Assembly: GCA_030705885.1 (NCBI GenBank)
Contig: JAUZPN010000010.1
Location: forward strand, 1-34,122
Direction: 5' to 3'
DNA: 34,122 nt
From: Bacillota bacterium
GTDB taxonomy: Bacteria > Bacillota > Clostridia > Clostridiales > Clostridiaceae
Shown: one piece after another, positions 1 through 34,122 of the stretch
How the letters are laid out: each line of letters starts with the position of its first letter
Position numbering within the stretch: the stretch's first letter is position 1
Position numbers and translations under genes: made by a program
Notes under the pieces: model-generated
The model's input: only the letters and a program-made list of their open reading frames with translations
Database searches by the model: none
Told to the model about the DNA's origin: nothing

Positions 1-1019
1 TGCTTATCATATGATAATGTTGGCAAATGATCATGATTCAAAGTATGACTTTCTATGTCCATACCAGCTGTATCCATTTCCTTTAAATGTTCTGAGCTTA
101 TGTATGGTAACCCTTCTTTATCAATCCAATTTGTAACAACAAAAACCGTAGCTTTATATCCATATTCTTTAATTAATGGAAAAGCATTGGTATAATTATC
201 ATTATACCCATCATCAAAAGTTAATGCAACTGATTTTTCTGGTATACACTTATGATTTACAATAAAATCATAAATTTCATTCAATGTCAAAGTAGAATAT
301 CCATTATCTTTTAGATATTGAAGCTGCTTTTTAAATTTCTCTTTTGATACTTTTAGTTCCTTGTATTCATCTTTATCATTATAGTCTTCTATATAATGAT
401 ACATAAGAACTGGAACTCTTTTTATTTTTTTCTGCTCAACTGTTATATTTCTCTCTTTATCTGTCTTCGATAAAACTAGTACTTTTAGATTTACTTTCTT
501 ATCATAACCATTTACAGAACCTTCTACATTAAATATTCCTGTTTTAGAAGAATCAATTTTAGTACTATTCCAATTAACATTAACTTCTCTATTAGTACCA
601 TCATCAATATCAGCTTTAACTACTGCAGGAAAGCTTAAATTTTCTCCTTGATAAATAGCTGCCTTATAATCTGCAACAGAAGTAATCCTTTTTACATTTA
701 ATACTAATTTAACATTTCCTTTATATCCTTTAATTTTACCAATAAAATCAAAGGTACCTGGTTTACTGGTATCTGGTTTAGCAGGTGTCCATACTACTGA
801 TGCTTCTTTTTCCGTTCCATTTTGTAAAATACCCTTCACATGACTTGGAAGTGTATATTCGCTTCCTATAATTATGCTGTCATTTATATTTGGAACACTT
901 ATGCTTTTTATTATAATGGTACCTAAGCTAATACTTTTATTATTAATTAAATATAAAAATAATGTTATTATACAAATATTTAAAATAATTGATCTCGCTC
1001 GTTTTGATTTATTTTTCAT
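1..1019 (-). CDS. Secreted polysaccharide deacetylase with two Ig-like domains (3' end outside window)
   Basis: I read this gene directly from the sequence. It starts at an ATG at 1019 behind GGAGAG and runs off the left edge, so about 339 N-terminal residues are visible. An N-terminal hydrophobic helix (about residues 10-24) suggests export or membrane anchoring. Two repeats follow (about 35-105 and 110-180), each with the pattern 'LPxxV...G...V.W...D(T/S)SKxGxFxxxGxxxGY', typical of bacterial Ig-like group 4 domains. The NodB/CE4 catalytic domain then begins at VPVLMYHY and contains TFDDGYND (motif 1, the catalytic and metal-binding Asp pair) and ESHTLNH (motif 2, the His-x3-His metal site). 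The family removes N- or O-acetyl groups from wall polysaccharides. Its place beyond the initiating transferase suggests it modifies the polymer made by this locus, although repeat A separates the two. The remaining catalytic motifs are outside the window. Confidence 0.85.
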   Translation of the reverse strand, partial: MKNKSKRARSIILNICIITLFLYLINNKSISLGTIIIKSISVPNINDSIIIGSEYTLPSHVKGILQNGTEKEASVVWTPAKPDTSKPGTFDFIGKIKGYKGNVKLVLNVKRITSVADYKAAIYQGENLSFPAVVKADIDDGTNREVNVNWNSTKIDSSKTGIFNVEGSVNGYDKKVNLKVLVLSKTDKERNITVEQKKIKRVPVLMYHYIEDYNDKDEYKELKVSKEKFKKQLQYLKDNGYSTLTLNEIYDFIVNHKCIPEKSVALTFDDGYNDNYTNAFPLIKEYGYKATVFVVTNWIDKEGLPYISSEHLKEMDTAGMDIESHTLNHDHLPTLSYDK

Positions 1020-1131
1020 AATACTCTCCATTTACAAATTATTTTATTAAAAACAATTCTTTATGTTAGTATTATTATCAAAAATAATCAAATTTATTAG
1101 TCTATGTATAATTTTGTTTTATACATTTAAT

Positions 1132-1232
1132 TATACTTTCCTAGTCACATTTAGTTCCAATTAATTTGTGAATGGTATCAAAAAGAAGCTTCTTTTAGAA
1201 TTTAATGGAACTTTATTACCGAGAACTGTATA
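1132..1232 (+). repeat. Dispersed palindromic repeat, copy A
   Basis: This is an imperfect palindrome of about 101 bp between the initiating sugar transferase and the deacetylase. It begins TATAC and ends GTATA. The outer arms contain AGTTCCA (about 1152-1158) and TGGAACT (about 1206-1212), and the centre holds the palindrome AAAAGAAGCTTCTTTT. It matches the reverse complement of copy D (25876-25977) over nearly its whole length, so it is inverted relative to copies B, C and D. On the minus strand its outer edge reads AGTATAAT, which could act as a -10 for the deacetylase, but no good -35 sits at the right distance. Function unknown. Confidence 0.8.
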
Positions 1233-1244
1233 GGTCATAAAAAA

Positions 1245-1898
1245 CTAGAATGCTCCTTCACTTTTAAAAACTGAAATAAATGTTTTAAATATTATTTTAA
1301 TATCAAATAACAGGGAGAAATTTTTTATATATGTTAAATCATAATATACAGTTTTACCAAGTTCTATTTCTCCTCTTCCGCTTACCTGAGCTAAACCTGT
1401 AATACCAGGAGGTACTAACAGCCTTTGTTTATAGTTTTCTGGATAATATTTTACTACATCAGGAATTTCTGGTCTAGGTCCTACTAAACTCATATTACCA
1501 ATCAGCATATTAAAAAGCTGAGGAATTTCATCTAGACTGCTTTTCCTAAGGAAAGAACCAATTTTTGTAACTCTATTATCAGATTTACTTTGAAATACAA
1601 AATTTTTAATATCTTGAACATCAAGTTTTAAATCTCTCTTCTTTTCTGCATCTACAATCATTGTTCTAAATTTGTATATTTTAAATTCTTTTTCATTCTT
1701 ACCTACTCTAATCTGTTTAAAAAATGCAGGTCCTTTAGAATCAATTTTAATTGCTGTAATTAAAACTAAAAATAAAGGTGAAAGAAGTATTATACCAACT
1801 ATCGATATAATTATATCACTTAATCTTTTAACAAGAAATTGTATATTTTTTGCTTTTATATGTTTATCAACATCAATTTTTATTGAATCCATCTCCAT
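1245..1898 (-). CDS. Undecaprenyl-phosphate sugar phosphotransferase (initiating transferase, short form)
   Basis: This 217-residue protein belongs to the bacterial sugar transferase (polyprenol-phosphate hexose-1-phosphate transferase) family and has the short, EpsL/PglC-like length. There is one hydrophobic segment near the N-terminus (about 28-48, IIISIVGIILLSP). The catalytic core follows with KFRTM (about 76-80), DEIPQLFNML, the family hallmark SLVGPRPE and the C-terminal PGITGLAQVSGR. Such enzymes move a sugar-1-phosphate from a UDP-sugar to undecaprenyl phosphate on the inner membrane face and so start each polymer unit. The N-terminal CoA-binding-like domain of the long WcaJ form is absent. 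The ATG at 1898 follows an AGGTG site. It is the last gene before repeat A and probably the 3' end of the main polysaccharide operon. The donor sugar cannot be read from the sequence; QuiNAc-type or HexNAc donors are plausible given the 4,6-dehydratase in the locus. Confidence 0.9.
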   Translation of the reverse strand: MEMDSIKIDVDKHIKAKNIQFLVKRLSDIIISIVGIILLSPLFLVLITAIKIDSKGPAFFKQIRVGKNEKEFKIYKFRTMIVDAEKKRDLKLDVQDIKNFVFQSKSDNRVTKIGSFLRKSSLDEIPQLFNMLIGNMSLVGPRPEIPDVVKYYPENYKQRLLVPPGITGLAQVSGRGEIELGKTVYYDLTYIKNFSLLFDIKIIFKTFISVFKSEGAF

Positions 1899-1927
1899 AT
1901 ATATTCACCTGTCTAATAATTATTTTA

Positions 1928-3175
1928 TTAATGATTAACTTTATTTTTAAATTTAAATGATTCACAAATTGCTAAGAACAACCAGAAAAATGTTGTTGCC
2001 TTTGGTACAAAAAACAAATTATCTGCTAGATTCATAATATAAAAAGCTGCAACAGAAGCTAAAAAACCAATATAAAAATATTTATAATATTTATTATCTG
2101 TTGTTTTTACAAATTTTAATATATTTATTATTCCTGAAACTAATGTACCAAAAAAAGCAACTATTCCAATAATACCTAATTCACTCTGTACTTTTAAATA
2201 AGAGTTATGCGATGGGTACTTTGTATGCCACAAAATTTTAAGGCTCTTATATTTTCTTGTATAATCATCATAATAACTAACAAAATTACCATTTCCAACT
2301 CCAAAAATCGGATGCTCTTTTATCATCATAAGTGCAGTTTTCCATATTTTTATTCTTGAAGCATTTTCTGTACTGCTTCCTATTTGCAAAATACGCTCTC
2401 GAACTTGTGGAATTAGTAATGAAGGAATACCTGCACCAAAAAGAACAATAAGTATCTTTTTACTTACAAGTATAGACAATATTATACATCCAATAATAAA
2501 ACCTAAATAAGCATTTCGTGAACCTGTTAATATCATATTTATAAAGAGTAATACTGATATTAAAGATAAAATAATCTTTTTAAATTTATTTTTTTCATAT
2601 ATAGCCAGCATTATGATAGGAAAAATTGCTAAAATTATAAATGCTCCAAATGTATCTGGATTTCCAAATGATGAGGCAATCCTTTTATTTACTCCAAAAT
2701 TGTACTGTCCTATAAATTGTTTATCTAATCCTATATTAGTGAAAAATTGTACGATTCCAAAAATTCCTACTATCATAGAAAGAATCACAAAAACATTAAA
2801 AATTCCTTTATTAATTTTATCCTTAAAATCATATTTAACAATATAAAATAGTAGAATATTTGACAAAAATCTAATAGTTTCTTTTTTTGCTAAACTTTTA
2901 TCTTTAGCATATGAAACAGAAACAGACATCATTATTAACAAAATAAACATAAATATTGTTGTTGGATTATGAAAAAAATCAGACACATATTGTACTAATT
3001 TCTTTTTTTCATCTCTAAATAAAATTACCTTTATAAAATATAAAATTATAATTAATGCAAGTATTATGTCACCAGAAATCGGCACCTTCTTTATTTTAAT
3101 ATTATCATAAAATAAAGGAAGACTAACTATATATATGCACATTAAAAAATACATAATTTTATTATACAGTTTCAT
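1928..3175 (-). CDS. O-antigen ligase/polymerase family membrane protein (Wzy/WaaL type), first of two
   Basis: This polytopic membrane protein of about 415 residues has roughly ten hydrophobic segments and belongs to the Wzy_C/WaaL fold. Family marks are TGSRNAYLGFIIG in the middle and a large extracytoplasmic loop with HPIFGVGNGNF followed by HNSYLKVQSELGIIG, which holds the conserved loop His typical of these transferases. Such proteins polymerise lipid-linked repeat units or ligate finished chains on the outer membrane face. I chose the ATG at 3175 (MKLYNKIM) because GAGG lies 8 nt upstream. A longer reading from a TTG at 3211 has no ribosome binding site. The gene begins 40 nt after the GT4 gene stop, so it belongs to the same operon. 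A second protein of this type lies at 7252-8523, and which one polymerises is undecided. Confidence 0.82.
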   Translation of the reverse strand: MKLYNKIMYFLMCIYIVSLPLFYDNIKIKKVPISGDIILALIIILYFIKVILFRDEKKKLVQYVSDFFHNPTTIFMFILLIMMSVSVSYAKDKSLAKKETIRFLSNILLFYIVKYDFKDKINKGIFNVFVILSMIVGIFGIVQFFTNIGLDKQFIGQYNFGVNKRIASSFGNPDTFGAFIILAIFPIIMLAIYEKNKFKKIILSLISVLLFINMILTGSRNAYLGFIIGCIILSILVSKKILIVLFGAGIPSLLIPQVRERILQIGSSTENASRIKIWKTALMMIKEHPIFGVGNGNFVSYYDDYTRKYKSLKILWHTKYPSHNSYLKVQSELGIIGIVAFFGTLVSGIINILKFVKTTDNKYYKYFYIGFLASVAAFYIMNLADNLFFVPKATTFFWLFLAICESFKFKNKVNH

Positions 3176-3215
3176 AAGATTTTCCTCACTCATTAAAATT
3201 GAAACAACCAAATAA

Positions 3216-4439
3216 TTATTTGACTATTTCAACTAAAATTTTTTCAAATTTTCTAGTAATGGCATCTCTTGAATAGTTTTCCATTACATATTTTCTCCCG
3301 TTTCTACCTAATGAGACACTAAGCTCTCTATTATTATATAATTTTAAAGATGCATCTGCAATCTCTTTTGCATTTTCAGGTTCTACAACAATTCCAGCAT
3401 CAGCTTTTTTAATTAATGCTTCTGCTTCTCCTTGTACAGCTAATATTATAGGTAATTCAGATGCTAAAGCTTCAAACATTTTAGAAGGCAGAGCCCCTTT
3501 AAATAAATCAAGTTTTTTTAATGGTATAATTGTAGCATCCATTGAAGCTATTATATGCGGCATGTTCTTTTTAGGCTGAACAGGAAGGAATGTAATATTA
3601 TTAAGACCTTTTGATTCTTTTAAACTTATCAGTTTTTGTTTTTCAGGTCCATCACCAATAAAAATAATTTGAATATTATTATTATCTTTGAGCAGTTCTG
3701 CTGCTTCAACAATTACTTCTAATCCCTGAGCCAAGCCATGAATTCCAGCATAACATATTGCAAATTTATCACTTACACCTATTTCTTTTCTAAAAGCTTC
3801 ATCCCTATTTTCTTTTTTGAATAAATTAACATCAACACCATTTGTAATTAAATGAACTTTATTTTTACCAAAACCTCTACCAACAATATTATCAACAATT
3901 CCTTGAGTTTGACCTGTCACAGCATCAGCTTTTCTATAACAGAACTCTTCAAGCCAAGTTGACATTGCTATAAACATTTTATTATTCAAAACTCCAAGTT
4001 TAACTGCTGATTCAGGCCACAAATCAGATACATTAAATACATACTTTGCTTTTTTTCTTTTAGATAATACATATCCTGACCATCCTAAAAAAAGAGGTGG
4101 TGATTCTGTAATTATTACATCCTGTTTATCTATATATTTTGAACCTGTCATTACCGATGAAAATGTAAATGAAAGATAATTTCTTAATCTTTTTGTAAAT
4201 GTTTTTTCTTTTGTAGCATATATACTTGTTCTAATTATTTTAATGTCATCTACTTCTTCTAAAACTATTTTTTTACCTTTATATTCATCAAATATCTCAC
4301 CTTTAGGATAGTTAGGCATAGCAGTTAATATTGAAACTTCATGACCAAATTTTCTTAATTGCTTTGCAAATTCAAAAATTCTGTTTTGTGGAGCACCTAC
4401 CTCAGGTGGGCAATACTGAGTTAAAAATAAAATTTTCAT
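3216..4439 (-). CDS. GT4-family glycosyltransferase (WbuB-like)
   Basis: This 407-residue cytoplasmic or membrane-associated GT-B enzyme begins MKILFLTQYCPPEVGAPQNR, the pattern seen in WbuB-like members of family GT4 that add amino sugars during capsule or O-antigen assembly. The C-terminal half carries the nucleotide-sugar-binding region: GDGPEKQKL, then LPSKMFEALASELPI and a following acidic run where the GT4 E-x7-E motif is expected. The ATG at 4439 has an ideal AGGAGG site 5 nt upstream. The gene lies 9 nt downstream of the epimerase gene, which indicates co-transcription. WbuB itself transfers FucNAc, but the sequence alone does not fix the donor here; a 6-deoxy-HexNAc made through the 4,6-dehydratase of this locus would fit. 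Confidence 0.85.
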   Translation of the reverse strand: MKILFLTQYCPPEVGAPQNRIFEFAKQLRKFGHEVSILTAMPNYPKGEIFDEYKGKKIVLEEVDDIKIIRTSIYATKEKTFTKRLRNYLSFTFSSVMTGSKYIDKQDVIITESPPLFLGWSGYVLSKRKKAKYVFNVSDLWPESAVKLGVLNNKMFIAMSTWLEEFCYRKADAVTGQTQGIVDNIVGRGFGKNKVHLITNGVDVNLFKKENRDEAFRKEIGVSDKFAICYAGIHGLAQGLEVIVEAAELLKDNNNIQIIFIGDGPEKQKLISLKESKGLNNITFLPVQPKKNMPHIIASMDATIIPLKKLDLFKGALPSKMFEALASELPIILAVQGEAEALIKKADAGIVVEPENAKEIADASLKLYNNRELSVSLGRNGRKYVMENYSRDAITRKFEKILVEIVK

Positions 4440-4448
4440 TTTTTCCTC

Positions 4449-5507
4449 CTAAAAATTTTTACTAATGATATCTACAATTTTCGATGCTGCATTTCCATCT
4501 CCAAAAATATTATTTTGATTATTTTTAGGGAAAAAGTTTATTATAGCATCTAATATTTTATTACTATCTGTACTAACAATAGTATTCCATCCATTCTCTA
4601 CAGTTTCAATCCATTCTGTTTCATCTCTCATAGTAATACATGGTTTTTTCATAAAAAATGCTTCTTTCTGAACTCCACCACTGTCTGTTACTATTTTAGC
4701 AGCATGTTCTTCTAAAGAAATCATATCTAAATAACCAACTGGTTCAATTACCTTAATATTATCCATAAACTTCAAATTATAATCAGCCATATATCTTTTA
4801 GTTCTAGGATGCAATGGTAAAACTATTGTTTTTCCACTATTATTTAATGCAGTAATTATATTCTTTAATCTATTTATATCATTTGTATTTTCTGCTCTAT
4901 GTATAGTAGTTAATATATATTCATTATGGTATAAGCCCAAAGTATCTATAATATTTGATTTTTGTTCAGCTTTTTTTCTAAAATGTATATTGGCATCAAA
5001 CATAACATCACCAACATTATAAACATTTTTTTCTAAGCCTTCTTTTTTCAAATTATTAATTGCTGATATTGTAGGAACGAATAAAAATTTTGAAATGTGA
5101 TCTGTTAAAATTCGATTTTGTTCTTCTGGCATCGTCATATTAAAGCTTCTAAGTCCTGCTTCAATATGTGCTACTGGTATTAACATTTTACTGCCGCATA
5201 ATGCTCCTGCTAAAGTTGAATTGGTATCACCATAAACTAATATCATATCAGGTTTTTCTTTTAAATATATTTCTTCTAATTTTATTAACATATTTCCTGT
5301 TTGAGTTCCATGTCCTCCTGAACCAACACATAAATTATAATCAGGCTTTGGAATTTGAAGCTCATCAAAAAATATTCTTGACATATTTTCATCATAGTGC
5401 TGCCCTGTATGAATTAATACTTCCTCATTCTGTTCTCTAATAATATTAGAAACTGCAGCTGCTTTAATAAATTGGGGACGTGCACCTATTACTGTAATTA
5501 TTTTCAT
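4449..5507 (-). CDS. UDP-N-acetylhexosamine 2-epimerase (WecB/WbpI family)
   Basis: This 352-residue non-hydrolysing UDP-GlcNAc 2-epimerase-family enzyme shows all expected catalytic elements: GARPQFIKAA at the N-terminus, YGDTNS (Asp94), HIEAGLRS (Glu116), MPEEQNR (Glu128/129), TIHRAEN (His203), PLHPRT and the C-terminal VTDSGGVQKEA UDP-binding loop. The family inverts C2 of UDP-GlcNAc to UDP-ManNAc. The WbpI/WlbD branch does the same to UDP-GlcNAc3NAcA, giving UDP-ManNAc3NAcA. The length (about 350 rather than about 375) and the IPKPDYNL and RSFNM stretches, as I recall them from WbpI, favour the WbpI branch. So do the WbpD-like, WbpB-like and WbpA-like genes in the same locus. The ATG at 5507 follows TAGGAG. 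Plain WecB (UDP-ManNAc synthesis) remains the alternative. Confidence 0.87.
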   Translation of the reverse strand: MKIITVIGARPQFIKAAAVSNIIREQNEEVLIHTGQHYDENMSRIFFDELQIPKPDYNLCVGSGGHGTQTGNMLIKLEEIYLKEKPDMILVYGDTNSTLAGALCGSKMLIPVAHIEAGLRSFNMTMPEEQNRILTDHISKFLFVPTISAINNLKKEGLEKNVYNVGDVMFDANIHFRKKAEQKSNIIDTLGLYHNEYILTTIHRAENTNDINRLKNIITALNNSGKTIVLPLHPRTKRYMADYNLKFMDNIKVIEPVGYLDMISLEEHAAKIVTDSGGVQKEAFFMKKPCITMRDETEWIETVENGWNTIVSTDSNKILDAIINFFPKNNQNNIFGDGNAASKIVDIISKNF

Positions 5508-5521
5508 AGCTTTATCTCCTA

Positions 5522-6262
5522 TTATTGATTTTTTAATAACTGTTCTTCTGGAACATCTTTCATATACCTTGCAGGATTACCAGCAACAATAACATTTTTA
5601 TTAACATTTTTTGTTACCACGCTTCCTGCTGCTACAAATGCATCTTCATTAATTATTTTTCCAGGAAGTAGAGTAGCTTGAGCACCAATTCTTCCTCCAC
5701 GTTTTATTGTTACACCTTTAAAGCACTTAAATCTTTCCTTAGTTCTAGATGCAAAATTATCATTTGATGTAACAACACCTGGTGCTATAAATACATAATC
5801 TTCAATTTCAGAGTAAGCAGTTATATAAACATTTGTTTCTAACTTACAATATGATCCTATATTGCAAAAGTTCTCTACTGCAACTCCCCTTCCAATTATT
5901 GTTTTCTCACCAATTCTAACATTTTCTCTAATAGTAGATAAATCTGCAATTAATACATACTCTCCTATATTGCATCCTGCATATATAATCACACCTGTAC
6001 CTATAATTGTATTACTTCCAATAACTGCAGGTAGTATATTATCACTATTCTTTATTGCACTATTAATTGATTTCATTGGCAATTTTCCAATTACTGAATT
6101 GTCATCTATTCGAATATTATCCCCCACTTTAGTTCCTTTGTGAATAATAACATTATTTCCTATTTTGCAATTTTTCCCAATAACTACATCTTCATCGATT
6201 ACTACAAAGTGTCCTATTAGTGTGTTTTCTCCAACAACACTATTTTTGGAAATATAGTTCAT
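5522..6262 (-). CDS. Left-handed beta-helix acyl/acetyltransferase (WbpD/WlbB-like)
   Basis: This 246-residue protein is built almost wholly of hexapeptide repeats of the [LIV]-G-x4 type (for example VVGENTLIGHFVVI, VVIGKNCKIG, IIGRGVAV), giving a left-handed parallel beta-helix expected to trimerise. The C-terminal part has FIAPGVVTSNDN and GGRIGAQATLLPG, and ends VVAxNPA-style at VIVAGNPARYMKDVP. This matches sugar N-acetyltransferases such as WbpD/WlbB, which acetylate the 3-amino group of UDP-GlcNAc3NA-uronate using acetyl-CoA. It is longer than the classical members (about 190 residues) because of extra N-terminal coils. The ATG at 6262 follows GAGGTG, and the stop lies 14 nt from the epimerase start, so the genes are coupled in one operon. 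The substrate is inferred from neighbours; another amino or hydroxy sugar acyltransferase is possible. Confidence 0.8.
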   Translation of the reverse strand: MNYISKNSVVGENTLIGHFVVIDEDVVIGKNCKIGNNVIIHKGTKVGDNIRIDDNSVIGKLPMKSINSAIKNSDNILPAVIGSNTIIGTGVIIYAGCNIGEYVLIADLSTIRENVRIGEKTIIGRGVAVENFCNIGSYCKLETNVYITAYSEIEDYVFIAPGVVTSNDNFASRTKERFKCFKGVTIKRGGRIGAQATLLPGKIINEDAFVAAGSVVTKNVNKNVIVAGNPARYMKDVPEEQLLKNQ

Positions 6263-6295
6263 TTTATTTCACCTCTTAATTACAGTTAAAATTAT

Positions 6296-7222
6296 TTATT
6301 CATATTTCATACTAATTATTGAACTAAACTTTGATTTATATTCAAGTGTTAATTCTTTATTTCTTGTTAATGAATATCTAAATATATTCATTAACACAAT
6401 AAAAATAGAAAATATTTTATATAAATGATAGTACAAAGTACCTTTCTGCTTTTTAATAAATAATAATCTACTAATTATTCTTCTATTTTCAGAAATTATA
6501 TTAATTCTTTTACTACTTCCTCCTCCATAATGTATTATACTTGCCTGTGAAAAAAACATAACTTTATAACCATTTTTCTTTATTCTAGAACAAAAATCAG
6601 CTTCCTCTGCATACATAAAAAAATTTTCATCCAGTAATCCAACTTTTTCATATACTTCCCTGCTGAACAGCATATATGCACCACACACATAATCAACTTC
6701 TATATTTTCATTATAATCAAAGCTTGTTATTAAACCCTCATATTTATATCGTGTACTTTTACTAATAAATTCTATAAATTTAGTTTTAAATAGAAAAGCT
6801 CTTATTATTGAATTAAAATTATAGCAAGAATATTGAAGTGTGTTATCTGCATTAAGCAATTTGCACCCAGCTAACCCTATTCTTGTATCGTTTTTTAAAT
6901 AATTTATAGTTTTCTCAACTGCATTATCTAAAACTATAGTATCACTATTTAACATTAATATAAATTGTCCTTTTGCAATTTTTAGAGCTTGATTATTAGC
7001 AGCAGCAAACCCTCTATTTTCATGATTTTTTATCAAAACAATTTTATCTATAAACTGCTTCTCAATCATCTCTAAACTTCCATCAGTAGAATTATTATCA
7101 ACTACTATGATTTCATAACTTATTTTTTTAGTTTCAGCTATTATAGAATTTATGCAATTCTTCAATAGCTCCTTTGTATTCCAATTAACCAAAATAATCG
7201 AAACACATATTTCATAATTCAT
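6296..7222 (-). CDS. GT2-family glycosyltransferase
   Basis: This 308-residue GT-A fold enzyme starts with the GT2 signature VSIILVNWNTKELL, followed by IIVVDNNSTDGS (nucleotide binding), NRGFAAANNQAL and the metal-binding NSD (DxD equivalent) in LMLNSDTIVL. The acceptor side has DENFFMYAEEADFCSRIKKNGY, the ED-type catalytic base region common in WbbL/rhamnosyltransferase-like members. A hydrophobic patch near the C-terminus could tether it to the membrane. It most likely adds one sugar to the undecaprenyl-linked repeat unit. The ATG at 7222 is preceded by AGGAGGT. It sits between a Wzy-type gene and the acyltransferase gene with short gaps. Donor and linkage cannot be read from sequence; rhamnosyl transfer is one possibility, but no dTDP-rhamnose genes are in the window. 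Confidence 0.87.
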   Translation of the reverse strand: MNYEICVSIILVNWNTKELLKNCINSIIAETKKISYEIIVVDNNSTDGSLEMIEKQFIDKIVLIKNHENRGFAAANNQALKIAKGQFILMLNSDTIVLDNAVEKTINYLKNDTRIGLAGCKLLNADNTLQYSCYNFNSIIRAFLFKTKFIEFISKSTRYKYEGLITSFDYNENIEVDYVCGAYMLFSREVYEKVGLLDENFFMYAEEADFCSRIKKNGYKVMFFSQASIIHYGGGSSKRINIISENRRIISRLLFIKKQKGTLYYHLYKIFSIFIVLMNIFRYSLTRNKELTLEYKSKFSSIISMKYE

Positions 7223-7251
7223 TGCAGTTACCTCCTACTTATTGCAATAAC

Positions 7252-8523
7252 TTAGTTTGCGATACTATCTTTTTTTAATGGGTTATTTCCAAGACAAATT
7301 CCTAACAAAATTAACACAAAGCATGACACTGTCCCGTAACCAAACATTAATGAATTAACTGATGCTTCTACTAAATTATGTATTAAAAACAAAGAAAAAA
7401 TCCAAAAACAAATTTGTAATCTAAATAATTCAAATTCATCATTTTCATGCCTAGCTTTTTTGTATTTGCTAATTATTGTTTTAAATATCATAACTATCAA
7501 AACTAAAGTTACTATTAGACCTACAATACCAGTTTCAGCTAGTATATGCAGAATCCAATCATGAGCATTTACTTCTCCAACTTTTTTACCAAAATAATAA
7601 TAATAATAATTATATTTATCTATTCCTTTACCAAATATAGGATTTTTGATAAAATCACTTATTGCTTTTTTCCATAATATAAATCTTGATATATCAGTAG
7701 ATCCTTCATTTGATACAGGCAATCTTGCTATATTTTTTGCTGTTTGTTTCTTAATTTCATATGAAAATTGATTTCCTAATACAGTAGATCTATAAAGCAA
7801 TGATTGCAGCAATTTTAATTTAAACAATACAAATATATTTACTATAAATCCAGAGATTGTTTTTAATATATTTTGCTTTTTTATAAATTCTTTAACATTA
7901 AATATTAAGAATATAGGAAGTACACATATTATTGCACCTCTTGAAACAGTCATTAATATTCCTAATGTTAATATATAAAAAACTATCCAATATAATTTGT
8001 TTTTATACTTTGCCATATAGAAAGCTATTGGTAATATTATAAGAAATCTTGATGACATCCTGTTTGAAATTCCCCAAAAATAAGAATCAAATCTTTTTGG
8101 GAAATAATCTAATAAAGACACTTCATAAATTCCAAATAAAACTATAAATGTAGACATAATTAATAATACATTAAAATATATATATATAGATTCTTTTTTT
8201 TCTTCTTGTACTAAAAAATCGAGTAAACACATAAAACCTAAAATAAGTACAAATAAATATTTTATTATACCAAATATATTATTGTAATTATGAATTACAA
8301 TCAAAACAAACATACCTAAAATATAAATAATAAAAAAATCTATTATTTTCTTATTTGCTCTATATAATAACTTTATATTATTATTTATAATACCTTTAAC
8401 AGCAATAATAATAAATATGATTCCAGCTACTAACTGCACAATTGAAATATTGACACCAGCTATTCTTCTCTGAAATTCAACAAATAATAATGTAAATAGC
8501 AGAATTGCTTTTAACCACTTCAT
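7252..8523 (-). CDS. O-antigen ligase/polymerase family membrane protein (Wzy/WaaL type), second of two
   Basis: This 423-residue polytopic membrane protein belongs to the Wzy_C/WaaL family. It has MTVSRGAIICVLP in the central segment (the TxSRGA/G mark) and a late extracytoplasmic loop with NPIFGKGIDKYNYYYYYFG, then NAHDWILHILAETGIVGLI, the usual 'H-x(n)-L-x-E-x-G-x-x-G' ending. A run of five Tyr in the loop is unusual. The ATG at 8523 follows GGGGAG. It is organised like the protein at 1928-3175 but its sequence is clearly different, so this is not a recent duplication. One of the pair probably polymerises the repeat unit; the other may ligate, or act on a second polymer. Which does which is unresolved. 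Confidence 0.82.
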   Translation of the reverse strand: MKWLKAILLFTLLFVEFQRRIAGVNISIVQLVAGIIFIIIAVKGIINNNIKLLYRANKKIIDFFIIYILGMFVLIVIHNYNNIFGIIKYLFVLILGFMCLLDFLVQEEKKESIYIYFNVLLIMSTFIVLFGIYEVSLLDYFPKRFDSYFWGISNRMSSRFLIILPIAFYMAKYKNKLYWIVFYILTLGILMTVSRGAIICVLPIFLIFNVKEFIKKQNILKTISGFIVNIFVLFKLKLLQSLLYRSTVLGNQFSYEIKKQTAKNIARLPVSNEGSTDISRFILWKKAISDFIKNPIFGKGIDKYNYYYYYFGKKVGEVNAHDWILHILAETGIVGLIVTLVLIVMIFKTIISKYKKARHENDEFELFRLQICFWIFSLFLIHNLVEASVNSLMFGYGTVSCFVLILLGICLGNNPLKKDSIAN

Positions 8524-8556
8524 ATTTTTCTCCCCTCTAAAATAGCATACTAATAG

Positions 8557-9651
8557 TTATTTTTTTAAATTCTCCATATCAATTGTAGAAAAGTTGTCAA
8601 ATGGAAATTTAGTTGGTAATCCTGTTAATCTTGATTTATATGCAGCTAATATAATAGACAATGCTTTCTTTCCTTCCACTCCATTTATAAGTGGTTCAGT
8701 ATTATTTAATATTGCATCAATAACATCCTTAAATAATGACTGATGTCCAAATCCATATACAGTATCTGGATCTTGATCTTGCATTTTTAAGATTTTAACT
8801 TCGCTATCCAAGTTATCTGTAAATCTCCAATTCTCTATCTTATTTACAGCAATTCCGCCTATACATACTGTTCCATTTTCTCCAAAAATGCTCAATGTTT
8901 CTTCTAAATTTTTAGGATATACACATGCACTTCCCTCTACAATTCCAATAGCTCCATTTTTAAATCTTATTAATATTGTCCCAAAATCTTCTCCTTCTAT
9001 GTCCCTAATAAAGGTATCACATTGGGAATAAACTGTATCAACTTCTCCTCCCATCATCCACTGCAGTAAATCAATATTATGTATACATTGATTCATTAAT
9101 GTTCCTCCATCAAGTTTCCATGTTCCTCTCCAAGGAGCTTGAATATAATAATCCATATTCCTATTCCATAAAATTCTTGCAGTTCCATTAATTAATTTAC
9201 CGAATCTATTACTTTCAACTGCTTTTCTTAAATCTACAATACATTTATTAAATCTATTTTGATGACAAATACTCAATTTTACATTATTCTTTTTGGAACA
9301 ATCAATCATTTTTTGTGCATCTTTAATAGATAATGCCATAGGTTTTTCACATATTACATGTTTTCCTGCATTCATTGCATAAAGAGCAATTTCAGCATGA
9401 TATCCACTTTCAGTTGCAATAGTTATTACATCAATGTTCTCTCTTAAAATCATTTCCTTGTAATCCTTGTAAGTATTAACAGTTTTTCGATTAATAAGAT
9501 TCTCATATTCTGTTTTTCTTTGAATTGCTTTATCAATTATTATATCACATGTTGCAACCAAATCAGCTTCTTCTACATTTCTATATAATGCCTCAACATG
9601 TTTATATGATATACGACCACATCCAATAATTGCAAATTTAAGTTTTTCCAT
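8557..9651 (-). CDS. Gfo/Idh/MocA-family sugar-nucleotide oxidoreductase (WlbA/WbpB-like)
   Basis: This 364-residue NAD-dependent oxidoreductase has an N-terminal Rossmann motif (FAIIGCGRISYKHVEAL), the family EKP motif with Lys103 (VICEKPMAL), and the C-terminal domain active-site His191 in NQCIHNIDLLQWMMGG. In Bordetella WlbA the equivalent catalytic residues are a Lys near 101 and a His near 185, so both position and context agree. WlbA/WbpB oxidise C3 of UDP-GlcNAc-uronate to the 3-keto sugar that an aminotransferase then aminates. The WbpA-like dehydrogenase that would supply the substrate is at 14856-16172. No WbpE-type aminotransferase is visible in the window. The ATG at 9651 is preceded by AAGGAG. 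Other Gfo/Idh/MocA sugar dehydrogenases cannot be excluded by motifs alone. Confidence 0.85.
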   Translation of the reverse strand: MEKLKFAIIGCGRISYKHVEALYRNVEEADLVATCDIIIDKAIQRKTEYENLINRKTVNTYKDYKEMILRENIDVITIATESGYHAEIALYAMNAGKHVICEKPMALSIKDAQKMIDCSKKNNVKLSICHQNRFNKCIVDLRKAVESNRFGKLINGTARILWNRNMDYYIQAPWRGTWKLDGGTLMNQCIHNIDLLQWMMGGEVDTVYSQCDTFIRDIEGEDFGTILIRFKNGAIGIVEGSACVYPKNLEETLSIFGENGTVCIGGIAVNKIENWRFTDNLDSEVKILKMQDQDPDTVYGFGHQSLFKDVIDAILNNTEPLINGVEGKKALSIILAAYKSRLTGLPTKFPFDNFSTIDMENLKK

Positions 9652-9669
9652 ATTTTTTCTCCTTATATT

Positions 9670-11211
9670 TTAATTACTTCTTTTTTTTAAAAATTTAAAT
9701 GATATTACACTATTTAATTCATCTACTTTTAATAGTTTTAGATTTATTATATAAATTAAAACTGCTACAACAGATACTATTATAACTTTTAATGCTAGTA
9801 CTAAAGTTGAATTGTTTAAAAATAGGCTGTTTAATAATTTAAATAGTAACTCTAGAATTACTCCCATTACAGCTGATGCTAAAACAACCTTAATAAAAAT
9901 TACTATTACTTTTTTATATTTTAACCCTGGCAATTTATATCTTAGTTCAATAAACATTAGTAATGCTATAATTAATGAAGATAAAGTATTAGCTAATGCC
10001 AATCCACTTACCCCCATTTTAGGAACCAATGTAATTATTAAAACTATATTAATAACTATTTGTATAAATCCATTAATCATAGGAATAACTGTTTCATTTG
10101 CTGAAAAGAATATCTTACTTAATGAATCTAGAAAAGCATATCCTAGTGTACTTACTGCTAGATACTTTAAACATAATGAAGTAATAGCTGTAGCATTTGC
10201 ATCAAATTTACCATGTTCCAAGAATATTTTTACTAATGGTGTACTTAATATAATCATGCCAACTATCATAGGTATAGCAACTAAAATAACTAAATTTACT
10301 GTTTTATTAAATAAACTCTCAAACCCTTCTTTATCTTTCTTAACGAACTTTTCTGTTAACATTGGATATAATACTGTTGTTATTGATACTATAAAAACTT
10401 GATTTATAATTGTACTTAATTTACTAGCATAATCCACAACTGAAATACTTCCTGCTACTAATCTAGAAGCAAAATTTTTATCCACCATTAAATTTACTTG
10501 ACTTACAATATTATTTATAAACATTGGTAAACCTAAAATAACTATTCTTTTTAAATTTTTATCATGAATATTGATAAAAAATTTATATTTATATCCATGC
10601 ATAAATGGTCTTTGAATATACATTTGCGCTATTGAACTTATTAAAAATGCAATTACTGCAGCAGTTATGCCATATTTTGAAAAACACACAAGTCCAACAA
10701 TAATGACTATATTTGAAATTATTCCAGTCATTGCAGGTTGTAAATAAACTCCATACGATTGTAAATATCCTGTATATAATCCGCTTAATGCCAAAAAAAT
10801 TATGGATGGCATTGTAATTTTAGTCATAAAAACAGCACTATTAAAATCATTTCCTTTAAATCCACCTGCAAATAACTTTATAAGTATTGGTGAACCGGCT
10901 ACCCCTAGTATAGATAATACAATACATATAATCAATATAAAGTTAAAAACATTATTAAAAAATGTATCTGCTTTTTCTCTATCTTCTTTAACACTTGCAA
11001 AAATAGGTATAAAAGCAGTAACCAATACTGCTGAAATACAGCTTAGGAAAACATTTGGCATTGTTGTAGCTATTTTGAAAATATCTGATTGTCTTGTAGC
11101 ACCTAAAGTAACAGCAATTACAAATTCTCTTATGAACCCTATGCCCTTGCTTATTATTAATATACCAGTGATTATAGCACTGTATTTTGCTACATTCTTA
11201 ACATTTGTCAT
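9670..11211 (-). CDS. murJ: MurJ/MviN-family lipid-linked oligosaccharide flippase
   Basis: This 513-residue integral membrane protein has about 14 hydrophobic segments and belongs to the MOP-superfamily MurJ branch. The N-terminus (SKGIGFIREFVIAVTLGATRQSDIFKIATTMPN) carries the conserved Arg and the 'GxxRDxxxAxxFG..SDAF'-like pattern of MurJ. MurJ flips lipid II, but MurJ homologues inside capsule or wall-polymer loci are thought to flip the undecaprenyl-linked repeat unit in place of Wzx. No PST-type Wzx gene is visible in the window, which supports that role here. The ATG at 11211 has GGAGG upstream, and the stop lies 18 nt before the oxidoreductase start. The symbol names the family; whether this copy serves peptidoglycan or the polysaccharide cannot be decided without the rest of the genome. 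Confidence 0.87.
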   Translation of the reverse strand: MTNVKNVAKYSAIITGILIISKGIGFIREFVIAVTLGATRQSDIFKIATTMPNVFLSCISAVLVTAFIPIFASVKEDREKADTFFNNVFNFILIICIVLSILGVAGSPILIKLFAGGFKGNDFNSAVFMTKITMPSIIFLALSGLYTGYLQSYGVYLQPAMTGIISNIVIIVGLVCFSKYGITAAVIAFLISSIAQMYIQRPFMHGYKYKFFINIHDKNLKRIVILGLPMFINNIVSQVNLMVDKNFASRLVAGSISVVDYASKLSTIINQVFIVSITTVLYPMLTEKFVKKDKEGFESLFNKTVNLVILVAIPMIVGMIILSTPLVKIFLEHGKFDANATAITSLCLKYLAVSTLGYAFLDSLSKIFFSANETVIPMINGFIQIVINIVLIITLVPKMGVSGLALANTLSSLIIALLMFIELRYKLPGLKYKKVIVIFIKVVLASAVMGVILELLFKLLNSLFLNNSTLVLALKVIIVSVVAVLIYIINLKLLKVDELNSVISFKFLKKRSN

Positions 11212-11233
11212 ATAGTACCCTCCATAAGATAAT

Positions 11234-12607
11234 TTAACCTAAACTGCTGAAAATATAATTCAATTCTTCCTGCTGCTTATTATATCGTTTTATTAATTCA
11301 TCTGAAATAACAAAGCTGCCCGATTTTTCATTAACATAATCTAGTATTTTTTCATACATATCTTTGTATTCTGAATTTTCAATTACTCTCTGATGCCATA
11401 ATACAGATACTGTTCCTTTATGAAGTATGACTTCATCTAATATATTTCTTATTACATCCCATTTTTCGCAAAACGAAATATTTTTTTCCATAATTATTCC
11501 ATCCATTATTACTAAAGGTACCTCAAATATATTGATTAATTTATTTTCATTAACATCAAATGGAATAAATCCATCTGCGATCCCAGCTCTAAATCCATTT
11601 TTATCAGAGTACCCAATTGTTGAATCGCATAAAATACCACTATTACTAAGATTATACCAAGTATTAGGTACTTTAAATCGTAAATAATGATTCCTACAAC
11701 TTAAGACTTTCGTAGATGTAAAATCTTCAATAGCTTTAATCTCATCTTTTATACTGTCTTCATTATCATATGAGAAATAATTTGTATGTAGTCCTATTAC
11801 AAACTTTTCAGATTTCAATTCGTTTATTTGAACAAGTATATCCTTTAGCTCATATCTTTTTCCAAGTCTATGAATTTTGCCTTCAATAAAATAGAATTCC
11901 GATTTAGCATTTCGTCTTTTTTCAATTTCAATATAATTTAATATTTGAGAATGCCTATTACTTATCATCTCACTAAAAAGTTTATTTATGTTATTTCCTA
12001 AAGATTTATTTTTATCTAATATTATATTCTTTACATTATGTAAAAACACATACTTATTTCTACTATCAACATTGTCTACATCATGAGTTAAGAATATTTC
12101 AAATTTTTTATCATTAAATTTAATATTAGTATCAATTTTTCTAACAGCATCTAGTAAAATTGAAGAATTCACATTGAAAAATGGAATATCTATCTTATCT
12201 TTTCTTAAACTAAACTCTCCTAAAAACCTATCCATACTATCTTTTTTTTCAATATAGTATTCTTCATTACATGTTAATAAATAACTGGATAAATAAAGTA
12301 TATCAAAATTAAAAATAATGTTTCCATTTAATTCCTCAAAAGGTTTATTATTTACTTTTTCTAAAGAAGCATACTTCATATTATCATAAGAATTGAAATA
12401 TAAATGTTCAATATTATCTTTATCAAAAATAGGAATATAAATATTATTAATTCCTACTGGCTCAATACCATAAAAAATATTTACAGAATTTTCATCTCTA
12501 TAATAAGAAACTTTTATACTTTCATTATATTTTTTGGTTAAATAATAAAAAGCATATGATACTCTTTTATTATTATTAGATTTCTTATTTAATATTAGAT
12601 TTATCAT
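11234..12607 (-). CDS. NodB-like polysaccharide deacetylase-family protein with altered motif 1
   Basis: This 457-residue protein has no obvious signal peptide or membrane segment. Residues 1 to about 165 form an uncharacterised N-terminal region. A NodB-like domain follows with THDVD at 174-178 in place of the secreted-family TFDDG, then FYFIEGKIHRLG, GLHTNY at 272-277 and RNHYLRF near 305, and a C-terminal WHQRVIENSEY. Similar cytoplasmic proteins occur in O-antigen and exopolysaccharide loci and are usually annotated as polysaccharide deacetylase family members of unknown substrate. It lies 4 nt downstream of the FemAB/GNAT-like gene, suggesting translational coupling and a shared job, perhaps de-acetylating a sugar that is then re-acylated. 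The ATG at 12607 follows AAGGTG. The family assignment is fairly secure; the activity is not. Confidence 0.72.
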   Translation of the reverse strand: MINLILNKKSNNNKRVSYAFYYLTKKYNESIKVSYYRDENSVNIFYGIEPVGINNIYIPIFDKDNIEHLYFNSYDNMKYASLEKVNNKPFEELNGNIIFNFDILYLSSYLLTCNEEYYIEKKDSMDRFLGEFSLRKDKIDIPFFNVNSSILLDAVRKIDTNIKFNDKKFEIFLTHDVDNVDSRNKYVFLHNVKNIILDKNKSLGNNINKLFSEMISNRHSQILNYIEIEKRRNAKSEFYFIEGKIHRLGKRYELKDILVQINELKSEKFVIGLHTNYFSYDNEDSIKDEIKAIEDFTSTKVLSCRNHYLRFKVPNTWYNLSNSGILCDSTIGYSDKNGFRAGIADGFIPFDVNENKLINIFEVPLVIMDGIIMEKNISFCEKWDVIRNILDEVILHKGTVSVLWHQRVIENSEYKDMYEKILDYVNEKSGSFVISDELIKRYNKQQEELNYIFSSLG

Positions 12608-12611
12608 AAAA

Positions 12612-13610
12612 TCACACCTTAAATATTTTTCTTACTAAATTTTTGTTATTTTTAGCTATTCTATATACAACTTCTGTAAATAGGTCGCTTTTATAAACAT
12701 TATAGATTATTCTTTGCTTTCCTCCAAACTCTCTAAAAGCTCTTTCAATATTCTTTACCATCGAACCTTCAAAGTCGAAGGTTTTAGAAACTGATGCTGC
12801 AAATTTTATACTCTCCCAAATTAATAATGTCTGCACTCCAATATTCCTATACTGCGGGTCCGCACCACCCATTAAGTAATATGTACAATCTTTATCATAA
12901 ATTAAATATACTGCTGCAACAATAACTCCTTCTTGGTTAACTGCAAAAAACATCTTTCTACTTTTCTTTTCTTCTAAAACCTTATCAAGCTTTTCAAGAA
13001 ATTCATATGAATACGGCATTTCTATTTTTTGCCTTTCAAATGTTTTCTTATTTATATCATAAAATTCCTTAATGCCATAATTGGATGAGACTGTAACATT
13101 ATTTTTTAATGATTTTTTAATAAGGTATTTTGAATCATATTGAAAATTACTATAAACAGCATCTAAGTTTGTTAAATCATCAATAACATATGTATATCTA
13201 ACTGAAACCTTATAGTTTTCCCAAATAAACGGTAAATAATTTGTTAAATTATAGCTAAAATTATAATCAAAATATTTAATATCTTTTATTTGTTCTATAA
13301 TACTTTGCATTACCTCAATATTATTAGACAACATAGTAGAATGTTTAACCCTGCTATCACCATTTTTAAACAAAACTCCCATTTGTGGTGTAAGTTTAGC
13401 ATTTCTATATATTTTTCCATATATAGATGGTAATGCAATACCGCCTATAATATCATTATTTTCCTTGCACACCAATATTTTAAATTCATCTGACACAGCC
13501 TTTAGCCAAAAGCTTTTATTAAATATATTACCTTGAGGTGAATTATCTACAAATTCATCCCACTGTGAAAATTCATCTTCTTTTAAATAACACAATTCAT
13601 AATTTTTCAT
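12612..13610 (-). CDS. FemAB/GNAT-like acyltransferase of a polysaccharide locus
   Basis: This 332-residue soluble protein is of the GNAT/FemAB (BioF2-like) type common in exopolysaccharide loci. Visible features are NSPQGNIFNKSFWLKAV near the N-terminus (typical 'S.h.s.F.....W'), ADPQYRNIGVQTLLIWESIKFA near residues 250-270 (an acyl-donor-binding GNAT-like loop, with YRNIGVQ in place of the usual R/Q-GxGxA/G) and DFEGSMVKNIERAFREFGGK close to the C-terminus. Two GNAT domains in tandem would fit the length. FemAB relatives transfer aminoacyl groups from aminoacyl-tRNA, and GNAT relatives transfer acetyl groups from CoA; the sequence does not say which applies here. The ATG at 13610 is preceded by GGAG. 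The 4-nt gap to the NodB-like gene suggests the two act together. Confidence 0.72.
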   Translation of the reverse strand: MKNYELCYLKEDEFSQWDEFVDNSPQGNIFNKSFWLKAVSDEFKILVCKENNDIIGGIALPSIYGKIYRNAKLTPQMGVLFKNGDSRVKHSTMLSNNIEVMQSIIEQIKDIKYFDYNFSYNLTNYLPFIWENYKVSVRYTYVIDDLTNLDAVYSNFQYDSKYLIKKSLKNNVTVSSNYGIKEFYDINKKTFERQKIEMPYSYEFLEKLDKVLEEKKSRKMFFAVNQEGVIVAAVYLIYDKDCTYYLMGGADPQYRNIGVQTLLIWESIKFAASVSKTFDFEGSMVKNIERAFREFGGKQRIIYNVYKSDLFTEVVYRIAKNNKNLVRKIFKV

Positions 13611-13639
13611 TAAATCAACTCCGCAAACTTAGTACAAGA

Positions 13640-14755
13640 TTATAATTTATCATAAATGCTTAAAAGCTTACTTTCCATATTAGACCAATTATATTCTTCA
13701 GTTACTGCCCTTACCCCATTACTACCCAAATCTTTTCTAAGCTGTTCATTTTCTAATAGTTCATAAATAGCATCTGCTATTTCTTGAGGATTTGTAGGAT
13801 CAACTATTTTTCCACTATTATAACTCTCTATAAATTTTTTAATTGGTGGCAAATCACTTCCTATTACTGGAATACCACAGCTCATATATTCAAACTGCTT
13901 AATTGGAATATTTTTATAGTACTTTGGAAGTGGTAATAATGTTACAATACCAATTTTGGATTTTCTTATATATCTCTCAACTTCTATATGAGGTACTTTT
14001 CCTAAAAAAAGCACATTATTTTGTAAATTATTATCTTTTATATATTGTAAAGCTATATTCTTTGCATTTTCATCTCCAAAAGGACCTACAAATATCATTT
14101 TCACATCATTTTTTTTATGTTTTATTATTTCAATCGCTTTAATAACTTGCATAAGTCCTCTTTCTAAAGTTATTCCACCTTGATATATAGCATCATATTC
14201 TTTCTCAATTTTTTCATCTATATTAATTTTAAATTCCGAAAAATTATATATAACATCAACATTCTTATTAAACTTCTGAAATCTCTCTCTTACTGCATCA
14301 TCAGCAGTTATAATATACTCAAATTTTTTTGAAATTATTTGTTCAGATTTATCTACAAAAAATGCAGCAAAATTTTTAATTACTTTTGGTATCTTTCTTG
14401 ACATTCTCATCATATCTGGATAGTGTTCATGTACATCATAAACAATCTTAGCTTGTGGTACAAACTTTTTTACTTTCCCTATCTTATATATAATTTCAAA
14501 ATCATGAAAATGATATATATCTGCATTAACTTCTATAGCTTTGTCTATTATTTTGTCTACTATTTTAAGTCTTTCCATAATTGAATTAGGTTCACTAACT
14601 CCAATTATTTTAATTTCATCTTCCAAATATTCACTTTTTTTATCTGGTGCAATTATAGTAATATCACTATATTTCTTTTTTAGAGATAATACCTCTTTAT
14701 AAAATATTCGATCATCTAATGCACAATGACCAGAAGTTAAAATACAGATTTTCAT
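13640..14755 (-). CDS. GT4-family glycosyltransferase
   Basis: This 371-residue GT-B glycosyltransferase begins MKICILTSGHCALDDRIFYKE, a common GT4 opening (T-x-H-x-x-x-D-x-R-I-F-x-K). The C-terminal nucleotide-sugar domain has GGITLERGLMQVI, VFLGKVPH-type and QFEYMSCGIPVIGSDLPPIKKFI, with the acidic residues expected for the E-x7-E region displaced to the family variant. The ATG at 14755 is preceded by GGAGG at a good distance. An in-frame ATG at 14797 would add 14 residues but has no ribosome binding site and would read into the region next to a 15-bp inverted repeat. It probably adds one sugar to the lipid-linked repeat. Donor unknown. The palindrome upstream may mark a separate regulatory unit beginning here. 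Confidence 0.85.
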   Translation of the reverse strand: MKICILTSGHCALDDRIFYKEVLSLKKKYSDITIIAPDKKSEYLEDEIKIIGVSEPNSIMERLKIVDKIIDKAIEVNADIYHFHDFEIIYKIGKVKKFVPQAKIVYDVHEHYPDMMRMSRKIPKVIKNFAAFFVDKSEQIISKKFEYIITADDAVRERFQKFNKNVDVIYNFSEFKINIDEKIEKEYDAIYQGGITLERGLMQVIKAIEIIKHKKNDVKMIFVGPFGDENAKNIALQYIKDNNLQNNVLFLGKVPHIEVERYIRKSKIGIVTLLPLPKYYKNIPIKQFEYMSCGIPVIGSDLPPIKKFIESYNSGKIVDPTNPQEIADAIYELLENEQLRKDLGSNGVRAVTEEYNWSNMESKLLSIYDKL

Positions 14756-14805
14756 TAAAAATATCCTCCATGTAAAAGTAAAATTATTATATATCAATTC
14801 AACAA

Positions 14806-14843
14806 TTACGGAACAATTTAGCTTTTTGTAAATTGTTCCGTAA
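14806..14843. other. Perfect 15-bp inverted repeat with 8-nt loop (hairpin or operator)
   Basis: Left arm TTACGGAACAATTTA (14806-14820), loop GCTTTTTG, right arm TAAATTGTTCCGTAA (14829-14843), with no mismatch. It starts 12 nt after the wbpA-like stop codon and lies about 50 nt before the GT4 start. On neither strand is it followed by a T-run, so it is not a standard intrinsic terminator. On the minus strand a TATAAT lies just downstream (about 14786-14791), which would place the palindrome over the -35 region of a possible promoter with a poor -35. It could be an operator, an mRNA-stabilising hairpin or a weak terminator. Confidence 0.75.
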
Positions 14844-14855
14844 ACACTTTACATA

Positions 14856-16172
14856 TTAAAGTTTATTAATTTTTTCCCTGTTATTTTTCACATCTTTAGT
14901 AGCATTTCTTGTATCATATATAATATTTGCTTTTTCAACAATTTTTTCATAATCATAATTACTATGATTTGTTGTAATAATAACAATATCAGAACTATTA
15001 ATTTCTTCTTCCCATACTACAGAAGTATATGTTTTACCATTATGCTTAAAACTTGGGATATACGGATCATTATAAATTACATTTGCACCGTTTTTCTCTA
15101 AATGTTCAATTACCTTAAGTACTGGTGATTCTCTCATATCATCTATATCATTTTTATATGCAGCACCAAGAAGTAAAACTTTTGAACCATTTAAAGGTTT
15201 TTTCTTTTCATTTAAAAGTTTCATAACATTTTCAACAACAAACTCAGGCATATAATCATTAATTTCACCAGAAGTTTCAATTAATCTAGTATGATAATCA
15301 TATTCTTTAGCTTTCCATGAAAGGTAAAACGGATCGAGAGGAATGCAATGTCCACCAAGTCCTGGACCAGGATAAAAAGGCATGAAACCATAAGGTTTTG
15401 TTTTAGCTGCTTCTATTACTTCCCATATATCTATACCCATTCTCTTACATAATATTGCCATCTCATTAGCTAATGCAATATTAATATTTCTAAAAGTATT
15501 TTCCAATATTTTTTCCATTTCAGCAACTGATGGTGATGAAACAGTATATACTTCACCTTCTAATATATTTTTGTATAATGTAGCTGCAATTTCTGTACAG
15601 TCAGGTGTACATCCTCCAACAACCTTAGGAGTATTTTTAGTTTTAAACTGTTTATTTCCTGGATCTACTCTCTCTGGAGAAAATGCAAGGAAAAAATCCT
15701 CTCCACATTTTAATCCCTTTTCTTCAAATATAGGCTTTAAAACTTCCTCTGTTGTTCCTGGATAAGTTGTACTTTCAAGTACAATGAGCATACCTCTATG
15801 TATATATTTAGCTACATTTTTTGCAGAATTGACCACATAAGACAGATCTGGCTGCTTATATAAATCTAAAGGTGTTGGTACACAAATAGAAACTATATCT
15901 ACATCTTTTACAAAACTAAAGTCAGAAGTAGCTTTTAGTCTTCCAATTTTTACTAAATTTTCAAGATCGGAATCAATAATATCTCCTATATAATTATGAC
16001 CTTTGTTTACAAGTTCTATTTTCTTCTCTTGTACATCAAATCCAATCACATTATATCCTGCTTTTGATTTTTCTACTGCTAATGGTAATCCTACATATCC
16101 TAATCCTACTACACCTAGCCTAGCTGTTTTATCATGTAGTTTATTTATCAATTGATTTTTCAAATTTGACAT
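14856..16172 (-). CDS. UDP-N-acetyl-D-glucosamine 6-dehydrogenase (WbpA/TviB type)
   Basis: This 438-residue UDP-sugar dehydrogenase oxidises C6 of a UDP-HexNAc to the uronic acid with two NAD+. The N-terminal Rossmann motif is VVGLGYVGLPLAVEKSKAGY (about 21-40), followed by SICVPTPLD, VLESTTYPGTTEE and FSPERVDPGN. The catalytic cysteine is Cys276 in GPGLGGHCIPLDPFYL, and the C-terminal domain has GAAYKNDIDDMRESP. The N-terminal lead MSNLKNQLINKLHDKTARLGVVG resembles WbpA/TviB (UDP-GlcNAc 6-dehydrogenase) rather than WecC (UDP-ManNAc) or Ugd (UDP-Glc). Its product would feed the WbpB-like oxidoreductase at 8557-9651. It has its own strong promoter (16210-16238) and an AGGAGG site. A perfect hairpin follows the stop, so this gene may be partly its own transcription unit. 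Confidence 0.88.
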   Translation of the reverse strand: MSNLKNQLINKLHDKTARLGVVGLGYVGLPLAVEKSKAGYNVIGFDVQEKKIELVNKGHNYIGDIIDSDLENLVKIGRLKATSDFSFVKDVDIVSICVPTPLDLYKQPDLSYVVNSAKNVAKYIHRGMLIVLESTTYPGTTEEVLKPIFEEKGLKCGEDFFLAFSPERVDPGNKQFKTKNTPKVVGGCTPDCTEIAATLYKNILEGEVYTVSSPSVAEMEKILENTFRNINIALANEMAILCKRMGIDIWEVIEAAKTKPYGFMPFYPGPGLGGHCIPLDPFYLSWKAKEYDYHTRLIETSGEINDYMPEFVVENVMKLLNEKKKPLNGSKVLLLGAAYKNDIDDMRESPVLKVIEHLEKNGANVIYNDPYIPSFKHNGKTYTSVVWEEEINSSDIVIITTNHSNYDYEKIVEKANIIYDTRNATKDVKNNREKINKL

Positions 16173-16209
16173 TCAATAAGACCTCCTAATTTTGCTAATT
16201 TCAAAGTAT

Positions 16210-16238
16210 ATTATAACCCTAATTATTTTTACCGTCAA
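16210..16238 (-). promoter_or_regulatory. Sigma-A-type promoter for the wbpA-like gene
   Basis: On the minus strand TTGACG (16233-16238) and TATAAT (16210-16215) are separated by exactly 17 nt, a near-consensus housekeeping promoter. Transcription would start near 16203 and give a leader of about 30 nt containing the AGGAGG site of the gene starting at 16172. It marks a second entry point for transcription inside the polysaccharide locus. Confidence 0.78.
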
Positions 16239-16264
16239 TTTTCTTTAATAAAAATAATTATTTT

Positions 16265-17470
16265 TTATCTACCATACAAATTTAATAGTTTTTTATAAAT
16301 CTTTTCAGTTTTTTTAACATTTTTCTCCCATGTATATTCTTTAATAACAATTTTTTTACCTTCTTCGCCAATTTTTATTGCTTCTTTTGGATTAACTAAC
16401 AAATAATCTATAGTATTAGCAATTTGTTCATAATTTTTACGTTCAATAAGAAATCCATTTTTACCATGTTCAATTATATCTTGTATTCCTTCTCCTTTAA
16501 CAGCTATAATAGGTTTTCCTTGTGCCATAGCTTCAATATAAACTACTCCAAAGCCTTCCTGCCAGCTTGGAAGTGAAAAAATATCAATTTGCGACATAAT
16601 GTTGAATACATCTTTATGTGATAATCTTCCTAAAAATTTAACATTGTTACCTAAATTCAAACTTTCAACAAGTTTAATAAGATTTTCTTTCTCTTCCCCA
16701 TCTCCAATAATATAATAGATTATATTAGGATATTTAGACTTTAGCATATGAATTGCTTTAATATTTAAGTCAATTCCCTTACTAGGAATTAAATTTGATA
16801 CACTTAATATTTTCTTTACATCATTATCTTCATTCTTTTGATATAAACACATATTTTCACATTCAATAATTTCTTCAATATTTATGCCATTTCCTATAAC
16901 TTCAATTTTTTCTTTAAAATCATCAGCAATAACTTTCATTAATTTACTACTAACAGTAATTATTTTATCAACATTATTAAATACTTTATATAATGAATTT
17001 TTACATAATAAACTTTTATTAATAGTAACTTGCAAATCTTGACCATGAATAGTAACTACATGTGGTACATTAAAAAACTTATTTAATAACATAGATGCAT
17101 AGCCATCTGGTAAAGCTACATGTGAATGAATGATATCAAATTTAAAATCTTTATAAATTTTATCTACAAGCCTTTTTATACCTAAAAACATAAAAACTCC
17201 TGATGATGCAAAAAAAAATCCTTTTGGAAATTCTATATATCTTGGATAATAAACTTCAACACCATCTATTATATCTTTTTTAGGTATTTCTCCATACTCT
17301 CTCCATTTTTTTTTAAATGAAGTTAATGGAAAAAAAACTGCAGGAACTGGCGAAACTACCTTTACATTATACCCATTTTTAATTAATTCTTTAACCTGTT
17401 CATGAACAAAAATGCCTGCAACATTATTATATGTTGAAGGATACATATGTGAAATAACTAATATATTCAT
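16265..17470 (-). CDS. GT4-family glycosyltransferase (TuaC-like)
   Basis: This 401-residue GT-B enzyme begins MNILVISHMYPSTYNNVAGIFVHEQVKEL, the opening pattern of GT4 enzymes such as TuaC of Bacillus teichuronic acid synthesis. Further marks are HSHVALPDGYAS, VTIHGQDLQ, ILSVSNLIPSKGIDL and the GT4 core SLPSWQEGFGVVYIEAMAQGKPIIA with the E-x7-E pair (E of QEGFG and E of IEAMA). It probably transfers one sugar to the lipid-linked repeat in the cytoplasm. It lies 32 nt downstream of the 4,6-dehydratase gene and so is probably in that operon; the promoter at 16210 sits just beyond its stop. The ribosome binding site (AGGTAGG) is rather distant from the ATG at 17470. Donor not known. Confidence 0.86.
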   Translation of the reverse strand: MNILVISHMYPSTYNNVAGIFVHEQVKELIKNGYNVKVVSPVPAVFFPLTSFKKKWREYGEIPKKDIIDGVEVYYPRYIEFPKGFFFASSGVFMFLGIKRLVDKIYKDFKFDIIHSHVALPDGYASMLLNKFFNVPHVVTIHGQDLQVTINKSLLCKNSLYKVFNNVDKIITVSSKLMKVIADDFKEKIEVIGNGINIEEIIECENMCLYQKNEDNDVKKILSVSNLIPSKGIDLNIKAIHMLKSKYPNIIYYIIGDGEEKENLIKLVESLNLGNNVKFLGRLSHKDVFNIMSQIDIFSLPSWQEGFGVVYIEAMAQGKPIIAVKGEGIQDIIEHGKNGFLIERKNYEQIANTIDYLLVNPKEAIKIGEEGKKIVIKEYTWEKNVKKTEKIYKKLLNLYGR

Positions 17471-17502
17471 TATAAATAAACCTACCTTTATTCTTTAAAC
17501 TA

Positions 17503-19362
17503 TCATATAGTTATTTTTTGTTTATTTTTATTTCTACTATAAGATGGTACTTTTACTTCAAAAAGGCTGAATATTTTTTCGTCATTCCAATATATTGCAT
17601 TTTTAAATTCTTCTACTGACTCTTCTACAAATTGAATGTTTCCTTCCATAGGCTTCTCAACGAAAATTTTATCATGCTCTGTAGATGTTAAAGCTACTTC
17701 ATCCATTAGTAATTCTTCATATAATTTTTCTCCTGGTCTTAGTCCTGTATACTCAATCTTTATATCTATATCGGGCTTAAAACCTGAAAGAGTAATTAGA
17801 TCCCTTGCCAAATCAGCAATTTTTACTGGATCACCCATATCCAGTACAAATATTTCTCCACCATTAGCCATACCACCAGCTTGTATAACAAGCTGGGCTG
17901 CTTCTGGAATAGTCATAAAGAACCTGTTAATTTCCGGATGTGTTACTGTAACTGGTCCTCCATGTGCAATTTGCTTCTTAAACAAAGGAATAACACTTCC
18001 ATTACTTCCTAAAACGTTACCAAATCTAACAGCTACATATTCTGTATTACTTATTTTGTCAAATGCCTGAATCATAATTTCACAAAATCTCTTTGAAGCT
18101 CCCATAACATTTGTCGGATTTACAGCTTTATCTGTACTAATTTGGACAAACTTTTTAACTTTAAACTCATTACTACACTTTACAACATTATATGTTCCAA
18201 TTATATTGTTCTTAACAACCTCCTGAGGATTTTCCTCCATAAGAGGTACATGCTTATGCGCTGCTGCATGAAATACTACATCAGGTTTATAAGTTTGAAA
18301 TATTTGTCTCATTCGTTCATAATCTCTAATAGAAGCAATTAAAACATTCAAATTCAACTTAGGAAAGCTATGTTTTAATTCCATTTGTAAATCATAGGCA
18401 TTATTTTCATATATATCCAAGATTAACAAAACTGCAGGTTCAAACTTTGCTATTTGTCTGCAAAGCTCAGATCCAATTGAACCTCCTCCACCAGTAACAA
18501 GAACAACTTTATTTTTAATATATCCATTTATTTTATCATTATTTAATTTTATAGGATCTCTTCCTAACAAGTCTTCAATATCTACATTTCTAAGTTTACT
18601 TATGTTGACTTTTCCATCTAATATTTCATACCATCCAGGTAAAGTCCTAAGCTTACTTTTTGTTTTTTTGCAGATATTTAAAATTTGTTTTTGTGTATGT
18701 GCATCTACAGATGGAATAGCGAAAATTATTTCATCGACTTTTTTTTCTACACATATCTTTTCAATGTCGTTTCTTCCACCAATTATTTTAATACCATTAA
18801 TTATTCTGCCTCTTTTTGACATATTATCATCAATAAGACCTACTAGATTATATCTTAATTCTCTATGTTTTTTTATTTCTTTAATCAATATTGCAGCAGC
18901 ATCACCTGCTCCAATAATTAAAAGGTTAACTTTCTTTTCAATACAATCATTACCTGAAACTCTTTCTTCTTTTATCCTATATATAAATCTTGAACCACCT
19001 AATGAAATAACACTTAGAATCCAAAATATTATATGAACTTTAAATGGAAACCTGAAATAAAGCTGTTTAAGCAATAGAAAATTAATAAAATAACTATAAA
19101 TAATAAATATAATATTTACTAATGTAACTGAATAAACAATAGAAAGAAGTTCCTCAACAGATGCATACTTCCATATATTGCTATACAATTTAAAAATTCT
19201 ATTAGTTATCATTGTAATTACTATAAGCGGAATAATTGATAACTCAAAAAATGAAATATATTCTTTAATTACATTAAAATCAAATTGAAGAAGCAGCGAA
19301 AAAAATAATGATGCTGTTACTAAAATTATATCAAGAACCATAAATTTTTTATCTTCACTCAT
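17503..19362 (-). CDS. UDP-HexNAc 4,6-dehydratase, membrane-anchored (WbpM/CapD/PglF type)
   Basis: This protein of about 619 residues has an N-terminal block of about four transmembrane helices (to about residue 130). A CoA-binding-like Rossmann domain follows (LLIIGAGDAAAILIKEI, about 148-165), then a catalytic extended short-chain dehydrogenase domain with VTGGGGSIGSELCRQ near 290-305, HAAAHKHVPLMEENP and STDKAVNPTNVMGASKR. As in WbpM, Met replaces the usual Tyr of the YxxxK pair (MGASK), a known variant of these large dehydratases. They convert UDP-GlcNAc to UDP-4-keto-6-deoxy-HexNAc, the precursor of QuiNAc, FucNAc or diamino sugars. I chose the ATG at 19362, which has AGGA 10 nt upstream; a GTG at 19371 lies too close to that site. 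No ketoreductase or aminotransferase that would finish the sugar is seen in the window. Confidence 0.88.
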   Translation of the reverse strand: MSEDKKFMVLDIILVTASLFFSLLLQFDFNVIKEYISFFELSIIPLIVITMITNRIFKLYSNIWKYASVEELLSIVYSVTLVNIIFIIYSYFINFLLLKQLYFRFPFKVHIIFWILSVISLGGSRFIYRIKEERVSGNDCIEKKVNLLIIGAGDAAAILIKEIKKHRELRYNLVGLIDDNMSKRGRIINGIKIIGGRNDIEKICVEKKVDEIIFAIPSVDAHTQKQILNICKKTKSKLRTLPGWYEILDGKVNISKLRNVDIEDLLGRDPIKLNNDKINGYIKNKVVLVTGGGGSIGSELCRQIAKFEPAVLLILDIYENNAYDLQMELKHSFPKLNLNVLIASIRDYERMRQIFQTYKPDVVFHAAAHKHVPLMEENPQEVVKNNIIGTYNVVKCSNEFKVKKFVQISTDKAVNPTNVMGASKRFCEIMIQAFDKISNTEYVAVRFGNVLGSNGSVIPLFKKQIAHGGPVTVTHPEINRFFMTIPEAAQLVIQAGGMANGGEIFVLDMGDPVKIADLARDLITLSGFKPDIDIKIEYTGLRPGEKLYEELLMDEVALTSTEHDKIFVEKPMEGNIQFVEESVEEFKNAIYWNDEKIFSLFEVKVPSYSRNKNKQKITI

Positions 19363-19410
19363 TAAATACACATCCTAACAATATAAAAACATTAATTTAT
19401 TACAAAAATC

Positions 19411-19438
19411 ATTTTACCATAAGTAAAAATAATTGCAA
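19411..19438 (-). promoter_or_regulatory. Probable promoter of the polysaccharide operon (4,6-dehydratase gene)
   Basis: On the minus strand TTGCAA (19433-19438) lies 16 nt upstream of TAAAAT (19411-19416). The start codon is at 19362, so the leader would be about 45 nt. The match is reasonable but not perfect. Its place right after repeat B supports a new transcription unit beginning here. Confidence 0.45.
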
Positions 19439-19466
19439 CTGTTTTTATTTTAATCATTCGCTTTAC

Positions 19467-19618
19467 TATGCTATCCTTAGTCACAAAGTTCCACCAAGTT
19501 TCTAAAAAAACTTTTTTCTGCTATTATTTACAAATTAGCCATCCATACAGACCGCAACACAACCACGAATGAAAATGGTAACTAATTAAGTGGAACTAGA
19601 TGTACTAAGGAAAGTATA
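19467..19618 (-). repeat. Dispersed palindromic repeat, copy B, carrying a 51-bp insertion
   Basis: This copy spans 152 bp between the 4,6-dehydratase gene and the NlpC-like CWB2 gene. The left part has CAAAGTTCCAC and TTTCTAAAAA, and the right end has AGTGGAACTAGATGT, closing with AAAGTATAAT. It aligns with copy D except for an extra 51 bp at 19538-19588. The insert is flanked by AATTA on both sides, and its ends (TTAGCCAT and ATGGTAACTAA) are imperfect inverted repeats of each other. Without the insert it would be about 101 bp, like the other copies. No T-run follows, so terminator function is doubtful. Confidence 0.8.
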
Positions 19619-19627
19619 ATTAAATAT

Positions 19628-22537
19628 TTACTTACACAATTTCAAAAAGTCCGAAACTGTTTTATCTGAAACAACACCATAAGAACCAAAAATAGTAAAT
19701 TGGATACCTTTAGCACTAACACTCTTAATATAATCAGCTGCCTGATTGCAATTGCTACCAGCAATTAAAATAATAGGATTATTACTTTTTATTGCTAGTG
19801 AAGTTCCAGATAATGCATCTGGAAAATCTAAGCCTGTTGCAAAATAAGGATTAGAAGTATTTTTGAAAAAATAACCATTTATTATTTTACTAGTTTCAAA
19901 TCTATTACTTCCACTAAGCCTAATAATTTGATCATCATTACATCCTAGAGTTTCCTTAACATCATCTTTTACATCATCTGAAATTACTCCTGTACCTCCA
20001 ACAATAAATACTTTACTTGGCTTTTTACTGGTTAAATAATTTTTAACATCAGCATTTAATTCGTTTGTACTAGTTAGTAGTATTGGCCATCCATTAATTC
20101 CTGCTGCACTTGAAATACTTAATGCATCTGGGAAATTATTATCTACCGCAAGTATAACTGGAGCACCTATATTAGTATTCAGCATATTTGCAATTTGTAC
20201 AGATGTTTGATTTCTATTATCTCCACTAATACGTACAATGTTTGATTTATTAAAACCTTGATTTATAAAATAGTCAATAAAAGAATCTTTTATAACTCCA
20301 TTACCACCCAAAATATAAATATGTCCTTCTTTTTTTAGATTTTTATTAATATAATCTAAAGCAGGCTGACTAGAATCATTTGGACTAGAATCAACCAACA
20401 ATATTGGTGCATTGTACTTTTTAGATAAAGTTGCTCCTGCTAATGAATCTGGAAAATCATTACCTGTTGCTATAATTACATTATCTAGTTGAGTACTTTG
20501 TCCACTAATAAATGAATCTGCAATAATTTTCGAAGTTTCATATCTATTTTTGCCGCCTAACCTATCATAACTTGTAAATGCAGTTTGACTATAGCTTTTT
20601 GTTAAATCGCTAGTAATAATAACTGGACTTACTATAGGACTGCTCCAATATCCACTATTATTCTTTGTTTCTAAAGTCCAATAATATAAACCTTCCTGTA
20701 AATCTGACAAATCTTGCGAAACATAACTTACATCACTATTATCTCCAATTTCATATATTAATCTGCCTGTAGATTGAGATGTACTATTAATAGATCCCTG
20801 ATACAGCCTTATTCTATACGCAACTTGGTATCCATTACTATGTGTATCCTTAAATCTCCAATTAAAGTTAATATTTTCATCCTTAATCTGAACAATATTA
20901 GGACTGCATATTTCTGGCTGTGCAGAATTACTTTCAATAAAATCGCTATCCATTTTACTATATCTTTCTGCAGCATATCCATCATCGTCACCATATCCAT
21001 TATTTAGTTCATCTAATGTTCGATAATATTTTTTTACCTTTTGACCTGAACCATCTTTATTTCCACCTGTTTCCTCAATAGTATTAGCACCAATCCTTCC
21101 TCCATTAGAATCATACATCCATGATAAGAAAAATACTACATGCTCCTGAACATCAAGAAGAATATCCATACTCTTAAGCTGATCATATCTTATTGATATT
21201 AAATATGGTTTCCCGTTTGGATCATTACCAGCAAGTGTCCATGTACCAAGCTTAGATCCTGGTATTTTCAAAACATTTTGAACAAATCCAGAACAATCTA
21301 AACCTGCAGTACTACTTTTATATCCGCCGCTGCAGTACATATTTCCTGCCAAAGCACCTTTACTGATAGCATCTGTAAAATTAGACCACTTAGAAGTATT
21401 AGATGAAGAGTCAAGACCATCAGAACCACCCCAGCAATATGGTATTCCTTGTTCATCTGATTCAGTAACATTTGTAAATTGAGCAGGTAATTCTGTAACA
21501 TTTTCTATAACATTTCCATTTTTACTTTTTGTATAATGCCATTTTAACTCTGCCATCTTATATGCTCTATCTTGTGCTTCCTGCCTTGAAATTGCATCAG
21601 CCTTAGTAACAAAGAAATTATTAATTGTATCTTCTGCCTTTGATAGAAGGTTTTTGCTCTCTTTTTCTAAATTATATATTTTAATTCCATCAATATCAGT
21701 ATACATATAAAATATATTACCATCTTTATCTATAGAAATATTATTATATGTTGATGTATAAGAAGCTTCATTTGGAATTATATATTTACCTATGATATCA
21801 CCATTAATATTAATTTTATATATAGTTCTCTGATAAAAATCAATTTTCTTTCCTATAGAAATATCTTTCGAGAGTACATATATATTACCATTTTTATCAG
21901 AAGTTAAGATATCAGTCCCGCCATTCTCATGTGAAAAAGATATTTCTATATTTTTATTATTTTTTTCACTAACTAAATTTACAAATTTAGTTTTATTCTT
22001 TGAAGAAGGTTCTAATTTATAACCAAATGTAAATTCAGTTAATGAGCCATCAGAAACTTTTATGTTGCTTAAATAAATATTTCCATTTTTGTCTTTACTT
22101 AATTTTGGATTTACCTCATTTCCAATATTTAATGTTTTTTTACTTTGAATTTCACCATTTAAATTAAGCTCATATACTGTTTGTTCATTATCAAGAATAT
22201 ATAATTTATTATTACTTATTATCAAATCAAGTGGATTTTCTATTTTTAAGTTTATAGATTTTTCAAAAGTTTTATTATTAAAGATTAATACTTTTTTATT
22301 AATTGAATCTAAAATATAAAATTTCCCATTTTCGCTTGTAAAACTTTCTGCACTTTTTCTCTCTTCATCAAGTTTATTGATAATAGATAAGTTACCATTT
22401 TTACTATCATTATACTTTACTTTTAAAACTGGATATATTGTTGTTTCTTTAGCATATACATTAGAAAAATTGAAAAACATGTTTGAAAACAATAATACAA
22501 TTGTAAGTATAAATGAAATAATTTTTTTCTTTTTCAT
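19628..22537 (-). CDS. Secreted NlpC/P60-like wall protein with propeller-like N-terminus and three CWB2 repeats
   Basis: This 969-residue exported protein has a signal peptide (MKKKKIISFILTIVLLF..., cleavage near VYA-KE, about 29-30). Residues about 60-300 contain repeated 'DKNGNIYxL'-type strands (near 149, 214 and 270) and 'KFYILDSINKKVLIF/KLYILDNEQTVYEL' pairs, suggesting an NHL-like beta-propeller. An NlpC/P60-like cysteine peptidase or amidase region follows: YCWGG (367-371), catalytic Cys415 in GLDCSGFV, probable catalytic His466 in QEHVVFF and a polar residue near NTIEETGG (488). About 40 residues are inserted between YCWGG and the Cys. A fibronectin-III-like region (about 540-642) and three CWB2 repeats (about 658-969, each with a R-x-x-G-x-x-R-x-x-T/Q-S start and xxxFPDxL, ILGGxGVI) complete it. 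CWB2 repeats bind anionic wall polymer non-covalently. The ATG at 22537 follows AGGAG. Likely roles are peptidoglycan stem-peptide cleavage or wall remodelling. Confidence 0.85.
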   Translation of the reverse strand: MKKKKIISFILTIVLLFSNMFFNFSNVYAKETTIYPVLKVKYNDSKNGNLSIINKLDEERKSAESFTSENGKFYILDSINKKVLIFNNKTFEKSINLKIENPLDLIISNNKLYILDNEQTVYELNLNGEIQSKKTLNIGNEVNPKLSKDKNGNIYLSNIKVSDGSLTEFTFGYKLEPSSKNKTKFVNLVSEKNNKNIEISFSHENGGTDILTSDKNGNIYVLSKDISIGKKIDFYQRTIYKININGDIIGKYIIPNEASYTSTYNNISIDKDGNIFYMYTDIDGIKIYNLEKESKNLLSKAEDTINNFFVTKADAISRQEAQDRAYKMAELKWHYTKSKNGNVIENVTELPAQFTNVTESDEQGIPYCWGGSDGLDSSSNTSKWSNFTDAISKGALAGNMYCSGGYKSSTAGLDCSGFVQNVLKIPGSKLGTWTLAGNDPNGKPYLISIRYDQLKSMDILLDVQEHVVFFLSWMYDSNGGRIGANTIEETGGNKDGSGQKVKKYYRTLDELNNGYGDDDGYAAERYSKMDSDFIESNSAQPEICSPNIVQIKDENINFNWRFKDTHSNGYQVAYRIRLYQGSINSTSQSTGRLIYEIGDNSDVSYVSQDLSDLQEGLYYWTLETKNNSGYWSSPIVSPVIITSDLTKSYSQTAFTSYDRLGGKNRYETSKIIADSFISGQSTQLDNVIIATGNDFPDSLAGATLSKKYNAPILLVDSSPNDSSQPALDYINKNLKKEGHIYILGGNGVIKDSFIDYFINQGFNKSNIVRISGDNRNQTSVQIANMLNTNIGAPVILAVDNNFPDALSISSAAGINGWPILLTSTNELNADVKNYLTSKKPSKVFIVGGTGVISDDVKDDVKETLGCNDDQIIRLSGSNRFETSKIINGYFFKNTSNPYFATGLDFPDALSGTSLAIKSNNPIILIAGSNCNQAADYIKSVSAKGIQFTIFGSYGVVSDKTVSDFLKLCK

Positions 22538-22578
22538 TATTTACTACATCTCCTAATTATAATAACATCATTTGTATA

Positions 22579-24768
22579 TTATCTAGTAATTTTAATTAAA
22601 TTATTAATAACATTATCACTAACTGCACCCTGTAAACCAAATACAGATATTTGTACATTCTTAGAATTTATTCCAAGGTATTTAATATAATTTTCTGCTT
22701 CTTGTGAAGAATTATCGTCTGCTAATATTATTGGTGAATTTTTATCTGCCGCATAAACACTTCCTGTCAATGCATCTGGAAAATCCATCCCTGTAGCGAC
22801 CATAACTTCATCAGGATTAGTAAACAACTCACTATTTATTATTCTGCTTGTCTCATATCTGTCTTTACCACCAAATCTTAAAACGCTATCATCACCATAA
22901 CCTAATGTACTTTTTATTTCGTTTTTAACTTGATCTGATATAACTCCTGTTCCGCCTGCAATATATACTTTACTTGGTTTATTAGCAATAAGATATTTTT
23001 TAACCTCATCGCCTAAACTGTCTTTTCCTGATAGTAGAAGCGGATATCCTTTTAAAGCTGCTACTGGTGAAATACTGAGAGCATCTGGGAAATTATTTTG
23101 TGTTGCAATTACTACAGGAAGTGTACTTGCATCAGAATTAATCTTATCAGCAATTTTCACTGCTGTATCCTGTCTGTTAGTTCCTCCAAGCCTTGTTATA
23201 TTATTAAAGCCTAATTCTTTAAATTTTGTTTGAAAACTTTCAGAAACTACTCCCTGTCCTCCTAAAATATAGATTGTCCCATCTTTATTTAAATGATTTT
23301 TTATATAAGTTATTGCATCATTACTTTCTTCTGGTGAACCAGCTGTAAGAAGAATAGGTGCATTTAATTTTTTTGCTAAAACAGAACCTGCTAGTGCATC
23401 TGGATAATCAAATCCTGTAGCAACAACTACATTATTTATATAATCATTATTTAAACTTTCCGCAATTAATCTAGATGTAGAAAATCTATCTTTACCTCCA
23501 ATTCTAATTTTAAATGAAGCTATATTAGTAGTAATATTTGCATTTTCTTCTATTGAATTTGGATAATAGAAATTCAATATTGTTTTATAGTTTTGAGATG
23601 AATTTGCTCTAGCATTTGCACCTTCTTGACTCATACCAAGACCATGTCCATTCCCTTTTCCATTAAATGTATATAGTCCATTGGTATAACTTATATTATA
23701 TAAGGAACTATTAAAACCAAATAAGGTTATAGCTTCACTCTGTGGTACATCTTTTCCTATTGTAAATGTTTTTGAACTACCTTGATTATCAATATAGTTA
23801 ATAGGTAAATATTTTATTCTTCCACTTTCATATTTTTGAATATTTCCAATATCAATACTACTAAAGCTGCTTATATTTAGTTCTGGATGCTTTTTCTTTA
23901 GTAATGCATCTATATCACTATTTGATTTTGTGCTTGTCCATTTATTATTATTGTCAAAAGGATCTTGTACACTAACCAAATATGGAACTGGAGTTGAATT
24001 CCAAACATTCTGAACAGCTTCTGAATATCCTCCATTACTACATGAATAAAAAGCATCAATAGGATTTGAATTATATGTTAACACAATTCCCTTAGTATTT
24101 AAAACCGCTAATGAACACTTGGGTGATAAATCATTTAAATTTGAATCTAAATTTATACCATCATATACTTGGTCATATGTATTATCTTGTAAATCATATC
24201 CTTTAGACAAATTTTTACCTTTATTTTTTACAGCATAAGTTCTTGCTGCAACAGCTTGAGCTTTTAGTGCCTCAATATTATAAGATTCTGGAGACTCATA
24301 TGGAACTACTCCTCTAACATAATCCTCCATCTGAAGTGAATTAATTGGTACTAAATAACCATCAGTATTTTTAAAAATCATATTTCCTGGAAAATAACAA
24401 GTTTTTAAAACTCCATACTTCATCTTAGAAAACTTTATATATGAATTATAGTTAATAGGTAAAATTTTTATATCATCTGTTGTTATAAATAAAAGATTTC
24501 CATTCTCATAAAACTCAAAGTTATTGCTGCTTAGCTGTATTCTATAATTAGAACCTGATTTTAATGTAATTTCATGATTAGGAATAAAATAACTATCATT
24601 AACTGTAAAGTCTATTGTATTAATTTTACCCATTGATGTAAAACCAATAGAAATAGGTTTTACATAAATGTCGCTAGAAACAGATGCTTGTACTTTTAAA
24701 GGATTTACAAAAATCAATGATACTATTATAATAATTGAAATAAGTTTACTTTTACTTCTATATTTCAT
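22579..24768 (-). CDS. Secreted SpoIID/LytB-domain protein with three CWB2 repeats
   Basis: This 729-residue exported protein has a signal peptide ending near VQA (about 28). Residues about 30-140 form a beta-rich lead region. A SpoIID/LytB domain spans about 140-405: LQMEDYVRGVVPYESP, where Glu158 matches the catalytic Glu of SpoIID, then EALKAQAVAARTYAV, FYSCSNGGYSE and GKGNGHGLGMSQEGA. SpoIID cuts denuded glycan strands as a lytic transglycosylase, and LytB-type relatives stimulate amidases. Three CWB2 repeats (about 422-729) start IRIGGKDRFSTS and recur with FPDAL and YILGGQGVVS/YIAGGTGVIS, so the enzyme is attached to the wall rather than engulfment-specific. The ATG at 24768 follows a run of G and AGGAGG. 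It lies 42 nt upstream of the NlpC-like gene and shares the same CWB2 layout, so the two probably act together on the cell wall. Confidence 0.88.
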   Translation of the reverse strand: MKYRSKSKLISIIIIVSLIFVNPLKVQASVSSDIYVKPISIGFTSMGKINTIDFTVNDSYFIPNHEITLKSGSNYRIQLSSNNFEFYENGNLLFITTDDIKILPINYNSYIKFSKMKYGVLKTCYFPGNMIFKNTDGYLVPINSLQMEDYVRGVVPYESPESYNIEALKAQAVAARTYAVKNKGKNLSKGYDLQDNTYDQVYDGINLDSNLNDLSPKCSLAVLNTKGIVLTYNSNPIDAFYSCSNGGYSEAVQNVWNSTPVPYLVSVQDPFDNNNKWTSTKSNSDIDALLKKKHPELNISSFSSIDIGNIQKYESGRIKYLPINYIDNQGSSKTFTIGKDVPQSEAITLFGFNSSLYNISYTNGLYTFNGKGNGHGLGMSQEGANARANSSQNYKTILNFYYPNSIEENANITTNIASFKIRIGGKDRFSTSRLIAESLNNDYINNVVVATGFDYPDALAGSVLAKKLNAPILLTAGSPEESNDAITYIKNHLNKDGTIYILGGQGVVSESFQTKFKELGFNNITRLGGTNRQDTAVKIADKINSDASTLPVVIATQNNFPDALSISPVAALKGYPLLLSGKDSLGDEVKKYLIANKPSKVYIAGGTGVISDQVKNEIKSTLGYGDDSVLRFGGKDRYETSRIINSELFTNPDEVMVATGMDFPDALTGSVYAADKNSPIILADDNSSQEAENYIKYLGINSKNVQISVFGLQGAVSDNVINNLIKITR

Positions 24769-24805
24769 TTATCCTCCTCCCCCCCTTAAGAAAAAAATGA
24801 ACATC

Positions 24806-24908
24806 TCTACACTCCTCGGCCACAAAGTTCCAAAAAATTTCTGAAAGAAGCTTTACCTTGCTATTATTCATAAATTAAGTGGAACTAAATGTGTCCGTGA
24901 AAAGTATG
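24806..24908 (-). repeat. Dispersed palindromic repeat, copy C
   Basis: This copy of about 103 bp fills the gap between galU and the SpoIID-type gene and ends one base before the galU stop codon. It shows CTCGGCCACAAAGTTCC, then GAAAGAAGCTTT, then TTAAGTGGAACTAAATGTG and a closing AAAGTAT. Its right half is identical to copy D over about 28 nt. It has the same orientation as B and D. No clear promoter for the downstream gene is seen between the repeat and the ribosome binding site. Confidence 0.82.
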
Positions 24909-24909
24909 A

Positions 24910-25824
24910 TTAATGATCTACATCACTAGCTGTTTCATTGAAAAGTTTTTCAAAATCCGGATTATTATGCAGTGTATATAAATATTGCAAAAAAGGTTTT
25001 TGCAAATCAGGTCTTTTTAATGCCATTTCAACAGTTGCCTGTAAAAATCCAATTTTATCTCCTACATCATACCTCCTTCCTTGAAAATTATATGCATACA
25101 TTGCTTCTGTATTTATCAAAGTTCGTAGTGCATCTGTAAGCTGAATTTCTCCACCCTTTCCTGGAGAAGTATGTTCTAGTACTTCGAAAATTTGTGGTGT
25201 TATAATATATCTTCCAAGGATAGCAATATTTGATGGAGCTTCATCTACTTTTGGTTTTTCAACCAAATCTTTTACTTTATAAACCCTATCTTCTATATGC
25301 ATACCTCTTACAATTCCATATTTATTTACTTCATTCTTTGGAACCTCTTGAACTCCAAGTATAGATGTTTTATATTCATCAAAGCATTCTATTAATTGTT
25401 TAAGACAAGGAACTTCATTATCAACTACATCATCACCAAGCATTATTGCAAAAGGTTCATTTCCAACAAAAGTTTTTGCACAGCTTATAGCATGACCTAA
25501 GCCTTTAGGTTCTTTTTGACGAATGTAAAATATATCTGCCATGTTTGATATATCTTTTACTAAATTAAGAAGTTCTTCTTTACCATGACTCTCTAATTCA
25601 TTTTCTAGTTCAACTGATTTATCAAAGTGGTCTTCAATTGCCCTTTTGTTTCTTCCTGTAATTATTAGTATCTGTTCAATTCCAGAAGCAACAGCTTCCT
25701 CAATTATGTATTGAATAGTTGGTTTGTCAACTATTGGCAGCATTTCTTTGGGCTGAGCTTTAGTAGCTGGCAGAAACCTGGTTCCTAAACCAGCAGCAGG
25801 TATAATCGCTTTTTTAACTTTCAT
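24910..25824 (-). CDS. galU: UTP-glucose-1-phosphate uridylyltransferase
   Basis: This 304-residue GT-A-like nucleotidyltransferase makes UDP-glucose from glucose-1-phosphate and UTP. The N-terminal signature is KAIIPAAGLGTRFLPATKAQPKEMLPIVDKPTIQYI, with the Lys and Arg residues used for UTP binding. FAIMLGDDVVD (sugar and metal side), VEKPKVDEAPSNIAILGRYI and GGEIQLTDAL complete the GalU pattern. I chose the ATG at 25824, which has AAAGGAG 7 nt upstream. A longer reading from 25902 would translate part of repeat D and is surely not the start. UDP-glucose can feed glucosylation of wall polymer or lipids. pgcA at 27268-29001 makes the substrate, so galU, the TPR gene and pgcA form one metabolic block upstream of the wall and polysaccharide genes. 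Confidence 0.95.
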   Translation of the reverse strand: MKVKKAIIPAAGLGTRFLPATKAQPKEMLPIVDKPTIQYIIEEAVASGIEQILIITGRNKRAIEDHFDKSVELENELESHGKEELLNLVKDISNMADIFYIRQKEPKGLGHAISCAKTFVGNEPFAIMLGDDVVDNEVPCLKQLIECFDEYKTSILGVQEVPKNEVNKYGIVRGMHIEDRVYKVKDLVEKPKVDEAPSNIAILGRYIITPQIFEVLEHTSPGKGGEIQLTDALRTLINTEAMYAYNFQGRRYDVGDKIGFLQATVEMALKRPDLQKPFLQYLYTLHNNPDFEKLFNETASDVDH

Positions 25825-25875
25825 AGACAACTCTCCTTTATCCATAATATAATGCATTAAAAATCTTGTATCGTA

Positions 25876-25977
25876 TATACTATCCTCGGTCAAAAGTTCC
25901 ACTAGATTTCTAAAAGAAGCTTCTCTCCGCTATCATTTATAAATTAAGTGGAACTAAATGTGTCCGAGGAGAGTATA
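25876..25977 (-). repeat. Dispersed palindromic repeat, copy D (in the galU leader)
   Basis: This is the clearest copy, at 102 bp. Left end TATACTATCCTCGG pairs with right end CCGAGGAGAGTATA, and inner arms AGTTCCACT pair with AGTGGAACT. The core holds AGAAGCTTCT. Strands can therefore fold into a long cruciform or RNA hairpin with a short central hairpin. It lies between a likely promoter (26056-26084) and the galU start at 25824, so it would be transcribed as part of the galU leader. The terminal TA dinucleotides would fit a TA-target transposon relic, but no transposase is present. Confidence 0.85.
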
Positions 25978-26055
25978 AGTCATAATATCCTTTGTTTTAG
26001 GGTTTTTACATAAGCAGAATAAAATATACTTAATGCATTTAGAAAATATATTTTA

Positions 26056-26084
26056 ATTATAATATATTTTATCTTTAAATACAA
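26056..26084 (-). promoter_or_regulatory. Possible galU promoter
   Basis: On the minus strand a perfect TATAAT (26056-26061) lies 17 nt downstream of TTGTAT (26079-26084). The -35 is weak (three of six). The transcript would start near 26049 and carry a leader of about 225 nt including repeat D. The surrounding AT-only sequence makes chance matches likely. Confidence 0.35.
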
Positions 26085-26118
26085 ACCCATTAAAACATTT
26101 TCTATTATCTAATTATAT

Positions 26119-27207
26119 TTACTTTAATTCCTTTTCATTTAACATTTTATTTATTTTTAATAAAATTTCATCTTTTGGATTTATTTTCTTTGCAATTTCT
26201 AAATGTTTTTTTGCTTGATCTAAATCACCAATATTAATATAGCATATGATTAAATTTGTACATATTTCTATTGCCTTTGTCACTTCAAACGCTTTTCTAA
26301 AAAATGTTATTGCTTCTTTATAGTTTCCAATGCAAGCATAATTTATACCCATTTCACTTATAGCCTCAATAACATTACCATCCATTCCAAGTATCTCATT
26401 TAAGTAATATATTGCCTTTTCATGATTTTTTATTAATCTATAACCCAAAGCAATATCATAGTAAATTTGATTTCTATTATAATAATCTTCAGCAATAGGT
26501 ATTAACAATTTTAATGCTTCCATAGGTTCATCATTTAAAATCTCTTTTGCTTTATTATAATTGCGATTAATTTGTACTTCTTTAATCATTTCTTCAACTT
26601 CAGTACTTTTATTACCTCCAAGCTTTACATATTCATTTAGGGCAATCATACTTCCATCAAAATCTAATTTATCTTTCTTTAAAATTCCTTCATATAAATA
26701 AGGTAATGAATAATTTAAAAATTTTGTTTTCATTTTTTCTATATGTTCAAATTCTGTTTCGATAAAAATATCATTTTGTTTACGTAATTCCTCCAAAACA
26801 ATTAACAGTTTTTCATTATTTTCCTTCGTATCTTCTATTAGAATTAATCCATTAAGATATATATATGCATCTTCAATTAATCCACTTTTAATGGCTTCAT
26901 AAATACTTTTCTTTATAGACTTTTCATATAAATCATCTGAAATTAATATTTCTTTATAAATTTTATTATATTTAAAATTTTTATCTGCTCCTAAAACATA
27001 AAACATTCCTTCAATAATCATATGAACTTTTATTTCATCTATACTATCTCCAATACTTATATCATGAACCAATTTTGATGAATATATAGGCATATATACT
27101 TCTTCTTGAATTTTTACATTTTTAAAAATCGATTGTAATACATCACTTTTTATATTAAGAAAGATTAATTTTGATAATTTCTCTTGAATATATGAATTGT
27201 AGTCCAT
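26119..27207 (-). CDS. Tetratricopeptide-repeat protein
   Basis: This 362-residue cytoplasmic protein has no signal peptide or membrane segment. The N-terminal half (about 1-190) is helical and unrecognised. The C-terminal half has TPR-like helix pairs: YDIALGYRLIKNHEKAIYYLNEIL, AISEMGINYACIGNYKEAITFFRKAFE and TNLIICYINIGDLDQAKKHLEIAKKINP. TPR proteins act as binding scaffolds, and the partner here is unknown. I chose the ATG at 27207 (MDYNSYIQ), which follows AAGGTTGGTGG. An in-frame ATG at 27255 would add 16 residues running through the hairpin downstream of pgcA and lacks a binding site. Its place between pgcA and galU suggests a role linked to sugar-nucleotide supply or wall assembly, but nothing in the sequence shows it. 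Confidence 0.8.
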   Translation of the reverse strand: MDYNSYIQEKLSKLIFLNIKSDVLQSIFKNVKIQEEVYMPIYSSKLVHDISIGDSIDEIKVHMIIEGMFYVLGADKNFKYNKIYKEILISDDLYEKSIKKSIYEAIKSGLIEDAYIYLNGLILIEDTKENNEKLLIVLEELRKQNDIFIETEFEHIEKMKTKFLNYSLPYLYEGILKKDKLDFDGSMIALNEYVKLGGNKSTEVEEMIKEVQINRNYNKAKEILNDEPMEALKLLIPIAEDYYNRNQIYYDIALGYRLIKNHEKAIYYLNEILGMDGNVIEAISEMGINYACIGNYKEAITFFRKAFEVTKAIEICTNLIICYINIGDLDQAKKHLEIAKKINPKDEILLKINKMLNEKELK

Positions 27208-27233
27208 TAGTCCACCAACCTTTTTAAAATATA

Positions 27234-27261
27234 TTAAGAGTAAGGCTGCCCTCACTCTTAA
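27234..27261 (-). terminator. Hairpin after pgcA (weak terminator or attenuator)
   Basis: Arms TTAAGAGT (27234-27241) and ACTCTTAA (27254-27261) pair perfectly, with additional AGG/CCT pairing inside. On the minus strand it begins 6 nt after the pgcA stop and is followed by TATATTTT, a weak T-tract. It probably reduces read-through into the TPR gene rather than stopping it fully. Confidence 0.55.
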
Positions 27262-27267
27262 AGAATA

Positions 27268-29001
27268 TTATATACCACATGCTGAATTAATTATTGACAT
27301 GATAGTATTATTAAATTTTACAAATTTATTATCTGCATCACATAAACTATTTCCAACAACAGATGAGTATATTTTAACTTTCGGTTCAGTTCCAGATGGT
27401 CTTACAACAAACCACGAACCATCCTCTAATATAAATTTCAATACATTTGATTTTGGAAGATTAATAGTAGTTTCTATATCATTAGTTAAATCTTTTTCTA
27501 CACTTAATTTATAATCCATTTTCTTAGCTATTTTAATTCCATCTATTTCATCTTTCAAATCATCTCTTAACTCCTGCATTACTTTTTGAATCTTTTCCTG
27601 TCCTTCTTTGCCAGAAAGTTCTATAGATGTTAATCCTTCTTTATAGAATCCATACTTATTATATAATTCAATTAAAGCATCATATAAACTCATATTTTTC
27701 TTTTTATAATATAATGCCATTTCACAAACCAACATTGATGCAATAACAGCATCTTTATCTCTAACAAAGGTACCTGATAAGTAGCCAAAGCTTTCTTCAA
27801 ATCCAAAAATAAATGTTTTATTATTGTTTTCTTCAAATTCTTTGATTTTCTCTCCAATATATTTAAAACCAGTTAATACATCAATTAACTCTACATTATT
27901 ATCTTTTGCTATATTTCTTACCATTTCAGTAGTAACTATAGTTTTTATTATAGTTCCATTTTTAGGCATTTTATTTATTTCTTTTAATGAAGTAAGAATG
28001 TAGTTAGTTAATAAGACACCTGTCTGATTACCTGATAATACTTTATATTCGCCTTTACTATCCTTAACAACAACACCTAATCTGTCACAATCTGGATCTG
28101 TTCCAAAAATTATATCTGGTGATAAGCTCTTAGCCATTTCCATAGCAATTTTAAAAACTTTAGGGTCTTCTGGATTAGGATAAGGTGCAGTAGGGAAATT
28201 TCCATCTGGAAGTTCCTGTTCTTTAACAACATTTAAATTACTATATCCAAGTTCCTTAAGTACTCTTCTTACAGGTATATTACCACTGCCATGAATTGGA
28301 GTATAAATTATATTTAATTCTTTGCTGTACTTAGAAATTAAATCTTTTCTAATTGCTAATGATTTAACTTTTTCTATGTAAGTTTTATCAACATCTTCAC
28401 CGATTATGTTTAACAAACCTTCTTCTATTGCTTTACTTTTTGTTATTTTTTTAACATCTTTAAAGTCTTTTAAAGACTCTATACATTCTAAGATTATCCC
28501 TGCATTTTTATCTGTGACTTGTCCTCCGTCTTCACCATATACTTTATATCCATTATACTGTTTTGGATTATGTGAAGCAGTTATAACAATACCTGCTTTA
28601 CTTCCTAGATATCTAGTAGTATATGATACAACAGGAGTAGGTCTAAGTGATTCAAAAAGATTAACTTTTATTCCATTTGCACATAAAACTAATGATGAAA
28701 TTTCAGCAAATTCTTTTGACATATTTCTTGAATCATATCCTATACTCACAGAAACCTGATCTTTGTAATTATTTAAAAGATATAAAGCTAACCCCTGTGT
28801 TGCCTTTCCAACAGTATATATATTCATTCGATTTGTTCCAGCACCTATTACTCCTCGTAAACCACCTGTACCAAATTCTAAATCTTTATAAAACCTGTCC
28901 TCTATCTCTTTTTCATCTTTAATAGATAATAGCTCATTTTTAGTATTTTCATCCACTATATCAGAATCAATCCATTTTTTATAAATTTCATTATAGGACA
29001 T
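27268..29001 (-). CDS. pgcA: Phosphoglucomutase / phospho-sugar mutase
   Basis: This alpha-D-phosphohexomutase of 577 residues has the length of PgcA-type phosphoglucomutases. It shows all four active-site loops: TASHNPKQYNGYK with the phosphorylated Ser near residue 143, the metal loop GTDPDCDRLGV, the sugar loop GFEESFGYLSG and the phosphate loop RPSGTEPKVKIY. It interconverts glucose-6-phosphate and glucose-1-phosphate in the cytosol, the step before GalU. I chose the ATG at 29001, preceded by GGGGGG at a proper distance. A TTG reading from 29016 would start inside that ribosome binding site. It opens the pgcA-TPR-galU block and has a likely -10 at 29048-29053. It could also act on mannose-6-phosphate, as some family members do. 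Confidence 0.93.
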   Translation of the reverse strand: MSYNEIYKKWIDSDIVDENTKNELLSIKDEKEIEDRFYKDLEFGTGGLRGVIGAGTNRMNIYTVGKATQGLALYLLNNYKDQVSVSIGYDSRNMSKEFAEISSLVLCANGIKVNLFESLRPTPVVSYTTRYLGSKAGIVITASHNPKQYNGYKVYGEDGGQVTDKNAGIILECIESLKDFKDVKKITKSKAIEEGLLNIIGEDVDKTYIEKVKSLAIRKDLISKYSKELNIIYTPIHGSGNIPVRRVLKELGYSNLNVVKEQELPDGNFPTAPYPNPEDPKVFKIAMEMAKSLSPDIIFGTDPDCDRLGVVVKDSKGEYKVLSGNQTGVLLTNYILTSLKEINKMPKNGTIIKTIVTTEMVRNIAKDNNVELIDVLTGFKYIGEKIKEFEENNNKTFIFGFEESFGYLSGTFVRDKDAVIASMLVCEMALYYKKKNMSLYDALIELYNKYGFYKEGLTSIELSGKEGQEKIQKVMQELRDDLKDEIDGIKIAKKMDYKLSVEKDLTNDIETTINLPKSNVLKFILEDGSWFVVRPSGTEPKVKIYSSVVGNSLCDADNKFVKFNNTIMSIINSACGI

Positions 29002-29047
29002 TAATTTACCCCCCAAATAACAACATTATTTTTCATAAACAATTTAT

Positions 29048-29076
29048 ATTATACTATAAATAAAATATTTTTAAAA
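29048..29076 (-). promoter_or_regulatory. Possible pgcA promoter
   Basis: On the minus strand TATAAT (29048-29053) lies about 47 nt before the pgcA ATG. The expected -35 position (29071-29076) reads TTTTAA, a poor match. The position is sensible for a leader of about 40 nt, but the region is nearly all A and T. Confidence 0.35.
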
Positions 29077-29350
29077 TTAATTTTTTAAAATATTTTTATT
29101 GGTTTTCTTAATTTATTGTATAATTGATCACAAAACTACCTTTTATTAATGATTTTAAAAATTTTTAGCATTCTCGAAAATTGTTAATTTATTTAAATTA
29201 TTTATATATTAAAGTCAAAACAAATTATTTCTTTTAAATTTTAATACATTAATATTAATATCTTTAAAAAATTATTTCTTTTTATAGTATTAGCCAAAAT
29301 ATAATGTAATATTCAACTTAATAAAAATAAGAAATATTTTAATCACTAAT
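29077..29350. other. AT-rich intergenic stretch without a recognisable gene
   Basis: This is the main part of the only gap over 300 bp, between the HMA gene terminator and the pgcA promoter region. I find no convincing ORF on either strand, no structured RNA I recognise and no copy of the dispersed repeat. It is extremely AT-rich, with several A-tracts and T-tracts, and may serve as an upstream activating region for pgcA. Confidence 0.6.
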
Positions 29351-29382
29351 AAAAACAGCAGGTTTGATTCCTGCTGTTTTTA
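29351..29382 (-). terminator. Strong intrinsic terminator after the HMA gene (bidirectional form)
   Basis: Arms AAAAACAGCAGG (29351-29362) and CCTGCTGTTTTT (29370-29381) pair perfectly around a 7-nt loop. On the minus strand it directly follows the HMA stop codon and ends in a T-run, the standard intrinsic terminator layout. The A-rich left arm means it could also act on the plus strand. Confidence 0.92.
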
Positions 29383-29586
29383 TTACTTAATTATATATCC
29401 TGTTTTTTCAATACACTGCTTAATATTCCGCCAGTCTGCAGGTGGGTTGTACTGTACTTCTACTGTTCCCCTGGCAATATCAACCGCAACTTCCTGCACT
29501 CCCTTAATTTCATCTAATGCATTTTTAATTTTAGTTTTACTTTCTGAACCTGCCATTCCTGAAACATTATAATGTACTGTATCCAT
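29383..29586 (-). CDS. Small HMA-fold protein lacking the metal-binding cysteines
   Basis: This 67-residue cytoplasmic protein has the heavy-metal-associated (ferredoxin-like beta-alpha-beta-beta-alpha-beta) pattern: YNVSGMAGSES at 6-16, the helix KTKIKNALDEIKGVQEV, the strand VDIARGTVEVQY and the helix NIKQCIEKTGYIIK. In copper chaperones the loop is GMTCxxC. Here residues 12-16 are A-G-S-E-S, so both cysteines are replaced (Gly13, Ser16). It therefore cannot bind copper in the usual way and may be a structural, protein-binding or regulatory variant. The only Cys is at position 58. The ATG at 29586 follows GAGGGAG. The gene stands alone between repeat E and a strong terminator. The fold call is good and the function is unknown. 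Confidence 0.82.
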   Translation of the reverse strand: MDTVHYNVSGMAGSESKTKIKNALDEIKGVQEVAVDIARGTVEVQYNPPADWRNIKQCIEKTGYIIK

Positions 29587-29631
29587 TATATCAAGCTCCC
29601 TCTCTACTTTAATATTTATACTATACTTTCA

Positions 29632-29723
29632 TTAGGCACATTTAGCCCCACTAAATTTCTAAGAGCTGCTATTCTAAGCTGTCTTCATAAATTAATGAGA
29701 CTAACTATGACTACAAAAATATA
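29632..29723. repeat. Dispersed palindromic repeat, copy E (diverged)
   Basis: This degenerate copy of about 92 bp lies between the PiT gene and the HMA gene. It starts TATACTTTC, contains CACATTTAG, CTAAATTTCTAA and CATAAATTAA in the order seen in other copies, and ends near AAATATA. The inner arms have decayed (TTAGCCCCAC against ATGAGACTAA), so pairing is much weaker than in copies A-D. It is best seen as an old member of the family. Its left edge lies 46 bp upstream of the HMA start codon and could contribute a TATAGT-type -10. Confidence 0.55.
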
Positions 29724-29771
29724 GATTAAAACTTAAAAATAGTTTGTGAATAAAGTAAAGAAAAAATACTA

Positions 29772-30770
29772 TTAAAACAAATTAATTATGTATATAAGAA
29801 CACCTGAAATGATTGCACAAGCTGGAATTGTAACTACCCATGCGATAAATATATTTTTTGCAACTATCCATTTTACAGAAGATAGTCTTTTGCTTGCACC
29901 AACTCCCATTATTGAAGTAGAAATAATTTGTGTTGTACTGACAGGTGCACCAAATTTAGAAGCTATAAAAATTATTGATGCAGATACAGTTTCTGCTGCA
30001 AATCCGTTAACTGGTGCAAGCTTAGCCATCTTTACCCCAACAGTTTTTATTATTCTCATTCCTCCTGCAGAAGTACCAGCTGCCATAGCTAATGCACATG
30101 CTGCCTTAACCCATATTGGAATATTTGTACCTGAATGAAAGCCTCCAATTACAAGAGCCATTGTTATAACTCCCATAGACTTTTGAGCATCATTCATGCC
30201 GTGGTTAAAAGACATTAATGCTGCTGAACCTATTTGAGCTTTTGAAAATATTTTGCTTACAGATGCAGGTCTTGAATTCCTAAATATAAAATTAATTAAA
30301 TTCATAACTATAAATCCAAAAATCAATCCTAATATAGAAGACAAGAAGAGCCATAAAACTATTTTATCCAAAAATACATTCCAGAAAACTACATGAACGG
30401 ATTTTGAGTATACTATAGCTGCACCAATTAACCCTCCTATTATTGCATGAGTTGAACTGCTTGGTATTGCATGATACCAAGTAAAAAGATCCCATATAAT
30501 AGCAGCTATTAATGCAACCAATATTACTTCTTGAGATATATTAGATTTATTAATTAAGTCACTTCCTATAGTTTTAGCAACTCCGCCGCTTACTAAAGCA
30601 CCAATAAAGTTTAAACTTGCTGACATTAATATAGCTTCTTTTAATGTAAGTACACGTGTAGATACTGATGTAGCTATTGAATTTGCTGTATCATGAAATC
30701 CATTAATAAAATCGAAAACTAATGCTAACATTACAATGATGATACAAAGTATTACAGTATAACTAGGCAT
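29772..30770 (-). CDS. pit: PiT-family inorganic phosphate transporter
   Basis: This 332-residue membrane protein has about ten transmembrane segments and the two inverted PiT signatures: FDFINGFHDTANSIATSVST near the N-terminus and SFNHGMNDAQKSMGVITMAL in the second half. Late motifs GFAAETVSASIIF and GAPVSTTQIISTSIMGVG also fit. PiT proteins take up phosphate, often as a metal-phosphate complex, driven by the proton or sodium gradient, with lower affinity than Pst. The ATG at 30770 overlaps the end of the upstream DUF47 gene by 8 nt, so the two are translationally coupled, a common pair in which the DUF47 protein is thought to regulate the transporter. Sulfate transport, seen in a few family members, is less likely next to the pst genes. 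Confidence 0.93.
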   Translation of the reverse strand: MPSYTVILCIIIVMLALVFDFINGFHDTANSIATSVSTRVLTLKEAILMSASLNFIGALVSGGVAKTIGSDLINKSNISQEVILVALIAAIIWDLFTWYHAIPSSSTHAIIGGLIGAAIVYSKSVHVVFWNVFLDKIVLWLFLSSILGLIFGFIVMNLINFIFRNSRPASVSKIFSKAQIGSAALMSFNHGMNDAQKSMGVITMALVIGGFHSGTNIPIWVKAACALAMAAGTSAGGMRIIKTVGVKMAKLAPVNGFAAETVSASIIFIASKFGAPVSTTQIISTSIMGVGASKRLSSVKWIVAKNIFIAWVVTIPACAIISGVLIYIINLF

Positions 30771-31386
30771 TTTTAGTTACAACTCCTTCAATTAAATTAG
30801 CTACATCTTCACAGGCATCTAGTGTATTCTCTAAATCATCATATAATTCCTTCCATTTTATAACATCAAGAATTGGAACAGTTCCATCAAATAATTTCAT
30901 TAAAGCTTTTCTATGTATAATATCTCCTTCTTCTTCTATTCTGTTTATTTCAATTATTTTTTCATTAAGAAATGAAGGTTTACTCATATTTTTTAAATTT
31001 TCCATTACTGTTATCAATTCTTTTGTCGCTTTTTCTATTAGATCAATTTGAATGTTTGCTTCTTGCGTTAATTCTTTAATGTTAAAAATTGCAAATCTGC
31101 TTACTGCTGTTTCTATGTAATCAAGTATATCATCCATTTCCTTTGCTATTGCAAAAATATCTTCCCTGTCAAGTGGTGTTATAAAAGAATGATTTAATTC
31201 ATTAAGTATATCATGAACTAACCTATCTCCTTCTTGTTCTTTTTCTTTCATTTTATTAAAATTACCTTTAAGATTTTCTAAATCTCCCATTAAAGACTTT
31301 AGCATTATTGCACCTTCATTAGCAATTTTAGCATTGGCAATAAACAAATTATAAAACCTATCTTCATTATGTGACTTTTTAAACAT
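30763..31386 (-). CDS. DUF47 PhoU-like accessory protein of PiT transporter
   Basis: This 207-residue all-helical cytoplasmic protein of the DUF47/TIGR00153 family is distantly related to PhoU. Characteristic stretches are FYNLFIANAKIANEGA, EGDRLVHDILNELNHSFITPLDREDIFAIAKEMDDILDYIE, and EEEGDIIHRKAL followed by LENTLDACEDVANLIEGVV. The acidic patterns resemble the metal-binding E/D-x3-D motifs of PhoU. Proteins of this family are nearly always encoded beside PiT transporters and are inferred to control them. The ATG at 31386 follows AGGAGGGG. The stop overlaps the PiT start by 8 nt. The upstream region carries TTAACA direct repeats that may be PhoP boxes, so phosphate-limited expression is plausible. 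Confidence 0.9.
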   Translation of the reverse strand: MFKKSHNEDRFYNLFIANAKIANEGAIMLKSLMGDLENLKGNFNKMKEKEQEGDRLVHDILNELNHSFITPLDREDIFAIAKEMDDILDYIETAVSRFAIFNIKELTQEANIQIDLIEKATKELITVMENLKNMSKPSFLNEKIIEINRIEEEGDIIHRKALMKLFDGTVPILDVIKWKELYDDLENTLDACEDVANLIEGVVTKNA

Positions 31387-31407
31387 ACCTACCCCTCCTA
31401 TATTTTC

Positions 31408-31434
31408 ATAACATTTATTAACATAATCTTAACA
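31408..31434. promoter_or_regulatory. Possible PhoP-box direct repeats upstream of DUF47-pit
   Basis: On the plus strand ATAACA (31408), TTAACA (31418) and TTAACA (31429) are spaced 10-11 bp apart, one helical turn. Further copies lie at 31469 (TTAACA), 31484 (ATAACA), 31575 (TTAACA) and 31586 (ATAACA), the last two again 11 bp apart. The Bacillus PhoP consensus is TT(A/T/C)ACA with about 5-bp spacers, which this fits. The sites nearest the gene lie downstream of the likely start point, so they could serve repression or be chance in AT-rich DNA. Confidence 0.4.
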
Positions 31435-31495
31435 TTATTTGTTATTGCATAATATTCATAATGTAAATTTAACATTAGTTTCAATAACATTTCTA

Positions 31496-31504
31496 AGTAT
31501 ACCA
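31496..31504 (-). promoter_or_regulatory. Possible extended -10 promoter of DUF47-pit
   Basis: On the minus strand TGGTATACT forms an extended -10 (TGn plus TATACT). A clear -35 is lacking, as is common for extended -10 promoters. The transcript would have a leader of about 100 nt before the ATG at 31386. Confidence 0.4.
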
Positions 31505-31600
31505 TATAAATTAAGATAAATAAATTGTTTTCTTTAATCATTTTAATTTATAATGTTAAATCTAAGTTAATTTATTAACATTATCATAACAACTCAAAAA

Positions 31601-31632
31601 CAGCAAAAAAAGAACCCCATAGGGGTTCTTTT
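31601..31632 (-). terminator. Intrinsic terminator of the pst-phoU operon
   Basis: Arms AAAAGAACCCC (31608-31618) and GGGGTTCTTTT (31622-31632) pair around a 3-nt loop. On the minus strand the structure lies about 15 nt after the phoU stop and is followed by a run of T. It closes the pst operon and separates it from DUF47-pit. Confidence 0.93.
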
Positions 31633-31647
31633 AATTACTTTTACTGT

Positions 31648-32304
31648 TTATTCATTTAAATCTTTTTGCTCACCTGTCACTAAATAAATAGTATCCTCAC
31701 AAATATTAGTACAATGATCTGCAATTCTTTCGAGATACTTACATACAAATAACAATTGACTTGCCTGTTTTATAGTACTGCTATCTCTCACCATTCCCTG
31801 TAATAATTCATTAAATATACTCTTATATAATGAATCAATTTCATCATCTCTTTTACATATGTTATATGCTTCTTCTACATTTTCCTCTACATATGAATCT
31901 AATGATTCTTTAACCATAGTTTTAACAATATCAAACATTTTCGGAATATCTATAAGTTGTTTAAAATACACTTCATCCTTTAATATTATTGATATCTTAG
32001 CAATATCTACTGCATGATCTGCAATTCTTTCAAGATCAGTAGCTATCTTTATTGATGTAAATATATTTCTTAAATCAATTGCTAAAGGCTGTTCCATTGC
32101 TATTAACTTAATACACTTATCTTCTACTTCTTTTTGCAGATCATCTACTAAATCATCATTATCAATAACCTGACCTGCAACATCCATTTTCTGATCAACT
32201 AATGCTTTCATAGATAAAAATATTTGTTTTTCTACGATACTTCCCATCCTCAATAAATCATTATGCAGTATTTGAAGATGATTATCAAAAGAATGTCTTG
32301 TCAT
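31648..32304 (-). CDS. phoU: Phosphate uptake regulator PhoU
   Basis: This 218-residue cytoplasmic protein is made of two three-helix bundles. Each bundle carries the PhoU metal-site pattern: DLERIADHAVDIAK in the first and YLERIADHCTNICE in the second. It begins MTRHSFDNHLQILHNDLLRMGSIVE, the usual PhoU opening. PhoU links Pst transport to the PhoR sensor kinase and damps both uptake and the Pho response when phosphate is plentiful. The ATG at 32304 follows GGGAGTGAG. It lies 35 nt downstream of pstB and ends the operon at a strong terminator, the standard pstSCAB-phoU order. Confidence 0.95.
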   Translation of the reverse strand: MTRHSFDNHLQILHNDLLRMGSIVEKQIFLSMKALVDQKMDVAGQVIDNDDLVDDLQKEVEDKCIKLIAMEQPLAIDLRNIFTSIKIATDLERIADHAVDIAKISIILKDEVYFKQLIDIPKMFDIVKTMVKESLDSYVEENVEEAYNICKRDDEIDSLYKSIFNELLQGMVRDSSTIKQASQLLFVCKYLERIADHCTNICEDTIYLVTGEQKDLNE

Positions 32305-32339
32305 TTAATCACTCACTCCCTGTAAAATTTCATATATTA

Positions 32340-33155
32340 TTAACCGAATCTTCCAGTTATATAGTCTTCAGTTCTTTTATCTCTAGGCTTTGAAAATATA
32401 TCTTCTGTTTTTCCAAATTCTACAACCTCACCTGTTAAAAAGAATGCTGTTACATCAGCAATTCTTCCTGCCTGCTGCATATTATGAGTAACAATAATTA
32501 CACTATAATCCTTTTTAAGTTCATCAACTAATTCTTCAACTTTGGCAGTTGAAATTGGATCTAGTGCTGAAGTTGGTTCATCCATTAATAATACTTCAGG
32601 TTCTACGGCTAAAGTACGAGCAATACATAATCTCTGCTGCTGGCCTCCTGATAATCCTAATGCACTCTTTTTTAATCTATCTTTTACTTCCTCCCAAAGA
32701 GCTGAACCTTTTAAACTTTTTTCAACAATTTCATCTAAAATGCTTTTCTTATTAATACCATGAATTCTTGGCCCATAAGTTATATTATCATATATTGACA
32801 TAGGAAATGGATTTGGTTTTTGAAATACCATTCCTACTTTTTTTCTAAGCTGTATTATATCGTAATCAGAATATATATTTTTACCCTCATAAATTACTTC
32901 ACCATTAATTTTTACACAATCAATTAAATCATTCATCCTGTTTAATGTTCTAAGGAATGTTGATTTGCCACATCCTGAAGGCCCTATTAAAGCTGTAACT
33001 TTGTTTTTAGGAATATCAAGATTTATTTTTTTAAGTGCCTGGACCTTTCCATAAAATAATTCAAGATTCTTAGTTACCATTATGCTGCCATTTCCTTCAT
33101 TATTTTTATCTGCTGCTTTTGGAAAGTCTATACCTTTAGTTTCAATTATGCTCAT
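32340..33155 (-). CDS. pstB: Phosphate ABC transporter ATP-binding protein
   Basis: This 271-residue ABC ATPase drives phosphate import through PstC-PstA. Walker [10 protein letters not shown], the Q-loop [19 protein letters not shown], signature [16 protein letters not shown], Walker [14 protein letters not shown] and the H-loop [11 protein letters not shown] are all present. The Q-loop sequence 'QKPNPFP' is diagnostic for PstB. About 25 residues precede the normal family start, giving a slightly long N-terminus. The ATG at 33155 lies 11 nt from GGGGG, rather far, and an internal ATG at about residue 26 ([11 protein letters not shown]) is the alternative start. The gene follows pstA by 14 nt. 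Confidence 0.96.
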
Positions 33156-33169
33156 AAAAACGTTACCCC

Positions 33170-34057
33170 CTATTTACTTCCACTATATGATTCATATATT
33201 TTTTTTCCTATAAACCTTGCTAAAAAATTAAATAAAAGTACCATTATTACTAAAACTGCTGATGCACCTGAAGCTATTTTTCCTGCATCTGGCACCATAC
33301 CTTCTGAATTCAATTTCCAAATATGAATTGCTAAAGTTTCAGCTGGCCTGAATAAACTAAAAGGCGAAACCTTCCCCGTAATGCTTATCCTATTAAAATT
33401 TAAACTTCTAGTAGTCATTCCTGAAGTATAAAGAAGTGCAGCTGCCTCACCAAATATTCTTCCTGATGCTAATATGATACCTGTCAAAATTTGTGGCATT
33501 GCAGATGGGAGAATAACTTTAACAATTGTCTGCCATTTAGTAGCTCCAACTGCAAGACTAGCCTCCTTAACTACCTTTGATTCTGTTTTTACTGCATCCT
33601 CACTTACTCTTGTTAGTGAAGGTAAATTCAAAACTGTAATTACAAATGCTCCAGATAAGATAGTATATCCCCATTTTGTCATTACAACAAATATTAATAA
33701 CCCAAATAATCCAATTACAATTGAAGGAAGTGAAGCAATAGTTTCAATACATAATCTTATTATACTAACAAGTGGTCCTTTTTTTGCATATTCAGCTAGA
33801 TAAATTCCTGCTCCAATACCTAAAGGTACTGTGAGTATCATTGAAATTATTAGAAGATAAAAAGAGTTAAATAACTGTGCTCCAATACCACCGCCTTTTT
33901 GATCTGTGAGTTCTTTACCAAAAATAAAATGGAAATTTAAGGAACTTCTTCCCTGATAAATAATATACGAAATAAATCCAATTAATAGTAATACTACAAA
34001 TATTGAAATTATATATAAACATATTGTAGCAATTTTATCCTTTATTCTAGCACTCAT
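33170..34057 (-). CDS. pstA: Phosphate ABC transporter permease PstA
   Basis: This 295-residue inner-membrane permease has about six transmembrane helices. The binding-protein-dependent transport signature appears as [44 protein letters not shown], whose EAA-G loop contacts Pst[32 protein letters not shown] and [16 protein letters not shown] are typical of PstA. It forms the phosphate channel with PstC. The ATG at 34057 overlaps the pstC stop by 4 nt (ATGA), indicating tight translational coupling, and has an AAGGTGAT site. Confidence 0.96.
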
Positions 34058-34122
34058 TTAACATCACCTTTCTTATCAATTAATCTAATTAGTAAAATAA
34101 AAATAAATGAAATAATAAGTAA
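34054..34122 (-). CDS. pstC: Phosphate ABC transporter permease PstC (C-terminal end only)
   Basis: The last 22 codons and the stop of a gene that continues past the right edge were read directly from the sequence. The peptide is a hydrophobic helix rich in Leu and Ile followed by [10 protein letters not shown], as expected for the last transmembrane helix of a permease. The TGA stop overlaps the pstA ATG. The identity comes mainly from operon order, since too little sequence is visible for a motif. Confidence 0.75.
   Translation of the reverse strand, partial: LLIISFIFILLIRLIDKKGDVK

Follow-up and report, generated by a model that had tools for sequence, protein, structure and literature searches.

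Wall hydrolases need aiming and restraint. We asked what kind of protein is encoded by a gene that joins a propeller-like front to a peptidase-like core and wall-binding repeats, and that lies in a 34,122-nucleotide stretch of contig JAUZPN010000010.1 (assembly GCA_030705885.1, a Bacillota bacterium of the Clostridiaceae). The whole of this stretch is called the window here. The original prediction, made from the letters of the sequence, was that the gene may encode a little-studied class of wall hydrolase with a sensor or substrate-recognition propeller.

The domains of the protein follow one another in the order propeller, papain-like core, Ig/FN3-like domain and CWB2 repeats (Table 1). The three CWB2 repeats were read correctly at the outset and gave 192 bits over three stretches, against a Pfam cut-off of 24.9. 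The FN3-like segment fared less well, since an Ig/FN3-like match was found but its score is below the Pfam cut-off. The signal-like start suggests that the protein is secreted. The CWB2 part also matched 22 further stretches of the same genome (25 matches, from which the gene's own match and two to the core are subtracted), the SpoIID/LytB neighbour included. Further upstream, past the SpoIID/LytB gene, are galU, a TPR-protein gene and a gene of the phosphoglucomutase type. The opposite flank is a polysaccharide-synthesis cluster with glycosyltransferases, a UDP-sugar dehydrogenase, Wzy and a flippase. These surroundings and the second CWB2 protein count in favour of the reading as a wall enzyme given below.

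Table 1. Features of the gene and its surroundings, in window coordinates.
Feature	Position	Strand	Details and basis
Whole gene, propeller-peptidase-Ig-CWB2 protein	19628..22537	-	969 aa, ATG start
AGGAG ribosome-binding site, 12 nt 5' of ATG	22550..22554	-	by eye
Signal-like sequence, residues ~1-29 (...NVYA/KETT)	22451..22537	-	by inspection
NHL-type propeller, residues ~47-304	21626..22399	-	model, fold searches, PDB profile, leave-one-out profile (89.9 bits)
Papain-like (NlpC/P60-like) core, residues ~314-530	20948..21598	-	sequence profiles, alignment
YCWGG motif, residues 367-371	21425..21439	-	alignment of cores; Tyr367 in 40/40
Insertion, WGG to Cys motif, residues 372-413	21299..21424	-	40-core alignment
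Gly398-Asn399 in insertion	21341..21346	-	40-core alignment, 40/40
Predicted catalytic Cys415	21293..21295	-	40-core alignment, 39/40
Predicted catalytic His466	21140..21142	-	40-core alignment, 39/40
Predicted third residue Glu488	21074..21076	-	40-core alignment, 40/40
Asp458 at Asp position of 'GD' motif	21164..21166	-	alignment, 40/40; motif according to an excerpt of PMC10318531
Arg525, candidate partner of Asp458	20963..20965	-	alignment, 38/40 (else Lys); excerpt of PMC10318531
Ig/FN3-like domain, residues ~547-632	20642..20899	-	Pfam Ig_Rha78A_N 24 bits, below cut-off of 27.4
Three CWB2 repeats, residues ~659-969	19631..20563	-	Pfam; Cwp6 (5j72) match, E 1.3e-14
SpoIID/LytB-domain neighbour with three CWB2 repeats	22579..24768	-	41 nt upstream, same strand

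The idea of a propeller arose from recurring strands of the DKNGNIY type that look like NHL blades. A strand pattern composed post hoc, after inspecting the sequence ([GN][NK][IFLV][YF][YIVLM]), occurred six times in residues 31-312 (at 71, 110, 152, 217, 273 and 306) and not at all in residues 313-969. None of 20000 shuffles of residues 31-312 gave six strands and the shuffled mean was 0.12. The Pfam 'beta-propeller repeat' SBBP narrowly passed its cut-off (21.3 bits versus 20.5). The Pfam NHL repeat had no match in this protein at E 0.1 and matched 2 of 11 long forms, that is, proteins with propeller and core, at E <= 0.01. We also modelled residues 31-540 with AF2 using an alignment of 3 sequences (this protein and two rows from L088). 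Confidence was low overall (mean pLDDT 45, pTM 0.43), with block means of 70-88 over residues ~61-130 and values of at least 70 elsewhere in one later block only. The N-terminal fold predicted in this way, on which the original prediction depended, nonetheless matches NHL propellers. With VIA-align, residues ~47-304 matched the Brat NHL domain (4zlr_A) with Z 13.1 over 220 residues at rmsd 4.4, and further NHL-type matches were TRIM2 (Z 11.7), PknD (1rwi, 11.2) and Pizza6 (11.2). Propellers of other classes were near (glutaminyl cyclase Z 12.4, olfactomedin 11.1, range 10-12). Foldseek gave E 5e-7 to 4zlr_A, yet the TM was 0.48 and the rmsd 9.2.

Evidence free of the model came from profiles. 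A profile of 12 relatives (A4) matched Pizza7H at 1e-9, a value that is summed across repeats that are each weak singly, and PknD at 7e-4 in the PDB. Each of the 15 long forms examined had its propeller recovered by a leave-one-out profile, at 24-106 bits, the lowest scores being those of L134 from Rhizobium (24.2 bits) and L144 (30.1 bits), while the controls reached at most 4.8 bits for 75 shuffled propellers and 3.6 bits for 40 cores. When the propeller was used as a lone query against 194 genomes, it matched itself and G109 only. Together, these data establish that the protein has a propeller. It likely has six blades, a count that is provisional because high pLDDT is confined to few blocks and other propeller classes lie at Z 10-12. 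The propeller profile also scored two ordinary NHL proteins (L102 with 71.1 bits and L094 with 31.8 bits). The idea that the propeller is specific to a core-linked family was therefore unsupported; the propeller defines no family of its own, and NHL propellers may have been recruited late or repeatedly.

The core was compared in an alignment of 40 cores that includes the one in the window. Copies, near-copies and fragments (L020, L024, L053, L054, L081, L082, L084, L085 and L135) are outside this set, as are L077, a close relative of L076, and L088. Residues P366, Y367, G370, G398, N399, G412, D414, D458 and E488 are invariant, and L059 is the sole exception at both C415 and H466. Asp458 is preceded by M in 29 cores and by G in 11. 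The spacing from Tyr to Cys is 39-53 residues in all 40 cores (48 in the window protein), that from Cys to His is 42-51 and that from His to Glu 17-22. The predicted triad is Cys415-His466-Glu488, where the role of Glu488 as third catalytic residue is suggested by its position. The original prediction had placed YCWGG at 367-371 and the Cys at 415, and had noted that the gap between them is not the compact NlpC/P60 layout. This description holds, and the long gap in all 40 cores together with the invariant Gly-Asn indicates that it is a conserved insertion. We therefore dropped the idea that the insertion is peculiar to the window protein.

The affinities of the core are with NlpC/P60 enzymes, although it is not a plain member. 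The score to NLPC_P60 was 14.4 bits with the full protein and 17.6 bits with the core only, below the Pfam cut-off of 23, and 25 of 27 members of profile A1 matched it at E <= 0.1 (best 3.6e-5). No match among these 27 members was found to CHAP (PF05257) at E 0.1 or, at E <= 0.1, to DUF2272 (PF10030), to which Tse1 and the Ruminococcus flavefaciens module discussed below belong. A DCSG-type Cys followed by His is an NlpC/P60-type feature (39 of 40 cores for each residue). By contrast, the third catalytic position is Glu in 40 of 40 cores, whereas it is His in PF00877 (PMC10318531, in excerpt). We rejected plain membership and kept the resemblance. The same excerpt gives an Asp of a GD motif on strand 1 and an Arg on strand 5 as marks of the NlpC/P60-CHAP cluster. 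Candidates for both of these papain-like cluster II markers are present in the alignment (D458 in 40 and R525 in 38 of 40 cores). A model of residues 312-540 with the two L088 rows had pLDDT 32 and pTM 0.19, and the core part of the longer model had pLDDT below 50, values too low for either model to speak for or against a triad geometry; the papain-like assignment comes from sequence profiles.

Among characterized enzymes, RipA was found by the profile of 11 long forms including this one (A3) at E 2.9e-5, and its PYxWGG and DCSG motifs and its His all line up with those of the profile. RipA (2xiv, 3ne0) and Spr/MepS (PF00877, MEROPS C40) share the DCSG Cys and the His with the window-type cores, and all were matched weakly by the profiles (2.9e-5 and down; 0.001 with profile A1). 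The Tyr-to-Cys gap of RipA, counted in the alignment, is an intermediate 25 compared to 39-53 here. CHAP enzymes have the same Cys-His-Glu order, and a Cys-His-Glu-Asn relay is named in the title of a reference cited in PMC3573020 (excerpt); unlike CHAP, the window-type PYxWGG and DCSG motifs are NlpC-like. An excerpt of PMC3573020 describes RflaF_05439 NlpC/P60_2 of Ruminococcus flavefaciens as an NlpC/P60-like module with Tyr71 and Cys109, that is, with a similarly long Tyr-Cys spacing, but its third residue is Gln rather than Glu. This protein was matched by neither profile A3 (E up to 10) nor profile A1 (E up to 1); its structure is printed as 4EZY in that excerpt and as 4EYZ in that of PMC10318531. 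The Cwp6 match spans the CWB2 repeats only, and Cwp6 differs in being named an N-acetylmuramoyl-L-alanine amidase. NlpC/P60 with CWB2 is a combination tabulated in a review (PMC6403190, in excerpt). Thus, the separate parts, the pairing of NlpC/P60 with CWB2 and long Tyr-Cys spacing are known already, and a propeller fused to an NlpC/P60-type core was not named among the titles listed by searches of open-access literature.

Near relatives offer a natural comparison for the predicted site. In the set of this protein and six near relatives, four of the seven have no Cys and two of those four also have no His. L059 has Ser at both positions and L197 has Ala and Ser, while L198 and L199 have Ala at the Cys position and retain His. 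All four have Tyr at W369 and have lost the DCSG motif. Joint loss of Cys, His and DCSG is expected if these residues make up the active site. The W369Y change on its own was rejected as a sign of inactivation, given that L083 (PYCYGG) and L108 (PYSYGG) carry this Tyr with C, H and E intact. Intact-looking and inactivated-looking copies occur in one genome in G047 (L027 and L059) and in G871 (L196 and L197). CWB2 repeats were found in these relatives by Pfam for L027, L059 and part of L196, and by eye for L197-L199.

We then consider how widespread the combination of domains is. The core alone is common, with matches in 27 of 147 genomes, that of the window included, in a single-sequence search. 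With the long-form profile at E 1e-10, 35 of 206 genomes of the window's family matched, and 47 of the 49 match rows start at or after profile position 235 of 530, over the core. Most or all of the propeller is thus absent from them, and it is no general requirement. At this threshold both domains were spanned only by G000 and G871 among the 206 genomes. Open reading frames with propeller and core were found in the window, in L057, L092, L108-L112, L138, L140, L141, L144 and L195, and in Rhizobium (L134-L136). L138, L140, L141, L144 and L195 are absent from the profiles that found them, L138 being almost identical to the member L092. The MAG contig L088 also has both domains, with the core broken by an assembly gap. 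Plasmid matches to the propeller and core came from 85 records, 84 of Rhizobium and 1 of Neorhizobium; 21 of the 85 cover at least 80% of the query, and identity is 22-25% among the 20 matches listed. Caspase-family genes adjoin the Rhizobium forms. The expected recurrence of the domain order therefore holds for propeller and core, which are joined in many Bacillota, on Rhizobium plasmids and in a MAG, but not for the full order with CWB2, which among the 206 family genomes is in the window protein only: L195 (from G871) has 545 aa and no room for CWB2, so that propeller, core and CWB2 were seen together once. We dropped the reading as a phage or known-defence protein after null searches of viral_contigs for viral relatives, of a phage collection with the long form L109 and of PADLOC, where none of the 11 long forms had a match at E 0.01.

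This unnamed pairing in distant bacteria looks like a real, uncharacterized kind of protein. The earlier description of a little-studied class is in agreement with this. Matches of the 11 long forms to Pfam and NCBIfam are scattered and weak, and of the 20 Rhizobium matches listed, 19 carry the label 'hypothetical protein' and one is unannotated. It would become possible to annotate such proteins as a group.

The reading that we consider fairly probable is that the protein is a wall-anchored peptidoglycan peptidase or amidase whose propeller serves to recognize a ligand in the wall or to regulate enzyme activity. It would be a secreted cysteine enzyme from the papain-fold branch that unites NlpC/P60 and CHAP, and its CWB2 repeats would hold it at the wall. 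Cys415 would be the nucleophile and His466 the base, oriented by Glu488, with Tyr367 and the Asp458/Arg525 pair backing up the active site and the conserved 42-residue insertion shaping the substrate cleft. Likely targets are peptidoglycan stem peptides or cross-links. Docking of the propeller to a wall polymer or peptide may place or gate the enzyme, and the propeller of PknD is the closest precedent for such sensing (PMC3601408, in excerpt). The fold and repeat motif are shared with the NHL propellers of PknD (1rwi), Brat/TRIM and the designed Pizza proteins; unlike here, their PDB entry titles name no papain-like enzyme. The reading is supported by the three CWB2 repeats and signal-like start, by predicted site residues (Y, C, H, E, D, R) that 38 to 40 of the 40 aligned cores share, by the RipA match in register and by inactivated-looking relatives that lose site residues. 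Against it are the NLPC_P60 score below cut-off, the low confidence of a propeller model built on 3 sequences, the lack of most or all of the propeller in 47 of 49 family match rows and the hits of the propeller profile to ordinary NHL proteins.

A link between propeller and peptidase is also seen outside fusions. In G412, G333 and G483, which are close relatives in one family, a propeller-only gene of 360-361 aa (52 bits for the copy in G412) lies directly next to a gene whose product has the motifs YYWGG and DCSG; the partner in G412 has a Golvesin_C domain. Fused or neighbouring propellers and peptidases in several lineages would also suit a built-in inhibitor, in which the propeller would shield the active site and be released from it by a ligand or by proteolysis. 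The closest precedent for propeller control comes from the Tse1/Tsi1 pair (4FGI), where, according to an excerpt of PMC3391265, the partial beta-propeller protein Tsi1 blocks the active site of the NlpC/P60-like amidase Tse1 in trans. However, these are separate effector and immunity proteins of Gram-negative bacteria with a Cys-His dyad, Tsi1 resembles DPP IV propellers rather than NHL ones, and relatives that keep the triad with no propeller are common. We regard an inhibitory propeller as somewhat unlikely for these reasons.

It seems improbable that the substrate of the core is something other than peptidoglycan, such as a surface protein or a lipid-linked amide, or that the core acts as a transglutaminase. 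Papain-like cluster II, which includes NlpC/P60, does contain transglutaminases and lipid amidases (PMC10318531, in excerpt), the third His is replaced by Glu, and the caspase-family genes beside the Rhizobium forms could be taken in the same direction. But PYxWGG, DCSG, Asp and Arg suit wall enzymes, the best solved match is RipA, and the core is followed in relatives by CWB2 or, by inspection, SH3b-like repeats.

The history of the core bears on whether the propeller matters for function. In core trees, the window protein groups with propeller-less core-CWB2 proteins at 100/99, and its nearest cores (L196 with 60% identity, L027 and L059) have no propeller. Most of the remaining propeller-bearing cores group together, with L057 and L108 as long branches. 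At least three changes of propeller state are needed in the 40-row tree and at least two in a 41-row tree without L144 and L108 (long branches) and L197-L199 (mutated sites missed by the motif filter). The trees fit either several losses of an ancestral propeller or a new gain in the window lineage, and the match of the propeller profile to ordinary NHL proteins leaves room for the latter. These nearest cores and state changes are what would be expected if the propeller had no role beyond that of a neutral spacer or relic, with the protein acting as its propeller-less core-CWB2 relatives do. On the other hand, the six NHL-like strands are intact and the pairing with the core recurs from Bacillota to Rhizobium, and we think a spacer or relic unlikely. 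Four of the seven aligned members of the nearest subfamily look inactivated, so such paralogs are frequent there, but a dead enzyme retained for wall binding is highly unlikely here because this protein retains all six site residues (Y, C, H, E, D, R). For the preferred reading of a wall peptidase with a recognition or regulatory propeller, the fusions, inactivated paralogs and propeller-less relatives form a comparison set for aiming or switching by a propeller.

A broader and quite tentative idea, which we hold to be rather unlikely as a whole, is that of an old two-domain family of NHL propeller and long-loop Cys-His-Glu core, ranging from Bacillota to Rhizobium, in which the propeller controls the enzyme in cis much as Tsi1 acts on Tse1 in trans, a membrane-bound neighbour completes the control in two Bacillota families and the window protein is a wall-anchored branch. 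In the genome families f76 and f130, all 7 loci examined have a protein of ~400 aa from one family downstream, with pairwise identity of 36-93% and, by inspection, a start that looks like a membrane anchor or like that of a lipoprotein. Companions were not found by tblastn (1e-3) in L173-L180, L134-L136, L195, L088 or the window. Three companions were scanned for domains; two had no match, and that of G261 passed the cut-off for PD40 propeller repeats and had a sub-threshold match to DPPIV_N. In G342, the propeller and the companion are both present with no core reading frame between them.

In all seven loci examined (7/7), which come from two Bacillota families, a protein family of about 400 aa is encoded downstream, immediately 3′ of genes for proteins that combine the propeller and the papain-like core (propeller-core genes) or of propeller genes (L167, L168, L169, L170, L171, L172, and L145). 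These companion proteins are apparently membrane-anchored and one of them contains PD40 repeats. At L169 (genome G393), L172 (G466), and L145 (G342), the propeller and the core occupy different reading frames, their frames are interrupted, or no core is present; these are possibly decayed or split copies.

The gene next to that of the window protein is listed below.

Neighbor of the window protein gene
Feature	Position	Strand and location
SpoIID/LytB-domain protein with three CWB2 repeats	22579-24768	Same strand as window protein, directly upstream

On Rhizobium plasmids (L134-L136), the propeller-core gene belongs to a conserved island that also encodes caspase-family proteins, DUF4384 proteins, and isoprenylcysteine methyltransferase. 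Two copies of the core flank a gap of Ns in L088 (JAOZRH010000007.1, a contig assigned to Neomarinimicrobiota), and this doubling may reflect either a repeat or an artefact of the assembly.

In the core-CWB2 paralogs L059 (G047), L197 (G871), L198 (G874), and L199 (G172), the nucleophile is replaced by Ser or Ala and the His is also missing in part of this set. Judged from their sequences, these look like inactivated hydrolases that recur across the four genomes. G047 and G871 have a second, apparently intact copy at another genome site.

By inspection, the propeller-core proteins L112 and L195 seem to have no signal peptide at the N terminus; some propeller-core members may therefore act intracellularly.
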